DNA of 64,000 nucleotides from Desulfarculus baarsii DSM 2075 (GTDB taxonomy: Bacteria > Desulfobacterota > Desulfarculia > Desulfarculales > Desulfarculaceae): assembly GCF_000143965.1 (NCBI RefSeq), contig NC_014365.1:62001-126000 (forward strand), written 5' to 3'. Within the stretch, counting starts at the first letter, position 1, and every line of letters starts with the position of its first letter. The notes below the pieces were generated by a model, which was not told the DNA's origin, did no database searches, and was given only the letters and a program-made list of their open reading frames with translations. Positions 1-64,000 of this stretch are shown here, one piece after another. A program made the position numbers and the translations under genes.

Positions 1-696
1 GGCGTGATCACCCGGCCAGCGGTGAATGTTTCTCCGCCGCTGGAGACGGCCTTGACGCGCATCGAGGCGGCGGTGGGCCGAGAGCTGGACGCCGGCCGCC
101 TGCCGGTGTTGTTGGGCGGCGAGCACACCGTGACCGTGGCCGCCTTGCGGGCCCTGGTCAAACGTCGTGGGGCCGATTTCACGGTATTGAGCCTGGACGC
201 CCACCTGGATCTGCGCGACAGCTACGAGGGCAGCCCCTATTCCCACGCCTGCGCCATGCGCCGCGCGCTGGACCTGGGCCTGGAGGTGCGCCATTTTGGC
301 GCGCGCAGTTGCTCGCTGGCCGAGATGGAGCTGATCCGGGCCAGGGGCATGGAGCCACTGTGGGCCCGTGAGGTGCACAACGACCCGGACTGGCTGCAAA
401 AGGCCGTGGCCGGTCTGGAAGGCCCGGTTTATCTGACGCTGGACGTGGATGGCTTCGACGCCTCGGTGATGCCGGCCACTGGCACGCCCGAGCCCGGCGG
501 CCTGAGTTGGCCCCAGGTCACCGCTTGGCTGGAGGCCGTCTGCGCCCGTTGCCCGGTGATCGGCCTGGACGTGGTGGAGCTGGCCCCGCTGATGGGCATG
601 ACCGCCTGGGACTTCACCGCGGCCAAGCTGGTCCATCGCGCCCTGGGCCTGGCCCTGCTGGGCGGGCCAAAGCCAAGTCACGGAAGCGAGAGATGA
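1..696 (+). CDS. speB: Agmatinase/arginase-family ureohydrolase (5' end outside window)
   Basis: The gene is open at the window edge, so its N-terminus is missing. The 231 visible residues carry the binuclear manganese motifs of the arginase/agmatinase/formiminoglutamase family: GGEH near residue 40, DAHLDLRD near 65, and LDVDGFD followed by TGTPEPGG near 145-165. The TGTPEPGG signature favours agmatinase (agmatine to putrescine and urea) over arginase. Canonical members have a Pro after the last metal Asp, and here the sequence is DGFDAS, a small deviation. The stop overlaps the next start (ATGA), so the PAS gene is translationally coupled. The family assignment is firm; the substrate is inferred. 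Confidence 0.85.
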   Translation, partial: GVITRPAVNVSPPLETALTRIEAAVGRELDAGRLPVLLGGEHTVTVAALRALVKRRGADFTVLSLDAHLDLRDSYEGSPYSHACAMRRALDLGLEVRHFGARSCSLAEMELIRARGMEPLWAREVHNDPDWLQKAVAGLEGPVYLTLDVDGFDASVMPATGTPEPGGLSWPQVTAWLEAVCARCPVIGLDVVELAPLMGMTAWDFTAAKLVHRALGLALLGGPKPSHGSER

Positions 697-1346
697 GCGC
701 GCCGCTGGGCCCCATCGATCAAACCCAAAACGACGCCCGCCTGCGCTTGCTGGCCGAGACCACCGGCGATGCGCTCTACCAGCTTCGCTTCAGCACCATG
801 GCCTACGACTACCTCAGCCCCGGCATAGAAAGCCTGACCGGCTACGGCGCGCGGGAGATCATGGCCATGTCCTTCGCCAGTCTGGTGCTGGAGGCCACCC
901 ACGCCGACGGCCGGCCGGCCGATCTGGAGATGTTGCGCCACAAGCGCTTGTCCGGCCAGGTCGGGCCCATCGAGTTGGACTACCGCGTGCGCTGCAAGGA
1001 CGGCCGGGAAAAGTGGCTCAGCGACCATTCTTTTCCTTATCACGACGAAGACGGCCGGCTGATCGGCTCGGTGGGCGTTTTGCGCGACATCACCCGCCGC
1101 AAGACCGCCGAGTTGGCCCAGCGCCGGCTGGTCGAGGATCTGCGCCAAGCCCTGGACCAGGTGCGCACCCTCAGCGGGCTTTTGCCCATCTGCGCCAAAT
1201 GCAAAAAAATCCGCGACGACAAGGGCTATTGGCAACAGATCGAACACTACCTGGCCAGCCACAGCGGGGCCAGCTTCAGCCACGGCCTCTGCCCCGACTG
1301 CGTGCGCGAGCTATACCCCGAGCTGAAGGGCGAAAACATCAAATAA
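693..1346 (+). CDS. PAS-domain protein with C-terminal paired-CxxC module
   Basis: A 217-residue cytoplasmic protein. A PAS/PAC domain covers about residues 15-130 (ending near VGVLRDITRRK). A short coiled coil follows, then a C-terminal module with CAKCKKIRDD and, about 35 residues later, CPDC. This Cys-pair tail recurs at the ends of many deltaproteobacterial PAS and receiver proteins and probably binds a metal, but its function is not established. There is no kinase, cyclase or DNA-binding domain. The start was chosen at the ATG that overlaps the agmatinase stop. It is probably a small sensor or adaptor; any partnership with the agmatinase is inferred from coupling only. Confidence 0.8.
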   Translation: MSAPLGPIDQTQNDARLRLLAETTGDALYQLRFSTMAYDYLSPGIESLTGYGAREIMAMSFASLVLEATHADGRPADLEMLRHKRLSGQVGPIELDYRVRCKDGREKWLSDHSFPYHDEDGRLIGSVGVLRDITRRKTAELAQRRLVEDLRQALDQVRTLSGLLPICAKCKKIRDDKGYWQQIEHYLASHSGASFSHGLCPDCVRELYPELKGENIK

Positions 1347-1350
1347 ATTT

Positions 1351-1391
1351 GGGCCACGGCCCCGGGGGCGAGCCTCGAAGTCGTTGGGCCC
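1351..1391 (-). terminator. Imperfect hairpin downstream of the DGC-protein gene
   Basis: The element begins GGGCCACGGCCCCGGG and ends GTTGGGCCC, and lies between two convergent genes. Read on the minus strand it is followed by an AT-rich tract, so it could terminate the DGC gene. It is clearly related in sequence to the hairpin at 1939-1977. Confidence 0.5.
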
Positions 1392-1402
1392 GAGCGTTGG
1401 CC

Positions 1403-1822
1403 TCACTTGCCGCAGGCGCAGCCGCCAATGGTCGTCAGGCTGGGCCCGGCCGACCAAGCGGCCTTTTTTGCCGCTTCCTTGACCTGGGCCAGCTGTTCGG
1501 CCGGCGGCGTCAGGTCTTTGTTTTTGACGACACCCAGTTCGGTCAGCACCAGATGCCCGCGCAAAGGCGCGCCGGCCTGGGCCAAGATGGCCTTGGCGCA
1601 GCCAACCTCGCAGCCGTCCAGGACCAACAGCGCCGGGGCCTCGGCCACCGCCCGCACGAAACCGGGCAGATTGCCGCCCACGCCAGCCAAGCAGAACATC
1701 TTGCCAAAGCCCTCCTTGGTCAGCTCCACCGCCGCCTGATTGGTCAACTGGCCCACGTTGGAGCCTCCCGAACAGGCCAGAATCAGCGCCTGCCCAGTAT
1801 TCGCACAACAGTTTTCCGACAT
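1403..1822 (-). CDS. DGC-domain putative zinc-binding protein
   Basis: A 139-residue protein matching the small DGC family (putative zinc-binding proteins). It has an N-terminal CCANT, a glycine-rich ACSGGSN stretch, the name-giving LDGCEVGC motif near residue 70, and a Cys-containing tail (GGCACGK). Several conserved cysteines suggest zinc or cluster binding. The biochemical function of the family is unknown; members are common in anaerobes. It is a single gene with hairpins on both sides (1351 and 1939). The start is the ATG followed by the CC pair. Confidence 0.78.
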   Translation of the reverse strand: MSENCCANTGQALILACSGGSNVGQLTNQAAVELTKEGFGKMFCLAGVGGNLPGFVRAVAEAPALLVLDGCEVGCAKAILAQAGAPLRGHLVLTELGVVKNKDLTPPAEQLAQVKEAAKKAAWSAGPSLTTIGGCACGK

Positions 1823-1938
1823 TTCGCTTGCCCCGACAGAAAAGGTTGACGTGATTCAGGTTGTCCGACCCGCATCGACGTTTCTAATTTTGGCTAAATG
1901 GCCAAATCTGTCAAGAGCTTTGTCGCATGCCAAAATAT

Positions 1939-1977
1939 GGGCCACGGCCCCGGGAGCGAATCCCGGAGTCGTGGCCC
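1939..1977 (-). terminator. Hairpin terminating the UspA/two-component operon
   Basis: An 8-bp perfect stem (GGGCCACG / CGTGGCCC) encloses a second stem (CCCGGGA / TCCCGG). On the minus strand it follows the UspA stop and runs into an ATATTTTGG tract, as expected of an intrinsic terminator. Confidence 0.65.
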
Positions 1978-2014
1978 TTCAAGGCCCCCCAGCAGGGCCA
2001 ATCGTCGGTCTGGG

Positions 2015-2962
2015 TCAGTTGACCACGGCCACGGCCATGCCCTTGGCCAGTTGCAGCACCTTGGCTGTCACCCGGCCCATGGAGAACTCGCCCACGCTGG
2101 ACATGCCCCGTCGGCCCATCAGGATCAGCCCGTAACTGCCGGCCTTGGCCGCGCTGACGATGGCGTCGGCCCGGCTGGAGACGTCCTGGGCCAGCTTGAG
2201 CTCGATGCGCTCGCGCTTGAAGCCGCTGGCGACCAGGGCCTCGGCGGCCTCTTCCATGACGCGTTGGGCCCGTTGGCCGACGGTCTGGCCATCGGAGATA
2301 TGGACGATCTCCGGCGGCAGTTCGTCGATGACCAGAGGGTATTCCATGATCAGCCGCGGCGAGCGCACGGCGTGGAAGACCGTCACCGCCGCGTTGTCCG
2401 ACGCCACCCTGGCCAGGTGGGCGGCGGCGCGGGTGGCGCTTTCGGAGCCGTCCACGGCCAGCAGCACCCGCCCCGGCTTGGCCCGCCGCCCGACCACCCA
2501 GAGCGGTATGTCGGTGAGCTTGGTGACGAGCTTGTTGGCCACCGAACCCAGGATGGTGCCCTGCAAGGCCCCCAGGCCGCGCCGGGCGAAGGCGACCATG
2601 TCGTAGCCCCGGCTGGCCTCGGCGATGATATCGCGGGCGACGCCGCGCACGCGTTCGTGGATCTGGGAATCGATGCCTTTGGCGTCGAAGCCGGCCCGCT
2701 CCAGGATCAGCCGGGCCTGGTTCATGAAGTTGGCCATGTGCGCGCGTTGGCTGAGATCCCAGCTCTTGACTTCCGAAAGACGGAAGAGGTAGTCCAGGTT
2801 TTTGTCGATATCCCTGAATCCCTCGGGCAACTGGTCGTGCACGTTGAATAACTTCAGCTCGACCTTTCGGGGCTCCATTTGTCCGGCAATGAAATGGACC
2901 ATGGACATGGCCCGCCACGAGCCATCCACGGCGACCAGAGCCTTTATCCCGCCTTCAGCCAT
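2015..2962 (-). CDS. Tandem universal stress protein (UspA family)
   Basis: A 315-residue protein with two Usp domains (about residues 5-150 and 160-315). Each ends with the ATP-binding type signature (GLGALQGTILGSVANKL in the first, GRRGMSSVGEFSMG in the second). Both follow the G-2X-G-9X-G(S/T) pattern, so nucleotide binding is likely. It is the last gene of the minus-strand operon. Its upstream region is interlocked with the receiver gene before it. I chose the ATG at 2962 because GGAGG lies about 9 bases upstream; a GTG at 2968 is also in frame but sits only 3 bases from that GGAGG. It probably links stress physiology to the signalling cassette. Confidence 0.88.
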   Translation of the reverse strand: MAEGGIKALVAVDGSWRAMSMVHFIAGQMEPRKVELKLFNVHDQLPEGFRDIDKNLDYLFRLSEVKSWDLSQRAHMANFMNQARLILERAGFDAKGIDSQIHERVRGVARDIIAEASRGYDMVAFARRGLGALQGTILGSVANKLVTKLTDIPLWVVGRRAKPGRVLLAVDGSESATRAAAHLARVASDNAAVTVFHAVRSPRLIMEYPLVIDELPPEIVHISDGQTVGQRAQRVMEEAAEALVASGFKRERIELKLAQDVSSRADAIVSAAKAGSYGLILMGRRGMSSVGEFSMGRVTAKVLQLAKGMAVAVVN

Positions 2963-2964
2963 GA

Positions 2965-3402
2965 TCACATGCCTCCTGTCCTGCGGACCAAGGCCAAGGC
3001 CTCGGCCTGCCGGATGCGTTCTTCATGTTCGGCCTTGCGCTTGCGGGCCTGTTCGAGCTTGTCGAGCAGTTCCTGGTGGTTGGCCGGTTTGAGCAAATAG
3101 TCGTAGGCGCCGGATTTGAGGCCTTCCACGGCGGTGTCGATGGTGCCGTGGCCGGTCAGCAAAATCACCTCGACGATGGGGTGTTTCTGTTTGATCTCCT
3201 TGAGCACCTGCATGCCGTCCATGCCGGGCATCTTGATGTCGAGGATGACCACGTCGGCGTCCCACTCGTCGAGCAGGGCCAGGCCTGATTTGCCGTCGAG
3301 GGCGGTGCGCACCTTGTTGCCCTCGTCGCCCAGGCGCATGGCCAGCATGTCGACGAAATCGGGCTCGTCATCGACGATCAGAATGTAAATCGGTATTTTC
3401 AT
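2965..3402 (-). CDS. Stand-alone receiver-domain response regulator
   Basis: A 145-residue CheY-like receiver. The acidic pair is in VDDEPDF, the phospho-Asp is in VVILDIKMPGMDG, the conserved Thr is in LLTGHG and the Lys is in LLKPAN. A charged coiled-coil tail of about 25 residues replaces an output domain. It sits between the hybrid kinase (12 bp upstream) and the UspA gene it overlaps. It probably takes part in a phosphorelay or in protein-protein signalling rather than DNA binding. Confidence 0.88.
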   Translation of the reverse strand: MKIPIYILIVDDEPDFVDMLAMRLGDEGNKVRTALDGKSGLALLDEWDADVVILDIKMPGMDGMQVLKEIKQKHPIVEVILLTGHGTIDTAVEGLKSGAYDYLLKPANHQELLDKLEQARKRKAEHEERIRQAEALALVRRTGGM

Positions 3403-3414
3403 GGCAATACGCTC

Positions 3415-4602
3415 CTAGTGGTTAAGGCTTGGGCCATGTTCCGGCCTGACCGGCGAGACCTGCGGCTTGCGCGGCAGGCTCACCCGAAAGACCGCCCCGC
3501 TGCCCAGGCGGCTGTCGACTTCTATCCGCCCGCCGAGCTTTTCGACGATTCCCTTGGAGACGCTCAGCCCCAGGCCGGTGCCCTTTCCGGGCGGCTTGGT
3601 GCTGAAAAACGGCTCGAAGACGCGGGTGAGGTTTTCCTTGGGTATGCCCGGGCCGGTGTCCTTGACGGCGATGAGCACGTCATCGCCGGCGCTGTCCACG
3701 CTGAGCCAGGCCTCGCCGCCGCCCTGGGTTCCCACCGCCTGGCAGGCGTTGGTCAGCAGGTTGATCAGCACCTGGCGCAGTTGATAAGGGTCGGACCACA
3801 CCTTGATGGGCCGCGACTTGGCGTGCAGCTCCACCTTGCAGTTGGCGTCCCTGGCGGCGTTGGCCGTCAGGTCAATGACGTCCGAGGCCAGCTCCACAAT
3901 GTCGAACTCCTGGATCTCCCAGTCGTTTTTGCGGGCAAAATCCAGCAGTTGATGAGTGATGCGGCTGGCCCGCTCCACGCTGGAGAGGATCTTGCTTATG
4001 GCCAGCTCCCCCGCCTTGCGCAGTTCGTCCGAGGCGCTTTGATCCTTGGCCAACCGGCCCTTGAGCCAACCGGCGGCCTCGCTGATGATGGCCAGGGGGT
4101 TGTTTATCTCGTGGGCCACGCCCGAGGCCATGGTGCCCAGCGAAGCCAGGCGTTCGGCCACGTTCATGCGCCGCTGCATCTCTTGGCGGAACTGGGCCTC
4201 CAGTTCCTGTTCTTGCCGCATTTCGCGGCGCTCCACGGCCTGGCGGATCTTGCCCGCCAGTTGTTCGATCTCCACCGGCTTGGTCAGGTAGTCGAAGGCG
4301 CCGGCCTTGATGCCGGCCACGCCGTCGGCGGCGCTGGCCTGCCCGGTGAGCAGGATGACCTCCAGGTCTGGTTGGCGTTTTTTGATGGCGGCCATGGTCT
4401 GCAAGCCGTCCAGGCCGGGCATTTTGACATCGAGAATCACCGCGTCGAACTGCCGATCGGCGAACAGTTCCAGGGCCGCCTGGCCGGAGCCGGCCTCCAC
4501 GGAGTCGATGCCCCGCTTGGCCAGCCGCCGGGCCAGGGGCCCGCGAAAATCGGCCTCGTCGTCGACGAGCAGAACGGTGATTTGCGACTTTTCCAACGCC
4601 AC
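3415..4602 (-). CDS. Receiver-histidine kinase (REC-HisKA-HATPase), soluble
   Basis: A 395-residue kinase with no membrane segment. The N-terminal receiver (about 8-125) has VILDVKMPGLDG and the Lys in LTKPVE. After a coiled coil comes the HisKA H-box (GVAHEINNPLAIISEA, phospho-His near 165). The ATPase domain has an N-box (NLLTNACQAV) and the G-box DTGPGIP...GKGTGLGLS. An N-terminal receiver controlling a kinase suggests that another kinase, such as the product of 6998-8704, acts upstream of it. It follows the transporter by 22 bp in the same operon. Confidence 0.9.
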   Translation of the reverse strand: MALEKSQITVLLVDDEADFRGPLARRLAKRGIDSVEAGSGQAALELFADRQFDAVILDVKMPGLDGLQTMAAIKKRQPDLEVILLTGQASAADGVAGIKAGAFDYLTKPVEIEQLAGKIRQAVERREMRQEQELEAQFRQEMQRRMNVAERLASLGTMASGVAHEINNPLAIISEAAGWLKGRLAKDQSASDELRKAGELAISKILSSVERASRITHQLLDFARKNDWEIQEFDIVELASDVIDLTANAARDANCKVELHAKSRPIKVWSDPYQLRQVLINLLTNACQAVGTQGGGEAWLSVDSAGDDVLIAVKDTGPGIPKENLTRVFEPFFSTKPPGKGTGLGLSVSKGIVEKLGGRIEVDSRLGSGAVFRVSLPRKPQVSPVRPEHGPSLNH

Positions 4603-4624
4603 GCCCTACGCCTCTGATCTCATT

Positions 4625-6202
4625 CTATACCAAACCCATGATGTGCCACCACAGCGCCGCGACGCCGAGGACCAGCGCCAGCATGATCGGCGTGGCCACC
4701 AGGCCGGCCTTGGTCAGGTCCATGGCCCGGAATTGCTTGAACGAGTAGGAAATGGCGTTGGGCGGGCAGCCGATGACCAGCAGATAGGCGAAGCTGGTGC
4801 ACATGCCCAGGCCCAGGGCCAGCACGCGCGGGTCGACGCCTTCCATCTTGGCCATGGGGATGACGATGGGCAGGATCAAGGCCGCCGCGGCCACGTTGGC
4901 CATGGCGTTGGTCACCAGCGCGCCGAAGACGCCCACCGCCGCCAGCAGCACCAGCCAGCCGCCGCCCTTGACCAGCGGGAAAAACAGATTGGCGAAGTAG
5001 CGGGCCGCGCCCGAGGAGTCCATGGCCAGGCCCAGGGCCAAGCCGCCGCCGAAGATGAACAGGGCCGTGCCCCACTCCAGATCGGTGTGGATGTCGTGCC
5101 ACTTCAGCACGCCGGTGAGCACCAGGGCCACCACGCCCAAAATACCGGTGACGGAATAATCCAGGCCGGTGAAGCCCTTGAGCAACCAGCTCAGCAGCAC
5201 CAGGCCGAAGATCGACAGGGTGACGATCTCGTTGCGCGTCCAGGGGCCGATTTCCTCGTCATACTTGGGCAGCTTGATCTTGGGGTCGGGCCGGAAGACC
5301 AGATAAACCACGGCCACCACCGCCGGCACGCAGATCAGCGCGCCGGGGCCGGCGTAGAGCATCCAGTCCAGGAAGTCCAGCTCCATGCCGGTCAGTTCCT
5401 TCAGAAACGCCGCCGAAACCATGCAGCGGCCGCCGCCGACCAGGGTGCCCATGCCGCCGGCGCTGCACGCGAAGGGAATGCTCATCATCATGAAGCGGGC
5501 CGTGTTGGTGTTGGGCTCGACGCCGGCGGCGCGCATCAAGGGCAGGATGGTGGCGAAGCCGATGGCCGCCGCCGCCGCGTCGTGCATGACGGCCGAGGCC
5601 AAGCCCAGGCTTATGGCCAAAATGAAGGTGAACTTGGTCACGCTGTCGCCGGCCTTCTTGGCCACGGCGTGGGCCAGGCGTTTGGTCACGTTGGCCTTGT
5701 CGAGGGCGATGGCGAAGATCAGGCAGCACATGATGAACACCACCACCGGGTTCATGTAGGCCGCCCAGGCGTCCTTGACGTCGCTGACGCCTGTTGCGAT
5801 CAGCAGCACGCCGATACACATGGCCGTGATCTCCAGCGGCACCGGCTCGGCCACGAACAGCACCACCAAAAAGGCCAGCACCGCCAGGAATGTCTTGGCC
5901 CTGGGCGACAGGCCGTTGTCGTACTCGACGCTCACGTCGGCCAGGCCCAGTTGCTGAATCTTGGCCTCGATGGCCTGGCCGGTGCACTGTTCGGTCCCCG
6001 GCGCCTTGGCCTCGACCAGATAAGCGCCCTCCTTGTCCGGCGCGCCGTACAACGCGAATGCATCACTCACGGCCGCCAGAACCTTCTGGTCCGGGTCGCC
6101 GATTATTTCGAATCTGGTGCCTTCCGGCCGGGGCAAGAGCATCACCACGATGCCCAGCGCGATGGCCACAAGCAGCATCAGCAGCTTACTTTTCGGTATC
6201 AT
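4625..6202 (-). CDS. DASS/SLC13-family anion (dicarboxylate/sulfate) transporter
   Basis: A 525-residue polytopic membrane protein of the divalent anion:sodium symporter family. Many hydrophobic segments are visible, with family features such as ALVTNAMANVAAAALILPIV and the C-terminal IGCPPNA motif. Between the first membrane segment and the rest is an extra hydrophilic stretch (about residues 25-95, one Cys), longer than in typical members and likely extracytoplasmic. I chose ATG 6202, which has AAAGGAG upstream; a GTG at 6217 lies too far into the preceding gene. The start overlaps the receiver gene by 17 bp. Its place inside a two-component operon suggests the kinases sense or control uptake of its substrate. 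Confidence 0.86.
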   Translation of the reverse strand: MIPKSKLLMLLVAIALGIVVMLLPRPEGTRFEIIGDPDQKVLAAVSDAFALYGAPDKEGAYLVEAKAPGTEQCTGQAIEAKIQQLGLADVSVEYDNGLSPRAKTFLAVLAFLVVLFVAEPVPLEITAMCIGVLLIATGVSDVKDAWAAYMNPVVVFIMCCLIFAIALDKANVTKRLAHAVAKKAGDSVTKFTFILAISLGLASAVMHDAAAAAIGFATILPLMRAAGVEPNTNTARFMMMSIPFACSAGGMGTLVGGGRCMVSAAFLKELTGMELDFLDWMLYAGPGALICVPAVVAVVYLVFRPDPKIKLPKYDEEIGPWTRNEIVTLSIFGLVLLSWLLKGFTGLDYSVTGILGVVALVLTGVLKWHDIHTDLEWGTALFIFGGGLALGLAMDSSGAARYFANLFFPLVKGGGWLVLLAAVGVFGALVTNAMANVAAAALILPIVIPMAKMEGVDPRVLALGLGMCTSFAYLLVIGCPPNAISYSFKQFRAMDLTKAGLVATPIMLALVLGVAALWWHIMGLV

Positions 6203-6593
6203 TGTCACTCCTTTCACTCCACTTGCATGCCTGTTGAATCTTGTCCAGCAGTTCGCTCAGCTCACATGGTTTGGTCAGATAGTCGTGGGCCCCCTGGCGC
6301 ATGCCGTCGCGGGCGGCTTGCTCCGAACCATGCCCGGTCAGGATGATCACCGCCATGTCGGGGTCCATTTTCTTGAAAACCTTCAGGACTTCGATGCCGT
6401 CCATGTCTTCCATTTTGAGATCGACCACCGCGGCGTCGAACTCGTTGCGCCGCAGCAACCGGATGGCCGCCTCGCCGCTGGAGGCGGTGGTCACCTCCAC
6501 GCCGCGCTTGCCCAAGCGCTTGGAAAGCACTTCCAGGTAGCCGTGCTCGTCGTCGACAAGCAAAAGCCTCAGCGTGCAACGGTCCGCGCCCAT
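6186..6593 (-). CDS. Stand-alone receiver-domain protein
   Basis: A 135-residue CheY-like receiver. The acidic residues are in LLLVDDEHGY, the phospho-Asp in AVVDLKMEDMDG, the Thr in ILTGHG and the Lys in LTKPCE. It ends in a short polar tail with no output domain. A GAGGAAAG sequence precedes the ATG. It lies 15 bp after the next receiver gene and overlaps the transporter start, so expression is tightly coupled. Confidence 0.88.
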   Translation of the reverse strand: MGADRCTLRLLLVDDEHGYLEVLSKRLGKRGVEVTTASSGEAAIRLLRRNEFDAAVVDLKMEDMDGIEVLKVFKKMDPDMAVIILTGHGSEQAARDGMRQGAHDYLTKPCELSELLDKIQQACKWSERSDNDTEK

Positions 6594-6608
6594 GGTCGCG
6601 CTTTCCTC

Positions 6609-7001
6609 CTAGCCCCGCGCCCCGATGGATGCGCGTTTCTTGGCGGCGGCTTCCTCCACCAATTGGCGCAGCAGCTCCACGTCGCAGGGCTTGACCAAAA
6701 AATCAAAAGCGCCCAAGGACATGCCTTCCACCACGTCATCGGAGCCGCCGTGGCCGGTCAGCATGATCACTTCCACCGCCGGCAGCCGGCGCTTTACCTC
6801 GGCCAGGGTCTCCAGGCCGTCCAGGCCGGGCATGCGGATATCGAGCACGATCACGTCGGCGTCGATCTGCTCCAGGAAATCCAGGGCCTCGTCGCCGCTG
6901 GAGGCCGTGGTCACATGCAGGCCACGTTTGGTCAGCCGTTTGGCCAGCGCCGCGACGAAAGGCGCTTCGTCGTCGACCAAAAGGACGTTGGTCCGGCTCA
7001 T
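6609..7001 (-). CDS. Stand-alone receiver-domain protein
   Basis: A 130-residue receiver closely resembling its neighbour at 6186 (shared TKRGLHVTTASSGDEA-type segment). The phospho-Asp is in VIVLDIRMPGLDG, the Thr in MLTGHG and the Lys in LVKPCD. There is no output domain. Its start overlaps the stop of the membrane kinase (ATGA), which makes it the likely cognate receiver. The two adjacent receivers look like a duplication. Confidence 0.88.
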   Translation of the reverse strand: MSRTNVLLVDDEAPFVAALAKRLTKRGLHVTTASSGDEALDFLEQIDADVIVLDIRMPGLDGLETLAEVKRRLPAVEVIMLTGHGGSDDVVEGMSLGAFDFLVKPCDVELLRQLVEEAAAKKRASIGARG

Positions 7002-8704
7002 TTATGATCCTCCGCGGCCCCAGACGCCGCCGGCAAAGTGATGACGAAGGTCGTGCCCTGGCCCAATTGGCTCTCGACGCTTATCTGGCCGCCCAGCTTG
7101 TGGATGATGCCGTAGCAGATGCTCAGCCCCAGGCCGGTGCCCTGGCCCACGGGCTTGGTGGTGAAAAAGGGGTCGAAGATGCGGGAAAGTTCGGCCTCGG
7201 GGATGCCCTTGCCGGTGTCGGCCACCTTCAGGACGATCTTGTCGCCGACCCGCTCGGAAGAGACCGTCACCGCGCCGCCGGCCGCGCCGATGGCGTCGAC
7301 GGCGTTGTTGACCAGATTGACCAGCACCTGCTGCAACTCCGAGGGCGAGGCCTTGACCGACGGCAGGCCGGGCTGGAGCCGAGCCTGGATCTTGACGTTG
7401 GCGTAGCGCGACTTTTGGGCCAAAAGGCTCAGCGCCTCCTGGATCATCTCGTTGACCGAGATCTCGCGGGCCTCGGGGTCGGTCTTGCGGGCGAAGCTGA
7501 GCAGCTTGTGGGTGATGCCCTTGCAGCGTGCGCCCTGGGTCTTGATCTGGGCCAAGGCCCGCTCGAACTCGGCCCGATCGGCGTTGGAGACCACGTCGTC
7601 CTCCTCCAGCAGATCCTCCAGCCAGCCGGCCTCCTCGACCATGATCGCCACGGGGTTGTTGATCTCGTGGGCGATGCCGGCGGCCAGTTCGCCCACCGCG
7701 GCCAGGCGGCCGGCCTCCAGCATGCGCTCGTCCATGAGCTTTTTCTGCTCGTCGCTCTTGGCGATGCGCGCGACCATGCGCCCCGACACAGCCAGCGCCA
7801 TGAACAACACCGCCAGCACCCCCGCCGCCACCACCGCCATGGCCAGCCGCTCGGCCCCGGCCAGCGAACTGAGGGCGTCGGATCGCTCCTGCTGATAGAA
7901 AAGCAGCCACTGGCCGCCCTTCAAAAGCGAAACGGCCATGATGTAGTCATGACCGTCCTGGCCGCGCTTTTCGGTGACCACCACCTTGCCGGGCAGGGTC
8001 TTGGCCCGCAGAAACTCGGCGTAGGGCTGGCGGGCCACGTCCACGGCGAAGCGGGGCCTGGTTTGCAGCTCGCCCTTGCGGTTGACGATGAAGGCGAAGC
8101 CCGTCTCGCCCTGGCGGATGTTTTCGACCAGAAAGCTGAAGGCCTCGATGTCGATGGTCGCCCGCAGGATCCAGTCCTGGCCATGGCGGTCCTGTTTGAC
8201 GGCCACCACGAAGTGGGGCGTGCCGCGCAGGCCGGTGAAGACATCGCTGATGAACTGATCGTGGGCCATGGCCAGCTTGAACCAGCCGGCCTGCGAATAA
8301 TCGACGCCGGTGAGGTTGAGCGGGCCGGCGTAGGCCAGTTGCTTGCCCTCGCCGTCGACCAAGCCCAGGTCGACGAACACCCCGCCGAACTCCTCGCGCA
8401 GCAGGCCCAGTTGCCGCCGCAGAAACTCTTCGTCGGCCAGGATCGCCGGGTCGTAGGCCCGGGCCAGCAGACGGATGTTGGCCAGGCGGTCGGTCAGGTA
8501 GCGGTCGATGCCCTGGCCGTGCTTGAGGATCAACTCGTGGAGGTGGGCGATGACCTTTTCGCGGTAGGCCTCGCGCAGGTGAGCCAGGACGATGCCCTGC
8601 GAGAGCAACAACGGCACCAGCGAAACGAGCATGATGGCAAGGATGATGTTACGCCGCAGTTGGCGGTAGAAGTTCTTGTGCTTGCCGTTGCGTTCACCGC
8701 CCAT
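6998..8704 (-). CDS. Membrane histidine kinase with periplasmic Cache-type sensor
   Basis: A 568-residue kinase. TM1 is near residues 18-40 and an extracytoplasmic domain of about 220 residues resembles a double Cache fold (RYLTDRLANIRLLARAYDP onwards). TM2 lies near 270-295 (LAMAVVAAGVLAVLFMALAV). HisKA (ELAAGIAHEINNPVAIMVEE) and HATPase (NLVNNAVDAIGAA; DTGKGIP; GQGTGLGLS) follow. I chose ATG 8704, 7 bp after the previous stop; longer in-frame versions would run back into that gene. Cache kinases of this kind often sense organic acids, which fits the adjacent DASS transporter, but the ligand is inferred. Confidence 0.9.
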   Translation of the reverse strand: MGGERNGKHKNFYRQLRRNIILAIMLVSLVPLLLSQGIVLAHLREAYREKVIAHLHELILKHGQGIDRYLTDRLANIRLLARAYDPAILADEEFLRRQLGLLREEFGGVFVDLGLVDGEGKQLAYAGPLNLTGVDYSQAGWFKLAMAHDQFISDVFTGLRGTPHFVVAVKQDRHGQDWILRATIDIEAFSFLVENIRQGETGFAFIVNRKGELQTRPRFAVDVARQPYAEFLRAKTLPGKVVVTEKRGQDGHDYIMAVSLLKGGQWLLFYQQERSDALSSLAGAERLAMAVVAAGVLAVLFMALAVSGRMVARIAKSDEQKKLMDERMLEAGRLAAVGELAAGIAHEINNPVAIMVEEAGWLEDLLEEDDVVSNADRAEFERALAQIKTQGARCKGITHKLLSFARKTDPEAREISVNEMIQEALSLLAQKSRYANVKIQARLQPGLPSVKASPSELQQVLVNLVNNAVDAIGAAGGAVTVSSERVGDKIVLKVADTGKGIPEAELSRIFDPFFTTKPVGQGTGLGLSICYGIIHKLGGQISVESQLGQGTTFVITLPAASGAAEDHK

Positions 8705-8711
8705 GGCCTTG

Positions 8712-9101
8712 TCAGACCCTCCGCTGGTAGAGCAGGCGACGCCTGATTTTCTCCAGGGCCTGGGGCATGTTGGCCGAGCTGATAAAGCCATCGGCCCCCA
8801 GGCGGCGGGCCAGGCGCTCGTAGTTGCCGCCGTCGTCCAAGTCCATCAGCACGAACATGGCCCCAGGCAGGCTTTGGCGCAGGCGGCCCATGGCCCCGCC
8901 GGGCAGGGCGCGGGCGGTTTGCAGGTCCATCAGCACCACGTCGGGCCGCGTGCGCAGGGCCCGCGACTCCAGGCAGCGCCCGCCGTCGCAGTGGCCCAGG
9001 TAGCTGAAGCCCGGCGTGCGGCCCAAAAGGCGGCCCAGCCACTGGCCGACGTATTGGCCGCGATCCAAAAGCATCACCCGAATTTCATGGTCGGAATTCA
9101 T
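8712..9101 (-). CDS. Degenerate NarL-type receiver domain, no output
   Basis: A 129-residue protein with a receiver-like fold. The beta-3 Asp is present in DVVLMDLQ, but the N-terminal acidic pair is reduced to one (VMLLDRGQ) and the switch-region Lys is replaced (GFISSANM). The C-terminal part resembles the receivers of NarL/FixJ regulators without the HTH. It is the first gene of the eight-gene minus-strand operon. It may be a pseudo-receiver that binds a partner without phosphorylation. Confidence 0.65.
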   Translation of the reverse strand: MNSDHEIRVMLLDRGQYVGQWLGRLLGRTPGFSYLGHCDGGRCLESRALRTRPDVVLMDLQTARALPGGAMGRLRQSLPGAMFVLMDLDDGGNYERLARRLGADGFISSANMPQALEKIRRRLLYQRRV

Positions 9102-9430
9102 GCCGGCTCCTCCGGGCGTTGGTCCCCTGAGTACGCCTAAAAATTAAGCGTCGCGGGCCAACCGGGAAATGGGGATCAGACCTCATTTTGGCGGCCGGCC
9201 GGCCTCATTTTGCGCTGGGTGCATGGGGTTCGGGATGGGCCCGGTCATGGCCAAAGGGGCCACGCCATCGATTAACCAGACGATTAAATTGGCTTTTATC
9301 CACGGTGAACGGCCGGCGGCCGACGATGCCGGCTTCGGCGCCGGCCATGGGGTGGATTTATCAAAACGCCGAAAAAGGCTATAGTATGACCAAACGTCGC
9401 CCCGGAGGGGGCGCGCGAAAGGAGCTTGCG
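9102..9430. other. Divergent intergenic region with REP-like hairpin
   Basis: This is the control region between the minus-strand signalling operon and the plus-strand kinase/regulator pair. It holds an 8-bp stem (AAATGGGG / CCTCATTT, 9167-9188, one wobble pair) and a second CCTCATTTTG direct copy around 9211. I see no convincing consensus promoter. Confidence 0.45.
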
Positions 9431-11476
9431 GTGGCCGCGGCCCAGTTCAAAAGATTTCTGATCAAGCGCCGTCCGGCGGTGCTGCTTTTCGGGGCCTTCA
9501 GCCTGTTGGTGCTGATGGGCCTAGTCTACAGCCTGGTGGTCTACCAGGCCCTGCGCGAGCGCGCCGAGGGCGAAAACCTGGCCGCCGACCTGGCCCAGGC
9601 CGAAAACTGCGGCTATTTCATCGGCGATCACCAAAAGGGCGTTTTGGGCCGCCTGGCGGTCATCGCCGCGCGCAACGCCTTTCGCCAGGCCATCGTCCAG
9701 CGCGACCTCGCCGAGTTGTATTCCTTCCTGGGCCCGCTGTGGCAAGACACCCAGGAGACCGACGCCGTCTTCGTGGCCGGACCGGCCGGCGACTTCCTCG
9801 TGGGCCTGCCCCGCCAGCAAAACCCGCCCCTCGAACCGCCGGGCCTGACGCCGGGCGCGGTGCGGCCGACGATCTCACCGGCCCACGAGAGCCACGTCGA
9901 GCAAGGACGGCTGGTGGTGACCCTCTCGGCCCCGGTGCTGACCCCCGACGGCGCGCCGGTGGGCTACCTGGCCATCGTCCAGCGGGCCGACCTGTGGCAG
10001 GGCGTCATCGAGCGCCTGTCCGTGCGGCCGGGGCGGAGCATCTTCGTCTTCGACCAGAAACAGCGCCTGATCTTTTCGAACCTGACCGGTCGGCCGGCCC
10101 AGTCGCCCCAGGGCCGCCTGGCCCTGGATCAGGCCCGCAAAATGCTTGCCGGCGGCGGCCGAGCCCTGGCCGCGCTGGAGCAATCGCCCGACGACGGCAA
10201 GCGCTATTTCGCGGCCGCCGCGCCGGTGGCCGGCCTGGGCTGGTCGGTGGCCCTGGCCCAGGACTACGACGCGGCCATGGCCCCGGCCCACGCCATGTTC
10301 ATGAACATCGTCTTTTTCATGGGCCTGTTGTTGCTGTGCCTGTTGTTTCTGAGTTTTCTGGTGATGTCGCGCTATCGCATGCAGCAGCGCATGCTCACCG
10401 AGCTCGACGAGGAGGCCCGCCGCCTGGAGGGCCTGGTCCAACAGCGCACCGCCGACCTGCGCCACACCACCGAGCGCTATCGCAACCTGGTCCAGGATCT
10501 GCCCGACGTGGTCTACGAACTCGACGCCGTGGGCCGGGTGACCTTCGTCAGCAAGGCCGTCAGCGCCGTGCTGGGCTACGAGCCCGGCGACATGCTGGGC
10601 ATCTTGTGGCGCGACTTTGTCTCCGGCGAGGACCGGGCCCACTTTGACGAAGAGCGCCGCCGCGCCCATTCGGGCGAAAAAATCTCGATCATGGCCCTGC
10701 GCCACCTGACCAAAAACGGCAGCCTGCGCTGGCTGTCGATCCACTCGCGGGCCCTGCTCGATCACGACGGCAACCCCACCGGCCGCCTGGGCGTGGCCCG
10801 CGACGTCACCTCCGAGGTCATGGCCGAACGCAAGATCCGCGAGCTTTCCGGCCGGCTGATCAACGCCCAGGAAGAAGAACGCAAGCGCATCGCCCTGGAC
10901 CTGCACGACGAGATGGGCCAGATCCTCTCGGCGCTGAAAATCGGCTTGCAGTCCCTGGCCCAACGCGAGGAAAACCAGCGCGAGGACATCAACCAGCTCA
11001 TCGCCCTGGCCCAGCGGGTCATGGACCAGACCCGCGCCCTGGCCTATCATCTGCGACCGGCCATCCTCGACAACTTCGGCCTGGTGGCCGCCCTGGAAGA
11101 CCTGTGCGAGTCGATGAGCGAATCCAAGCTGCTGGCCGTGGAATACAACCTCCAGCCCATCGACGAGGACCTGCTGCCGCCGGGCGTGCGCACGTCGCTG
11201 TTCCGCTTTGCCCAGGAGGCCCTGACCAACGCCGTCAAGCACTCGGGCAGCCTGCGCGTGGAGGTGTCCCTGGCCGCCGACGAGGGGGCCATCGAACTGT
11301 GCGTGCGCGACTGGGGCAAGGGCTTCAACGTGGCCCAGGCCCTGGACGCGGGCAAACACCTGGGCCTGGCCGGCATGCGCGAAAGGATCAGTTTGATCGG
11401 CGGGCGCTTGCTGATAGACTCAAACTTCAAGGGCTCGACCCTCAAGGTGCGCGCGCCAATCGGAGGCAGACGATGA
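9431..11476 (+). CDS. NarL-family sensor kinase: Cache-like sensor, PAS, HisKA_3
   Basis: About 681 residues. TM1 is near 15-35, an extracytoplasmic sensor domain spans about 40-285, and TM2 is near 290-315. A coiled coil is followed by PAS/PAC (about 345-460). HisKA_3 follows, with its His in EEERKRIALDLHDEMGQ, then an HATPase domain (ALTNAVKHSG; GLAGMRERI). I chose GTG 9431 because AAAGGAG precedes it by 6-7 bases; an ATG at 9386 is also in frame but has a poorer site. The stop overlaps the LuxR-type regulator start (ATGA), so the two form a cognate pair. Confidence 0.9.
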   Translation: MAAAQFKRFLIKRRPAVLLFGAFSLLVLMGLVYSLVVYQALRERAEGENLAADLAQAENCGYFIGDHQKGVLGRLAVIAARNAFRQAIVQRDLAELYSFLGPLWQDTQETDAVFVAGPAGDFLVGLPRQQNPPLEPPGLTPGAVRPTISPAHESHVEQGRLVVTLSAPVLTPDGAPVGYLAIVQRADLWQGVIERLSVRPGRSIFVFDQKQRLIFSNLTGRPAQSPQGRLALDQARKMLAGGGRALAALEQSPDDGKRYFAAAAPVAGLGWSVALAQDYDAAMAPAHAMFMNIVFFMGLLLLCLLFLSFLVMSRYRMQQRMLTELDEEARRLEGLVQQRTADLRHTTERYRNLVQDLPDVVYELDAVGRVTFVSKAVSAVLGYEPGDMLGILWRDFVSGEDRAHFDEERRRAHSGEKISIMALRHLTKNGSLRWLSIHSRALLDHDGNPTGRLGVARDVTSEVMAERKIRELSGRLINAQEEERKRIALDLHDEMGQILSALKIGLQSLAQREENQREDINQLIALAQRVMDQTRALAYHLRPAILDNFGLVAALEDLCESMSESKLLAVEYNLQPIDEDLLPPGVRTSLFRFAQEALTNAVKHSGSLRVEVSLAADEGAIELCVRDWGKGFNVAQALDAGKHLGLAGMRERISLIGGRLLIDSNFKGSTLKVRAPIGGRR

Positions 11477-12150
11477 AAGACAAAGCCCGCGTGGTCATCT
11501 GCGACGATCACGCCATCTTCCGCGAGGGGCTCAAGACCGTCCTGGCCCAGAGCCCCGACTTCACGATCATCGGCGAGGCGGCCAACGGCTTCGAGGCGGT
11601 GGAGACGGTGCTGCGTCTGCGGCCCGAACTGGTGACCATGGACATCGCCATGCCCGAGCAGAGCGGCATCGAGGCGGCCAAGCAGATCGCCGCCGAACTG
11701 CCCGAGACCAGGGTGATCATCCTCAGCGTCCATTCGCGCAAGACCTTCATCCTCGAGGCCCTCAAGGCCGGGGCCAGAGGTTACGTGCTCAAGGACTCGG
11801 CCGGCGAAAAGCTCGTCGACGCGGCCAAGGCCGTGCTGCGCGGCGAATGCTACCTGGATTCGCCCGTGGCCGGCCACATCGTCGACGAGTTCGTCAAGAT
11901 GCCCGACATGACCCCGGCCCCGGCCCAGGACAGCCAGGAGCGCCTCACCGACCGCGAACGCCAATTGCTGCGCCTGGTCGTCGAGGGCCTCCCCAACCGC
12001 GAGATCGCCGACAAGCTCTGCCTGAGCCAGAAGACCGTGGAAAACCACCGGGCCAACATCATGCGCAAGCTGGGCCGTCACGACGTCATCGGTCTGGTCA
12101 AGTACGCCATCGCCACCGGCCTGGTCGATCCCGACGCCTGGAGTCGTTGA
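11473..12150 (+). CDS. NarL/FixJ-type response regulator
   Basis: A 225-residue regulator. The receiver has VVICDDH, phospho-Asp in VTMDIAMPEQSG and Lys in YVLKDS. A GerE-type HTH covers about residues 160-220 (LTDRERQLLRL, then SQKTVENHRANIMRKL). GGAGG precedes the ATG, which overlaps the kinase stop. It should act as a DNA-binding transcription factor driven by the kinase encoded just upstream. Its targets cannot be told from the window. Confidence 0.93.
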   Translation: MKDKARVVICDDHAIFREGLKTVLAQSPDFTIIGEAANGFEAVETVLRLRPELVTMDIAMPEQSGIEAAKQIAAELPETRVIILSVHSRKTFILEALKAGARGYVLKDSAGEKLVDAAKAVLRGECYLDSPVAGHIVDEFVKMPDMTPAPAQDSQERLTDRERQLLRLVVEGLPNREIADKLCLSQKTVENHRANIMRKLGRHDVIGLVKYAIATGLVDPDAWSR

Positions 12151-12185
12151 ACCCCGGCTTTTCTTGGGCCTTGCGCCCCCGGCAA

Positions 12186-12227
12186 AATGAGGCCGCCTTT
12201 GACGCCGATTAGGGTCGCGGTCTCATT
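12186..12227. repeat. Inverted repeat related to the 9167 hairpin region
   Basis: AATGAGGCCGC and GCGGTCTCATT form an 11-bp stem with one G-T pair. The sequence around it (GCAAAATGAGGCCG) matches, in reverse, the CCGGCCTCATTTTGC stretch near 9211. The two copies flank the kinase/regulator operon. Confidence 0.45.
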
Positions 12228-12289
12228 GCAGTGGCCCCTTGGCGGCCATATAGTGGGATAAACCACACCAGCCGAATGGGAGGACGCAA

Positions 12290-12742
12290 GTGGAGCGAGC
12301 CCCGGACCTGCCCCTGGAAATGCTCATGCTCATGCCCGCCGCGGCCCTGGGCGCGACCTTCCCCGCCGCGCCAAAAACAAACTGCGGCGGGCCGCGCGTG
12401 GAGGCCCACCTGCTGCGCGACGGCTTCGAGATGATCGCCCGCGGCTGGTTCGACGCCGAGGCCGTGCTGAAAAAACTGCGCCCGGTGCTGGCCTCGTGCC
12501 CGGTGGGCGGCCGCCTGCGCCTGGACTTCGCCCAGGCCCGTGGCTTCGACCATCTGGCCCTGAGCGCGCTGGTGGTGGTCCTGCGCGACCACTGCCGCGG
12601 CGTGGAGCGCATCGTCATCGCCGGCCTGGAGCCCCGTTGCCTGGAACGCCTGGCCCAGACCGGGGCCGAAAACCTCTTTGGCGCCCAGTGGCGCGCCGCT
12701 CGTCGCCAGGGCGAGATCGCATTTTTGAAGACGCAGGCCTGA
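12290..12742 (+). CDS. STAS-like domain protein
   Basis: A 150-residue soluble protein. From about residue 40 it has the alternating strand-helix pattern of STAS/anti-sigma-antagonist domains: GGRLRLDFAQARGFDHLALSAL, then a hydrophobic strand before AGLEPRCLERLAQTG. The phosphorylatable Ser/Thr of SpoIIAA-like proteins is replaced by the DHLAL region, so regulation may differ. Start is a GTG with GGGAGG upstream. It lies 24 bp before the GAF kinase gene, with which it probably forms an operon. Confidence 0.65.
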   Translation: MERAPDLPLEMLMLMPAAALGATFPAAPKTNCGGPRVEAHLLRDGFEMIARGWFDAEAVLKKLRPVLASCPVGGRLRLDFAQARGFDHLALSALVVVLRDHCRGVERIVIAGLEPRCLERLAQTGAENLFGAQWRAARRQGEIAFLKTQA

Positions 12743-12766
12743 AACCGCCAACCGGGGAGGCGTCCG

Positions 12767-14110
12767 GTGCTCTTCAACCAAAAGTTTGTCTCGGTGCCCT
12801 GCGGCCAGCGCGAAATGCACAGGCGCAACCAGGATCTTTCCTTCGTGCTCGAGCTCAGCAACGCCCTGGCGGCCATGAACGGGCCCGATGAAGTGCTGGA
12901 GACGGGCCTGCGCAAGGTGCGCGACCAGTTCGGCTTGGAGACCGGCCGCGTCTATCTGGTCGATCACGCCCGCGAAATTCTGGTTTTGCACGCCTCCCAG
13001 GGCCTGGACGTGGGTGGCCTGGAGCAGATGGGCCTGGACGAGGGCTTCAGCGGCCGGGCCTACAGCGGGCGGGTCTTCCTGGCCCAGCGCGTCGACGACC
13101 TCGACGACGCCAAGCGGGTGGGCATGCTGCGGGCCAAGGGCCTGGAGTCGGTGGTCTGCCTGCCGCTGATCGTGCGCGACGCGGTGATCGGCGTGATGAA
13201 CCTGGGCGCCAAGCGGGTGATGGAGCTGACCATGCCCCTGATCGACCTGATGATGGTGGCCGGCAACCTCATCGCCGTGGCCGCGCAGAACACCCTGGCC
13301 GCCACCGCCCTGGAGCGCCAGAAGGAGTCGATCCGCTTTTTCGCCTACACCGCCAGCCACGACCTCAAGGGCCCGGCCGTGGGCATCCATGGCCTGACCC
13401 GCCTGCTCATGCGCACCGCCGGCGAAAAGCTCGACCCCCGCGGCCAGGCCATCTGCCGCCAAATCGAAAACGCCGCCGGCCGCATGGAGCTTCTGGTCTC
13501 GGAGATCAACGCCTACATCGCCGCCAGCGAGGCCCCGCTGGACTTGCAATCGGTGCCCGTGGCCGAGGTGCTCGATGAAGTGCGCCTGGATTTCGAAACC
13601 CGCCTGCGCGGCCTGGGCGTGGGTTTCGCCACGCCCATCGACCCGCCCGTGGTCTGGGCCGACCGCCTGGGCCTGATGCGCGTCTTTGAAAATCTGGTGG
13701 ATAACGCCTTGAAGTATGGCGGGCCCAACCTCAGCCGCATCGAGGTGGCCCACCACGAGACCGAATCGCATCATGTCTTTTCGGTGAGCGACAACGGCGT
13801 GGGCCTGACCCCGGCCCAGGCCGAGAAGATCTTCGACGCCTTCAGCCGCTCGGAGACCTCCCGCGGCAGCCAGGGCAGCGGCCTGGGCCTGGGCATCGTC
13901 AAGGCCGTGGCCAGTCGCCACGGCGGCGAGGCCTGGGTGGAGTGCGCGCCGGGCAAGGGCTGCACGTTCTATTTTTCGGTGCTAAAGCGCGCCAAGGCCG
14001 ACAGCCCCGGCGACGACACCGGCCCCAAGGCCGACGAATCAGCCTCGGGCGGCCACGCCGGCCCGCCGCCCGGCGGCCGGGTCGAGGCCCAATCAGCGAC
14101 ATTCCACTAA
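12767..14110 (+). CDS. GAF-domain sensor histidine kinase
   Basis: A 447-residue soluble kinase. A GAF domain (about 20-175) precedes HisKA with FFAYTASHDLKGPAVGIHG. The HATPase domain has NLVDNALKYGG, DNGVG and GSGLGLGIVKAV. A Pro/Gly-rich, probably disordered tail follows. The SHDLK form of the H-box is typical of phytochrome-like and bacteriophytochrome-related kinases. No cognate regulator is adjacent, so its partner is unknown; the preceding STAS protein may modulate it. GTG start with GGAGG upstream. Confidence 0.87.
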   Translation: MLFNQKFVSVPCGQREMHRRNQDLSFVLELSNALAAMNGPDEVLETGLRKVRDQFGLETGRVYLVDHAREILVLHASQGLDVGGLEQMGLDEGFSGRAYSGRVFLAQRVDDLDDAKRVGMLRAKGLESVVCLPLIVRDAVIGVMNLGAKRVMELTMPLIDLMMVAGNLIAVAAQNTLAATALERQKESIRFFAYTASHDLKGPAVGIHGLTRLLMRTAGEKLDPRGQAICRQIENAAGRMELLVSEINAYIAASEAPLDLQSVPVAEVLDEVRLDFETRLRGLGVGFATPIDPPVVWADRLGLMRVFENLVDNALKYGGPNLSRIEVAHHETESHHVFSVSDNGVGLTPAQAEKIFDAFSRSETSRGSQGSGLGLGIVKAVASRHGGEAWVECAPGKGCTFYFSVLKRAKADSPGDDTGPKADESASGGHAGPPPGGRVEAQSATFH

Positions 14111-14144
14111 AAAAGCGCCGCGGACGTCGGGCCGAAACCGAAGG

Positions 14145-14654
14145 CTAAAAGCCTTCTTGCACGGCCTTTTCCACCGCCGCCATGTCCGGCTCCAACTCCT
14201 GCAACAGCCGCAGATTGCCCCGCGCGTCAACCACGGCCACGCCCGGCGTGGCGATCAGGTCCAGACTCTCGGCAAAGGGCTCGGAGTCGTCGGGCCCCAC
14301 ATCCAGAAGCACGGGCTGGGGCAGGCCGTGCTCCTTGGCGTAGGCCACCGCCGCCGGGGCCATGGCCTGGCCATCGCCGTTGACGTGGATCAGCACAAAG
14401 GGGTTGCCGTCATAGCGCCGGGCCAGCTCCAGCAGTTGCGGCATGAACTTGCGGCAGTGGGGGCAGCTCACCGACCAATAGATGATCAGGCCCACCTTGC
14501 CCTGGAGCTCGGCTCGCAGGTCGTGTTGGCGGCCATCGGCGTCGGGCAGGGTCATGGCGGGCAAGGGGCCGCCCACCGGCGAAAGGGCCGCCGCCGGCAA
14601 GGCCGGGGCCAAGAGCGTCAGGGCGGCCAAAATCAGGCAAAGGGTCTTGCGCAT
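14145..14654 (-). CDS. Exported TlpA/ResA-like thioredoxin-fold protein
   Basis: A 169-residue protein with a signal peptide (MRKTLCLILAALTLLAPAL, cleavage after the Ala-rich stretch). The thioredoxin fold has the active site WSVSCPHCRKF (CPHC) near residue 65. The cis-Pro region is IATPGVAVV. It belongs to the AhpC/TSA-TlpA group of extracytoplasmic thiol reductases. I chose ATG 14654, which has AGGAACG upstream and directly starts the signal peptide. It is divergent from the metallo-beta-lactamase gene. Confidence 0.87.
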   Translation of the reverse strand: MRKTLCLILAALTLLAPALPAAALSPVGGPLPAMTLPDADGRQHDLRAELQGKVGLIIYWSVSCPHCRKFMPQLLELARRYDGNPFVLIHVNGDGQAMAPAAVAYAKEHGLPQPVLLDVGPDDSEPFAESLDLIATPGVAVVDARGNLRLLQELEPDMAAVEKAVQEGF

Positions 14655-14773
14655 GGGCTGTCGTTCCTGTTTATACTTACAAACTACGTTCAGCGGAACC
14701 ACCACGTCAGCACGCTAACTCTATCAAAGGCGGCGACGATGCGCAAAGGCCGCGCCGACCGGGAGGGTTGTTC

Positions 14774-15598
14774 ATGCTCAAAGTCCGCCGTTTCGGCCCG
14801 GTGACCCAATACCTGATGGGCGTCCTCCACGTCGGCCAGGTCTATTATTGGTGCGCTTGTTATCAATTCGGCGACGCCTTGATCGACGCGGGCGCGCCGC
14901 TGTGCGCCGCCGAGTTGCTGGCCGCCGTGGAGGGCGCCGGCCTGGCCAGGGTCGCCGTGACCCACCACCACGAGGATCACATCGGGGCCAACGCCCTGCT
15001 GCGGCGGCGGCTGGGCCTGGAGGTGCTGGCCCCGGCGGCCGCGTTGAAACCGTTGGCCCAGGGCTTTGCTCTGCGGCCCTATCAGGAAATGGTCTGGGGC
15101 TGGCCCGAGCTGCACGCGGCCCAGGCCCTGGGCCCGGAGCTGACCACCAACCACGGCCCGCTGGAAGTGCTGGCCACGCCCGGCCACTGCCCGGATCACG
15201 TGGTTTTTCTGCACCACGAAAGCGGCCTGGCCTTTGTTGGCGACGCCTTCTTCTCGACCACGCCCAAGACCGCGCGCATCGACGAAGACTTTGCCCAGGG
15301 CCTGGAGTCGTTGCGCCTGCTGCGCGATCGGCGGCCCAAGACGATGTTCCTGGGCCTGGGCCAGGTGGTCGAAAACGCCACCGAGGCCCTGGGTCAATGC
15401 ATAGACCACGTCGAGCGCCTGGCCGGGGAGATCGAGCGCCTGGCCGACCAGGGCCTGGACGACGGCCAGATCGTCGAGGCGCTGTTCGGCCGCGAAAGCA
15501 GCCTGCGCCAACTGACCGACGGCCACATGTCCTACCGCTACTTCGTAGCCGCCTTCACCCGCCGCCGCGCGGCCGAAAAAGGAGCGGGGCCGGCCTAG
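14774..15598 (+). CDS. Metallo-beta-lactamase fold hydrolase
   Basis: A 274-residue protein of the MBL superfamily. The metal ligands are THHHEDHIG near residue 60, GHCPDH near 140 and GDAFF near 160. A helical C-terminal extension (about 200-270) follows, like the LACTB2/RNase Z-like hydrolases. GGGAGG precedes the ATG at 14774. The likely activity is hydrolysis of a thioester, phosphodiester or lactone; the substrate cannot be named. Confidence 0.82.
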   Translation: MLKVRRFGPVTQYLMGVLHVGQVYYWCACYQFGDALIDAGAPLCAAELLAAVEGAGLARVAVTHHHEDHIGANALLRRRLGLEVLAPAAALKPLAQGFALRPYQEMVWGWPELHAAQALGPELTTNHGPLEVLATPGHCPDHVVFLHHESGLAFVGDAFFSTTPKTARIDEDFAQGLESLRLLRDRRPKTMFLGLGQVVENATEALGQCIDHVERLAGEIERLADQGLDDGQIVEALFGRESSLRQLTDGHMSYRYFVAAFTRRRAAEKGAGPA

Positions 15599-15715
15599 CG
15601 CCTTGCTTTTGGCGCGGCCGGCAAAGTAGATTATTTAACCAACAACGCGTGGCGGCCCGCCGGGGCCGTCGCCATCGACCATTATTTTCGCCCTTGCGAG
15701 GGGGAGGACGCCGCC

Positions 15716-16462
15716 GTGCTGAAAAAGACTCTGACGCTATTCGCCGCCGCCATGCTGGCCATCATCTGCCTGGCCACCGCCTCGCCGGCCCAAGACGCCG
15801 CGGCCCTGGTCAAACAGGGCGACGAGGCCTGGGCCCAGCGCATGGACGTGGCCAAGGCCCAGGAAGCCGCCAACCTCTACGAGCAGGCCCTGGCCGCCGA
15901 CGCCAAATGCTATGAAGCCGCCTGGAAGTTGGCCCGCGCCTACTACCGCGTCGGTGAAAAGGGCCCCAAGGACGCCCAGGAGGCCACCTTCGAGAAGTCG
16001 GTCAACGCGGCCAAAAAAGCCACCGAAATCAACCCCGATGACCCCATGGGCCACTACTGGCTGGGCGTGGCCTACGGCAAGTACGGCTCGGCCAAGGGCA
16101 TCACCAAGAGCCTGAGCCTGGTCGATCCCATCAAGGAAGAGATGAACTTCGTCATCTCCAAGGATCCCAAGTTCGAGCAGGGCGGCCCCCAGCGCGTGCT
16201 GGGCCGGCTCTACTTCAAGCTGCCCGGCCTGTTCGGCGGCGATAACGACAAGGCCATCGAGTACCTGCAAGAGGCGGTCAAGATCGGCCCCAACTACTAC
16301 CTCAACCAGGTCTACCTGGCCGAGGCCCTGGCCGAGGATGGCCAGGACGACAAGGCCAAGGCCATGCTCCAGGAAGTCATCGCCGCCCAGGCCCCGGCGG
16401 GCATGGAGCCCGAAATGGCCGACTGGAAGGCCGAGGCCCAGAAGGTGCTCGACGACATGTAA
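15716..16462 (+). CDS. Exported TPR-repeat protein
   Basis: A 248-residue protein with an N-terminal signal peptide (LFAAAMLAIICLATASPAQ). Helical TPR-like repeats follow throughout (for example EAANLYEQALAADAKCYEAA and DKAIEYLQEAVKIG). It resembles periplasmic TRAP-transporter-associated or TtcA-like TPR proteins seen in deltaproteobacteria. GTG start with GGGGGAGG upstream. It is a single gene and probably a scaffold in the periplasm. Confidence 0.78.
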   Translation: MLKKTLTLFAAAMLAIICLATASPAQDAAALVKQGDEAWAQRMDVAKAQEAANLYEQALAADAKCYEAAWKLARAYYRVGEKGPKDAQEATFEKSVNAAKKATEINPDDPMGHYWLGVAYGKYGSAKGITKSLSLVDPIKEEMNFVISKDPKFEQGGPQRVLGRLYFKLPGLFGGDNDKAIEYLQEAVKIGPNYYLNQVYLAEALAEDGQDDKAKAMLQEVIAAQAPAGMEPEMADWKAEAQKVLDDM

Positions 16463-16526
16463 CCAGCCGCCAAGGTTGGCTTTTATCGCACGGCCGGCTC
16501 TCTCGCGGGGGTCGGCCGCGCACTTT

Positions 16527-16572
16527 GAGGCCGCTGCACGGTGAAACATGAATTCCCCCGTGCGGCGCTCTC
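16527..16572. mobile_element. 46-bp miniature inverted-repeat element with 5-bp target duplication
   Basis: The element starts GAGGCCGCTGCACGG and ends with the complement of GAGAGCGCCGCACGG, giving imperfect terminal inverted repeats. ACTTT flanks it directly on both sides (16522-16526 and 16573-16577). Its first 23 bases match exactly, in inverted orientation, the end of the larger element at 34394-34416. Its other end matches 34207-34224 with two differences. It inserted just upstream of the ribosome-binding site of the ferredoxin gene. Confidence 0.8.
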
Positions 16573-16588
16573 ACTTTTGGAGGAGACC

Positions 16589-16783
16589 TTGCGCAAACCC
16601 GTGGTCGATATCGGCCGCTGCACCCTCTGCGAGGGCTGCCTGGCCGTCTGCCCGCAAGTGTTTGAACTAAATCCGGTCATGGGCTACATTGAAGTCCGCG
16701 AGTTGGACCACTACCCCGAGGACGCCGTCCAGGAGGCCATCAACATCTGCCCGGCAAAGTGCCTCGCCTGGCTGGAGGAATAA
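16589..16783 (+). CDS. Small [4Fe-4S] ferredoxin
   Basis: A 64-residue ferredoxin with the cluster motif CTLCEGCLAVCP near residues 11-22 and a C-terminal CPAKC. The length and single-cluster pattern fit monocluster ferredoxins of sulfate reducers. I chose TTG 16589 because TTTTGGAGGAGACC precedes it. An upstream in-frame GTG at 16541 lies inside the miniature transposon and has no such site. It is 2 bp upstream of rubrerythrin, so it may supply electrons for peroxide reduction. Confidence 0.87.
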   Translation: MRKPVVDIGRCTLCEGCLAVCPQVFELNPVMGYIEVRELDHYPEDAVQEAINICPAKCLAWLEE

Positions 16784-16785
16784 CC

Positions 16786-17397
16786 ATGCGGCAATGGAAA
16801 TGCACCGTCTGCGGCCACCTGCACCAGGGCAAGTATCCGCCCGAAAACTGCCCCAAGTGCGGCGCGGACATCAACCGCTTCATCTTGTTGGAAGAACTGC
16901 CCGAGGCCCTGGAAAAGATGCTGCGCGAGGCCTTTGCCGGCGAGTCCAAGGCCCACATGCGCAACCTGTCCTACGCCAAGGTGGCCGTCGACGAGGGCTA
17001 TCCCCAGATCGCCGCGCTCTTCCGGGCCGTGGCCGAGGCCGAACGCGTCCACGCCGCCGAGTATCTGCTGTTTTTGCAGGGCGTGGCCGGCACGACCGAG
17101 GAAAACCTCAAGCAGGCCTTCGAGAGCGAATCGTCGGCCGAACAAAGCTATTACCCGCCGATCATCCAAGAGGCCTTCGCCCAAAAACGCGACGACGTGG
17201 CCTACGCCATGGTGCGGGCCCGCGACGTGGAGCAGCGCCACGCCCAGCTCTACAAAGAGGCCCTCAACGCCATGGTCAACGACCGCCAGGTGGAATATCA
17301 CGTCTGCCAGGTCTGCGGCTATGTCTTCGAAAACCAGCCGCCCGACGAGTGCCCCGTCTGCCGCGCCCCCCGCGCCCAGTTCAAAAAGACGGGCTGA
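16786..17397 (+). CDS. rbr: Rubrerythrin with N- and C-terminal rubredoxin-like domains
   Basis: A 203-residue protein. An N-terminal rubredoxin-like zinc/iron knuckle (CTVCGHLHQG...CPKC) leads into a ferritin-like di-iron domain (about 40-165; ligands in GESKAHMRN, EAERVHAAEY, EQRHAQLYKE). A C-terminal rubredoxin-like domain follows (CQVCGY...CPVC). Classical rubrerythrin has only the C-terminal one. It is expected to reduce hydrogen peroxide in the cytoplasm of an anaerobe. The ATG lies 2 bp after the ferredoxin stop. Confidence 0.92.
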   Translation: MRQWKCTVCGHLHQGKYPPENCPKCGADINRFILLEELPEALEKMLREAFAGESKAHMRNLSYAKVAVDEGYPQIAALFRAVAEAERVHAAEYLLFLQGVAGTTEENLKQAFESESSAEQSYYPPIIQEAFAQKRDDVAYAMVRARDVEQRHAQLYKEALNAMVNDRQVEYHVCQVCGYVFENQPPDECPVCRAPRAQFKKTG

Positions 17398-17482
17398 CGG
17401 ACCAAGGCCAACGCGCCGCTATCCATATTCCGCCTCCGACTGCCGACGCGACAACAGTGAGGCGGGGGCGAGTCGCCCCAGG

Positions 17483-17824
17483 CTAGAAGGCCAGCAACGC
17501 GGCCAACCTGGCGCGGACCTCGTCCACCACGCTTGACGGGGCCGCGCCGGCCTTGACGGCCTTCCTGGCCCGCCAGTCCAGGATTTTGACGTGATCGGAC
17601 AAGACAACGCCCCGAACCTTGCCGTCCTCGGGCAAGGCCACCTCGAAGGGATAGCCCTTGACGTGGCTGGTCACGGGGCAAGCGATGGCCAATCCGGTTT
17701 TTTGGTTGTAAGCCAATGGCGAGAGGATCAGCGCCGGCCGCCGGCCGGCCTGCTCGCCGCCGGCCTGGGGATCGAACTCCAGCCAGACCAGATCGCCGGC
17801 GGCGGGCGCGTAGGGCTGGCTCAC
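17483..17824 (-). CDS. mazF: MazF/PemK-family endoribonuclease toxin
   Basis: A 113-residue protein with the hallmark start of MazF-type mRNA interferases: GDLVWLEFDPQAGGEQAGRRPALILSP. A conserved CPVTSHVKG segment and VVLSDHVKILDW follow. The family cleaves single-stranded mRNA and is held inactive by its antitoxin. The gene overlaps the antitoxin stop (GTG 17824 chosen; TTG 17827 also in frame), the usual antitoxin-toxin order. No obvious defects are visible. Confidence 0.9.
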   Translation of the reverse strand: MSQPYAPAAGDLVWLEFDPQAGGEQAGRRPALILSPLAYNQKTGLAIACPVTSHVKGYPFEVALPEDGKVRGVVLSDHVKILDWRARKAVKAGAAPSSVVDEVRARLAALLAF

Positions 17825-18063
17825 CAAACCTCACCGCCCTGGGCCGGGCCCCAATCCGCCTCGCCATGCAGGTTATCGGGGGTGATCGCGCCGAGCAGGT
17901 CGTCCAAGTCGTGCTGGGGGCGCGTGGGGATGATGATGACCGAGCCGTCCTGACCGGCGGAGATCGTCACGTTGTCACCGGCCTTCAGGCCCGCCTGGCG
18001 GACAATCTGCAACGGCAGGCGCACGGCCAGGCTATGGCCCCATTTGGCGACCTTGTTGGGCAT
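17821..18063 (-). CDS. mazE: MazE/AbrB-type antitoxin
   Basis: An 80-residue protein with the swapped-hairpin AbrB/MazE DNA-binding domain (KVAKWGHSLAVRLP, then GDNVTISAGQDG). An acidic C-terminal tail should bind the toxin. GGAGAGG lies upstream of ATG 18063. An AT-rich TATACAAAGTATA palindrome at about 18084-18096 lies just upstream and is a plausible operator for autoregulation. Confidence 0.88.
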   Translation of the reverse strand: MPNKVAKWGHSLAVRLPLQIVRQAGLKAGDNVTISAGQDGSVIIIPTRPQHDLDDLLGAITPDNLHGEADWGPAQGGEVW

Positions 18064-18145
18064 GGCCTCTCCTCCGTTATTGGATATACAAAGTATATCT
18101 TGACGGGCCGGCAAACACAAGGCCCGGCCGCCAGGGAAAGGCGGG

Positions 18146-18754
18146 TCAGTCGGCCTGGCGTTGCTGGGCAAAGGCGTGGCTGATGCGCGCGGCCAGTTCA
18201 CCGTGGGCCACCGGTTCGCCGGCCAGTTTGCGCAGCGAAGGCAAGGTGATGGAGTGCTGGCTGCGCTGGCGCTGGTCCAGCGTTTTGGTGGGCAGCACGA
18301 AAAAGCGCCACTGGGCCAGATCCAGCGGATCGACGGCGGATTTGTCCTGGCAGGTCAGCAGGCAAAAGACATGGACATCGGCCAGGCGGCGGGGCTCGGC
18401 CGCCGTCTGGTTGGTGAGCGGATCCCAGGGGCGGGTCTTGGGCACGCGAAAGATTATGTCCGAGAGCTTTTTCTGGGCCCAGCTCTGCACGTAGGCAGCC
18501 GATTTGACCTCGATGCGCGCGCCCTCGGGGCTTTGCAGGTCATAGGCCGTCCATTCCTGGCGCGCGCCGGCGGCGCAACCCACGGCCAGGGCCACCAGCC
18601 ATTCGGCCAAAACGCCGCGCATGGCGTTGCTGACCAAGTCTGAGGCGCTCCAGCGCCAAAAATCGGCCAGCGTGACGCCCAAACTCCGGCCTCGGTCGTG
18701 CAGGGGCTCGTCGCCCGAGCGCGGTCGCGCCTGGATGGGCTCCAGACCGTTCAT
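18146..18754 (-). CDS. Uncharacterised protein with a PD-(D/E)XK-like ExK motif
   Basis: A 202-residue soluble protein without a recognised name. The segment GARIEVKSAAYVQSW has the strand-Glu-X-Lys pattern of PD-(D/E)XK nucleases, followed by KKLSDIIFRV and a Cys-containing strand (VFCLLTCQD). The start (ATG 18754) overlaps the DoxX-like stop as TGATG, so it is the third gene of that operon. It could be a nuclease or an inactive relative; no methylase or other restriction partner is nearby. The fold is inferred from one motif. Confidence 0.55.
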   Translation of the reverse strand: MNGLEPIQARPRSGDEPLHDRGRSLGVTLADFWRWSASDLVSNAMRGVLAEWLVALAVGCAAGARQEWTAYDLQSPEGARIEVKSAAYVQSWAQKKLSDIIFRVPKTRPWDPLTNQTAAEPRRLADVHVFCLLTCQDKSAVDPLDLAQWRFFVLPTKTLDQRQRSQHSITLPSLRKLAGEPVAHGELAARISHAFAQQRQAD

Positions 18755-19215
18755 CACGGGCGCTCGTGGTCGTCTGCGACGCTGACGGCCAGCCAGCGGC
18801 CCGGCCGCCACAAAAGCCACAGCGCCGGCAGCATGAAGCCCACATCGCGGGCCGCCGCCGAGAGCCCGGCCTGGTGGCCGTCGCTCTGGCCGGGGAAACA
18901 GCCGCAGTCATAGCCCGCGCCAATGGCCCAGGCATAGATCATCAGCCCCGTGAACATGGCCAGAAGCCCCACCGACCACAGCGCCGCCACCCGCGTCCAC
19001 AGGCCCAGCAGCAGCATCAGCCCCACGAAGAACTCCAGCCAGGCCAACAGCACGCTGCCCGCGTTGACCAAAACCACCGGCAGCACCTCGTAGCGGCCCA
19101 CCGAAAGGGCGAAATCGGCCGGATGCCACACCTTGTCGTAGCTGGCGTAGAGAAACAGCCAGGCCAGAAACAGCCGGCAGCCCAGGCTGATCAGCTCGGG
19201 GAAAACCGCTTTCAT
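18754..19215 (-). CDS. DoxX/MauE-like membrane protein
   Basis: A 153-residue protein with four hydrophobic helices. The family-typical N-terminus has LGCRLFLAWLFLYASYDKVWHP, and a GYDCGCF motif follows the third helix. It fits the DoxX/MauE group, whose MauE-like members work in periplasmic disulfide handling, a link supported by the adjacent Cys pair. Its start overlaps the rhodanese-like gene (ATGA). The role is inferred from family and context. Confidence 0.8.
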   Translation of the reverse strand: MKAVFPELISLGCRLFLAWLFLYASYDKVWHPADFALSVGRYEVLPVVLVNAGSVLLAWLEFFVGLMLLLGLWTRVAALWSVGLLAMFTGLMIYAWAIGAGYDCGCFPGQSDGHQAGLSAAARDVGFMLPALWLLWRPGRWLAVSVADDHERP

Positions 19216-19688
19216 TGAGCCGCCCTCCGCCGCTGGCGCACGGGCAGGCCGGCCTCGCGCCACTGTTCGAAGTCGGCCTCCATGACATAGACATCATTCA
19301 TGCCGTCCTGGCGCAGGGCCTGGGCCACCCAGGCGTCGGGCCGGCGGCTCTGGCTGCGGCCATAGACCACCACGGCCGGGGCCTTGGCCAGCACGCCAGC
19401 CAACAGGCCGCGCATTTGGTCCCACTCCTCGCGGTATAGATTGACCGCCCCGCGCACCTGGGCCAACTTGAAATCGCCGGGGTCGCGGGCGTCGACGAAC
19501 AACGCGCCGCGTTTGTGCATGGCCGCGGCCTGCTCCAGGCTGACGGCCCGCCACAGGGGCTCGGACAGTTCGGGCGGCAGCCAGCCCACGCCCTGGGGCA
19601 TGAGCAGGTTGAAGGCCAGGCCGGCCGCTGCCGCCAGCGCCAGCACCGCAAGCGCCCGGCAAACGAGTTTTTTGAGGTCAAAAGCCAA
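19212..19688 (-). CDS. Membrane-anchored rhodanese-like protein lacking the catalytic Cys
   Basis: A 158-residue protein. An N-terminal membrane anchor (LVCRALAVLALAAAAGLAF) is followed by a rhodanese domain (FVDARDPGDFKLAQVRGAVNL). At the active-site loop the usual Cys is absent (VVVYGRSQSRRP), so sulfurtransferase activity is unlikely. I chose TTG 19688 because GGGAGG lies about 7 bases upstream; longer in-frame starts have no such site. It is the first gene of a three-gene operon with the DoxX-like and nuclease-like genes. Confidence 0.75.
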   Translation of the reverse strand: MAFDLKKLVCRALAVLALAAAAGLAFNLLMPQGVGWLPPELSEPLWRAVSLEQAAAMHKRGALFVDARDPGDFKLAQVRGAVNLYREEWDQMRGLLAGVLAKAPAVVVYGRSQSRRPDAWVAQALRQDGMNDVYVMEADFEQWREAGLPVRQRRRAAQ

Positions 19689-19842
19689 GGCCGCGCCTCC
19701 CGCGATGTGAGTCGCCGCCAAGGGTAGCGCGGCCAGGGCCGCTCCGCAAGCGACATTGGTCGTGCTAGAATGATCGCCAGATGCCGGCGCGGGTCGTCGG
19801 CGTGAGGCAATACTTTTTTGCGCCGCTGGCAACGGAGAATAA

Positions 19843-20451
19843 ATGAGCGATATTCTGGCGATTTATGGCAGCCCGCGCCGACGGGGCAACACGGCGGCCG
19901 TCTTGGCCCGGGCCGTGGCCGGCGCGCGCGAGGGCGGGGCCATGGTCGAGGAAGTGGTGCTGCGCGACTTGAAAATCTCGCCGTGCCTGGAGATTTATGG
20001 CTGCAAAAACAATGGCCGCTGCGTGATCAACGACGACTTTCAGTCCTTGGTCGACAAGCTCGCGGCCTGCCAGGGCCTGATGCTGGCCTCGCCGATGATG
20101 TTCTACGCCGTCAGCGGCCACGTCAAAGCGATGATGGACCGCTGTCAATCGCTGTGGGTCAAAAAATATTGGCTGGAGCGGCGGCCCTTTGGTCAACTAG
20201 ACCCGACCAAGGCCGGGCTGTTTGTCTCGGTGGGGGCGACCACGGGCAAAAAGCTCTTTGACGGCGCGCTGTTATCGGTTAAATACTTCATGGATACGCT
20301 GGATATGCCCCTGTGGCGGAGCCTGCTCTATCGCGGCCTGGACCACGAGGGCGAGGCCGCCGCCCGGCCCGAGATCATGGCCGAGGCCCACGCCGCCGGC
20401 CTGGAGATGGCCCAAATGCTCTCGGAGCGCGCGGCGGGCTTGCCTGGATGA
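19843..20451 (+). CDS. NADPH-dependent FMN reductase/flavodoxin-fold protein
   Basis: A 202-residue protein of the iron-sulfur flavoprotein-like group. The FMN phosphate loop is YGSPRRRGNTAAVL. A Cys-containing loop (ISPCLEIYGCKNNGRCVIND) follows, then ASPMMFYAVSGHVKAMMDR. These proteins carry FMN and move electrons in anaerobes. The three-Cys loop could hold a cluster, but spacing differs from the classic CX2CX2CX5C. It is divergent from the rhodanese operon. Confidence 0.83.
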   Translation: MSDILAIYGSPRRRGNTAAVLARAVAGAREGGAMVEEVVLRDLKISPCLEIYGCKNNGRCVINDDFQSLVDKLAACQGLMLASPMMFYAVSGHVKAMMDRCQSLWVKKYWLERRPFGQLDPTKAGLFVSVGATTGKKLFDGALLSVKYFMDTLDMPLWRSLLYRGLDHEGEAAARPEIMAEAHAAGLEMAQMLSERAAGLPG

Positions 20452-20513
20452 TCAAAATCTGTTTACTATGATCTATCGGCGGGTTAGCCAACAGCCCGCC
20501 ACGGAGCAGGCCC

Positions 20514-21056
20514 ATGACCCTCGACCAGCCGCCGCGGCCCAAAGCGCCGCTCGACGAACGCGACCTGCGCGCCCGCCTGGACGATATCCGCCTGGTGCTG
20601 CTGGAGTTGGAAGGCACGGCCACCGACGGCGCGGTGAGCTTCGCGCCCGATGGCGGCCAGAGCCTGCGCTTTTGCCGGGCCGACATGATCGGCCTGGCCA
20701 ACATCGTCGCCGCCGGCTACAAGGTCGTGGGCCTGGCGCGGCGGGGCCTGCCGGCGGCCGAGGCCTTTTGCCGGGCGGCCGGCGTCGATTTTCTGGCCCA
20801 CGACGGCGACAAGGGCGATCTGATCCAGTTCATCGGCCTGGAGCGCGGGGCCAAGCCCTTTCAGACGCTCTATTTTGGCGCGGACATGGACGACCTGGAG
20901 GTCATGTTCCAGGCCGGGGTGGCCGTCTGTCCGGCCCAGGCCTCGCCCTGGCTGCGCGCGGCGGCCCAGGTCGTCACCCAGGCCGCCGGCGGGGCCGGGG
21001 CCGTGCGCGAGCTCTGCGACCTGCTGCTGCGCGAGCACTCCCTGCATCTGGAGTAG
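20514..21056 (+). CDS. KdsC-like HAD protein with degenerate active site
   Basis: A 180-residue protein with the layout of KDO-8-phosphate phosphatase (KdsC/YrbI). It keeps the GTATDG loop, the GDKGDLI segment, YFGADMDDLEVM and GGAGAVRELCDLLL. The catalytic DxD is replaced by ELE (residues 31-33), and the later GDD is GAD. Phosphatase activity is therefore doubtful. It is followed after 2 bp by the DUF3786 gene. It may be a regulatory or structural relative. Confidence 0.72.
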   Translation: MTLDQPPRPKAPLDERDLRARLDDIRLVLLELEGTATDGAVSFAPDGGQSLRFCRADMIGLANIVAAGYKVVGLARRGLPAAEAFCRAAGVDFLAHDGDKGDLIQFIGLERGAKPFQTLYFGADMDDLEVMFQAGVAVCPAQASPWLRAAAQVVTQAAGGAGAVRELCDLLLREHSLHLE

Positions 21057-21058
21057 GC

Positions 21059-21688
21059 ATGTTCACCTCCGACAAACCGACCAACTACGAAAAGGTCTAT
21101 CAGGAGCTGATCCCCCGCCTGGCCGCCGCCGACTTGGCCGGCAACGCCGCCGCCCTGGGCCTGGAGCGCCAGGGCGAAGATGTCATTGCCCCGGTTTTCG
21201 GCCGGCGCTTCATCGTCGGCGCCGCTGGCGTGCGCCAGGCCGACGGCCAGCCTGGCGGGATGATCCATCGCATCGCCCTGGCCTATTACCTGACCCACGG
21301 CGGCAACGGCCAGCCGGCCGGCCGTTTCGCGCCCTACCGCGAGTTGCCCGGCGGGGCCGACTTCGCCCGCAGCCTCGGCCAGATCGTCGACGCCCGCATC
21401 GCCCAGAGTTTTTCCGGCCGAACGGCGACGCTGGAGGCGGCCTGCCTGGCCCTCGGCGGGCGGGGGTTGGCCGGCCAAGAAATTAGCTGCGACGTGGGCC
21501 ACGTGTTCGAGGCGCTGCCCAAGATTCCGATGATGCTGACATTTTATGACGCCGACGACGAGTTCCCCGCCGAAGCCAAGGTTTTTTACGACGCCGCCGC
21601 GCCCAATTTCCTAGACTTGGAGTGTCTGGCCAGCCTGGGCATGATCCTGGCCCTGGAGCTGGAGCGGGCCGCCGAGGCCTTGGGCTAG
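21059..21688 (+). CDS. DUF3786-family protein
   Basis: A 209-residue soluble protein resembling the DUF3786 family common in anaerobes. A conserved central FRPYRELPGG-like segment is visible (here FAPYRELPGGADFA), as is the C-terminal PMMLTFYDADDEFPAEAKVFYD. Function unknown; family members often lie near corrinoid or C1 genes, none of which is seen here. The ATG is 2 bp after the HAD stop, and queH follows 5 bp later. Confidence 0.72.
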   Translation: MFTSDKPTNYEKVYQELIPRLAAADLAGNAAALGLERQGEDVIAPVFGRRFIVGAAGVRQADGQPGGMIHRIALAYYLTHGGNGQPAGRFAPYRELPGGADFARSLGQIVDARIAQSFSGRTATLEAACLALGGRGLAGQEISCDVGHVFEALPKIPMMLTFYDADDEFPAEAKVFYDAAAPNFLDLECLASLGMILALELERAAEALG

Positions 21689-21693
21689 GCGCG

Positions 21694-22260
21694 ATGCGGT
21701 TGTTGTTGCACATCTGCTGCGCGCCGTGCGCGATCATGCCCGTGGCCGATCTGCGCGCCCGCGGCGTGGAGCCGATGGGCCTGGCCTTCAACCCCAACGT
21801 GCAGCCCTATGTCGAGAGCGCCAGGCGCCAGGCCACCCTGGAGCAGTGGGCCGCCGCGCAAGAGCTGCGTCTGATCGTCCAGGATGAATACGACCCGGAG
21901 TCCTGGCTGCGGGCGGTGGCTTGGCGCGAGCACGAACGCTGCCGCTTGTGCTATCATCAGAGATTGACCCGGGCGGCCCAGGTGGCCAAAAAGGGCGGTT
22001 TCGAGGCCTTTGGCACGACGCTTTTGTACTCGGTGCGCCAAAAGCACGAACTCATCGCCCAGGTCGGGCGGCAGGTGGCCGCCGAGCGGGGGGTGGAGTT
22101 TTTCTATTGCGACTGGCGGCCGCTCTGGCGCGAGGGCGTGGCCCAAAGCCTGGCCCAAAAGCTCTACCGCCAGCCCTACTGCGGGTGCATCTATTCCGAA
22201 CGCGACAGGTTTCTGGGCCCGCCCAAGGCCGGCCGGCCCGGCGGCAAGCGCATTTCTTGA
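21694..22260 (+). CDS. queH: Epoxyqueuosine reductase QueH
   Basis: A 188-residue protein with the QueH (DUF208) cysteine pattern: HICCAPC at the N-terminus, CRLCYHQR in the middle and QPYCGC near the C-terminus. QueH is the non-homologous alternative to QueG and reduces epoxyqueuosine to queuosine in tRNA using an iron-sulfur site. The full set of motifs is present. It is in a run of closely spaced genes with the HAD and DUF3786 proteins. The ATG lies 5 bp after the previous stop. Confidence 0.92.
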   Translation: MRLLLHICCAPCAIMPVADLRARGVEPMGLAFNPNVQPYVESARRQATLEQWAAAQELRLIVQDEYDPESWLRAVAWREHERCRLCYHQRLTRAAQVAKKGGFEAFGTTLLYSVRQKHELIAQVGRQVAAERGVEFFYCDWRPLWREGVAQSLAQKLYRQPYCGCIYSERDRFLGPPKAGRPGGKRIS

Positions 22261-22274
22261 CGAAAGGTGAGGCC

Positions 22275-23957
22275 ATGGCCGCGAACACCCCCCCGGAGAT
22301 CATCCTGGAGCTCAGCGGCGGACAGCTGACCATCCGCACGGCCGAAGCCATCTACCGCGTGGTGGTGGCCGCGTCCCCGCAGCCGCTCCAGGAACAGACG
22401 GCCCTGCCCGCCGCCTCCGCCGCCCCGCCGACCAAGGCCCTGGCCGAGGCCCCGGCCCCGGCCGACGATGACTGGGGCGTCTTCGACTTGGACGGCCCAG
22501 CCGAGCCCGCCCAGCCCATCGACGGCAGCAAGGTCCAGCCCACCTTCGACCCTCGGCTGGAGCAAGGCCCCGGCGCGGCCTACTACCGCGACCTCAGCCA
22601 CGACATGTACCGCGAGATCGGCGCGCTGGCCCGCCGCCTGAGCATGTCCATCCGCGACGTGCGCCACGTCAACATCGACAACGTCGACCTGACCTCCACC
22701 GGCCGCCAGTTGGAAATGGCCAAGGACGAACTGCAAGACGTGGTCAAGATGACCGAACAGGCCACCATGCGCATCATGGACCTGGGCGAGGACATCCAGC
22801 AGGCCGTGGGCCAGACCAAAAGCATCATGGAGCGCCTGGCCCCGGTGGCCGCCGATTGCGTGACGCCCGGCGACGACGACCAACAGCGCCAGGCCCGCCA
22901 GCGCCTGGCCGAGGCCCTGCAAGGCCTCAGCGCCTTCGTGGGTTCGCTGGCCGAAAATCCCCTGGACCAACTGGCGCGCCAGGCCAACGAACTGATCGAG
23001 CAGGCCCAGGCCGCCCCGCCGGCCCAGCAGCCCGCCGCCCCTCCGCCCGCGCCCAACGGGCCGTATTACCAGTTTCCCCTGGACTTGGTCTTCCAGACCG
23101 TCTACGAGCTGTGCACCAACGAGGCGGTCAAAAAACACATCAAGGGCATGTGGGACGCCGCGGCGGAGTTCTCCCAGGAGCAGATCGAGGCCGAGATGAA
23201 CAAGCTCGCCCCGGCCCAGCCCGACGGCGACAACTTCCTCAACCTCGACCTGAAGGCAGTCCTGCGCGTGCTGTTCCAGGCCACGGCCAACGAGCGCTTT
23301 CAGGGCGTGCTGAAAAAAATGGCCCAGACCAGCGACCAGATCTTTTTGGAGCAGACCCTGCCCCTGGAGGCCATGCCCGGCCAGGCCCCGGCCCCGGCGG
23401 CCGCGCCCGAGACCCCGCCGGCCCCCGCCGCCGGCCCCACGCCCCAGGTGCTGGCCGGCCTGGAAAATCTGGCCCAGGCCCTGCAAACCGCCGCCGCGGG
23501 CCTCAACCCGCCACCGCTGCCCGACGACCTGGAGCAGTTGCTGGAGCAGGCCCTCGACGAACAACCAGATTCGTGCAACATCGTCGACCCCGACCTGCTG
23601 CGCCAGCTCCACGCCGCCGAGGAACACATCAGCGTCTCGGTCAACTCGATCATCGAATCGCTGAGCTTCCAGGATCTTTCAGGCCAGATCATCTATCGCA
23701 TCGTGCGGCTGCTTTCCGACTTCCAGGTGCAGCTTTTGGCCATGGTCGTCAGCTTCGGCTCCAAACTCAAGGCCAGGGAGGCCAACGAACGCATCACCGT
23801 CGACCAGAGCGAAAAGCTGGCCCAGGAGGAGGTCGACCGCGTGCTTTCGACGATCAAGACCCCGGTCGCCGAGAAAGGCGACGATCAAGACCCCGGCGAT
23901 GGCTCCAAGCTCGACCAGGACGCCATCAACGACATGCTGGCCAGCATGGGTTTCTAG
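22275..23957 (+). CDS. cheZ: Large CheZ-like protein phosphatase
   Basis: A 560-residue mostly helical, Ala/Pro-rich protein. Residues 465-471 (FQDLSGQ) match the catalytic segment of CheZ, with the Gln needed for CheY-P hydrolysis. The last residues (DAINDMLASMGF) closely resemble the CheY-binding tail of enterobacterial CheZ. The N-terminal part adds a helical region with AVGQTKSIMERL and low-complexity linkers; CheZ of E. coli is less than half this length. It is convergent with a chemoreceptor gene. It is probably a motility or receiver-output phosphatase. Confidence 0.8.
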   Translation: MAANTPPEIILELSGGQLTIRTAEAIYRVVVAASPQPLQEQTALPAASAAPPTKALAEAPAPADDDWGVFDLDGPAEPAQPIDGSKVQPTFDPRLEQGPGAAYYRDLSHDMYREIGALARRLSMSIRDVRHVNIDNVDLTSTGRQLEMAKDELQDVVKMTEQATMRIMDLGEDIQQAVGQTKSIMERLAPVAADCVTPGDDDQQRQARQRLAEALQGLSAFVGSLAENPLDQLARQANELIEQAQAAPPAQQPAAPPPAPNGPYYQFPLDLVFQTVYELCTNEAVKKHIKGMWDAAAEFSQEQIEAEMNKLAPAQPDGDNFLNLDLKAVLRVLFQATANERFQGVLKKMAQTSDQIFLEQTLPLEAMPGQAPAPAAAPETPPAPAAGPTPQVLAGLENLAQALQTAAAGLNPPPLPDDLEQLLEQALDEQPDSCNIVDPDLLRQLHAAEEHISVSVNSIIESLSFQDLSGQIIYRIVRLLSDFQVQLLAMVVSFGSKLKAREANERITVDQSEKLAQEEVDRVLSTIKTPVAEKGDDQDPGDGSKLDQDAINDMLASMGF

Positions 23958-23985
23958 CCGCGCCAACCTCCGCCCCGAAAAGCAA

Positions 23986-24030
23986 CGAGCCCCCGACCGT
24001 TTGACGCAACGGCCAGGGGCTCGATGATTT
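23986..24030. terminator. Hairpin terminator between convergent cheZ-like and MCP genes
   Basis: An 8-bp stem (CGAGCCCC / GGGGCTCG, 23986-23993 and 24016-24023) is followed on the plus strand by ATGATTTTT. The symmetrical stem may also serve the minus-strand receptor gene. Confidence 0.7.
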
Positions 24031-24046
24031 TTCCGGGCCGACGCGG

Positions 24047-25843
24047 CTAGCGGCGGGGCAGCAGGCGCCGATCGGCCGGCGGGGCCGGCGACGGGGCGGC
24101 GGCGCTCTCGACGTGGCCACCGCCGACGATGCCCACCAGCTCTTGCACGAAGCCCTGCATGGCCTCGGCCTGCGAGTGCATCTCGACCGAGGCGCTGGCC
24201 GACTCCTCGGCCATGGCCGCCACGCGCTGGGTCACCACGTCCATGGTGCCGGCGGCGCTGCTGATCTGGCTCAGGCCCTGGGTCTGTTCGCTGCTGGCCG
24301 CGGCGATCTCACCCACCAGTTCGACAACCTTGGCCGAACCGGTGGCCACTTCGCCAAAGGCCTCGTTGACCATGCTCACCAACTCCGCGCCGCCCTTGAT
24401 CTTGCTCACCGAGCCCTCGATGAGCGCGGTGGTGTTTTTGGCCGCCTCGGCGGCGCGCATGGCCAGGTTGCGCACCTCGTCGGCCACCACGGCGAAGCCC
24501 GCCCCGGCCTCGCCGGCCCGAGCCGCCTCCACGGCGGCGTTCAAGGCCAGGAGGTTTGTCTGGAAGGCGATCTCGTCGATGGTCTTGATGATCTTGGAGG
24601 TCTCCTCGCTGCTGCGGCGGATGTCATCCATGGAGGTGGTCAGCTTGCCCATGGTCGCGGAGGCCCGGTCCACCGAGGCGCGGGCGTCGCGGGCCAGGAT
24701 GTTGGCCTGGCTGGCGTTGTCGGCGTTCTGGGCGGTCATGGACGAAAGCTCCTCGAGGCTGGCCGTGGTCTCCTCCAGCGAGGCGGCCTGTTCGGAAGCG
24801 CCCTCGGCCAGTTGCTGGCTGCTGGAGCTGACCTGGCTGGAGGCCGCGCCGACTTGATCAGCCGCGGCGGTCAGCCCGACGATGACCCGCTGGATGGGCC
24901 TGGTCACCGACACGCCAAAGACCCACACCGCCGCCACGCCCAGGCCCAGGCAGACCAGGCCGATGACGGCCATGCCCAGGCCGTTTTCGCGCACGGCGGC
25001 CATGAACTCGGCCTCGTCCTGGGTGACGATGACGCACCAGTTGGTCAGCGGCACCTGGGCGAAGCCGGCGATCTTGGGCACGCCCTTGTAAACATAGGAC
25101 TCCACGCCGCTCTGCCGGGCCAGAACGCGCTCATTGAGGCGCTCCATGCCTTTGATGTCGCTGAGCACGGCGTCCATGACCAGATCGGCCACGCGGTGGG
25201 CGATAACCAAGCCGTCCTTGTTGACCATGAAGGGATAGCCGGTCTGGCCCATGCGCACGTTGGTGAGGTTTTTGTTCCAAAACTCCATGCCGATGGCCGC
25301 GGCCGTCACGCCGACCACCTTGCCGGATTGTCCCATGACCGGCACGGCGATGAGCATCACGGGCTTGTTGGTCTTTTTGTCGAGGACGATCTCGCCGGCC
25401 GCGACCTTGCCGGTCAGGGCCTCCTTCAGGTAGGCCCGGTCGCCCACGTTGAGGCCCTTGTAGCCGCCGCCCACGCCGTCGGCGATGATGTCGCCCTTGA
25501 CGTTGGTCACGAAGATGGTGGCGTAATCCTGGCCAACGGTCTTGATGAAGCTTGCCAGCTTGCGGTCCAACTCCTTAACGTCGGCGTCGGCCGCGCCGAC
25601 GTGGTTCTTTTCGGCCACGGCGATGGTGGTGTTGCCCACGGCCACCTCGCGGATCAACCGCGACTCCATCTCCATATAGGTGTTGGCCATGTCGGCCAGG
25701 CGTTGGGCCGTGGACAGGGCGTTTTCCTCGGCGTTGGCGGTCAGGGCCTTGGATGAGGCGACATAGGAATAGACGCCCACGATCAACAGCGGCAATGACA
25801 CCAAAATGACGCCACCCAAAATGAGCTTGGTTTTCAGAGTCAT
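24047..25843 (-). CDS. Methyl-accepting chemotaxis protein with Cache sensor
   Basis: A 598-residue chemoreceptor. TM1 is near 8-28, a periplasmic Cache-type domain spans about 30-275 and TM2 is near 280-305. HAMP and a long helical signalling domain follow, with the conserved tip around [21 protein letters not shown]. No CheR-binding pentapeptide is seen at the C-terminus. GGAG lies 7 bases before the ATG. It is convergent with the CheZ-like gene, which supports a chemotaxis role for both. Confidence 0.95.
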
Positions 25844-26392
25844 GAAGATTCTCCATGCGATGTTTTTAGCGGGCGTCGTGGCCCGCTTGGCATGCCTTTG
25901 TCGCGCATCTCATCTATAAGACACGGCAATGCCTTTGTTTTGAATTGACTTGTCGCGGGCAGGCTTCCGCGCGTCAAGCGCGCAAGGCAATTCTTCGCGT
26001 CGACTTTTCACAGGGGGTGACTCAATTATAGCGCAGCCGCGAAAACTGGCCATATACAATGTAAAAAGCCAATGTGATTTAGTTGTCGCGCCCGGAAAAA
26101 AGCGGCAACGCACGATGACAATGGATAGTTTGTTCGGCATCGCCGTTTTTTCGGGACGCAACAACTTCAGCGCCCAGGCTAAAAGCGGGCGCGTGGCGTT
26201 AAGGCGCGGCAAAAGTTCGGGCCATTGAACATATGTGACCGGCGATATCTTCTTCGTCTTATCGGCGGGCCTTGTCTTTTTCTTTAGCCATCATTGTCGC
26301 GCGGGGAAAAAAAACGGCCCTCTGCCACGGCCACGTCCTGGCCGCTTTTGGGCCGGGAGGGAACACCTCGCGCGGCCAGGGCCGGGGCGGGC
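25844..26392. other. AT-richer intergenic region upstream of the chemoreceptor
   Basis: About 550 bp without a credible gene; the overlapping ORFs on both strands lack ribosome-binding sites and family resemblance. It should hold the receptor promoter. A 7-bp stem (AGCGGGC / GCCCGCT, about 25868-25887) lies in its leader. I could not identify a clear sigma-28 or sigma-54 site. Confidence 0.4.
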
Positions 26393-26827
26393 CTAGAGCC
26401 GGCCCCGCGCCCAGGCGGCGATCTGGGCGGCGGGCATGGCCCCGCTGACGCGCGCCGCCTCGCGCCCGCCCTTGAACAGGATCATCGTGGGGATGGAGCT
26501 GACGCCAAAACGGGCGGCCATGGCCTGATTGGCCTGGGTGTCCAGCTTGGCCAGGCGCGCCGCCGGCCACAAAAGCCCCGCCGCCTCGGCGAAGGCCGGG
26601 GCCATCGACCGGCACGGCCCGCACCATGGGGCCCAGAAATCGACCAAAAGCGGCAGATCGTCACCAGCCAGCATGCGCTCCAGGCCCGGCCCGTCCAGTT
26701 CGACGGGCTTGGCCTCCAGCAGGCGGCCCTTGCAGCGGCCGCAGGCCGGGTTTTCGGCCAGGCGCGCGGCCGGCGCGCGGTTCTTGGCCCCACAGTGGGG
26801 GCAGAGCAGTTGCACGTTGCTTTCCAT
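26393..26827 (-). CDS. trxC: Thioredoxin 2-type protein with N-terminal zinc ribbon
   Basis: A 144-residue protein. The N-terminal zinc ribbon (CPHCGAKNR...CGRCKG) is typical of TrxC. The thioredoxin domain has DFWAPWCGPCRSMAP near residue 65 and the cis-Pro in IPTMILFKGG. TrxC reduces protein disulfides and is often induced under oxidative stress. ATG 26827 is preceded by GGAGG about 8 bases away. The full TrxC layout is present. Confidence 0.9.
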   Translation of the reverse strand: MESNVQLLCPHCGAKNRAPAARLAENPACGRCKGRLLEAKPVELDGPGLERMLAGDDLPLLVDFWAPWCGPCRSMAPAFAEAAGLLWPAARLAKLDTQANQAMAARFGVSSIPTMILFKGGREAARVSGAMPAAQIAAWARGRL

Positions 26828-26845
26828 GGGTCTGGCCTCCGGTTA

Positions 26846-26906
26846 TAAAAAACAAACGCGCCGGGCGAACATCGTCTTCTTTTTGAAGATATGTCCGCCC
26901 GGCGCG
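26846..26906 (-). terminator. Long hairpin terminator after the CoA-transferase gene
   Basis: A 16-bp stem with one mismatch (26857-26872 with 26891-26906; arms CGCGCCGGGCGAACAT and ATGTCCGCCCGGCGCG). On the minus strand it is followed by GTTTGTTTTTTATAA, a good intrinsic terminator. Confidence 0.82.
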
Positions 26907-26939
26907 CTTGGCCAGGGGGCCGGATCGTTTGGCCGGCGT

Positions 26940-28817
26940 TCAGGCGGTGACGCCGCGCTCCTCAAAAGGCATGGTCAGTTCGTAGACGCCACCCTCCAGC
27001 CGCGCCTTGACCGCCAGGCCGCTGCGCTCGAAAACCTTCATCATGCCGGTGTTGTTGGCCAGCACGTCGGCCGTGAAGCCCTTGAGGCCACGCTTGCGGG
27101 CCGCCGAGAGCAGCAGCTTGAACATGTAGGAGGCCAGGCCGCGGCCCTGGTATTGCTCGTCGACGACAAAGGCCACGTCGGCGTAGGGCTTGTCGGGGTG
27201 GCGCACGTAGCGGGCCTCGCCGATGATGTGGCCCTGGCCAGCCGGCCCCACCAGGGCCACGATGGAGACAGTCTTGCGGTAATCGACGTTGACGTACTCT
27301 TGCATCTTGGCGTGGGGCATGGACTTGATGGGGCTGAAATAACGGTAGTAGACCGCCTGGTCGGAGAACCGGTAGAACAGTCGGCGCATCTCTTCCTCGT
27401 CGGAGGGCCGGATGGCCCGAAAACGCACCACCAGGTTGTCCTTGAAGGTGTGGGTCTCGTTGAACTCCACCGGATAGAGGTGGGCCGATTCGGCCAGGAA
27501 TATCTGGTCCTTGTAGATGATGTTGGCGGCCTTGGCCCGCTCGACCAAAGACGGGCGATCATCGGGGTGGGCGATGTCGATCATGGCCTGGGCCCGTTCG
27601 CGGACGCTGCGGCCCAACAGGTTGGCGCAGCCGTACTCGGTGACGACCATGTCCACCGATTCGCGCATGTTGAACAGATTGGGCAGGCCGTCGACGCTCA
27701 GCAGCACGTTGGGCTCGCCCTTGAGGTTGCGGCTGGGCATGGCGAAGATCGTCCGCCCGCCGGGCGAAAGCTCGGCGCCGTTGATGAAGTCGTTGGCCTC
27801 GCCCATCTCGGCGGCCACGTTGCCCTTGCCCACGTGCAGGGCGATGCGCCCGCTGAGATCGACCTTGCGCCCGGCGAAGACGGCCACGAAGTTGCGGTTT
27901 TTGCCGATCTCCACCGGGTCGAAGACCTTGTCCACGCCCTGGAAATCCACCAGCGGGTTGCGGTCCAGCCAGGCCATCAGCTCCTTGGTGCCCAAGGCGT
28001 AGGAGGTCAGGCAACGGCCCTTGAAGGCTTGCTTGAAGCGGTTGGTCACCGCCCCGCTCTTGACCAGGTCCATCAGCGGGTCGGTGAAAAAGGGCGAATG
28101 CACGCCCAGATTCTTTTTGCGCGCCAGGTGCTTGGCCAAGGATTCGTAGAGCGGACCCATGGTGAAGCCGATGCACGAGCCGTCCTCGATGACCGACGAG
28201 ACGTTTTCGGCCACCTGGTCGAAGACGGCGTCAGTGGGCCAGCGGTTGAAGTAGATCGGCTCCTGGTTGCTTTCGATGAGGATGTCGAAGTCGCTCAGCG
28301 GCACGAAGGTGTCGCCGTAGGTCATGGGCACGCGGTCGTTGATCTCGCCGATGACCACGCTGGCCCGCTCCATGGCCATGCGGGCCACGTCCACGGCCAT
28401 GCCCATCGAGCAATAGCCGGCCTCGTTGGGCGGGGTGATCTGCACCACCGCCGCGTCGATGCGGATGCGCCCGGCGCGCAGCAGTTGGGGTATCTTGGCG
28501 AAACGGCTAGGTATCAGGTCCACCTGGCCGTTGGCGATGGGCTCGGAGGCCACCCAACCCGAGAAAAACGTGCGCAGGCGGAACTTGTGGGCGCTGAGCC
28601 GGTTGGGCGTGACCGCGTCGCCGAAGCTGACCAGTTGCACCAGCTCCAGGTCTTGGACGTTGGAGGCGTCGCTTTGCAACAGCGTGTTGACAAAGGTGCG
28701 CGGCTCGGCCACGCCGGTGCTGAGGAAAACGCTCATGCCCGGCTCCAGGCGCTTGAGGGCCTCGGCCGGAGGCGTGGTCTTGGACCGCCAGTCGTCTTTT
28801 TGCCTGCGCAACAACAT
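26940..28817 (-). CDS. Acetyl-CoA hydrolase/transferase fused to a GNAT domain
   Basis: About 625 residues. The N-terminal part (about 1-450) is an acetyl-CoA hydrolase/CoA-transferase; VVTEYGCANLLGRSVRERAQ followed by IAHPDDR is the characteristic end. The C-terminal part (about 460-610) is an acetyltransferase domain with the CoA loop QYQGRGLASYM. I chose ATG 28817 with GGAGG upstream. It may move CoA between acids, with acetylation by the GNAT part as regulation or a second activity. It lies near fatty-acid oxidation genes. Confidence 0.88.
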   Translation of the reverse strand: MLLRRQKDDWRSKTTPPAEALKRLEPGMSVFLSTGVAEPRTFVNTLLQSDASNVQDLELVQLVSFGDAVTPNRLSAHKFRLRTFFSGWVASEPIANGQVDLIPSRFAKIPQLLRAGRIRIDAAVVQITPPNEAGYCSMGMAVDVARMAMERASVVIGEINDRVPMTYGDTFVPLSDFDILIESNQEPIYFNRWPTDAVFDQVAENVSSVIEDGSCIGFTMGPLYESLAKHLARKKNLGVHSPFFTDPLMDLVKSGAVTNRFKQAFKGRCLTSYALGTKELMAWLDRNPLVDFQGVDKVFDPVEIGKNRNFVAVFAGRKVDLSGRIALHVGKGNVAAEMGEANDFINGAELSPGGRTIFAMPSRNLKGEPNVLLSVDGLPNLFNMRESVDMVVTEYGCANLLGRSVRERAQAMIDIAHPDDRPSLVERAKAANIIYKDQIFLAESAHLYPVEFNETHTFKDNLVVRFRAIRPSDEEEMRRLFYRFSDQAVYYRYFSPIKSMPHAKMQEYVNVDYRKTVSIVALVGPAGQGHIIGEARYVRHPDKPYADVAFVVDEQYQGRGLASYMFKLLLSAARKRGLKGFTADVLANNTGMMKVFERSGLAVKARLEGGVYELTMPFEERGVTA

Positions 28818-29002
28818 AGTTTCAACCTCCGGCGGCCAGGCCGCAAGCATTCCAGAAAAAAGGGCGCGGGGCATATATTTAATTATCTACAGGCAAGCGA
28901 CCACGCGCACAAGCGCCATCGCCAGAGGGTGGGGCGAATTTTCGGCATTGTCAAACAGGCGAACGGCCGAGCAGGCGCCGAGAAGCGCGGCGGGTGTGGC
29001 GC

Positions 29003-29521
29003 TTACGGCCTGGGGTTGGCCGCCCAGCGGGCGCAGGGCATGTAGTATTGGCCTCGGCCGCAGTCGACCAGCTTGGCCTTGGGCCGGCCCACCGCGCCGT
29101 GGGCCAGGTATGTGGCCACGCCGCCCACGCAGGGGACCGACCACGGCTTGCCGCCGATGCGGCCGTTGAGGTGGTTGCCCTTTTCGTCGCTGTAGGCGAA
29201 GAAGCCGTCGGGGCCCACGGCCATGGTCGCCGCCAGGCGCCAGACGCCGCTGGCCGCCGCGCGCGCCTCGGCGCGCTCGCCGCCGAAGAGGATCGCGCCG
29301 GCCCTGACCGAGCAGGCGTCGACCAGTTCGAACTCCGAAACCGTCTTGGCCTGGTCGTCGTAGACAAAACGCACCACCGTGCTCATGTCGCCGCAGGAGA
29401 GCACGCCGTCATAGACGACCTGGGCGGCCACGGCCCGGCCGGGCCCCGCGGCCAACACCGCCAACAGGGCCAAAACAAACGCCGCGGCCGTCGTTTTGCT
29501 AAAACAAGCAGAAAGGATCAT
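29003..29521 (-). CDS. Exported Cys-containing hypothetical protein
   Basis: A 172-residue protein with a signal peptide (AAAFVLALLAVLAAGPGRAVAA). The mature part has Cys residues (LSCGDM, VDACSV, SVPCVGG, LVDCGRG, YMPCAR) spaced as if forming disulfides. I do not recognise a family. It is a single gene between a CoA-transferase gene and a regulatory region. The start is the first Met of the signal peptide. Confidence 0.6.
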   Translation of the reverse strand: MILSACFSKTTAAAFVLALLAVLAAGPGRAVAAQVVYDGVLSCGDMSTVVRFVYDDQAKTVSEFELVDACSVRAGAILFGGERAEARAAASGVWRLAATMAVGPDGFFAYSDEKGNHLNGRIGGKPWSVPCVGGVATYLAHGAVGRPKAKLVDCGRGQYYMPCARWAANPRP

Positions 29522-29959
29522 CGCCCAGCCCCGCGGCGTGAAGGGCCGTCAAAACCCAGCCGCCGATTTGATTTTTCGCGTCAGCGCAAAATTAATATCA
29601 CAGATGTGGCCCGCGGCCCAACCGCAATTGTGGCTGATCGGCCAAGCCATAGGCCCGGCGTCAATAGGCGGCCAAAACCAAAGCGTCTACTATCGTGAAC
29701 GCTGTTCAGCGGCAGCTTCGACCATAATCAGCGCCATAAACAAAAAACAAAACGAAAAATCGCAAAAAAAACAGAGTGGGGCTTTAAAAATATTTGACAA
29801 CAACCCCGCTGACGGTCGTATATTTGTTGACGGCCCGCCTCGGGCGCGCCGCAAGCAAAACACACGGATCGACTCTTGCCGGGCCGGCTTTTCGCGGCCG
29901 TGGCCGGCGTCGGTTCCCCCCAAATCAAAGTCAGCTTTTAATTGGCGGAGGTCACGGCC
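29522..29959. other. AT-rich regulatory region upstream of the FadB-type gene
   Basis: About 440 bp, clearly poorer in GC than its surroundings and with no credible gene. TTGACA at 29794 and TATATT at 29819 could form a promoter but are 19 bp apart. TTTGACAAC and TTTGTTGAC elements around 29793 and 29822 could bind a regulator such as the TetR protein encoded downstream. Confidence 0.4.
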
Positions 29960-32089
29960 ATGAAGACTGATTTCAAAACCGTGCAAGTCGCGATCGAAGA
30001 CGGCGTGGCGGTTTTCACCATGAACAACCCGCCGGTCAACCAGTTGTCCGACTATTTCATCAAGGATCTGGTGGCGGCCTTCGAGGAGGCCTGGAAGGAC
30101 GATCAGGTCTACGCCATCGTCCTGACCGGCGAGGGCAAGAACTTCGTCGCCGGCGCCGACATCACCCAGTTGCAGAAGATGAAAAACCGTGACGAGGCCT
30201 TTGGCCTGGTCATGGAGGGTCACAAGTTCTACAACGCCATCGAGCTTTCGCCCAAGCCGGTGATCGCCGCCATCAACGGCAACTGCCTGGGCGGCGGCCT
30301 GGAGCTGGCCATGTGCTGCCACTACCGCGTGGCGGTCAAGGGCGTCAGCCTGGGCCTGCCCGAGGTCAGCCTGGGCCTGCTGCCCGGCGGCGGCGGCACC
30401 CAGCGCCTGCCGCGCATCATCGGCCTGCCCAACGCGGCCCAGATGATGACCACGGGCAAGCCCATCAAGGCCGAGGTCGCCTTCGTGCGTGGCCTGGTCG
30501 ACGAGGTCTGCGCCCCCGACAAGCTGCTGAAAAAGGCCTTCGGCGCGGCCAAGATGTTCAAGGCGCGCATGTATAACCAAAAAGTGCGCACCGCCCGCAA
30601 CACCTTCTATCGCCTGCCCAGCTTCAACGAAAAGCTCCACTTCATGAACTACATCCGGGCCATGGTCGGGGCCCAGTCCAAGGGCTACATCGCCCCGGGC
30701 AAGATCCTCGACTGCCTGGACAAGGGCCTGAGCGCCGACTTCGAGGCCGACCTCAAGGTCGAGGCCAACGGCTTCGCCGACCTGGTCACCTCGGCGGTGG
30801 CCAAAAATCTCATCGGCATGTTCCTAAACACCCGCTCGGCCGGCCGCCTGCCGCGCATCAAGGACTTGAAGCCGGCCAAACCCATGAAGGTGGCCCAGTT
30901 GGGCGGCGGCGTGATGGGCTGCGGCATCGTGCATCTGCTGTTGGCCAACGGCTTCGAGTGCGTGCTGTGGGACATCAATGACGCGGCCCTGGCCAAGGGC
31001 GTCGAGTCGGTCAAGAAGACCTTCGCCTTCATGATCAAAAAGAAGAAGATGAAGCCGGCCGACCTGGACAAGCTGCTGGCCGAGAAACTGACCACCACCA
31101 CCAAGCTCGAAGACCTGGGCGACGTGGACCTGGTCATCGAGGCCGTGCTGGAGAACATGAAGGTCAAGCAGGAGATCTGGCTGACCCTGGAAAAGACCTG
31201 CCGGCCCGACGTCATCTTCGGCACCAACACCTCGGCCCTGCCCATCACCGAGATGGCCAGCGTGCTCAAGGATCCCGGCCGGATGATCGGCCTGCACTTC
31301 TTCAACCCGGCCGAGCGCATGCAGCTCCTGGAGATCATCTGCGCCCAGCAGACCTCCGACCAGACCCTGGCCACCAGCGTGGACTTTGGCCGACGCATCA
31401 AAAAGGTGCCCATCGTGGTCAACGACGGCCCGGGCTTCTATGTTTCGCGCCAGCTGGGCGGCCTGATGGGCGGCTCGGTGTTCCTGGTGGCCGACGGCGT
31501 CAGCGGCGAGGCCATCGAAAAGGCCATGATGAACTTTGGCATGCCCATGGGCCCGGCCACCCTGGCCGACCTGACCGGCATCGACATCAACTACCACGTC
31601 AATCAGACCTTCGCCCGCGAGTTGGGTGATCGTTACACCGTCCACCCCCTGACCGAGGCCATCTACAACCTGGGCGACTACGGCCGCAAGACCGGCCGGG
31701 GCTACATGGACTACACCTCCGGCAAGCCCGTGCCCAACCCGCGCCTGCAGCAGGTGGTGGCCGACTACCTCAAGGCCAACAACGTCGCGCCCAAGGACAT
31801 GCCCGAGCAGGAGATCATCGACGCCATGCTGGGCCTGGCCATCAACGAGGCCGCGCTGATGATCGAGCAAGGCATCTGCGACCGCCCGGCCGACATGGAC
31901 CTGGCCATGATCTACGGCACGGGCTTCCCGCCCTACCGCGGCGGCATCTTGCGCTACGCCGACACCTGGGGCCTCAAAAACGTTTACGAGACGCTGGTCA
32001 AGCTGGAAGGTCGCTACGGCAAACGCTTCGCTCCGGCCAAACTGATCAAGGACATGGCCGAAAAGGGTGAAACCTTCTACAAGGAATAA
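29960..32089 (+). CDS. Bifunctional enoyl-CoA hydratase/3-hydroxyacyl-CoA dehydrogenase
   Basis: A 709-residue FadB/FadJ-type protein. The N-terminal crotonase domain (about 1-190) has FVAGADITQLQ, NCLGGGLELAM and LPEVSLGLLPGGGGTQRLPR, which carries the catalytic Glu. The NAD-binding domain starts near 310 (VAQLGGGVMGCGIVHLL). The dehydrogenase has GLHFFNPAERMQLLEI and NDGPGFYVSR. It carries out two steps of fatty-acid beta-oxidation. ATG 29960 has GGAGG upstream. TetR and thiolase genes follow in the same direction. Confidence 0.94.
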   Translation: MKTDFKTVQVAIEDGVAVFTMNNPPVNQLSDYFIKDLVAAFEEAWKDDQVYAIVLTGEGKNFVAGADITQLQKMKNRDEAFGLVMEGHKFYNAIELSPKPVIAAINGNCLGGGLELAMCCHYRVAVKGVSLGLPEVSLGLLPGGGGTQRLPRIIGLPNAAQMMTTGKPIKAEVAFVRGLVDEVCAPDKLLKKAFGAAKMFKARMYNQKVRTARNTFYRLPSFNEKLHFMNYIRAMVGAQSKGYIAPGKILDCLDKGLSADFEADLKVEANGFADLVTSAVAKNLIGMFLNTRSAGRLPRIKDLKPAKPMKVAQLGGGVMGCGIVHLLLANGFECVLWDINDAALAKGVESVKKTFAFMIKKKKMKPADLDKLLAEKLTTTTKLEDLGDVDLVIEAVLENMKVKQEIWLTLEKTCRPDVIFGTNTSALPITEMASVLKDPGRMIGLHFFNPAERMQLLEIICAQQTSDQTLATSVDFGRRIKKVPIVVNDGPGFYVSRQLGGLMGGSVFLVADGVSGEAIEKAMMNFGMPMGPATLADLTGIDINYHVNQTFARELGDRYTVHPLTEAIYNLGDYGRKTGRGYMDYTSGKPVPNPRLQQVVADYLKANNVAPKDMPEQEIIDAMLGLAINEAALMIEQGICDRPADMDLAMIYGTGFPPYRGGILRYADTWGLKNVYETLVKLEGRYGKRFAPAKLIKDMAEKGETFYKE

Positions 32090-32138
32090 GGGCGCGAGCG
32101 GAGGCAAGGGCGCCGTCAAGGGGCGAAAGGAAACGACG

Positions 32139-32795
32139 ATGGCTCAGCAAAAACGCACGGAGGCCCGCAAGGAGCAGATCCTGCAAGCGGCGGAAAAAGT
32201 CTTCGCGGCCAAGGGCTTCCACCAGGCCACCGTCTCCGAGGTGGCCAAGGAGGCCGGTCTTTCCGACGCGACGATCTACGAGTATTTCTCCACCAAGGAG
32301 GAGCTGCTCTTTTCGATACCCTTGGAGACGACCAGGCGCGGCGCCGAGATCATGGAGTTCCATCTGGGCTACATTCGCGGCGCGGCCAACAAGATTCGCT
32401 CGATCATCTACCACTACCTGTGGTTTTACAAAAACCACCCCGACTACGCCTCGGTGGCTTTGATGATCCTCAAGCCCAACCGGGGCTTTCTGCAGACCGA
32501 GGCCTACGATATCTATCGCAAGGCCTCGGGGGTGATCCTCGACGTGGTGCGCGACGGCGTGCAATCGGGTGAGTTCCGCCCCGACGTGGACGGCCATTTG
32601 GTGCGGCACACGATCATGGGGGCCATCGAGCACATCGTGGTGCGTGAGCTGCTGCACGAGTCGGGCCGGGACATCCTGGAAAACGTCGATCCGTTGACCG
32701 ACATGGTCATCGGCGGCATCAAGGCCGAAAACGACCTGGCCGGTTGGAACATCCGGGTGAGCCTGGAGCCGCCCGCCGGCGACAAGAACAAATAA
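32139..32795 (+). CDS. TetR-family transcriptional regulator
   Basis: A 218-residue protein. The N-terminal HTH (about 15-60) has ILQAAEKVFAAKGFHQATVSEVAKEAG and DATIYEYFSTKEEL. The helical C-terminal part should bind the ligand. Lying between the FadB-type gene and the thiolase gene, it probably controls this fatty-acid or CoA pathway in response to acyl-CoA; ligand and operator are inferred. GAAAGGAAA precedes the ATG. Confidence 0.92.
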   Translation: MAQQKRTEARKEQILQAAEKVFAAKGFHQATVSEVAKEAGLSDATIYEYFSTKEELLFSIPLETTRRGAEIMEFHLGYIRGAANKIRSIIYHYLWFYKNHPDYASVALMILKPNRGFLQTEAYDIYRKASGVILDVVRDGVQSGEFRPDVDGHLVRHTIMGAIEHIVVRELLHESGRDILENVDPLTDMVIGGIKAENDLAGWNIRVSLEPPAGDKNK

Positions 32796-32878
32796 AGGCC
32801 CCGCCGGCCCCCGCCAGCGGGCGGGGCGCCAAGGCCGGGCCGCTTTTGCCGAAGCGCATTTTTGCAGGAGGTTGCAAA

Positions 32879-34087
32879 ATGAGAGAAGTAGTCATCGTCG
32901 GTTACCTTCGCACCGCCCAGTCCCGCTCGCGGCCAAACGACCCCGCCCGCGACTGGTTCCACAAGCTGCGGGCCGACGAGTTGCTGGGCACGCTGCTGCC
33001 CGAGTTGGTCAAGAAAGTGGGCATCGACGCCAAGGAGATCGACGACTTCCTGGTCGGTTCGGCCCAGGGCGTGGCCGAAAACTGGTCCTACGGCGGCCGT
33101 ACGCCGATCTTCCTGGCCAACCTGCCCGAGACCATCAGCGCCAAGTTCGTCGACCAGCAGTGCGGTTCGGCCATGGCCGGCGTGCAGATCGGCTTCATGG
33201 AGATCGCCCAGGGCTTCGCCGACACGGTCATGGTCGGCGGCATGGAGCACATGACGCGCATCCCCATGGGCGGCCCGACCATCGAGCGGGGCATCATCGC
33301 CCCCAACATGGGCCTCTACATGGATCCCAAGTACAAACACTGGGACATGGCCAACTCGTTCAACATGGGCATGACCGCCGAGAAGCTCTTTGGCATGAAC
33401 GAGGACATCAGCGTCGATGACATGAACAACTGGGCCGTGCGCAGCCATCAGCTGGCCGCCAAGGCCCAGGCCGAGGGTTTCTTCGACGGCGAGATCCTGC
33501 CCATCGAGGCGCCCCAGGCCGACGGCAGCGTCATGACCGTCAAGATCGACCAGGCCGTGCGCGGCGAGACCAGCCTGGAAGAGCTGCGCGGCCTGCGCCC
33601 GGCCTTCAAGAAAGACGGCGTGATCACCGCCGGCGTGTCCTCGCCCCTCAACGCCGCGGCCACCTCGATGATGCTCATGAGCAAGGAAAAGGCCCAGAAG
33701 CTTGGTCTCAAGCCCCTGGCCACCATCCGCTCCATCGGCTTTGCCGGCGTCGACCCCACCATCATGGGCGCCGGCCCGGTGCCGGCCAGCCAGAAGGCCC
33801 TGGACTACCTGGGCCTCAAGCCCCAGGACATCGACTTCTGGGAGATCAACGAGGCCTTCGCCATCGTGGTGCTCAACTGCATCAAGCACCTGGGCCTGGA
33901 CCCGGAGCGCGTCAACGTCATGGGCGGCGGCTTGGCCATCGGCCATCCCCTGGGCGCCACCGGCAACCGCCTGGTGGGCACCCTGGCCCGCATTCTCGAG
34001 GCCAAGGGCGGCCGCTGGGGCTGCGCCAACGCCTGCGTGGGCGGTGGTCAGGGCGTGGCCATGATCATCGAGCGCGAGGACTACTAG
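32879..34087 (+). CDS. Acetyl-CoA acyltransferase (thiolase)
   Basis: A 402-residue thiolase. The acylated Cys is in VDQQCGSAMAG near residue 88. The His motif is GHPLGATGNRL and the second Cys is in NACVGGGQG. The conserved NEAFA is present. It cleaves 3-ketoacyl-CoA to complete beta-oxidation, or condenses two acetyl-CoA. AGGAGG precedes the ATG. Two strong terminators follow directly. Confidence 0.94.
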   Translation: MREVVIVGYLRTAQSRSRPNDPARDWFHKLRADELLGTLLPELVKKVGIDAKEIDDFLVGSAQGVAENWSYGGRTPIFLANLPETISAKFVDQQCGSAMAGVQIGFMEIAQGFADTVMVGGMEHMTRIPMGGPTIERGIIAPNMGLYMDPKYKHWDMANSFNMGMTAEKLFGMNEDISVDDMNNWAVRSHQLAAKAQAEGFFDGEILPIEAPQADGSVMTVKIDQAVRGETSLEELRGLRPAFKKDGVITAGVSSPLNAAATSMMLMSKEKAQKLGLKPLATIRSIGFAGVDPTIMGAGPVPASQKALDYLGLKPQDIDFWEINEAFAIVVLNCIKHLGLDPERVNVMGGGLAIGHPLGATGNRLVGTLARILEAKGGRWGCANACVGGGQGVAMIIEREDY

Positions 34088-34097
34088 CATAAGGGAA

Positions 34098-34136
34098 AAA
34101 GCGGGGCGGGATTTTTGTGGGCCCCCGCCCCGCTTT
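34098..34136 (+). terminator. Hairpin after the thiolase gene
   Basis: A perfect 13-bp stem (AAAGCGGGGCGGG / CCCGCCCCGCTTT) 10 bp after the stop. It lacks a long U-tract of its own and works together with the terminator at 34162. Confidence 0.75.
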
Positions 34137-34161
34137 ACATCCTCCCGTCGTCGTGGCGGGC

Positions 34162-34191
34162 GGGCCGGCCGTGAGGCCGGCCCTTTTTTTT
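34162..34191 (+). terminator. Intrinsic terminator
   Basis: A perfect 9-bp GC stem (GGGCCGGCC / GGCCGGCCC) with a GTGA loop, followed by eight T residues. It is a textbook rho-independent terminator closing the beta-oxidation operon. Confidence 0.92.
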
Positions 34192-34206
34192 GCCCGCGCC
34201 ATAACC

Positions 34207-34416
34207 GAGAGCGCTGCACGGAGGCGTCCTGCCCCGTGCAGCATCGGCTTGGCAAAAGCGCGGTTTTTCCAAGCCTCACAAATCGCTCGCCTAATCAGGC
34301 TCGCGATTTGGCGCGCCGTCCATGGCGCGCTTCGGCCGCCGCACGGTAAAACTTATGTTTCACAGGTTACTATTTGTTTTTACAATATTTGTTATGTTTC
34401 ACCGTGCAGCGGCCTC
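34207..34416. mobile_element. 210-bp multi-hairpin miniature transposon with 5-bp target duplication
   Basis: The ends are imperfect inverted repeats (GAGAGCGCTGCACGG at 34207; complement of GAGGCCGCTGCACGG at 34416). TAACC flanks both sides (34202-34206 and 34417-34421). Inside are consecutive stems: GCTGCACGG/CCGTGCAGC (34213-34242), GGCTTGG/CCAAGCC (34246-34275), AAATCGC/GCGATTT with an inner GCCT/AGGC stem (34280-34309), GCGCGCC/GGCGCGC (34311-34330), and GCCGCCGCACGG/CCGTGCAGCGGC (34335-34413, with an AT-rich loop). It encodes no protein. The element at 16527-16572 shares both ends. Confidence 0.82.
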
Positions 34417-34489
34417 TAACCGTAAAAATGTTACGTGAGGCCCATTCAACGTGGTAGATTTTAAGTATAAACACTAAAAGCGGAAAAGC

Positions 34490-37471
<2,982 letters not shown>

Positions 37472-37629
37472 GCCCTTGGCCGCTTGTCGGCCAATCGCCC
37501 GCTGGTTGTCGCCGCCTTGTCGACATGCTCCGCCACAATCGATTTGGCCGCCGCGCCTTGACAACCCGCGCCGCGGGGGCTAAAAAACATGTTTCGCCAA
37601 TAAGCAAAAACCATCGCACGGTGCTGAAA

Positions 37630-38007
37630 ATGATCGAGCTCGATTTCACCAAGACGGGCGGCCTGATCCCGGCCATCGCCCAGGACGCGGCCAGCGGCCA
37701 GGTGCTGATGCTGGCCTTCATCAACCAACAGGCCTGGCAAAAAACCCTGGAGACCGGCGAGGCCCACTATTGGTCGCGCAGCCGCCAGGAACTGTGGCAC
37801 AAGGGCGGCACCAGCGGCCACGTCCAGAAGATCAAGGCCATCTACGTCGATTGCGACCTGGACGCGGTGGTCTATCAGGTCGAGCAGATCGGCGGCGCGG
37901 CCTGCCACACGGGCATGCGCAGTTGTTTCTACCGCCGGGTGGAGGGCGACGCCCTGGTCAGCGAAGGCGAGCGGGTTTTCGATCCCAAGGAGGTCTACGG
38001 CAAATGA
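37630..38007 (+). CDS. hisI: Phosphoribosyl-AMP cyclohydrolase
   Basis: A 125-residue HisI-only protein (no fused HisE). Conserved segments include [17 protein letters not shown], the Asp-rich YVDCDLDAV and the zinc-binding [13 protein letters not shown]. It catalyses the third step of histidine synthesis. ATG 37630 chosen; a GTG at 37621 is in frame and neither has a clear ribosome-binding site. Its stop overlaps the hisG start (ATGA). Confidence 0.95.
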
Positions 38008-38879
38008 AACAGCCCCTGAAACTGGGAATCCCCAAGGGCAGCCTGCAAGAGGCCACCGTGCGCCTTTTCGCCAAGGCCGGCTGGCGCATCAACGTCAACG
38101 GCCGCAGCTACTTTCCCGAGATCGACGACGTCGACATCGAATGCAGTCTCTGCCGGGCCCAGGAGATGAGCCTCTACGTCGAAAACGGCACCCTGGACGC
38201 CGGAATCACCGGCCGCGACTGGATCCTGGAAAATTCTTCCGACGTGCACTACGTCGAAGAGCTGATCTACTCCAAGGTCTCCTCGCGGCCGGCCCGCTGG
38301 GTGCTGGCCGTCGACAAGGAATCGGGCATCGAGACCGAGGCCGACCTGGCCGGCAAACGGGTGGCCACCGAGATGGTCAACTTCACCAAGCGCTATTTCG
38401 CCGAGCGCGACATCCCCGTTGCGGTGCAGTTTTCGTGGGGGGCCACCGAGGCCAAGGTGGTCAACGGCCTGGCCGACGCCATCGTTGAAGTCACCGAGAC
38501 CGGCTCGACCATCCGCGCCCACGGCCTGAAGATCATCAAGGAGCTGATGCAGTCGACCACCCAGCTCATCGCCAACCACGCCGCCTGGCGCGATGACGAA
38601 AAGCGGGCCAAGATCAGCCAGATAGCCCTGCTCCTCAAGGCGGCCCTGGTCGCCGAAAAGCTGGTGGGCCTGAAAATGAACGTGCCCAAGATCAAGTTCC
38701 AGGACATCGTCGACACCCTGCCCAGCCTCAACGCGCCCACCGTGGCCCCGCTCTACAACAGCGACTGGTTCGCCGTGGAGACCATCGTCGAGGAAAGCAA
38801 GGTGCGCGACCTGGTGCCGTTGCTCATCGCCCGGGGGGCCGAGGGCATCATCGAATACTCGCTCAACAAGGTCATCTAG
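38004..38879 (+). CDS. hisG: ATP phosphoribosyltransferase, long (HisG-L) form
   Basis: A 291-residue protein. The catalytic part has [21 protein letters not shown] and the PRPP-binding [16 protein letters not shown]. The additional C-terminal domain (about 215-291) is the ACT-like regulatory region found in long HisG, which binds histidine for feedback and works without HisZ. It catalyses the first committed step of histidine synthesis. It is coupled to hisI by overlap. Confidence 0.95.
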
Positions 38880-38892
38880 CCGGAGCCGTCCC

Positions 38893-40080
38893 ATGGGAGT
38901 GAGCCGCCGCGCCGGCGATCTGCCGCCGTTCATCGTCATGGACGTGCTGGAGCGGGCCCAGGAGCTGCAAGCCCAGGGCCGCGACATCATCCACCTGGAG
39001 GTGGGCGAGCCCGATTTCGACACGCCGGAGGCCATCAAGGCCGCCGCCCAAAAGGCCATGACCGGCGGCCAGACCCACTACACCCATTCGCTGGGCCTGC
39101 TGGAGCTGCGCCAGGCCATCGCCGCCCATTATGGCCGGCGCTACGGCGTCACGGTCGACCCCGGGCGCGTCCTGGTCAGCAGCGGCACCAGCCCGGCCAT
39201 GCTCTTGATGTTCGCCGCGCTCATCGAGCCGGGCCAGGGCCACGAGGTCATCCTCAGCGACCCGTGCTACGCCTGCTACCCCAACTTCATCAATTTCGTG
39301 GGCGGCCAAGTGGCCCGCGTGCCCGTGGCCGAGGACGACGCCTTTCAATATCGGCCCGAGGCCATCGCCGCGGCCATGAACGCCAAGACCAGGGCCATCG
39401 TCATCAATTCTCCGGCCAACCCCACCGGCCAGTTGCTCGACGCCGGGCGCATGGCGGCCATCGCCGCCCTGGCCCCCGGCCGGCCCGGCGGGCCCTACGT
39501 GGTCAGCGACGAGATCTACCACGGCCTGGTCTACGAGGGCCGCGAGCACTCCATCCTGGAATTTACCCAAGACGCCTTCGTGCTGGGCGGCTTTTCCAAG
39601 CTGCACGCCATGACCGGCTGGCGGCTGGGCTATCTGATCATGCCCCAGGCCTACGTGCGGCCGCTGCAAAAGATGCACCAAAACTTCGCCATCTGCGCGC
39701 CCAGCATGGCCCAATGGGCCGGCGTGGCCGCCCTGACCCAGGCCGAGGACGATTTGGCGCGCATGGTGGGCGTCTACGCCCAGCGGCGGCGGGTGATGAT
39801 CGACGGCTTGCGCGGCCTGGGCTTCAAGATCCCCCACGAGCCCTGCGGCGCGTTCTACGTGCTCACGCGCTGCGACCACCTGGACCCCGACGACTATCGC
39901 CTGGCTTTTCATATCCTGGAAAACGCCGGCGTGGCCGTGACGCCGGGCCGCGACTTCGGCCCCGGCGGCCATGGTTTCCTGCGCTTCAGCTACGCCAACA
40001 GCCAGGAAAACATCCTGCGGGCCATGGCGCGCCTGGCCGAGTATCTGGCGCGCTTTTATCCCAACCGCGCGGGGGGCTAG
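38893..40080 (+). CDS. PLP-dependent aminotransferase, class I/II
   Basis: A 395-residue fold-type I aminotransferase. Landmarks are YTHSLGLLELRQAIA, SPANPTGQ, VVSDEIYHGL, the PLP Lys in GGFSKLHAMTGWRLGY and the C-terminal substrate Arg in FLRFSYANS. It resembles aspartate/aromatic aminotransferases; in this operon a role in amino-acid synthesis is likely, though the actual HisC substrate is not supported by sequence. It begins 13 bp after hisG and abuts engB with no gap. Confidence 0.88.
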   Translation: MGVSRRAGDLPPFIVMDVLERAQELQAQGRDIIHLEVGEPDFDTPEAIKAAAQKAMTGGQTHYTHSLGLLELRQAIAAHYGRRYGVTVDPGRVLVSSGTSPAMLLMFAALIEPGQGHEVILSDPCYACYPNFINFVGGQVARVPVAEDDAFQYRPEAIAAAMNAKTRAIVINSPANPTGQLLDAGRMAAIAALAPGRPGGPYVVSDEIYHGLVYEGREHSILEFTQDAFVLGGFSKLHAMTGWRLGYLIMPQAYVRPLQKMHQNFAICAPSMAQWAGVAALTQAEDDLARMVGVYAQRRRVMIDGLRGLGFKIPHEPCGAFYVLTRCDHLDPDDYRLAFHILENAGVAVTPGRDFGPGGHGFLRFSYANSQENILRAMARLAEYLARFYPNRAGG

Positions 40081-40674
40081 ATGGATTTTGTCCTGCACGA
40101 GAGCGCCTTCATGCAATCGGCCGTGGGCCCCGGCGGCTATCCCGAGCCAGGCCCGCCCGAGTTCGCCTTTGCCGGCCGCTCCAACGTGGGCAAAAGCTCG
40201 CTGATCAACTGCCTGCTGCGCCGCAAAAACCTGGTCAAGGTCTCCCAGCGGCCGGGCCGCACCCAGCAGATCAACTTTTTCGCGCTAAACAACGACGCCC
40301 TGCGCTTTGTCGATCTGCCCGGCTATGGTTTCGCCAAGGTGCCCCTGGCGATCAAGGCCGGCTGGAAAAAGATGATCGAATCGTATCTGGAGAGCCGGCC
40401 GACCCTGAAGGCGGTGGTGGTCATCGTCGATATCCGCCGCGAACCCAGCCCCGACGACCTGATGCTCCTGGGCTGGCTGCTTTCGCTGGGCCTGCCCGCC
40501 GTGGTGGCCGTGACCAAGGCCGACAAGCTCTCGCGCAACCAGGCGGCCCAGCGCCTGGCCAAGCTGCGGCCCCAACTGGCCCCCTACGACGCCGCGCCGG
40601 TGGTCTGTTCGGCCGTGACCGGCCAGGGCCGCCAAGAGCTGTGGGAGCGCCTGCTGGCCCGCCTGGCCGACTGA
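40081..40674 (+). CDS. engB: Ribosome-biogenesis GTPase EngB/YsxC
   Basis: A 197-residue GTPase with G1 GRSNVGKSS, G2 GRTQQINFF, G3 DLPGYGFAKV, G4 TKADK and G5 SAVTGQG. EngB is essential in many bacteria for 50S subunit assembly. The ATG follows the aminotransferase stop directly. Full-length and canonical. Confidence 0.95.
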   Translation: MDFVLHESAFMQSAVGPGGYPEPGPPEFAFAGRSNVGKSSLINCLLRRKNLVKVSQRPGRTQQINFFALNNDALRFVDLPGYGFAKVPLAIKAGWKKMIESYLESRPTLKAVVVIVDIRREPSPDDLMLLGWLLSLGLPAVVAVTKADKLSRNQAAQRLAKLRPQLAPYDAAPVVCSAVTGQGRQELWERLLARLAD

Positions 40675-40726
40675 CCCCGGCCGCGAAAATCTGGCGAGGG
40701 CCGAGCCGCTTGCGCCCGGCCGCGCA

Positions 40727-40760
40727 AAAAACCGGAGCCCCATGGCGGGGCCCCGGTTTT
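40727..40760. terminator. Bidirectional terminator between engB and ftrB
   Basis: AAAACCGG and GCCCC pair with GGGGC and CCGGTTTT around one mismatch and a five-base loop. A/T tracts on both sides suit both convergent genes. Confidence 0.75.
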
Positions 40761-40766
40761 GGTCGT

Positions 40767-41099
40767 TCAGAAGGCCATCTTCTCGGGCGGACGGCGCTCG
40801 GGCACGTACTCGTTGGGCAGCTTGCCTTCGTTCCACGCGGCGCTGACGTAGAGCGCGCAGTAGCACGCGCCGTATTGGGCCACGTCGGCGGCGCGGTAGG
40901 CGCAGGGGCAGATGATGTCGGCGTCCTTGCTCCGGTCGCCCGAGGCCAGGCGGCAGGGGCAGTTCATGTAGCCGTAGCGCTCCTTGTTGGTCAACAGCGC
41001 CTGCATCATGTCCAGGACAAACTCGCGGTCCTTGTTGAAAAAATAGCCCTTGGGCTCCTGGACTTTCTTCAGCGCGTCGTAAAGTTCGCGCGGCGTCAT
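40767..41099 (-). CDS. ftrB: Ferredoxin:thioredoxin reductase, catalytic beta subunit
   Basis: A 110-residue protein with the three Cys-pair motifs of FTR-beta: NCPCR near 47, ICPCAY near 64 and ACYCALY near 80. These hold a [4Fe-4S] cluster next to a redox-active disulfide. It reduces thioredoxin-like proteins with electrons from ferredoxin. No alpha subunit is seen nearby; anaerobes commonly lack it. The start overlaps the glutaredoxin-like gene (ATGA), so that protein is the likely partner. Confidence 0.92.
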   Translation of the reverse strand: MTPRELYDALKKVQEPKGYFFNKDREFVLDMMQALLTNKERYGYMNCPCRLASGDRSKDADIICPCAYRAADVAQYGACYCALYVSAAWNEGKLPNEYVPERRPPEKMAF

Positions 41100-41350
41100 A
41101 GGCCCAGCGCCTCCTTGATCTCCTGCTCACGATAGCCCACGATGACCTTGTCGCCGATGACAATAGTGGGGAACGAGCAGCCGGGGTTGTACATGCGCAC
41201 CTCGTCGATGAGCTTGTTGCGCTCGTCGGGCGAGCAGGTGTCGACCTCGAACATGTCGTATTTGATATCGTTGTCATTCAAGAGCTTCTTGGCGCTCTTG
41301 CAGTGGCTGCAGGTGCTGAGGGTGTACATCTTGATCGCGACGTTGGCCAT
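41096..41350 (-). CDS. Glutaredoxin-like protein, likely FtrB substrate
   Basis: An 84-residue glutaredoxin/NrdH-fold protein with active site LSTCSHCKSAKK and cis-Pro in SFPTIVIGDKVIVGY. It also has a Cys in DTCSPDE and one in NPGCS. Upstream overlap with ftrB suggests they act as a ferredoxin-driven thiol-redox pair. Confidence 0.9.
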   Translation of the reverse strand: MANVAIKMYTLSTCSHCKSAKKLLNDNDIKYDMFEVDTCSPDERNKLIDEVRMYNPGCSFPTIVIGDKVIVGYREQEIKEALGL

Positions 41351-41498
41351 GTGACTTTTCGCCTTTCTCCGGGGATCATCGCCCGCGTTGTTGGATGAAT
41401 GCGCGGAAGCCGCCTACAAAAAGGATAACACCATCGGCCCGGTGGTCAAAAGCAAAGCGCGGCTTTCGCGCGCGGACCGGGGCGAGCTGTTTATTGTT

Positions 41499-41527
41499 TT
41501 GACAAACTAACTTTATTTTGATAATAA
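41499..41527 (+). promoter_or_regulatory. Consensus sigma-70 promoter of the AraC-type regulator
   Basis: TTGACA (41499-41504) and TAATAA (41522-41527) are 17 bp apart in an AT-rich stretch, about 50 bp before the TTG start. AT-rich palindromic bases around TGATAATAAAAC could be an iron-regulator site, but no clear Fur box is seen. Confidence 0.75.
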
Positions 41528-41575
41528 AACAAGGGGCGCTCGCCGCGCCGCGACGACCACACGGAGCGACCACCC

Positions 41576-42607
41576 TTGTTGCAGCCCGCTATTCAACCAG
41601 ACGCCGCCCAGGCTTGGCCCGCGGCGGTCGCGCCGAGGTGGCTCGGTGGCCGGAGCGCCGCGCCACCTGATTTTCGTCTGCGCGATCCCCAGGCCCAGAC
41701 CTGGACGGACCTGGCCGACCTGCCCGGCCACTGGGGCCTGGCCCTCGAGCGGGGCCTGAGCCTGCACACGGCCGCTTTCAGCTTTGCCCGGGCCGGCGAA
41801 TACGCCTTCGAAGTCAGCGACGCCAAGCTGAATTTTTCCTTTTGCACCGCCGGCCAATCGCTGACCGACGTGCAGATCGGCCCCAAGCGCCTGCGCGGGG
41901 TGAGCCAGGCCCCGTCGGTTTTCACCGCCTCGTTCCTGCCCCAGGCCCACGGGGTCTGGCGGCCCATGGCCGGCGATTGCCGCCTGATCGGCCTGAGCAT
42001 GGCCCGCCGCGACTTTGCCCGGCTTTGGCGCGAGTGCGCCCCCCAGGCCCCCGGCCCCGGTTTTGATCCGTTTTTCGTTGGCGCGGCGGTGACGCCCGAG
42101 ATCGCCCGGGCCATGGGTGGGGTGAGCCAGGCCCTGGCCGAGCGGCCGGCCTCGGCGTTGCTGCTGCAATGCCGGGCCCTGGAGCTGATGATCCTGGCCA
42201 TCCGGCAGTTGGCGCGGCGCTGGGCCGATCGCCCGGAGCGCGGCGTGCCCCTGTCGCCCCGCGACGTGGAAAACCTGCGCGCCGCCCGCCAGGTGTTGCT
42301 CGACAACCTGGCCGACCCGCCGTCGCTGGCCCAGTTGGCCCGCCGTGTCGGCGTCAACGAGTGCAAGCTCAAGCAGGGCTTTCGCCAGATGTTCGGCGAA
42401 ACGCCCTATGGCCTGCTGCGTCAGGCGCGCCTGGAGCGGGCCAAGGGCCTGCTGGAGGCCGGCGAGATGAACGTCTGCGAGGCCAGCCTGGCCGTGGGCT
42501 ACGCCAACCCCGGCAATTTCATCGGCCTGTTCAAGAGGCGCTTCGGCCAGACCCCCGGCGAGGTCCGGGCCCTGGCCCTGCGCGCGGCCCCTTCCCCCCG
42601 CCCCTGA
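41576..42607 (+). CDS. AraC-family regulator, siderophore-cluster type
   Basis: A 343-residue protein. A divergent N-terminal ligand domain precedes the AraC HTH (about 245-335; LAQLARRVGVNECKLKQGFRQMFG and SLAVGYANPGNFIGLFKRRFGQTPGE). The CKLKQGF form is typical of PchR/YbtA-like regulators that respond to siderophores. TTG start with GGAG upstream. It is convergent with the MFS/methyltransferase/TonB operon, which fits regulation of that cluster. Confidence 0.85.
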   Translation: MLQPAIQPDAAQAWPAAVAPRWLGGRSAAPPDFRLRDPQAQTWTDLADLPGHWGLALERGLSLHTAAFSFARAGEYAFEVSDAKLNFSFCTAGQSLTDVQIGPKRLRGVSQAPSVFTASFLPQAHGVWRPMAGDCRLIGLSMARRDFARLWRECAPQAPGPGFDPFFVGAAVTPEIARAMGGVSQALAERPASALLLQCRALELMILAIRQLARRWADRPERGVPLSPRDVENLRAARQVLLDNLADPPSLAQLARRVGVNECKLKQGFRQMFGETPYGLLRQARLERAKGLLEAGEMNVCEASLAVGYANPGNFIGLFKRRFGQTPGEVRALALRAAPSPRP

Positions 42608-42635
42608 ACGCCGGCCTTCAGGCCCAGCCGCGCGA

Positions 42636-43838
42636 TTAACCGCTCGTGGCGGCGGCCGGCCGGCGCTCGCGGAAAAAAAACCAGGCCAGCCCGGCCGCGC
42701 CCAGGCAGAGCAGGGCGCACAGCGCGAACAGCCCCAGATAGCCCAGCGCCTGGGCCAGCACGCCGCTGGCGCCCATCACCACCCCGCCGCCCAGCATGGA
42801 GATGGCCACCTGTAGGCTGTAGTCCGCGCCTTCGTGACCCGAGCGGGCGAAATCCATGGCGATGGTGTTGACGGCGGTCATGGTCAGGCCCAGCCCCACG
42901 CCCGAAAGCCCCAGGCCGGTCAGCAAATACGGCCCGCTGACCAGGCCCAGGGCCAGGGGCGCAAGCGACGCGGCGGCCACCGCGCTCAGCAGGCAACCCA
43001 GGGCCAGGGCGGCCTTGCGGCCCAGCCCCACGATGATTCGGCCGCCGGCCCAGGCCCCGACCAGGCCCAGGCCCAGGCCGTAGACGCCGGTGAGCAGGCC
43101 GATGCCCACCGCCGAAAAACCAAGATCAACCAGCAGCGGCTTGCTCATCATCATGCTGGCCATGCTGCCGCCGTGGGAGGCCAGCATGATCAAGCTCCAG
43201 CGCTTGGCCCCGGGCTGGCCGAAAAAGCCCAGCATCCCGCCGTGACGCGAGGGCGGCCCCACCGCGCCAGCCGCCCGGCGGCCCAGGCCGGCCAGGGGCA
43301 GCAGCGGCGGCAGCAGGGCCAGGGCCAGGGCGATCAGCACGCCCGACCAACCGATGAGCTGGTATAGCGCCAGGCCGCCGGCCGTGCCCAAAAGCGCGCC
43401 GACGATGTTGCCGCCGGTCTGCACGGCGTTGCCGGGGCCGCGCTCGCGCTGGCTGAGCAGCCGGATGGCCAGGGCGTCGACAGCCACGTCCTGGGTGGCG
43501 GCAAAGGCGTAGGACAGCGTCATCAGCCCCACCACCAGCGCGAAATGGGCGCGGAAATCGACAAAGGCCAGGGCCAGCGTGCTCAGGCAAAACAGCGCCT
43601 CCAGCGCCACGATGACCCTGGCGTGCAGGCCCCGCGGGCCGACCAGGCGATCGACCAGCGGGGCCCAGAGGAACTTGAGCAGCCACGGCAGGCCGATGAC
43701 CTGCAAGTAGCCGATGCTGGCCAGGCTGGCCCCATGCTCGCGCAGCACCACGGGAAAGACATTGCTGAAAAAATGGCCGGGCAAGGTCTGGGCCACGTAA
43801 AGCCCGGCCAGCAAAACATATTTGCGCGAAGACCGCAC
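42636..43838 (-). CDS. MFS transporter, AmpG/RhtX-FptX-like
   Basis: A 400-residue protein with about 12 hydrophobic helices. The start KYVLLAGLYVAQTLPGHFF, a LKFLWAPLVDR loop and ATQDVAVDALAIRLL are typical of the AmpG-like branch that includes single-protein inner-membrane siderophore importers RhtX/FptX. I chose GTG 43838, 8 bp after the methyltransferase stop; the frame upstream is only antisense/shadow. With the TonB receptor it probably completes siderophore uptake. Confidence 0.84.
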   Translation of the reverse strand: MRSSRKYVLLAGLYVAQTLPGHFFSNVFPVVLREHGASLASIGYLQVIGLPWLLKFLWAPLVDRLVGPRGLHARVIVALEALFCLSTLALAFVDFRAHFALVVGLMTLSYAFAATQDVAVDALAIRLLSQRERGPGNAVQTGGNIVGALLGTAGGLALYQLIGWSGVLIALALALLPPLLPLAGLGRRAAGAVGPPSRHGGMLGFFGQPGAKRWSLIMLASHGGSMASMMMSKPLLVDLGFSAVGIGLLTGVYGLGLGLVGAWAGGRIIVGLGRKAALALGCLLSAVAAASLAPLALGLVSGPYLLTGLGLSGVGLGLTMTAVNTIAMDFARSGHEGADYSLQVAISMLGGGVVMGASGVLAQALGYLGLFALCALLCLGAAGLAWFFFRERRPAAATSG

Positions 43839-43846
43839 CGGCCGCC

Positions 43847-44458
43847 TCAGGCCTTGCGGGCCGTGGCCAACTGGCCCAACAGCCCCTGCCGTTCTATCTT
43901 TATCTCGACAAAGCCGGCCCGGCCCAGCATGCCGGCCATCTGTTGGTCGTCGTAGAGATTGAGCCCATAGACCGCCCACAGCAGCCTGTTGAGTAGCGAC
44001 TTGCGCGCCGTGGCGATGACGATGCGCCCGCCCGGCTTCAGCACGCGGCGCAACTCGGCCAGCACCGCCTCGGGACGGCGCACGAAAAACCACATGGCCG
44101 TGTTGGCCGTGCAGGTGAAGCTCTCGTCGGGCCAGGGCAGCTTTTCGGCGTCGCCGTGGACGACCTCCAACCGACCCTGCTCCACGGCGCGCTGGTTTTT
44201 CTGGCGGGCCAGCGCGGCCATGTCGGCGCTGTGGTCGATGGCCGCCGCCCGCTGGACCTTGGCCAGGACCATGTCCAGAAAATAACCGCCGCCGCAGCCG
44301 ATCTCCAGATAGACATCGTCGCCGCGCGGGGCCAGGGCCGCCATCGCCGCCTCGAAGGCCCGCATGTGGCTTTTGGGCTGGCCGTAGTGCTTGCGCGCCC
44401 ACTGGCCGCGCGGCCGCCGCGCCGTGTCGTCGATGAATCCGCCAAAAATCTCACTCAT
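43847..44458 (-). CDS. SAM-dependent methyltransferase (class I)
   Basis: A 203-residue methyltransferase. Motif I is YLEIGCGGGYFLDM, followed by AAIDHSADM and the post-I region GDAEKLPWPDESF. The substrate is unknown; its position between the TonB receptor and the MFS gene suggests a methylation linked to the imported compound. ATG 44458 starts about 77 bp after the receptor stop. Confidence 0.82.
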   Translation of the reverse strand: MSEIFGGFIDDTARRPRGQWARKHYGQPKSHMRAFEAAMAALAPRGDDVYLEIGCGGGYFLDMVLAKVQRAAAIDHSADMAALARQKNQRAVEQGRLEVVHGDAEKLPWPDESFTCTANTAMWFFVRRPEAVLAELRRVLKPGGRIVIATARKSLLNRLLWAVYGLNLYDDQQMAGMLGRAGFVEIKIERQGLLGQLATARKA

Positions 44459-44535
44459 GATTCGCCTCGTCGCCTGAGGCCGGGCGGGACGCCTCGCCCC
44501 GCCCGGCGCGTGTTTTCGCCAAAAAACCGCCAGGG

Positions 44536-46596
44536 CTAATATTCCAACACCAGCTTGACGCCAAAGGTCAGCGGATCGCCGGCCCGGCCGTACCACTGGC
44601 CGCTCATGGCGAAGGCCCGCGTGGCGTAGGTCTCGTCAAAGATGTTGTCGACAAAGAAGTAGGTTTTGACGCGCTTGAGCTCGTAGCCCGCCCTGGCGTT
44701 GGCCAGGCCGTAGGCCGACTGCTCCTTGGTGTTGGCCGCATCGAAATACATCGGCCCCACGCCGATGTATTCGCCGCTCAGGAACCAGCCGCCCAAAAAG
44801 CGATAGACGCCGCCCAGGCGGTAGGTGTAGGCCGGCACGTTGGGCACGTCGTTGTCGGCGTAGTCGGCCGCGCCCTGCTTGAATTCGTCAAAGGTGGAGC
44901 GCACGCAGCCGAAGCTGGCCAGCAGCTCCAGGCCGCTCAGGGGCCGCGCGCGCAGCTCGGCCTCGAAACCGTGGCTGGCGGCCGCGGCGGCGTTGACGAC
45001 GGTGAAATCGGGATAATCGGGCTGCTCGACTTGCAGGTCGCTCCAGTCGATGTAAAAGGCGGCCAGGTCCAGGGTCAGGCGTCGGTCGAACCATTGGGTC
45101 TTGAGGCCCAATTCATAGTTCCAGGCGAACTCGGAGTCGAAGCTGCGGCCGGCGGCCGATTTGATGTTGAAGCCGCCGCTCTTGAAGCCCCGCGAGACGC
45201 TGGCGTAGGGCGTCAACGATTCGTGCAGACGCAGCGACACGGCGAACTTGGGCAGCCAGGCGTCGAAATCGTGGCCGGTGGAGCCCTTGAGGTCGGGCAC
45301 GCCAAAGGCCCCGCCCGACCAGGCGTAGTCGAAGTCCTTGCTCTCGTGATCGTAACGCAGGCCGGCGGTCAGCTCCACCAGCTCCCAGAGGGTGTAGCTG
45401 GCCTGGCCAAAGAGGGCCGTGCCGGTGGTGGCCGTGTCGCCCTGCTGACGCAGGTTGCCGGCCATGCCCGACATCGGCCGCAACTCGGTGGCGTAATCCA
45501 AATCGTCGGTTTCGTGGTAGACGAACAGGCCGCCGACCCAACGCAGGGCCTGACCCGGCTCATCGGAGACCAGGCGCAGCTCCTCGCCCACGGTCTGATA
45601 ATCCTGCTTGAGCTTCAGGCGCATTATGTCATAGGCGGTGAAGTCCAGATCCTGATAGGTGCTGGCGTCCATTTTGCGCCACGACGTGATCGACACCAGC
45701 TTCAGATCGCCCAGCTTTTGCTGGGCCCGCAGCGCCGAACCCACCGAGCGCTTTTCGGCCTCGCCGGCAAAATCCACCGACACGTGGTGGGGGTTATTGT
45801 CAACTTTGTCCAGCAAGGCGAACTCGGCGTAGTTGCTGTCGTAATCCTGGGCGTCGGTGGTCCAGCTCAGCTCCAGGTCGGGGCTGGCCAGCCAGTCCAG
45901 GGTCAGGCGGCCGTCCAGGTTGCGGTGCTTGTCCACGTCGTCGGCCCCGCCGAAGTCGTTGCTGAAATAACCGTCGCTGTTCTCGTAACGGCCGGCCAGG
46001 CGCACCAGGAGCTTGTCGGCGATCGCCGCGCCGCCGGCCGAAAAACGCGCCCGTTGGGTGTTGTAATCGCCCAGTTCCAGTTCGGCCCGGCCCGAGGGCT
46101 CGGTCGTGGGTTTGCGGGTGATCACGTTGATCAGGCCGGCCTCGGTGTTGCGGCCATACATCGTGCCCTGGGGGCCGCGCAGCACCTCCACCCGCTCGAT
46201 GTCGAGCAGGTCCAGGCTCAGGCCGGGATAATAGACGTCATCGACCAACAGGCTCATGACCGGGGCGCCGGTCATGAACGAGCTGAGCCCGCGCATGCTG
46301 ACGATGGGATTGCCCAGCATGGCCTGGGGGCCCATGGTCGTCATGTGCATGTTGGGCGTGCGATCGAACAGGTCGTCGGTCGTTTCCAGGCCCATGTCGG
46401 CCAGCTCGGCCTCGTCATAGACCGAGACGCTGGCCGGCACCTCTTGCGATGCGCGGCCGAGCTTGTCGGCCGTGACCGTCACTTCGTCGATGGCGTAAGT
46501 TGCCGGCGGCGTGGTTCGCGCCGGCTCGTCGGCCGGGGCCGGGCCGGCCAGCAGCAGCGTGGCCAACGCCAACGCGGCCGTGATCCGAAAATGCAT
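44536..46596 (-). CDS. TonB-dependent outer-membrane receptor
   Basis: A 686-residue receptor. Signal peptide (ALALATLLLAGPAPA) and TonB box (DEVTVTA) are followed by a plug domain (DRTPNMHM; VLRGPQGTMYGRNTEAGLINVITRKP) and a 22-strand type barrel ending in an aromatic strand (FGVKLVLEY). The plug signature resembles ferric-siderophore receptors. GGAGG precedes the ATG. It is the first gene of the uptake operon. Confidence 0.93.
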   Translation of the reverse strand: MHFRITAALALATLLLAGPAPADEPARTTPPATYAIDEVTVTADKLGRASQEVPASVSVYDEAELADMGLETTDDLFDRTPNMHMTTMGPQAMLGNPIVSMRGLSSFMTGAPVMSLLVDDVYYPGLSLDLLDIERVEVLRGPQGTMYGRNTEAGLINVITRKPTTEPSGRAELELGDYNTQRARFSAGGAAIADKLLVRLAGRYENSDGYFSNDFGGADDVDKHRNLDGRLTLDWLASPDLELSWTTDAQDYDSNYAEFALLDKVDNNPHHVSVDFAGEAEKRSVGSALRAQQKLGDLKLVSITSWRKMDASTYQDLDFTAYDIMRLKLKQDYQTVGEELRLVSDEPGQALRWVGGLFVYHETDDLDYATELRPMSGMAGNLRQQGDTATTGTALFGQASYTLWELVELTAGLRYDHESKDFDYAWSGGAFGVPDLKGSTGHDFDAWLPKFAVSLRLHESLTPYASVSRGFKSGGFNIKSAAGRSFDSEFAWNYELGLKTQWFDRRLTLDLAAFYIDWSDLQVEQPDYPDFTVVNAAAAASHGFEAELRARPLSGLELLASFGCVRSTFDEFKQGAADYADNDVPNVPAYTYRLGGVYRFLGGWFLSGEYIGVGPMYFDAANTKEQSAYGLANARAGYELKRVKTYFFVDNIFDETYATRAFAMSGQWYGRAGDPLTFGVKLVLEY

Positions 46597-46898
46597 GGCG
46601 TGCCTCCATCAATCGTGCGTGGCTGATTTTTTCGATTGGCGGCCGCGCCAAAGCCAGGCGCGCGCCCAGACCAGGAGCATAGGCCGGGCCGCGGCGCTTG
46701 TCTGCCCGCCGCGGGAGCATGTTTGGCGCGTGGCGGAGCATTTCGCGCCACGGCGGCGCGCAGAAGGGGCTTGGGGATGGTGAAGATGCCGGCGGAACGG
46801 ACTTCGAGGCCGCGGCCACTAATTCCGTGAAATGCGGCTCGCTTTGTGGCACATTTTTATATAAGCGCCCCGCGCGCGACAAGCAAAGGAGGCGAAAC
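46597..46898. other. Divergent intergenic region, nothing recognised
   Basis: About 300 bp between the TonB receptor and amrB. The ORFs in it are shadows without ribosome-binding sites. I see no clear Fur box or riboswitch; a promoter for amrB may lie in the TTTTTATATAAG stretch at 46853-46864. Confidence 0.4.
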
Positions 46899-47702
46899 AT
46901 GGTGCGCCAACCAGCGGTGGCCGGTCGATTCTACCCGGCCCAGGCCGAGGCCCTGGCGGCCGAGGTCGACCGCCTGCTGCAAACCGACCAGCCGCCCCAA
47001 CCGGCCTTGGCCGTGATCTGTCCCCACGCGGGCTATGTTTTCTCGGGGCGGGTGGCCGGCCAGGTCTTCGGCCAGGTCTCCGTGCCCCGGCGGGTGCTGC
47101 TGATGGGCCCCAACCACAGCGGCATGGGTCGGCCGGCCGCCCTGATGAGCCGCGGCCAGTGGCGCACGCCCCTGGGCCTGATCAACCTCGACGACCAACT
47201 GGGCCAGGCGATCATGGACCGGGCGGCTTATGTCGAACAAGACGACCTGGCCCACCGCAACGAACACTCCCTGGAGGTGCAAACGCCTTTTTTGCAGCGT
47301 CGGCAGGCCCATTTGCTGCTGACGCCGCTGTGCCTGGCGCTGTTGGGCGTTCAGCACTGCCTGGATCTGGGCCGGGCCATCGCCGAGGCCATCGCCTCGC
47401 TGGGCGAGCCGGTGCTGATCGTGGCCAGCACCGACATGAGCCACTATATCCCCGCCGCCCAGGCCAAGGCCCTGGACGAATTGGCCATCGAGCGCATCAT
47501 GGCCCTGGACGCCGAGGGCCTGCACCACACGGTGTTGGGCCGGGGCATTTCCATGTGCGGCGTCGTGCCCACCGCCGTGGCCCTGGCCGCCGCCGTGGCC
47601 CTGGGGGCCTCGCGGGCCAGGCTGGCGGCCTACGCCAACAGCGGCCAGGTCACCGGCGACGAACGCGAGGTGGTGGCCTACGCCGGCCTGATCATCGACT
47701 GA
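46899..47702 (+). CDS. amrB: AmmeMemoRadiSam system protein B (MEMO-like)
   Basis: A 267-residue protein of the MEMO family. Conserved features are AVAGRFYP at the N-terminus, CPHAGYVFSG, GPNHSGMG, the HRNEHSLEVQTPFL motif and ASTDMSHY. In anaerobes it accompanies AMMECR1 and a radical SAM protein (AmrA, AmrS), neither of which is in view. Function unknown. AAAGGAGG lies before the ATG. Confidence 0.92.
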   Translation: MVRQPAVAGRFYPAQAEALAAEVDRLLQTDQPPQPALAVICPHAGYVFSGRVAGQVFGQVSVPRRVLLMGPNHSGMGRPAALMSRGQWRTPLGLINLDDQLGQAIMDRAAYVEQDDLAHRNEHSLEVQTPFLQRRQAHLLLTPLCLALLGVQHCLDLGRAIAEAIASLGEPVLIVASTDMSHYIPAAQAKALDELAIERIMALDAEGLHHTVLGRGISMCGVVPTAVALAAAVALGASRARLAAYANSGQVTGDEREVVAYAGLIID

Positions 47703-47810
47703 GCCGGCCGCGGCCACGTTTTTTTGCCTGGCCAAATCGGTCGCCTGGCTGTATGAATTCCGGGGCGGCCCGGCCGCGCCAGCGATCACGAACCATTTCC
47801 GAGCGGGATC

Positions 47811-49226
47811 ATGACCCAAAACAACGACAACAGGCCCAAGGTCCGCACGCGCTTTCCCCCCTCGCCCACCGGCGCCCTGCACATCGGCGGCGGCCGCACG
47901 GCCCTGTTCAACTGGCTCTTCGCCCGCCATCACGGCGGCCAGTTCATCATGCGCCTGGAAGACACCGACCTCCAGCGCTCCAAGCCCGAGCACGTCACCT
48001 CCATCCTCGAGGCCATGGAGTGGCTGGGCCTGGACTTCGACGAAGGCCCCTACTACCAGACCAAACGCTTCGACCGCTACAAGCAGGTCGTCGAACAAAT
48101 GCTCCAAAGCGGCGCGGCCTATTGGTGCCACTGTTCGCCCGAGACCCTCCAGGCCAAGCGCGAGGCGGCCATGGCCAGCGGGGCCAAGCCCATGTACGAT
48201 GGCTGCTGTCGGGGCAAGGGCCTGGGGCCGGCCCCCGGCGCGGTGGTGCGTTTCGCCGGGCCCAGAACGGGCTCGACCACCTTCAACGACATGGTCAAAG
48301 GGCCCATCACCTTTGATCACGCCGAACTGGACGACCTGATCATCCAACGCAGCGACGGCTCGCCCACCTATCACCTGGCCGTCATCGTCGACGACATCGA
48401 CATGGAGGTGACCCACGTCATCCGTGGCGACGATCACGTCTCCAACACGCCGCGCCAGATCCTGCTCATCCGCGCCCTGGGCCACCTCGAGCCGCGCTAC
48501 GCCCACATCCCCATGATCCTGGGCCAGGACAAGGCCCGCCTGTCCAAACGCCACGGGGCCACGGCCATCACCGATTACCGCGAAATGGGCTATCTGCCCG
48601 AGGCCATGATCAACGCCCTGGCCCGCCTGGGCTGGTCCCACGGCGATCAGGAAATCTTCAGCCGCCAGGAGCTCATCGAGCTGTTCGACCTGGATTCCGT
48701 CGGCCGCAGCGCCGCCGTCTTCGACCTGGACAAGCTGCGCTCGCTCAACCACAAATACATCCAAAAAGCCGACCCCCAGCGCCTGGCCCAACTGGTCCAG
48801 CCGTTTTTGGCCAAACTGGGCCTGGCCGCCTACGACGAGGCCGTGCTGCGCAAAGCCATCCCCGAGCTTGTCCAACGCACCGAAAACCTTGAGCAACTGG
48901 CTCAATGGGCCCAACCATACCTGGTCGACCAGCCGGAGATGGACGCCAAGGCCCGGCAAAAGTTCCTGATCGGCCCCGAGGCCGCCGCGATCCTGCGCCA
49001 GGTGCGCGAGCTGGTCGCCGCCGGCAACGTGGACGACGTGGCGGCCATGAACGAGGCATTCCGGGCCCTGGCCGCACGCACGGGCCAAAAACTGGGCGCC
49101 CTGGCCCAGCCCACCCGCGTGGCCCTGACCGGCCGCACGGCCAGCCCCGGCATCTTCGAGGTGATGGCCATTCTGGGCCGCCAGGCCGTGTTGACGCGCC
49201 TGGACCAGGCCATCGCCGGGGCCTAA
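47811..49226 (+). CDS. gltX: Glutamyl-tRNA synthetase
   Basis: A 471-residue class I synthetase. HIGH-like HIGGGRTALFNW near residue 25 and KMSKS-like ARLSKRHGA near 240. The C-terminal anticodon-binding region is present. Missing Cys ligands suggest only a partial zinc site (CHCSPETL). The gene lies directly upstream of tRNA-Gln and tRNA-Glu genes; non-discriminating GltX would charge both if the organism uses the amidotransferase route. Confidence 0.95.
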   Translation: MTQNNDNRPKVRTRFPPSPTGALHIGGGRTALFNWLFARHHGGQFIMRLEDTDLQRSKPEHVTSILEAMEWLGLDFDEGPYYQTKRFDRYKQVVEQMLQSGAAYWCHCSPETLQAKREAAMASGAKPMYDGCCRGKGLGPAPGAVVRFAGPRTGSTTFNDMVKGPITFDHAELDDLIIQRSDGSPTYHLAVIVDDIDMEVTHVIRGDDHVSNTPRQILLIRALGHLEPRYAHIPMILGQDKARLSKRHGATAITDYREMGYLPEAMINALARLGWSHGDQEIFSRQELIELFDLDSVGRSAAVFDLDKLRSLNHKYIQKADPQRLAQLVQPFLAKLGLAAYDEAVLRKAIPELVQRTENLEQLAQWAQPYLVDQPEMDAKARQKFLIGPEAAAILRQVRELVAAGNVDDVAAMNEAFRALAARTGQKLGALAQPTRVALTGRTASPGIFEVMAILGRQAVLTRLDQAIAGA

Positions 49227-49255
49227 AAAAACCCGGCCGCCAACGGCGAAGGCAC

Positions 49256-49284
49256 TTGACGTCAAGCCGATGATCCGATAAGTA
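49256..49284 (+). promoter_or_regulatory. Promoter of tRNA-Gln
   Basis: TTGACG (49256-49261) and TAAGTA (49279-49284) with 17-bp spacing, ending 12 bp before the tRNA. Confidence 0.6.
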
Positions 49285-49296
49285 ACACAGCGTAGT

Positions 49297-49370
49297 TGGC
49301 GGATCGTCTAAAGGCAGGACGACGGGTTCTGGCCCCGTTAATCTAGGTTCGAATCCTAGTCCGCCAGCCA
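49297..49370 (+). tRNA. tRNA-Gln (CTG)
   Basis: A complete cloverleaf: acceptor TGGCGGA/TCCGCCA, anticodon stem ACGGG/CCCGT with loop TTCTGGC (anticodon CTG), T arm CTAGG/CCTAG with TTCGAAT, and encoded CCA. Confidence 0.95.
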
Positions 49371-49557
49371 ACACCATCCGCGCCGGGCCAGACGGCGCGC
49401 AACAAACCGGGCGGGTGGGCTGAACAGGCCGGCCACCTTGGGCGAGCGACGGGCGGCGGGTTTTGATGCCTGGCCGCCTAGTTTTTTGGGCGGAGCGGTG
49501 GCCAGCCAGCGGCGGAGATTTTGCCTCGTGGCCCCGGCGAAAAGGCCTTTGCCATTG

Positions 49558-49586
49558 TTGACAAGTGGCGAGCTGTCCAGTAAAGT
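49558..49586 (+). promoter_or_regulatory. Promoter of tRNA-Glu
   Basis: TTGACA (49558-49563) and TAAAGT (49581-49586), 17-bp spacing. It is the only feature seen in the roughly 310 bp between the two tRNA genes. Confidence 0.7.
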
Positions 49587-49679
49587 ACCAACCCGTGCGA
49601 CCCGCCGTTCTCTAGACCGGCGGCGGGCCGACAAAACGCCGCCTTGGCGGCGTCCGATCACAGCCGAATAAATACGAGC

Positions 49680-49755
49680 GGTCCCATCGTCTAGCGGTCT
49701 AGGATACCGGCCTCTCACGCCGGGGACACGGGTTCGAGTCCCGTTGGGACTGCCA
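49680..49755 (+). tRNA. tRNA-Glu (CTC)
   Basis: Cloverleaf with anticodon stem CCGGC/GCCGG and loop CTCTCAC (anticodon CTC), T arm ACGGG/CCCGT with TTCGAGT, acceptor GGTCCCA/TGGGACT (first pair G-T), discriminator G and encoded CCA. Confidence 0.93.
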
Positions 49756-49764
49756 AATTATATC

Positions 49765-49803
49765 AAGGGGTTGGGTCGTAAGGCCCGGCCCCTTTAGTTT
49801 TTT
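49765..49803 (+). terminator. Terminator of tRNA-Glu
   Basis: AAGGGG and CCCCTT form a stem with further inner pairing (GGG/CCC), followed by TAGTTTTTT. The Mu-like element starts immediately after it. Confidence 0.8.
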
Positions 49804-49806
49804 GGC

Positions 49807-49855
49807 TGTGAGCCGCCACGCGAAACGCAAAAATCTGTCAAACGAAACGCAAAAA
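49807..49855. repeat. Left end of Mu-like element
   Basis: Starts TGTGAGCCGCCACG. CGAAACGCA occurs at 49821 and 49843 (22 bp apart). The 22 bases 49834-49855 occur exactly, inverted, at 57840-57861. TGGCTGTGAGC is repeated directly at 49803 and 49862. Confidence 0.78.
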
Positions 49856-49895
49856 CCAGCGTGGCTGTGAGCGATTGTTCGTGGGTGCGGGGCGG

Positions 49896-52217
49896 CTACA
49901 GATCAGCCAGCAGCGGGGCGAATTTGGCGCGCAGCCCTTGGCGCAGCGGCTCGAACTCCGCGCCCAGGGCCGGGCGCAGGCTTTCCACCAACGCGGCGGC
50001 CTGTGCGGCGGCGGCGGGGTCTTGTTGCTTTTCCAGCGTTATGGCCAAAAGGACGTATGGCTCCATGGCCAGGGCGGGCAGGCCGGCCTCGGCGAAGGTT
50101 TGACACAGTGGCAGGCATAGCAGCCACAAGTTGCCCCCGAAGCGCCCCAGCATCCCCCGCCAAAGTTCGGCCAGCCACTGTTGCCTGCCGCTGAATTCGG
50201 TGTTTGTCGCCAGTTTTCTTATGGCCGCAAGCGATTTGCCCAGCCTTTCGGCATAAGCCGCCGGCAATTCCAGCCAGCAGGCATATCTAATCATCAGCGC
50301 CTCGGCGTGCCGCTTGGCCGCTTCTGCGTGCTGGCCCATGGCGTAAAAAAGCGCGCCCAGGTTGTTGCAGGTCATGGCCACGTTTGGCAGATAGGCCTTT
50401 GGCTGCTCACGGGCCAGATCGCGATAAATCTTCAGCGCTTCTTGGAATAGCGCCAAGGCCGCTGGCCGCTGGCCCATTTCGGCCAAAAGGATGCCCAGGT
50501 TGCAGGTACCGGCCAGGGCGCTGGCTTCTTCTTCTCCCGCAACGTGGGCCTCGGCCAAGTTGCGCCGTGCATGCAAGGCAGCATCGTGCAAGCCCAACGC
50601 CTCGCGCCAAAGCCCATTTTGCTGCAATTTAGCGGCAAAGCCACCCGCAGCTTGGGCCAGCGTTTTCTTGCTCTGGTCGTTGGTCGCGCATGCCAGGCTT
50701 CGCGCCAGATGCTCCACCGTGCGCGCCAAGACATCATTGGCCGTATCGTCTGGCTGATTGGGTGCGACATCTAGCTGCAAGTCGTGCCAAACCCAATACC
50801 ATGGCGGCGCATGGGTCAACACGCCGCGCTCAGTCAGATCGGCGCGGCAGTCGCGCATGGTTCGCCCCGCATCACAGCATGCCTGGATCGTGGCGGTGAG
50901 CACATCCTCGTGCATGCCCTCGCTGAAGGTCCACTGCTTGTAGAGCCGAAGCGCGGTCAGGAACTCTTTTTCGTCCGCACCCACGGTATGGGCAAAGATG
51001 TTTTTCACCTGTTCGTTGGCGCTTAGGGCCGCACGGTTGGGGCCCTCCAGCCGGTGCACATCTAGTCGGTCCAGCGGCTCCATGCTTGGCTTGGGCGGCA
51101 GGTTGGCCAGGGCCATCAGATAGGCCCGGCCCAGGCCCAGGAGGGTTGTTTGGTCCGCTCCCTGGCCGACAAACATCCGTTCGGCAATGGCGTCCTTGGC
51201 CGATTCGGTCAAGGACAACCGATAGTTGTGCGCTTCGATGATGGCGCTCAGCACCTGGCGATGATCGTGGACCGGCCCCAGAAACAAATCGAGTTTTTCC
51301 CGTACCGGGTTCAGAAAACCATTCTTGCAAAGGCAGCGTTTGAAACCGGGCTGGGTCAACGCCTCTAGGTCTCGGGGCGCGACGTTCAGTTCGCCCACCC
51401 GCACGGTAATCATCGCCGGACCGGGGAAAAGTTGCAAACTCTCGAAGAATGTTTCGTCCAACGCTTTGTTAAACGGCAGATCCCATATCAGAAGAGGCAA
51501 ATTGGCATGGTCGTGAACATCGTACTTAACGGCGTTAATATAGCCGTTGATGTCGGTGTGGTATTTGATCCAGGCTACTCGGCCGCCGGAGGCAATCCAG
51601 CGCTGGGCCACCTTGAAGGCCAAAAACGTCTTGCCTGAAAGGGCCCGGCCGCGCAGCAAAACAGTCTTGGTTTGGCCAGCCTTGAACGCCTGGAATATGG
51701 CCGTGGATTCGGGCCGGTCCACCACGTGGATCAAGCCGTGTTCACTGACCTTGGGCTCGTTGGCCAGCAACTCGGCCACGGTGCAGATGATCTCAAATGG
51801 CGGCGCACCAACCAGTTCCATAATGCGCCGGCCCCATTGCTCATGCAGCTCGCGTTGCTCCTTTTTGATCTGGGCCAGCAGGTTTTGGCGCAGTGCTTCG
51901 GGCAGGTTGGCCAAGTCGTCTTTGAGCGAGGCAATCACCGCCGCCAGTTCCTCGATGGGGCGGGCGTTTGCGCTGGCCAGGGCATCAGCGGCGGCCAAAA
52001 CTTCGGCCTCCGACGCGCCATCGGTGGCCATCCGGCAAAGGCCCTCCACGCCCTTGACGGCGACGTCGCCAGCTAATGCGCCAACCACAAACGCCGGGAT
52101 TTGTTGGCCGCTGGCCGCGCAATAGGCCACGGCCAGCGCCAGGCCGGCGGCGTGGGGCAGCTTCTCGGCAATCTTGCACGAAAGATGCAGCAAGGCGTCG
52201 CTGAGCTTGAGCGGCAT
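49896..52217 (-). CDS. P-loop NTPase with hydrophobic N-terminus and C-terminal TPR repeats (STAND-like)
   Basis: A 773-residue cargo protein. Residues 20-60 are hydrophobic (AAGLALAVAYCAASG; PAFVVGALAGDVAV), then a coiled coil to about 135. Walker A is GRALSGKT at 190-197 and a Walker B-like strand is PLLIWDLP at 241-248. A helical middle is followed by TPR-like repeats from about 560 (NLGILLAEMGQRPAALALFQEAL; NNLGALFYAMGQHAEAAKRHAEAL). This three-part layout resembles NLR/STAND proteins, many of which act in anti-phage defence, but I cannot assign it to a named family. I chose ATG 52217 with GGGGGA upstream. Confidence 0.68.
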   Translation of the reverse strand: MPLKLSDALLHLSCKIAEKLPHAAGLALAVAYCAASGQQIPAFVVGALAGDVAVKGVEGLCRMATDGASEAEVLAAADALASANARPIEELAAVIASLKDDLANLPEALRQNLLAQIKKEQRELHEQWGRRIMELVGAPPFEIICTVAELLANEPKVSEHGLIHVVDRPESTAIFQAFKAGQTKTVLLRGRALSGKTFLAFKVAQRWIASGGRVAWIKYHTDINGYINAVKYDVHDHANLPLLIWDLPFNKALDETFFESLQLFPGPAMITVRVGELNVAPRDLEALTQPGFKRCLCKNGFLNPVREKLDLFLGPVHDHRQVLSAIIEAHNYRLSLTESAKDAIAERMFVGQGADQTTLLGLGRAYLMALANLPPKPSMEPLDRLDVHRLEGPNRAALSANEQVKNIFAHTVGADEKEFLTALRLYKQWTFSEGMHEDVLTATIQACCDAGRTMRDCRADLTERGVLTHAPPWYWVWHDLQLDVAPNQPDDTANDVLARTVEHLARSLACATNDQSKKTLAQAAGGFAAKLQQNGLWREALGLHDAALHARRNLAEAHVAGEEEASALAGTCNLGILLAEMGQRPAALALFQEALKIYRDLAREQPKAYLPNVAMTCNNLGALFYAMGQHAEAAKRHAEALMIRYACWLELPAAYAERLGKSLAAIRKLATNTEFSGRQQWLAELWRGMLGRFGGNLWLLCLPLCQTFAEAGLPALAMEPYVLLAITLEKQQDPAAAAQAAALVESLRPALGAEFEPLRQGLRAKFAPLLADL

Positions 52218-52358
52218 CGATCCCCCCATGGCGGCCAGACATTGCGGCGCGGCAGGCGCGTTTGGCCATCATAGGCCAAAAAACGGCAATTCGGCAAGCT
52301 TGCGACATGGCGGCCGCGCCACGTTTCCATGGCGCGGCCGCGGGTGGCCACCTAATCC

Positions 52359-52637
52359 CTACCCCAGATAACGAAACGACTGCACGGCCCTGAAATGACC
52401 GCCATAGCCCGAGCTGGCGCTGCCGGTGCGCTTGGCGGTTTTGGTCATGGACCGTTCGAACCTTTGCTTGTTGCCGCCGTGCAAATAGGCGCTCACTTGG
52501 CCCCATGCCGGCCGTCGGCGCAAGGCCCGGGCCAAACCGGGGTGGCTGGTGCCGCAAAGAACGGGCATGGGCTCATAGTTGCTGATCAGCAGCCCGCGGG
52601 CTTCTATTCTTGCACCCCCTGTTGAGTCTAGGCTCAT
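52359..52637 (-). CDS. Possible small protein of unknown function
   Basis: An open frame of up to 92 residues, Arg-rich and without recognised domain (segments VLCGTSHPGLARALRRRPAWG and YGGHFRAVQSFRYLG). No strong ribosome-binding site is seen; an inner ATG (MPVLCG) is possible. The 52230-52854 gap otherwise shows only overlapping short frames. It could be cargo or chance. Confidence 0.3.
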   Translation of the reverse strand: MSLDSTGGARIEARGLLISNYEPMPVLCGTSHPGLARALRRRPAWGQVSAYLHGGNKQRFERSMTKTAKRTGSASSGYGGHFRAVQSFRYLG

Positions 52638-52854
52638 CGGGCCTGATCGGCGCCCGGCGCTGGCGCGTCAGCTCTGGGGGCGCCGCAACGTGCTGGGCAC
52701 CCAAAAACCGTTTGATGATTTTGGGGCAATTTTTAAATTTACTGGGGATCAGCTTTGGCTGTCCCCACCATTTTAATGCGCACACGCGCATTGCATTATG
52801 CACGAAGTTGGGCCATGATAAAAAAATTGCTGGCGTTCATCCGATGGAGTAGAC

Positions 52855-53058
52855 ATGCATAGAGTTGTTGCAGCCTTTTCGGCGATGGCGGGGATTGTAT
52901 TTTTGTCGTTGACGGTGCCTATGCTTGACGCCTTTTAGCACGCCAACCGCGAAGGTGGCATGCTGATGGTTGTCTCGATAATGCTATTGCTTATTTGCCT
53001 CGGGGTGTTGCTGCTAATGTTGGCGTGGAGAATCTATAAAATGGGGCCTAGGGGCTAA
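52855..53058 (+). pseudogene. Small two-helix membrane ORF with in-frame TAG
   Basis: From ATG 52855 (GGAG 5 bases upstream) the frame encodes a hydrophobic helix (AAFSAMAGIVFLSLTV), then TAG at 52936-52938. The same frame continues through a second helix (VVSIMLLLICLGVLLLMLAW) to TAA 53056. Both halves look coding, as in a small two-TM protein. Explanations are a nonsense mutation, readthrough of the amber codon (some deltaproteobacteria read UAG as pyrrolysine), or two short peptides, the second from ATG 52960. Confidence 0.5.
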
Positions 53059-53125
53059 TGAACTGGCCGAAAAGCGAAAGAGATTGCCGGCTCGTCTCGA
53101 TGGACCTCTTTGTCAAGGTGATGGC

Positions 53126-54370
53126 ATGGGAAAATTACAATTTTTGACGGACCCGTTCCTGCGAGTGAACCTTGACATTGACGGCGCGCGGAGCAACCAT
53201 CCGTTCTTCGCTCAAGTGGTGAAACATTTCTGGGCGGAGAGCAACGCACGACACCCTAAGCTACCATTGGTTAAGGCCTTCAGACACGGCGTCGCCATAG
53301 GTGTGCTCCCCCGCTGCTTCGACGAATATTTTGCCCTCATCAGTCCGGCGGCGCGGCGCAATTGCAAAAAAGCAGAACGCGAAGGCTTTGGTTTCGCCAG
53401 AATCAATTTCAATGATCATCTTGCTGATATTGCTGCCATAAGGTGTTCTAGTCCAGTGCGCCAGGGCGCAATGCCAGAGTCCTACCTTTGCGGTGATGTC
53501 AAACCGTGCACGGATCCGCCCAGTCAAAGCAACACGCATGACTACCCTTATTTCGGTGTGTTGAAGGATGGGCGGCTATTGGCCTATGCTGGGTGCCTGG
53601 TCAGTGGGGAGGTGATGTTGATCCAGCATATACTTGGCCATGCCGACTTCCAAAGTTTTGGAATCGTGCCCATGATGATCGTGGAGATGGCGCGATATTG
53701 CCTGCAAAATTATCCGGGCGTTTTGTATTATGGCTATGGCTCTTACTATGGTGCCAGCGACGAGATGCAGCGCTTCAAGGCCAAGTTTTTATTCACGCCT
53801 CACCGTGTTGATTGGCGGCTTGGTTGTGGTCAATCAGCTCCGGCCCAGCCGCTGACGCCGCCTATGTTTGCTTCGGAATCCGACGAAGCGGCTAATTATC
53901 AGAACGTTTACAGGCTGGTCAATCCGCGCCCCATCGCCACGGCGGCACGCACCGGCGTTCGTTTTTTAGTGCTGCGTGGGCCGGCAAGCGGACTGGTGGG
54001 CTTTGACTATTTGAGGCGGCTGAGCGGCTCGGCCGGAGCGCTCAAATCTTTGCTGAAAATATGCACTAGGCGACGTTTTTTTTTCATGGTGGAAGAGGAT
54101 GGTGACGCGGTCTCCACCGGTTGGTGCACCCTCGCTCCGTGCGCGCACTATGAGGTCGAACCACAAGCCGTCATCATTGGCCCTATCTGGACCGCACCAG
54201 GTGAACGCCGGCGCGGGCTGGCCACTTATGCTTTAAAAAATGCAATCAACGAGTGCATCCAACACGGCGCTAGCATTATCTATATAGATACATCGCGGGA
54301 TAATATTGCAGCCCAGCGCGTGTTTGCCAACTGCGGCTTTGGCGAGCCCGTCATGCGCTATCCCAGGTAA
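53126..54370 (+). CDS. Two-domain acyltransferase with C-terminal GNAT fold
   Basis: A 414-residue protein. The N-terminal half resembles the FemAB/BioF2-like acyltransferase fold (YFGVLKDGRLLAYAGC, then IVPMMIVEMARY). The C-terminal part (about 290-410) is a GNAT domain with the acetyl-CoA loop PGERRRGLATYAL and the strand ASIIYIDTSRDN. It has a lower GC content than its neighbours, a sign of transfer. The start (ATG 53126) has AAGGTG upstream. The gene is convergent with the transposase gene and overlaps its end by 13 bp. The substrate is unknown; modification of a surface sugar, tRNA or protein is possible. Confidence 0.7.
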   Translation: MGKLQFLTDPFLRVNLDIDGARSNHPFFAQVVKHFWAESNARHPKLPLVKAFRHGVAIGVLPRCFDEYFALISPAARRNCKKAEREGFGFARINFNDHLADIAAIRCSSPVRQGAMPESYLCGDVKPCTDPPSQSNTHDYPYFGVLKDGRLLAYAGCLVSGEVMLIQHILGHADFQSFGIVPMMIVEMARYCLQNYPGVLYYGYGSYYGASDEMQRFKAKFLFTPHRVDWRLGCGQSAPAQPLTPPMFASESDEAANYQNVYRLVNPRPIATAARTGVRFLVLRGPASGLVGFDYLRRLSGSAGALKSLLKICTRRRFFFMVEEDGDAVSTGWCTLAPCAHYEVEPQAVIIGPIWTAPGERRRGLATYALKNAINECIQHGASIIYIDTSRDNIAAQRVFANCGFGEPVMRYPR

Positions 54371-56037
54371 ACGCTCACCAGCGCACCCCCACCCACGCGC
54401 ACACCGGCGCAGACCGGCCAGTGCGTCACACCACGGCCCGCATTCGCCGGGCCAGTGGGGGAGCTAACTCTTCCCCCGCCTGTCCTAACTCTTTTCTTCT
54501 TCGCTTTCGCCCCATAGCCCAGCCAGGCTATCCAGCTCGTGGGGTTCCATTTTTCCGGCGGGCGGGTGGCCAGGCGCACCCGGCAGCGGCTGGGCCGCAC
54601 CTCCTTGCGCCAGAGGAAATCCCAGGCCAGGGCGTCCATGTCCACGCCCGGCCCGCGTCCGGCCGCGAAAACCTCCAGCGGCGTGCGGCCGTCCAGGCCC
54701 TCGTGGGGCTGCTGGCCGTACCAGCCAAAATAGGCCTGGATGATCTCGGTGGCCTGGGCGATGGTCGGCACGGCGTCGTTGTGGCGGGCGCGGTGAAACT
54801 TCTCGTTGCGGGCCAGGTAGGCCGGCTTGTCGGCCACCGACGCCCCGCGATAGCTGGGCAACAGCCGCGCGCACTGGGCGTCGAACGTGCCGAAAAACCG
54901 CTCGACGATCTTTGTCCGCGCCTGGTAGGGCCGGCTGTATTGCACGGCGATGCCCAGGCGCTGGTACAATCCCCGCGTCTGCATGGGCAGTTCGTCGTCC
55001 ACGGCGCTGCTGAAAAACTTGGCCCGAAAGGCCCGGCCATTATCGAGGTAAACCACCTTGGGCGTCTGGCCCAGATTCTTGATGGCCATGAACAGGGCCG
55101 CGCTGATGGCCGTGGTGTTTTCCTCGGGCATGATCTCCCAGCCCACCGGCATGCGCGAGGCCCAGTCCAGCCATAAAATCAGGCACATGCGGGCCGGCTT
55201 GCCGGTGAACGGGTGGATGCAGTCGAAATTCAGGCGATGACCGTCGGCCACCAGCACGTCGCCCACGGCCAGTTGGCCGGCGTCGCGGGTGATGTAGGGC
55301 CCCACCTTGTCGGCCAGGGCCTTTTCGCCCTCGCGCATCAGCACCACCAGGTCGTGGTTTTCGCGGCTGTAGCGTTGGATGAATCGGCGGGTGGTGCTTT
55401 CGGTGGGCAGCGGCAGGCCGCGCTCGGCAAGCACGGCGCACATGCCCCTATAGGCCAGGGCTATCGACGGCCGCTCGGGGTCCAGGTAAATTTTGGTCAG
55501 GATTTCTTGGGCTTCCGGGCTGATGCGCCCTTGCACGCCCTGGGCCTGGGCCCAGCCGCGATGGTCGCACAGCGCCTGGTAGTCGCCGCCGGCCTCCTTG
55601 AGCGCCCGGTCCCAGCGATAAAGCTGGTGCTTGGTCACCCGGCCCAGAATCTTGAACACCGCCGGGTGGCTTTGGCCGCTGTTGTAGGCCGCCAGAAACG
55701 CCGCGTCGGCCGTGGTTTTAGCCTGGGCGCTCAGACGATGAACCCGCCAGGCCCCGTGCAGTTCCAGCTTGGCCAGGCCGATCTCGTGGGCCCTGGCCGG
55801 GATCGCCTGGCCCGCCGAGGGGCTGGGTCTGGTCGCCACCGCATTCTGGGCCTCGTGGGCCGTGATCGCCGCCCGAACGTCGGCGGGCAGGCTTGCCGAA
55901 ATCCATTCGCAACCACCGCCCCTGCCGCTGCAAGGCCGCGATTGCCAGTTTTCCTTTTTCGCGCGTCTGGTGATCGAGCTCTTGGCCAGAACTTTCAAAA
56001 TGGTCATGAGCTCTTTGGTGGAATATGCTCCGCGCAT
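54358..56037 (-). CDS. MuA-like DDE transposase
   Basis: A 559-residue transposase. The N-terminal Mu-type winged helix (YSTKELMTILKVLAKSSITR; GRGGGCEWISASLP) binds the ends. The core has catalytic Asp265 (VADGHRLNF), Asp332 (VYLDNGRAF) and Glu379 (KIVERFFGTFD), close in number and spacing to MuA. The C-terminal region is shorter than in MuA, where MuB and ClpX bind, and ends in a Gly/Val-rich tail. ATG 56037 overlaps the upstream stop (TGATG). The last gene of the early operon; no MuB follows. Confidence 0.9.
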   Translation of the reverse strand: MRGAYSTKELMTILKVLAKSSITRRAKKENWQSRPCSGRGGGCEWISASLPADVRAAITAHEAQNAVATRPSPSAGQAIPARAHEIGLAKLELHGAWRVHRLSAQAKTTADAAFLAAYNSGQSHPAVFKILGRVTKHQLYRWDRALKEAGGDYQALCDHRGWAQAQGVQGRISPEAQEILTKIYLDPERPSIALAYRGMCAVLAERGLPLPTESTTRRFIQRYSRENHDLVVLMREGEKALADKVGPYITRDAGQLAVGDVLVADGHRLNFDCIHPFTGKPARMCLILWLDWASRMPVGWEIMPEENTTAISAALFMAIKNLGQTPKVVYLDNGRAFRAKFFSSAVDDELPMQTRGLYQRLGIAVQYSRPYQARTKIVERFFGTFDAQCARLLPSYRGASVADKPAYLARNEKFHRARHNDAVPTIAQATEIIQAYFGWYGQQPHEGLDGRTPLEVFAAGRGPGVDMDALAWDFLWRKEVRPSRCRVRLATRPPEKWNPTSWIAWLGYGAKAKKKRVRTGGGRVSSPTGPANAGRGVTHWPVCAGVRVGGGALVSVYLG

Positions 56038-56483
56038 CACCTGCCCATGCCTTCCCAGCCAAAAACACGGTCAGAATCTTCGAGTGCCTCCAATGCCCTT
56101 CGTCTGGCCCGCGCGACCTTTTTTGCTTCAAGCTGAACGCGGCCCAATTCCATCAGGTGCTGTTCCCGCTCGCCCATTAAGTGGGCTCCAAGCGGCAACG
56201 ACAACACCTCCAAAGGTCTAAGCGAACCAACCACTTGACAAAAAAAAGGCAACACCCATACGGGCGGCAAATGGCTGGCGCTTGGCGCACACCACTTTTC
56301 CAGTGAGTTCAGCGTGACTCTGAGGACAAGTCCTTCACCCTCGAGAAGGCGGTTGATCTCGTCCACGACTTGCTCGCGGCTTAGTCGGCAATTTCGAAGC
56401 GTGTCAGCGAGGGCCCGCTTGAGTGGCGAAATTACATCCAAGCTCTGACCGAATAGGGGCATTTGTCCTGGATGCATGGTCAT
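56037..56483 (-). CDS. Early-operon protein of unknown function in Mu-like element
   Basis: A 148-residue helical protein. The first half (SPLKRALADTLRNCRLSREQ; VTLNSLEKWCAPSASHLPP) has the look of an HTH-containing DNA-binding domain that selects by temperature of context in Mu-type early operons; the second half is a charged coiled coil. I do not recognise a named family. It sits between the Ner-like gene (TAATG overlap) and the transposase (TGATG overlap), so the three are co-translated. It may regulate transposition. Confidence 0.6.
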   Translation of the reverse strand: MTMHPGQMPLFGQSLDVISPLKRALADTLRNCRLSREQVVDEINRLLEGEGLVLRVTLNSLEKWCAPSASHLPPVWVLPFFCQVVGSLRPLEVLSLPLGAHLMGEREQHLMELGRVQLEAKKVARARRRALEALEDSDRVFGWEGMGR

Positions 56484-56776
56484 TATAATCCGCTCCCGAC
56501 GCTGGAGTCGTCTGTACAGGGCCGGCACTCGGACATTGACCGATGAGATTGTTTGAAGGTATGGTTTACATTAGAAGATCGACCTGGAGTCAATTCCTCG
56601 ACCGCAACTTCAATGACCCGCGCGACATGCTCAAGGATGCGCGAGGCGGGCGAGCGGGTCTGCCCGTTAATGGCTCTGGTCACCGTTGAGGGCGCACAGT
56701 CAAGCTCCCTGGCAATATCAACCGCCAGCACTCTGCGACGTCGCAATTCGGCCCAGATGTCGTCGGTGGTAAGCAT
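56483..56776 (-). CDS. Ner/Cro-like HTH regulator
   Basis: A 97-residue protein whose first 60 residues form an HTH (IWAELRRRRVLAVDIARELDC; PSTVTRAINGQTRSPASR), like Ner of Mu and other short Cro-type regulators. A Ser/Cys-containing tail follows. It is the first gene of the early operon opposite the repressor gene, the place of ner in Mu. ATG 56776 chosen. Confidence 0.78.
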   Translation of the reverse strand: MLTTDDIWAELRRRRVLAVDIARELDCAPSTVTRAINGQTRSPASRILEHVARVIEVAVEELTPGRSSNVNHTFKQSHRSMSECRPCTDDSSVGSGL

Positions 56777-56811
56777 TAGTGCGCCCTGTCGTGCAAATGG
56801 TTTGCAGCTCT

Positions 56812-56841
56812 ATTCTATGCATATGTGGTTCAATGCGTCAA
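56812..56841 (-). promoter_or_regulatory. Early promoter of the Mu-like element, with operator-like sequences
   Basis: On the minus strand, TTGACG (56836-56841) and TAGAAT (56812-56817) are 18 bp apart. Palindromic bases (CATATGCATAG around the -10; CTAATTAG at 56844-56851) lie between the divergent repressor and Ner-like genes and are candidate operators. Confidence 0.6.
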
Positions 56842-56869
56842 CCCTAATTAGCCGAATATGGATAATTAA

Positions 56870-57628
56870 GTGAGCAACAACTCTTCCATACGTAATAACC
56901 GGGTCGAGATTGGAGGGAGATTCCGGGAAATCAGAAAGCAGTTAGGGCTCAGCCAGCAAGAGTTTGCCAGTGTTTTGGGCGTAACCCAGGCTACTGCCTC
57001 CAGGATTGAAAGGGGAGAGGTGTCCGCAACCGTCGAAGCGCTTTCAGGTCTTCTATGCGCATATCCAGATTTGGATGTTGGCTACATCCTGTGCGGCAAC
57101 ACCTCGGCCATTCAGTCACCCTGCCCGGACGCCTTGGAAGTGGCGGCGAATATTTGTCCTGTGATCCGCACCATGAACTCTGATTTGAGCGATGTGCAGC
57201 AGGAGAACGTGGCGGATGATTATCTGGCGGTTCCTCTGTTGGAAGGCAAGGCCGCCGCAGGGGCTGGGGGTGTGACTTGGAATCAAGTCAAGTCGCTTGT
57301 TTGGGTTTACAAGCCGGAGCTGGGTCAACGGCGCAACTGTGTCGCTCTGCGGGTCTGGGGGGATTCCATGGAGCCGACAATTCCCGATGGCTCCATCGTC
57401 ATAGTGGACTTAGATCAGCGAGAACCGGATGGTCGCGGAGAGCACGTTTGGGCGCTTCGCACCGAAGACGGCGACACAATCATCAAGCGACTGCGACAAA
57501 CCCCACAGGGGGTGTGGGTAATCATCTCAGACAACTCCATGTCCTATGGCCCCTCTATTGTATGGACGGGCGATTTTCACCGCCTTGTTATTGGCCGCGT
57601 CATATGGATGTGGCGCGCGTTGCCTTGA
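56870..57628 (+). CDS. LexA/CI-type repressor (XRE HTH + S24 peptidase)
   Basis: A 252-residue repressor. N-terminal XRE HTH (about 15-70; LGLSQQEFASVLGVTQATASRIERG). The C-terminal S24 domain has the catalytic Ser in GDSMEPTIPDG and Lys in TIIKRLRQ. An Ala-Gly in EGKAAAGAGG near residue 128 is a possible self-cleavage site. It is divergent from the early operon, so it probably keeps the element quiet and may release it after DNA damage. GTG start. The actual Mu repressor is not of this S24 type. Confidence 0.87.
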   Translation: MSNNSSIRNNRVEIGGRFREIRKQLGLSQQEFASVLGVTQATASRIERGEVSATVEALSGLLCAYPDLDVGYILCGNTSAIQSPCPDALEVAANICPVIRTMNSDLSDVQQENVADDYLAVPLLEGKAAAGAGGVTWNQVKSLVWVYKPELGQRRNCVALRVWGDSMEPTIPDGSIVIVDLDQREPDGRGEHVWALRTEDGDTIIKRLRQTPQGVWVIISDNSMSYGPSIVWTGDFHRLVIGRVIWMWRALP

Positions 57629-57839
57629 CCAGATGACGCGCAACAGTTCCGATTCTACGGTCACTCAAAAATATCTAATAATTTTTCGCAGTTACCGCAT
57701 ATATGTCCGCGCAACGGTTGCGCAACGCTTTGCCCACGAACTGTTGCCCAGCCACGTCCGACAATTTTAATTTCCTCCGAGATAACACTTCATAATAACT
57801 AAATATTTTTCCAAACTTGCCCGTTTGGCCCGCAGCCAT

Positions 57840-58019
57840 TTTTTGCGTTTCGTTTGACAGATTCAGCCCGAACGGCCGATTTTTTGCGTTTCGATTTTTG
57901 CGCGGATCGGGCCGGCCCCAAAATCCCTAAGACCGTGATAGTCCTACGTTAGTCCTGCTTTGGTCCCATGTTTTCAAGGCAGTATGCGGCTTTGCGTTTC
58001 GTCTGGCAGGCTATACACA
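57840..58019. repeat. Right end of Mu-like element
   Basis: TGCGTTTCG occurs at 57844, 57885 and 57993, in the orientation opposite to the left end. The 22 bases at 57840-57861 are the exact inverse of 49834-49855. The outer site runs on to GGCAGGCTATACACA, which mirrors the left-end TGTGAGCC...GCCA. Confidence 0.74.
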
Positions 58020-58036
58020 CAACTTGAAGTTGACAC

Positions 58037-58070
58037 AAAACGAAGGGGCCAACCATGAAGGCTAACCCCT
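58037..58070 (-). terminator. Displaced terminator of tRNA-Leu
   Basis: On the minus strand AAGGGGTTAGCC pairs fully with GGTTGGCCCCTT (three wobble pairs), and TTCGTTTTG follows. Being next to the truncated tRNA-Leu copy, it is the original terminator, now separated from the gene by the integrated element. Confidence 0.72.
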
Positions 58071-58137
58071 TGTTTTTATTTGGTGCCCGGGGCGGGAATC
58101 GAACCCGCACGCCCTTGCGAGCTGGGGATTTTAAGTC
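58070..58137. repeat. Attachment site copy (truncated tRNA-Leu)
   Basis: 68 bp identical to 63026-63093. It covers the tRNA-Leu 3' half up to the anticodon loop; the 5' part is absent, so this copy is not a functional tRNA. Confidence 0.92.
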
Positions 58138-58247
58138 TCACGAGTCATGTTTCCGCAACTACGACAAGAGACGATTGTATATGATATTTAGCGCAGATAG
58201 AGCTTTACAAAATCCCCTGAGTACGCCAAAATATGCCCAGTTTTGAC

Positions 58248-58274
58248 GCCGTTTGCTTCCTATTTGCTTCCGAA
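58248..58274. repeat. Arm-type repeat near the integrase gene
   Basis: 27 bp matching 62952-62978 with one difference; each holds two TGCTTCC units. Copies near both ends of the element suggest integrase or excisionase arm sites. Confidence 0.65.
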
Positions 58275-58312
58275 TTTTTGGAGCTTTCGACAATAAAAAC
58301 TGGGTAGTGACC

Positions 58313-59518
58313 ATGCACCTGCTTACGAAAAAGGGCATTGACGCCCTGCAACCCGCCGAAACGGAGTTCTGGGTATGGGATTCCAAGCTGTCAGGCTTCG
58401 GCGTCAGAGTGCATCCCACCGGCCGCAAAGTCTTTGTGGCTCAATATCGCTCGCAAACCGGCCGCACCCGCCGCATGGCCTTGGGCCAGGTGGGCAAGAT
58501 CACCCTGGATGAGGCGCGCACCCTGGCCCAGCGAGTTTTTTCCGACGTGGCTAAGGGCCTTGACCCTTCCGCCAACCGCAAGCAGGGCCGGACAGCTCCC
58601 ACCGTCGCCGAACTGTGCGCCCGTTATCTGGCCGAACATGCCCAGGCCAAGAAAAAGCCGGCCAGCCAAGTCAGAGACCGGCGGTTGATTGAGCGCTTCA
58701 TCATCCCCCAACTTGGTGGCGAGAAGGTCAACACGCTTTCCAGGGCCGACGTGGCCAAGCTGCACAACGCCATCGGCCGTGAAACGCCCATCCAGGCCAA
58801 CCGAACCCTGGCCGTGGTGTCGAAGATGATGACCCTGGCCATCCGGTGGGGCCTGCGAGACGAAGCCAAGGGCAACCCGGCCCAGTTCATCGAACGTTTC
58901 CGCGAGGCCAAGCGCGAGCGCTATTTGTCCGCCGACGAACTGGCGCAACTGGGCCAGGCCCTGGCGGCCGCCGAAAATGAAGGCTGGGGATTCAGGCCGG
59001 CCATTGACGCCATCCGCTTTCTGTTGCTGACCGGCGCGCGGGTGGGAGAGGCCCTGTCGCTACGTTGGGAATGGATTGACCGCGAGCGCGCCTGTATCTT
59101 TCTGCCAGACTCCAAGACGGGCCGCAAGGCCCTGCCCATCGGCGGCGCGGTGCTCGCGATGCTGGACGGCCTGGCCAAGCAGGCCGGCAACCCGCATGTG
59201 TTCCCCGGCCAGAGCCTGGGCCGGCCGCTGGTGGACATAAACACCACATGGCGCAAGGTGCGGGCCAGGGCTGGGCTGGAAGGCGTGCGCCTGCACGACC
59301 TGCGTCATAGCTACGCCAGCGTTGGGGCCGCATCGGGCCTGAGCTTGACGCTGATTGGCGCGATTTTGGGGCATTCCGAGCCCAGCACCACGGCCAGATA
59401 TTCTCACTTGGCCAACAACCCCTTGGCCCAAGCCGCCGATATGGTCAGCGCCAAAATCGCCGCCGCCCTGGCCGCGCCGGTGGCGGAAAAAGTTGTGGCA
59501 CTGCGACGAAAAGAGTGA
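58313..59518 (+). CDS. int: Tyrosine integrase, P4-like
   Basis: A 401-residue integrase with an N-terminal DUF4102-type domain (KLSGFGVRVHPTGRKVFVAQYR), a SAM-like core-binding domain (about 100-190) and a catalytic domain with GARVGEALSLRW (Arg), HDLRHSYAS (His, Arg) and LGHSEPSTTARYSH (His, Tyr). It inserts the element into tRNA-Leu. I chose ATG 58313; upstream in-frame starts overlap the arm-type repeat. Confidence 0.94.
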   Translation: MHLLTKKGIDALQPAETEFWVWDSKLSGFGVRVHPTGRKVFVAQYRSQTGRTRRMALGQVGKITLDEARTLAQRVFSDVAKGLDPSANRKQGRTAPTVAELCARYLAEHAQAKKKPASQVRDRRLIERFIIPQLGGEKVNTLSRADVAKLHNAIGRETPIQANRTLAVVSKMMTLAIRWGLRDEAKGNPAQFIERFREAKRERYLSADELAQLGQALAAAENEGWGFRPAIDAIRFLLLTGARVGEALSLRWEWIDRERACIFLPDSKTGRKALPIGGAVLAMLDGLAKQAGNPHVFPGQSLGRPLVDINTTWRKVRARAGLEGVRLHDLRHSYASVGAASGLSLTLIGAILGHSEPSTTARYSHLANNPLAQAADMVSAKIAAALAAPVAEKVVALRRKE

Positions 59519-59682
59519 TTTTCCCCTTGACGCCCCCGTGGCCAGACTCTATACTCTACACAGAATTAGGCAATCCGTGTCTGGCGGTGTGCGAGTTGAA
59601 GGCGGGTAGAGCCCGCCCCTTCGGGTAGGCTGCGCACATACAGGCAAGGGCGGGCATTAGGCCCGTTCGCGCTCGGGCAGAG

Positions 59683-59737
59683 CCCGCGTGAAAAGCGAAA
59701 CAGTCTTAACTGTTTTGTCTCCACGCGGGTTTTTTTG
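59683..59737 (+). terminator. Nested-hairpin terminator after the integrase gene
   Basis: Outer stem CCCGCGTG/CACGCGGG encloses AAACAGT/ACTGTTT; TTTTTTT follows. Other GC-rich stems lie just upstream (59605-59680). It can end integrase transcription or act as an attenuator before the AlpA-like gene. Confidence 0.75.
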
Positions 59738-59770
59738 TGGCCGCGCCGGAGACGGAAAGGCCTAGCCATC

Positions 59771-59980
59771 ATGAGCCAACCCGTCGTTTTTCTTGCAACC
59801 CCCCAAGCCGCCGAACTCCTGGGAATCAGCCGCAAAACGCTCGAAAAGTGGCGTCTTGTCGGCGGTGGCCCATCCTACTGCAAGGTGGGGCGTCTTGTCC
59901 GCTACACCTCCGACGACCTGCAGGCTTGGCTGGATAGCCGCCGCCGCGTGTCCACCAGCGACCCCGGCGTGGCGGCCTGA
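59771..59980 (+). CDS. AlpA/excisionase-like MerR-type HTH protein
   Basis: A 69-residue protein with the small HTH_17 fold: ATPQAAELLGISRKTLEKWR and YCKVGRLVRYTSDDLQAWL. Such proteins act as excisionases or regulators of integrase in islands and satellites. GAAAGG lies about 10 bases before the ATG. Confidence 0.86.
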   Translation: MSQPVVFLATPQAAELLGISRKTLEKWRLVGGGPSYCKVGRLVRYTSDDLQAWLDSRRRVSTSDPGVAA

Positions 59981-59982
59981 CC

Positions 59983-60222
59983 ATGGCCGGCCACGCAGAC
60001 AACACTTTTCCGGCTTGTTTCGGCAATTACCAAGCCGACTGCCCGTATAGGGATTGTGACAGGGCAACCCGCCTGGAATGCCAAGGCGCGGCCCGTCTGG
60101 CGGAGGCGCGGAAAGCAAACCTCCTTGCCCGCCGGCGGCGCGGCGAACTTGGGCCGCGTGCGGCCTATCTGGTTTGGCGCTGGAACTACGCCCCCAACGA
60201 AGTCCGCGACCTGGACGAATAG
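59983..60222 (+). CDS. Small Cys-containing protein of island
   Basis: A 79-residue protein. Four Cys in the first half (PACFGNYQADCPYRDCD; LECQG) could bind zinc. An Arg-rich stretch follows. It starts 2 bp after the AlpA-like stop. Not recognised; perhaps a small DNA-binding protein. Confidence 0.6.
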   Translation: MAGHADNTFPACFGNYQADCPYRDCDRATRLECQGAARLAEARKANLLARRRRGELGPRAAYLVWRWNYAPNEVRDLDE

Positions 60223-60232
60223 GGGTACTGAA

Positions 60233-61408
60233 ATGGCGTTGAAGCTTGTCGGCCAGGGCCTGGAAGCGCCCCGCCCAGGGGCGCGCACTCTTGGTTTTGA
60301 TACTCTTGATAATAAGAGTATTAATAACTCTTATATTTATAGCACGAAGCGTGCCAACATGCTTGACTTCGGCGGCGAAAACGGCACGGCGCACATGCAA
60401 CGCCTGCTGGGCTGGCTCCAACGCGGCGGCGCACCAAAGCCAGAAGCGGCCCAGATTGCCGAAATGGTCAATCAAAACACTGGCTTCACCTTCACCGCTC
60501 CCCACCTGGAACAGATGCTTGACCGGGCCTATGCGGCCCAGGGCAACGCGGAGGCGAATCTCACGCGGGAAATACGCGAATGGGTTTTGTCAACATCAGG
60601 CAACTTCCAGTCAACACAAGTCAACATTGAGCTTGGTTTGTCAACACCAGTCAACAAACGCAAAGTTTCCGTCGTTCTGGGCCGGCTGGTGTCCGAGGGC
60701 CTGATCGAGCGTGTCGGCAAGGAGCGGGGCCATTTTCGCGTAGTGGATCGAAGCGTGACCAGCATTGATTGGCGTTCGGCAACCTTGACCGCCGGCCTGC
60801 CCATCTTGTGGCCGCTGGATTTGCACGATCGATTTGAGACCATGCCCGGTTCGGTGATCGTCGTCGCTGGCGAGAGCAACTCGGGCAAGTCGGCCTGGAT
60901 GCTGGCCACGGCCCAGATGAACTTGGCGTCTGGCAAGTGTAAGAAAATAAGCTACTTCGCCAGCTCGAATGAGAGCAACGCCTTAACCCTGCGGAAACGC
61001 ATTGACGCCTTTGGCCTTCCAGATTCGGCATGGGAAGGCTTCGAGGCTTCCCGGCCCGGCGGCGAGTTCGCCGACGTCATAGACCCAGAAGGTCTTAATC
61101 TCATTGACTATTTGGAAGTTCACTCTGACTTCTACGAGATCGGCGGCAAGCTGGCGGCCATCTCCGAGAAGTTGCGCGACGGCGTGGCGGTCGTCGGCAT
61201 CCAGAAAGCGCCTGGCGTTGAGCTGGCGCGTGGTGGTGCCATGACCCTGGACAAGGCGACGGCCTACCTGGCGCTTCATCGCGGCGACGTTGCCAACGGT
61301 GAAGCTCACACTTTGAAGCTGCCCAAAGTGAAGTATCCGAAAGTCGATTACGCTTCAAAGCCGATCAAGTTCAAGCTGGCCGGTGGCTGTCGGTTTGTGC
61401 GGGCCTGA
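60233..61408 (+). CDS. P-loop ATPase with central winged-helix domain (RecA/RepA-like)
   Basis: A 391-residue protein. The middle (about 110-172) looks like a winged helix (LGRLVSEGLIERVGKERGHF). Walker A is GESNSGKSA at 213-221, followed by a RecA-like ATPase core (VGIQKAPGVELARGGAMTLDKAT). Similar ATPases serve as replicative helicase or RepA-type proteins in islands. The first 45 codons are AT-rich (about 60290-60350), and the start is uncertain (ATG 60359 is possible). A replication role is supported by the GTCAACA array in the gene. Confidence 0.7.
   Translation: MALKLVGQGLEAPRPGARTLGFDTLDNKSINNSYIYSTKRANMLDFGGENGTAHMQRLLGWLQRGGAPKPEAAQIAEMVNQNTGFTFTAPHLEQMLDRAYAAQGNAEANLTREIREWVLSTSGNFQSTQVNIELGLSTPVNKRKVSVVLGRLVSEGLIERVGKERGHFRVVDRSVTSIDWRSATLTAGLPILWPLDLHDRFETMPGSVIVVAGESNSGKSAWMLATAQMNLASGKCKKISYFASSNESNALTLRKRIDAFGLPDSAWEGFEASRPGGEFADVIDPEGLNLIDYLEVHSDFYEIGGKLAAISEKLRDGVAVVGIQKAPGVELARGGAMTLDKATAYLALHRGDVANGEAHTLKLPKVKYPKVDYASKPIKFKLAGGCRFVRA
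60589..60656. repeat. Iteron-like GTCAACA array
   Basis: Five exact GTCAACA copies start at 60589, 60610, 60620, 60640 and 60650, spaced 21, 10, 20 and 10 bp (whole helical turns). They fall in two reading frames, so the repetition is at DNA level. An AT-rich stretch with ACTCTT/AAGAGT lies about 250 bp upstream. Confidence 0.65.
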
Positions 61409-61440
61409 CCCCCACTTTTTGCGTGAAACAGGAGAAGCAA

Positions 61441-61674
61441 ATGCGTGAAACAGCAACGAAACCGCCGGGGGGTATCCCCAGGGCCAGGCTCAAGACCTGC
61501 GACGATGTGCGGCGCTTTCTGGCCGCCACCATCAACCGCGTCAATCGTGGCGAGCTTGACCACCAGATCGGCGGGCGTTTGGCCTACATGGCCAACATCC
61601 TTGTCGCCACCATCCGCGACAGCGACTTTGAGCAACGCTTGGCCGCGCTGGAGGGGCAAGGCAATGGGCGTTGA
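61441..61674 (+). CDS. Small island protein
   Basis: A 77-residue protein of unknown family (CDDVRRFLAATINRVNRGEL, then GGRLAYMANILVATI). Strong CAGGAGAA before ATG 61441. It overlaps the next gene by 11 bp. Helical; similar short proteins occur in phages and islands. Confidence 0.72.
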   Translation: MRETATKPPGGIPRARLKTCDDVRRFLAATINRVNRGELDHQIGGRLAYMANILVATIRDSDFEQRLAALEGQGNGR

Positions 61675-61852
61675 ATCCATCCGCCGCCGCCTGGCCAGGT
61701 TGGAGGCCGGCCAGCCGGAAAAAAACATCTGCGCCCATGATTGGGGAGTCCCCCGTTTCGCCACTGAGGACGCATGGTTCCGCGCCGCCAAGGCGCAGCA
61801 AGCCGAACTGCTGGCGGTGGAGCGAGACAGGAGAACGCCCCATGCCCAATGA
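61664..61852 (+). CDS. Small island protein with N-terminal RRRL-x2-LE motif
   Basis: A 62-residue protein starting ESIRRRLARLEAG, a motif shared with the next gene product. GAGGGG lies upstream of ATG 61664. Function unknown; the N-terminal helix may mediate assembly. Confidence 0.65.
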   Translation: MGVESIRRRLARLEAGQPEKNICAHDWGVPRFATEDAWFRAAKAQQAELLAVERDRRTPHAQ

Positions 61853-62054
61853 CGCCTTGCGCCGCCGGCTCCAGGCCCTCGAAACCGCGCCCCGCCGGAC
61901 GGCCAAACGGCCGTTGTGGATCGAAGGCCCAGGCGACGCCGCGACCGCCCGCGCTTGTGACGGGCAAGTTTTTGCCCGCCAGGCTGGCGAGCCCTGGACT
62001 GAATTCAAAAACCGAGTTGAGGCGTCCAAAGCGCCACTGATCATTTGCAACTAA
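61842..62054 (+). CDS. Small island protein, paralogue of the preceding one
   Basis: A 70-residue protein starting DALRRRLQALETA, then a Pro/Arg linker and LWIEGPGDAATA. CAGGAGAA precedes ATG 61842. It overlaps the previous gene by 11 bp. The shared N-terminal helix suggests duplication. Confidence 0.66.
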   Translation: MPNDALRRRLQALETAPRRTAKRPLWIEGPGDAATARACDGQVFARQAGEPWTEFKNRVEASKAPLIICN

Positions 62055-62068
62055 CCGTACAGGAGATT

Positions 62069-62707
62069 ATGATGAAAAAACAAATCACCGCCACCGCCGA
62101 AGCCCTTCACGCCACCGCCGGCCAGATCACGCGGGCCTGCCTGGCCCACGAAAAAGCCCAGGCCGCCATCTCGCCCGATCTGCGCCCGGAAGTGGCCAAG
62201 GCCCGCCTTGGCGAAGCCCGCCAGGCCCTCGACGTGGCCGTCAAAGAACCCCTTTCCGCCATCCGCGAGGCCCGCCCGCAAGCCGAGGCCCTGCGCCAGC
62301 GCTTGGGCGACGTCGAAGCGTGTTTGCTCCTGGCCGGCATGGCCGGGCCGGAACAGGCGGCCGTGAACGCCTCTGACTCGCTGCTGATCGCCGCCTTGGC
62401 CAGCCTGACCACCGACAGCTTGCTTGACCTGGCCGGGCGCGGCAAGCCGCTGGTCGTGCTGCTGGCCCGCCAAGAGCTGGCCCGCCGCGTGGCAGACAAA
62501 CACGCCCCCGTCGAACTCGTGGCCGCCTTCGACGCCACGGCCCTGGAGCGCTTCGGGCGGCCGGACCTTATCCGCCAGATTGCCGACGCCGAGCGTGAGG
62601 CCCTGGCCGCCGAGCGCCGGCTTCTTGAGGCTCACGGCCCGGCCGGTGACGTGGCTGTCCGAAAGTTGGCCCTGGCCCACGCCGAGGCCGCCCTCCCCGC
62701 CGCTTGA
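62069..62707 (+). CDS. Helical coiled-coil island protein
   Basis: A 212-residue, almost entirely helical, Ala/Leu/Arg-rich protein without recognised domain. AGGAG precedes the ATG at 62069 (ATG 62072 also possible). It closes the gene row and is followed by a terminator. It may be a structural or DNA-condensing protein. Confidence 0.7.
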   Translation: MMKKQITATAEALHATAGQITRACLAHEKAQAAISPDLRPEVAKARLGEARQALDVAVKEPLSAIREARPQAEALRQRLGDVEACLLLAGMAGPEQAAVNASDSLLIAALASLTTDSLLDLAGRGKPLVVLLARQELARRVADKHAPVELVAAFDATALERFGRPDLIRQIADAEREALAAERRLLEAHGPAGDVAVRKLALAHAEAALPAA

Positions 62708-62735
62708 TCGCCTGACCGCGTCCACCAACCCCATG

Positions 62736-62759
62736 GGCGGCCTTCGGGCCGCCTTTCTT
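62736..62759 (+). terminator. Terminator of the island operon
   Basis: Perfect stem GGCGGCC/GGCCGCC with TTCG loop and TTTCTT tail. Confidence 0.88.
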
Positions 62760-62951
62760 GTATCAACTCCCGATGATAGCCACCAGTTGCCATTCTGGCC
62801 GCCAAATTGCCCCGTGGTGGCACGAGCGGCGTTTGGCCGCTGTCCAACATTGCCGAGGAAAGATCGTGGCTTGTGGTGGCTATTTGGAAGTCGGCCCAGG
62901 CCAGCTTGGCCGTCGGAACCTGAACGACATACAACGGGCGCGGCTTTTCCT

Positions 62952-62978
62952 GCCGTTTGCTTCCTATATGCTTCCGAA
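62952..62978. repeat. Arm-type repeat near the tRNA-side attachment site
   Basis: Matches 58248-58274 with one difference, same orientation, about 50-75 bp inside the repeat at 63026. The rest of the 62760-63025 gap shows no credible gene. Confidence 0.65.
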
Positions 62979-63025
62979 AGCAAATCAGGCCATGTTTCGC
63001 GAGTAGGGCTAAAACGCCTAACATA

Positions 63026-63093
63026 TTGTTTTTATTTGGTGCCCGGGGCGGGAATCGAACCCGCACGCCCTTGCGAGCTGGGGATTTTAAGTC
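63026..63093. repeat. Attachment site copy at intact tRNA-Leu
   Basis: 68 bp identical to 58070-58137; it contains the 3' half of the functional tRNA gene and its downstream bases. Confidence 0.92.
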
Positions 63094-63123
63094 CCCTGTG
63101 TCTACCAGTTCCACCACCCGGGC
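63037..63123 (-). tRNA. tRNA-Leu (TAA)
   Basis: An 87-nt type II tRNA: acceptor GCCCGGG/CCCGGGC, anticodon stem GGGGA/TCCCC with loop CTTAAAA (anticodon TAA), long variable arm, T arm with TTCGATT and encoded CCA. The tRNA reads UUA codons, rare in GC-rich genomes. Confidence 0.95.
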
Positions 63124-63342
63124 GTATCCACAAGTTTGCGGACGGCTTTGGATGATACCATTGTTTGCGGTTGGTGGGTAGGGTCGTCCGGGTGGGCGCT
63201 GGCGGCCTGGCAGAAATTGCCCACGCCGCCGAGCTTGGGGGATGGCGGCCGGGTATCACTTTGATATAACGGATTAATTGCGTACAGAACATTTGGCATG
63301 CTTGCTGCAAAGATTAACGGCAACCCCAAATCGGAGCGCCAA

Positions 63343-63627
63343 ATGCAGCACAGCGACGCCACCACCACCGCCCCCGCCGAACAATTCGCCGCCGCACCCC
63401 TGCTGGCCCGGCCCAGGGTCGAGCTGTTGGCCGAGATGCTGCATCAGCGCCTGGAAAACGACCGTCAGCCCCAGCGGGTGATGCCCCTGCCCGCCGGCGT
63501 GGCGCGCGATCTGCGTCCCCATCTGCCCAACGCCAGCAACCTGGCCCTGGGCGTCTACATCAATCGCAAGATGGTCAACAGCTATCCGCTGTTGTTCACC
63601 ACCCTGGCCATGGCCAATCCCAACTAG
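63343..63627 (+). CDS. Small hypothetical protein
   Basis: A 94-residue soluble protein without recognised family. A Thr/Ala-rich start, then VELLAEMLHQRLENDRQP and ALGVYINRKMVNSYPLLF. GGAG lies 6 bases before ATG 63343. It is outside the integrated element, on the chromosomal side of tRNA-Leu. Confidence 0.6.
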   Translation: MQHSDATTTAPAEQFAAAPLLARPRVELLAEMLHQRLENDRQPQRVMPLPAGVARDLRPHLPNASNLALGVYINRKMVNSYPLLFTTLAMANPN

Positions 63628-63635
63628 GCGCGTTT

Positions 63636-64000
63636 TCAGCGCCGGCCGAAACGCTTGGCGTTTTCGATCAGCGCGGCCACCGGGGCCAAGCCGTAGGGCG
63701 AGCGTTCCTCGATGGCCTTGAGCACGCTGCCGCCGCCGGTAAAGAAATAGTATTGCGCATCGTCGAGCACCGAGAGGTACAACCCCGGGCAGAGGTCTTT
63801 GAACTCTTGCAGGGTGTCGCCGCCGCCGTATAGTTTTTTGGCCTGGCGGTTGGCGTCGATTGTCGTGTCCAAGGCCTGGCTGCCGCTGGTGAAGTGGGGG
63901 GTGAAGCCCATCACGGCGTTGACGAAGATCGTGCGGGCCTGGCCCAGGGCCTCGCGCACGGCCGGGTCGTCGAAGCTGGCCGCGTCGATATCCAGCACGT
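63636..64000 (-). CDS. Divergent phosphoglycerate-kinase-like protein (start outside window)
   Basis: The last 120 or so residues of a larger protein. VNAVMGFTPHFTSGSQAL corresponds to the NGPMGVFE region of phosphoglycerate kinase. LYGGGDTLQEF corresponds to the nucleotide-binding GGGDT. YYFFTGGGSVLKAIEE corresponds to the STGGGA end. The motifs fit this family but are clearly divergent, so a paralogue with altered substrate is possible. The gene continues past the window edge. Confidence 0.65.
   Translation of the reverse strand, partial: VLDIDAASFDDPAVREALGQARTIFVNAVMGFTPHFTSGSQALDTTIDANRQAKKLYGGGDTLQEFKDLCPGLYLSVLDDAQYYFFTGGGSVLKAIEERSPYGLAPVAALIENAKRFGRR

Follow-up and report, generated by a model that had tools for sequence, protein, structure and literature searches.

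What is a P-loop-TPR gene doing in a transposing element of Desulfarculus baarsii DSM 2075? The gene lies within a 64,000-nucleotide stretch of DNA (the window), and a first-pass annotation had described its product as an NLR/STAND-like protein carried as the cargo of a transposon. An answer requires that the carrier be identified, that the layout of the protein be established, and that a possible role in the exclusion of phages be weighed against other uses of such a gene (Table 1).

Table 1. Features of the P-loop-TPR gene and of the element that carries it, with positions in the window.
Feature	Position	Strand	Remarks
P-loop-TPR (NLR/STAND-like) gene	49896-52229	minus	777 aa
N-terminal helical region, aa 1-145	51795-52229	minus	mildly hydrophobic helices, then a long charged helix; putative effector; low-confidence secondary structure
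Walker A GRALSGKT, aa 194-201	51627-51650	minus	preceded by a hydrophobic strand; single such motif
Walker B-like strand LLIWD, aa 246-250	51480-51494	minus	by eye from the sequence
AMITVR, aa 272-277	51399-51416	minus	candidate sensor-1 strand with terminal Arg, by eye
TPR region, aa ~576-668	50226-50504	minus	Pfam TPR_10 (6e-9), TPR_1 and TPR_2, all above cut-off
GNAT acetyltransferase, second cargo gene	53084-54370	plus	428 aa; Acetyltransf_1 1.4e-16; weak FemAB-like N-terminal half
MuA-like transposase	54358-56040	minus	truncated after ~aa 492, without Mu-transpos_C
C-terminal fragment of Mu-like late gene	54491-54595	minus	tblastn; matches late-protein model positions 155-189; fused to MuA
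Phage transcriptional regulator	56037-56528	minus	phrog_2345, E 1.3e-26
Ner/Nlp-like HTH regulator	56483-56776	minus	HTH_35; phrog_769
CI/S24-type phage repressor	56870-57628	plus	Peptidase_S24 and HTH_3; phrog_4 1.5e-37
R end of deleted prophage	49807-49868		terminus TGTGAGCC...; R1 ~49807-49829; R2 (TGTCAAACGAAACGCAAAAA) 49836-49855; R1 and R2 22 bp apart
L end of deleted prophage	57839-58015		L1 57994-58015; L2 near 57885; L3 57840-57859

The carrier is an internally deleted Mu-like prophage

The P-loop-TPR gene is carried by an internally deleted Mu-like prophage of ~8.2 kb (49807-58015). The element is flanked by a perfect 24-nt inverted repeat, and the core of this repeat also marks the two ends of a second, 40-kb region of the genome. 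This second region is an intact-looking Mu-like prophage (40,471 bp; C1:1744161-1784631; L042-L044) with the 5-bp duplication ATCGC on both sides. Its genes encode an endolysin, a MuA of full length (765 aa, with Mu-transpos_C) and a MuB-like ATPase of the AAA_22 family. Both ends of the deleted prophage were 100% identical to those of the intact prophage, over 64 nt at the R end (49805-49868, compared with C1:1744161) and over 177 nt at the L end. Three L sites together with two R sites form the pattern of phage Mu. The MuA of the deleted prophage, which is frameshifted in addition to its truncation, is 92% identical to its intact-prophage counterpart across aa 6-492.

The deletion junction joins MuA to the tail of the last late gene at an 8-bp microhomology, CCTGGCCA. 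No MuB-like gene and no virion genes were found within the prophage, from which the deletion removed ~30 kb of phage genes. As in Mu and Mu-like phages, MuA is accompanied by a Ner-like regulator, a c-type repressor, and L1-L2-L3 and R1-R2 sites, and accessory genes follow the last late gene, ahead of the R end. Unlike those phages, the element has a truncated MuA, lacks MuB and the virion genes, and carries a P-loop-TPR gene and a GNAT gene as its cargo. The placement of the gene in a transposon was therefore correct in that it is the cargo of a transposing element, but a simple transposon is ruled out as the carrier because the ends, the regulators, the truncated MuA and the late-gene fragment are all those of a Mu-like prophage. 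The sequences flanking the deleted prophage (TTGGC and CACAC) contain no matching 5-bp target duplication, so transposition need not have brought it here in the form that it has now.

Other traces of mobile elements were seen in the genome. On the high-coordinate (L) side of the intact prophage, two L-end copies are found 254 bp apart. A ~0.6-kb remnant of the same Mu-like family (L045, C1:2819983-2820592) retains both element ends, L and R, the R end in degenerate form; it is too short for phage genes between its ends and resembles a miniature derivative. Next door to the deleted prophage is a separate ~5-kb integrative element (58062-63102) encoding a tyrosine integrase (58253-59518), an AlpA/HTH_17 protein and a P-loop replication-type protein (60056-61408). 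An 85-nt direct repeat (92%) forms its boundaries and spans the 3' part of a tRNA-Leu gene (63037-63123).

The GNAT and P-loop-TPR genes occupy the slot that separates the last late gene from the R end. In the intact prophage this slot is empty, and the late gene directly adjoins the R end. Phage Mu itself carries accessory genes, mom among them, at its right end. In a related Mu-like phage of another genome (G001), the same slot holds a D12 adenine DNA methyltransferase (G001:C5 48040-48816; L049), and two Mu-like phages of a third genome (G003) had no obvious cargo at the right end. A survey of right-end cargo by way of the late gene returned nothing in viral contigs and only a few slots in relatives. 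In the phage collection, the relatives of the intact prophage's MuA were all distant (<30% identity), which left no close phage whose annotated right-end cargo could be compared. A second occurrence of the P-loop-TPR gene was found at an older R end just outside the intact prophage, where the last ~24 codons of a diverged copy are preserved (79% protein identity; 89% over 161 nt, end included). Right ends of this Mu-like family have thus carried the gene on at least two occasions; the remaining copies observed are decayed 3'-terminal fragments.

Two small reading frames adjoin the cargo genes. Between the P-loop-TPR gene and the GNAT gene (52855-53061) there is a frame for a small two-TM protein with an in-frame TAG at codon 28 (MHRVVAAFSAMAGIVFLSLTVPMLDAF*HANREGGMLMVVSIMLLLICLGVLLLMLAWRIYKMGPRG), and just upstream of the P-loop-TPR gene (52359-52637, minus strand) there is a 92-aa ORF with no Pfam match, which may encode a small partner or may not be a gene.

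Layout of the protein and identity of its NTPase domain

The P-loop-TPR gene is present in one copy in the 3.66-Mb, one-contig genome. Its third-codon-position GC of 0.74, compared with 0.88 in the flanking host genes, suggests a foreign origin. An alternative start at the internal Met5 (52217), which is where the first-pass annotation had ended the gene, would give a protein of 773 aa.

Three elements of the earlier description were recovered, namely the Walker A motif, the Walker B-like strand and the C-terminal TPR-like repeats. The GxxxxGK[ST] pattern and its preceding hydrophobic strand read VLLRGRALSGKT (aa 190-201); shuffles of the protein produced motif and strand together in 0.5% of cases and the Walker A pattern taken by itself in 1.0%. 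The LLIWD strand was read directly from the sequence. The TPR families matched above the Pfam cut-off, with only ~2 repeats (aa 576-645) significant.

The proposed N-terminal features agreed less well with the data. The N-terminus, earlier described as hydrophobic, is so only mildly, with a best 19-residue Kyte-Doolittle mean of 1.41 compared with a similar 1.39 at aa 703-721; hydropathy revealed no clear membrane helix in this region and gives no support to a membrane-disrupting effector. No Pfam family matched aa 1-160 at cut-off, and no effector domain could be recognised there. Where a coiled coil had been proposed, aa ~106-140 were predicted as a long helix only, in a low-confidence model. 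The single-sequence AlphaFold models had pLDDT values of 42 and 37, which are too low to use, and the DSSP strands come from a low-confidence model.

Assignment of the NTPase domain depended on profile comparisons. Pfam reported nSTAND5 (E 0.0015) and nSTAND3 (E 0.08), both below cut-off, and no other NTPase family. Single sequences were also compared by hhalign with an alignment of ten nSTAND5 domains, and here the NTPase domain of the P-loop-TPR protein obtained a probability of 13% over 31 columns. Generic P-loops used as controls (MuB-like, YsxC and one other) obtained 10-60%, STANDs of other clades 80-90%, and left-out members >95%. Because hhalign gave so low a probability and the nSTAND5 model matched weakly in 14 of 14 control genomes, the nSTAND5 match was not taken as STAND membership. 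By profile comparison the domain is indistinguishable from a generic P-loop, whereas true STANDs can be distinguished. What remains of the NLR/STAND-like assignment is an arrangement in three parts, with a helical N-terminus, a P-loop and TPRs. This arrangement and the motifs are consistent with a STAND, although membership is not established, and the protein may work like a STAND without being filed as one. A relation to the Avs family, which had also been suggested, was not borne out, as no PADLOC model (Avs/AVAST included) matched at E up to 10. NCBIfam likewise gave no match at cut-off. Nor did the protein prove to resemble a transposition ATPase: the MuB-like ATPase of the intact prophage is a separate AAA_22 protein, and it is absent here.

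Relatives of the protein were confined to its C-terminal part. The first 520-580 residues, which comprise the N-terminal and NTPase regions, had no homologues in ~480 Desulfobacterota genomes, plasmids, phages and viral contigs, and in a scan of genome contigs relatives matched in the TPR part only. A search of solved-structure sequences returned nothing meaningful. Outside the family, conflict-type proteins are among those that matched the TPRs best: a DUF4062-TPR protein (L004, DUF4062 below cut-off), a cyclase-NB-ARC-TPR protein (L002) and a TIR-NB-ARC-TPR protein (L013). A further protein (L003) has an N-terminus similar to that of L004, with no DUF4062 match. A published report describes DUF4062 as a TIR-like NADase that acts in antiphage defence (PMC13174449). 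A C-terminal homologue from the Desulfarculaceae (G003:C222:91467-92243) is 38% identical over aa 602-770, covering the TPR and a C-terminal helical region. In contrast to the P-loop-TPR gene, this 258-aa ORF lies outside any recognised Mu-like element and lacks both the P-loop and the N-terminal region, and it is the surviving C-terminal fragment of a relative.

A candidate exclusion gene at the right end

The carrier, the right-end slot, the P-loop and the TPRs of this Mu-family cargo gene (a moron) are established. We further infer, tentatively and at somewhat less than even confidence, that its product works like an NLR/STAND anti-phage switch. In such a switch the C-terminal TPR part would sense a component of an intruding phage, the central P-loop domain would bind nucleotide and oligomerise, and the N-terminal helical region would act as, or recruit, an effector causing cell death or arrest, with the outcome that the lysogen would exclude competing phages. 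Several observations favour an exclusion gene: the combination of a P-loop, C-terminal TPRs and a separate helical N-terminus; the sub-cutoff matches to nSTAND5 and nSTAND3, with no other NTPase family in the Pfam results; the conflict-type proteins among the best TPR matches; and the right-end slot as variable cargo space, with the diverged 3' copy at another R end. Known STAND-TPR defence genes in phage satellites point the same way, as TIR-STAND-TPR defence proteins occur in P4-like satellites and, together with other STAND-repeat defence proteins, in P2/P4 phage and satellite hotspots (PMC9122126). Like those proteins, the P-loop-TPR protein joins an N-terminal region, a central NTPase and C-terminal TPRs in one polypeptide and is variable cargo of a phage-derived element; unlike them, it has an N-terminus without an effector family and an NTPase that does not score as STAND, and its carrier is Mu-like. 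A similar comparison holds for the Avs (AVAST) and bNACHT NLR proteins, which share the order of N-terminal region, P-loop NTPase and C-terminal repeats or sensor, but differ in that the protein described here matches no PADLOC model, has no known effector and has a short sensor of ~2 significant TPRs. An exclusion function is also made less secure by the generic P-loop-like profile score, the lack of NCBIfam matches at cut-off and of homologues for the first 520-580 residues in the sets searched, and the absence of known defence genes adjoining the P-loop-TPR gene.

The shared slot may instead hold cargo that has no part in immunity. A homologue of the GNAT in G001, 50% identical, lies inside an exopolysaccharide/exosortase-like cluster, so the GNAT is more likely a surface-modifying enzyme (no homologues were found in viral contigs and plasmids). 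The P-loop-TPR protein could then be an accessory of the GNAT in surface modification of the lysogen, such as serotype conversion or receptor masking, and the profile tests, which give STAND no edge over other P-loops, agree with non-immune cargo of this kind. However, the two genes are divergent and do not form one operon, the G001 homologue has no P-loop-TPR partner nearby, and the remnant at the other R end retains just the 3' end of the P-loop-TPR gene; we consider non-immune cargo of this kind unlikely. Decay offers a different account, in which the gene is a leftover ORF without present function in a degraded prophage. The state of the element would fit this, given its damaged MuA, its missing MuB and virion genes, its unmatched flanks, the in-frame stop in the small membrane ORF among the cargo, and the 3'-terminal fragments that are the related copies elsewhere. 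Against it, the frame of 777 codons is intact with a well-formed Walker A motif, and the retention of the P-loop-TPR and GNAT genes through so large a loss suggests either a recent deletion or selection, and we doubt that the gene is simply decaying.

A STAND-like ATPase need not be a defence effector, and the protein might instead regulate or signal for prophage or host expression by a MalT-like logic. STAND regulators such as MalT also combine a P-loop with TPRs (PMC10427625), and an intact repressor and other regulators were kept in the deleted prophage. Nevertheless, Pfam detected no DNA-binding domain at either end of the P-loop-TPR protein, and a regulatory role strikes us as improbable. 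Of the anti-phage switch itself, a bolder version can be framed, in which the deleted prophage is a mini-Mu satellite, moved and packaged by the MuA and MuB of the intact prophage through its preserved ends, and earning its keep through an NLR-like defence protein of a new, unclassified sort whose helical N-terminus is a membrane-active effector. We regard this version as very improbable.

The P-loop-TPR gene is a well-located candidate, not a demonstrated immune gene. The Mu right-end slot is best known for anti-restriction DNA modification. If the anti-phage switch were confirmed, this slot would also carry NLR-like exclusion genes in the Mu family and would be a place to look for more of them, and an NTPase and an N-terminal region missed by current family models would be added to those already described.
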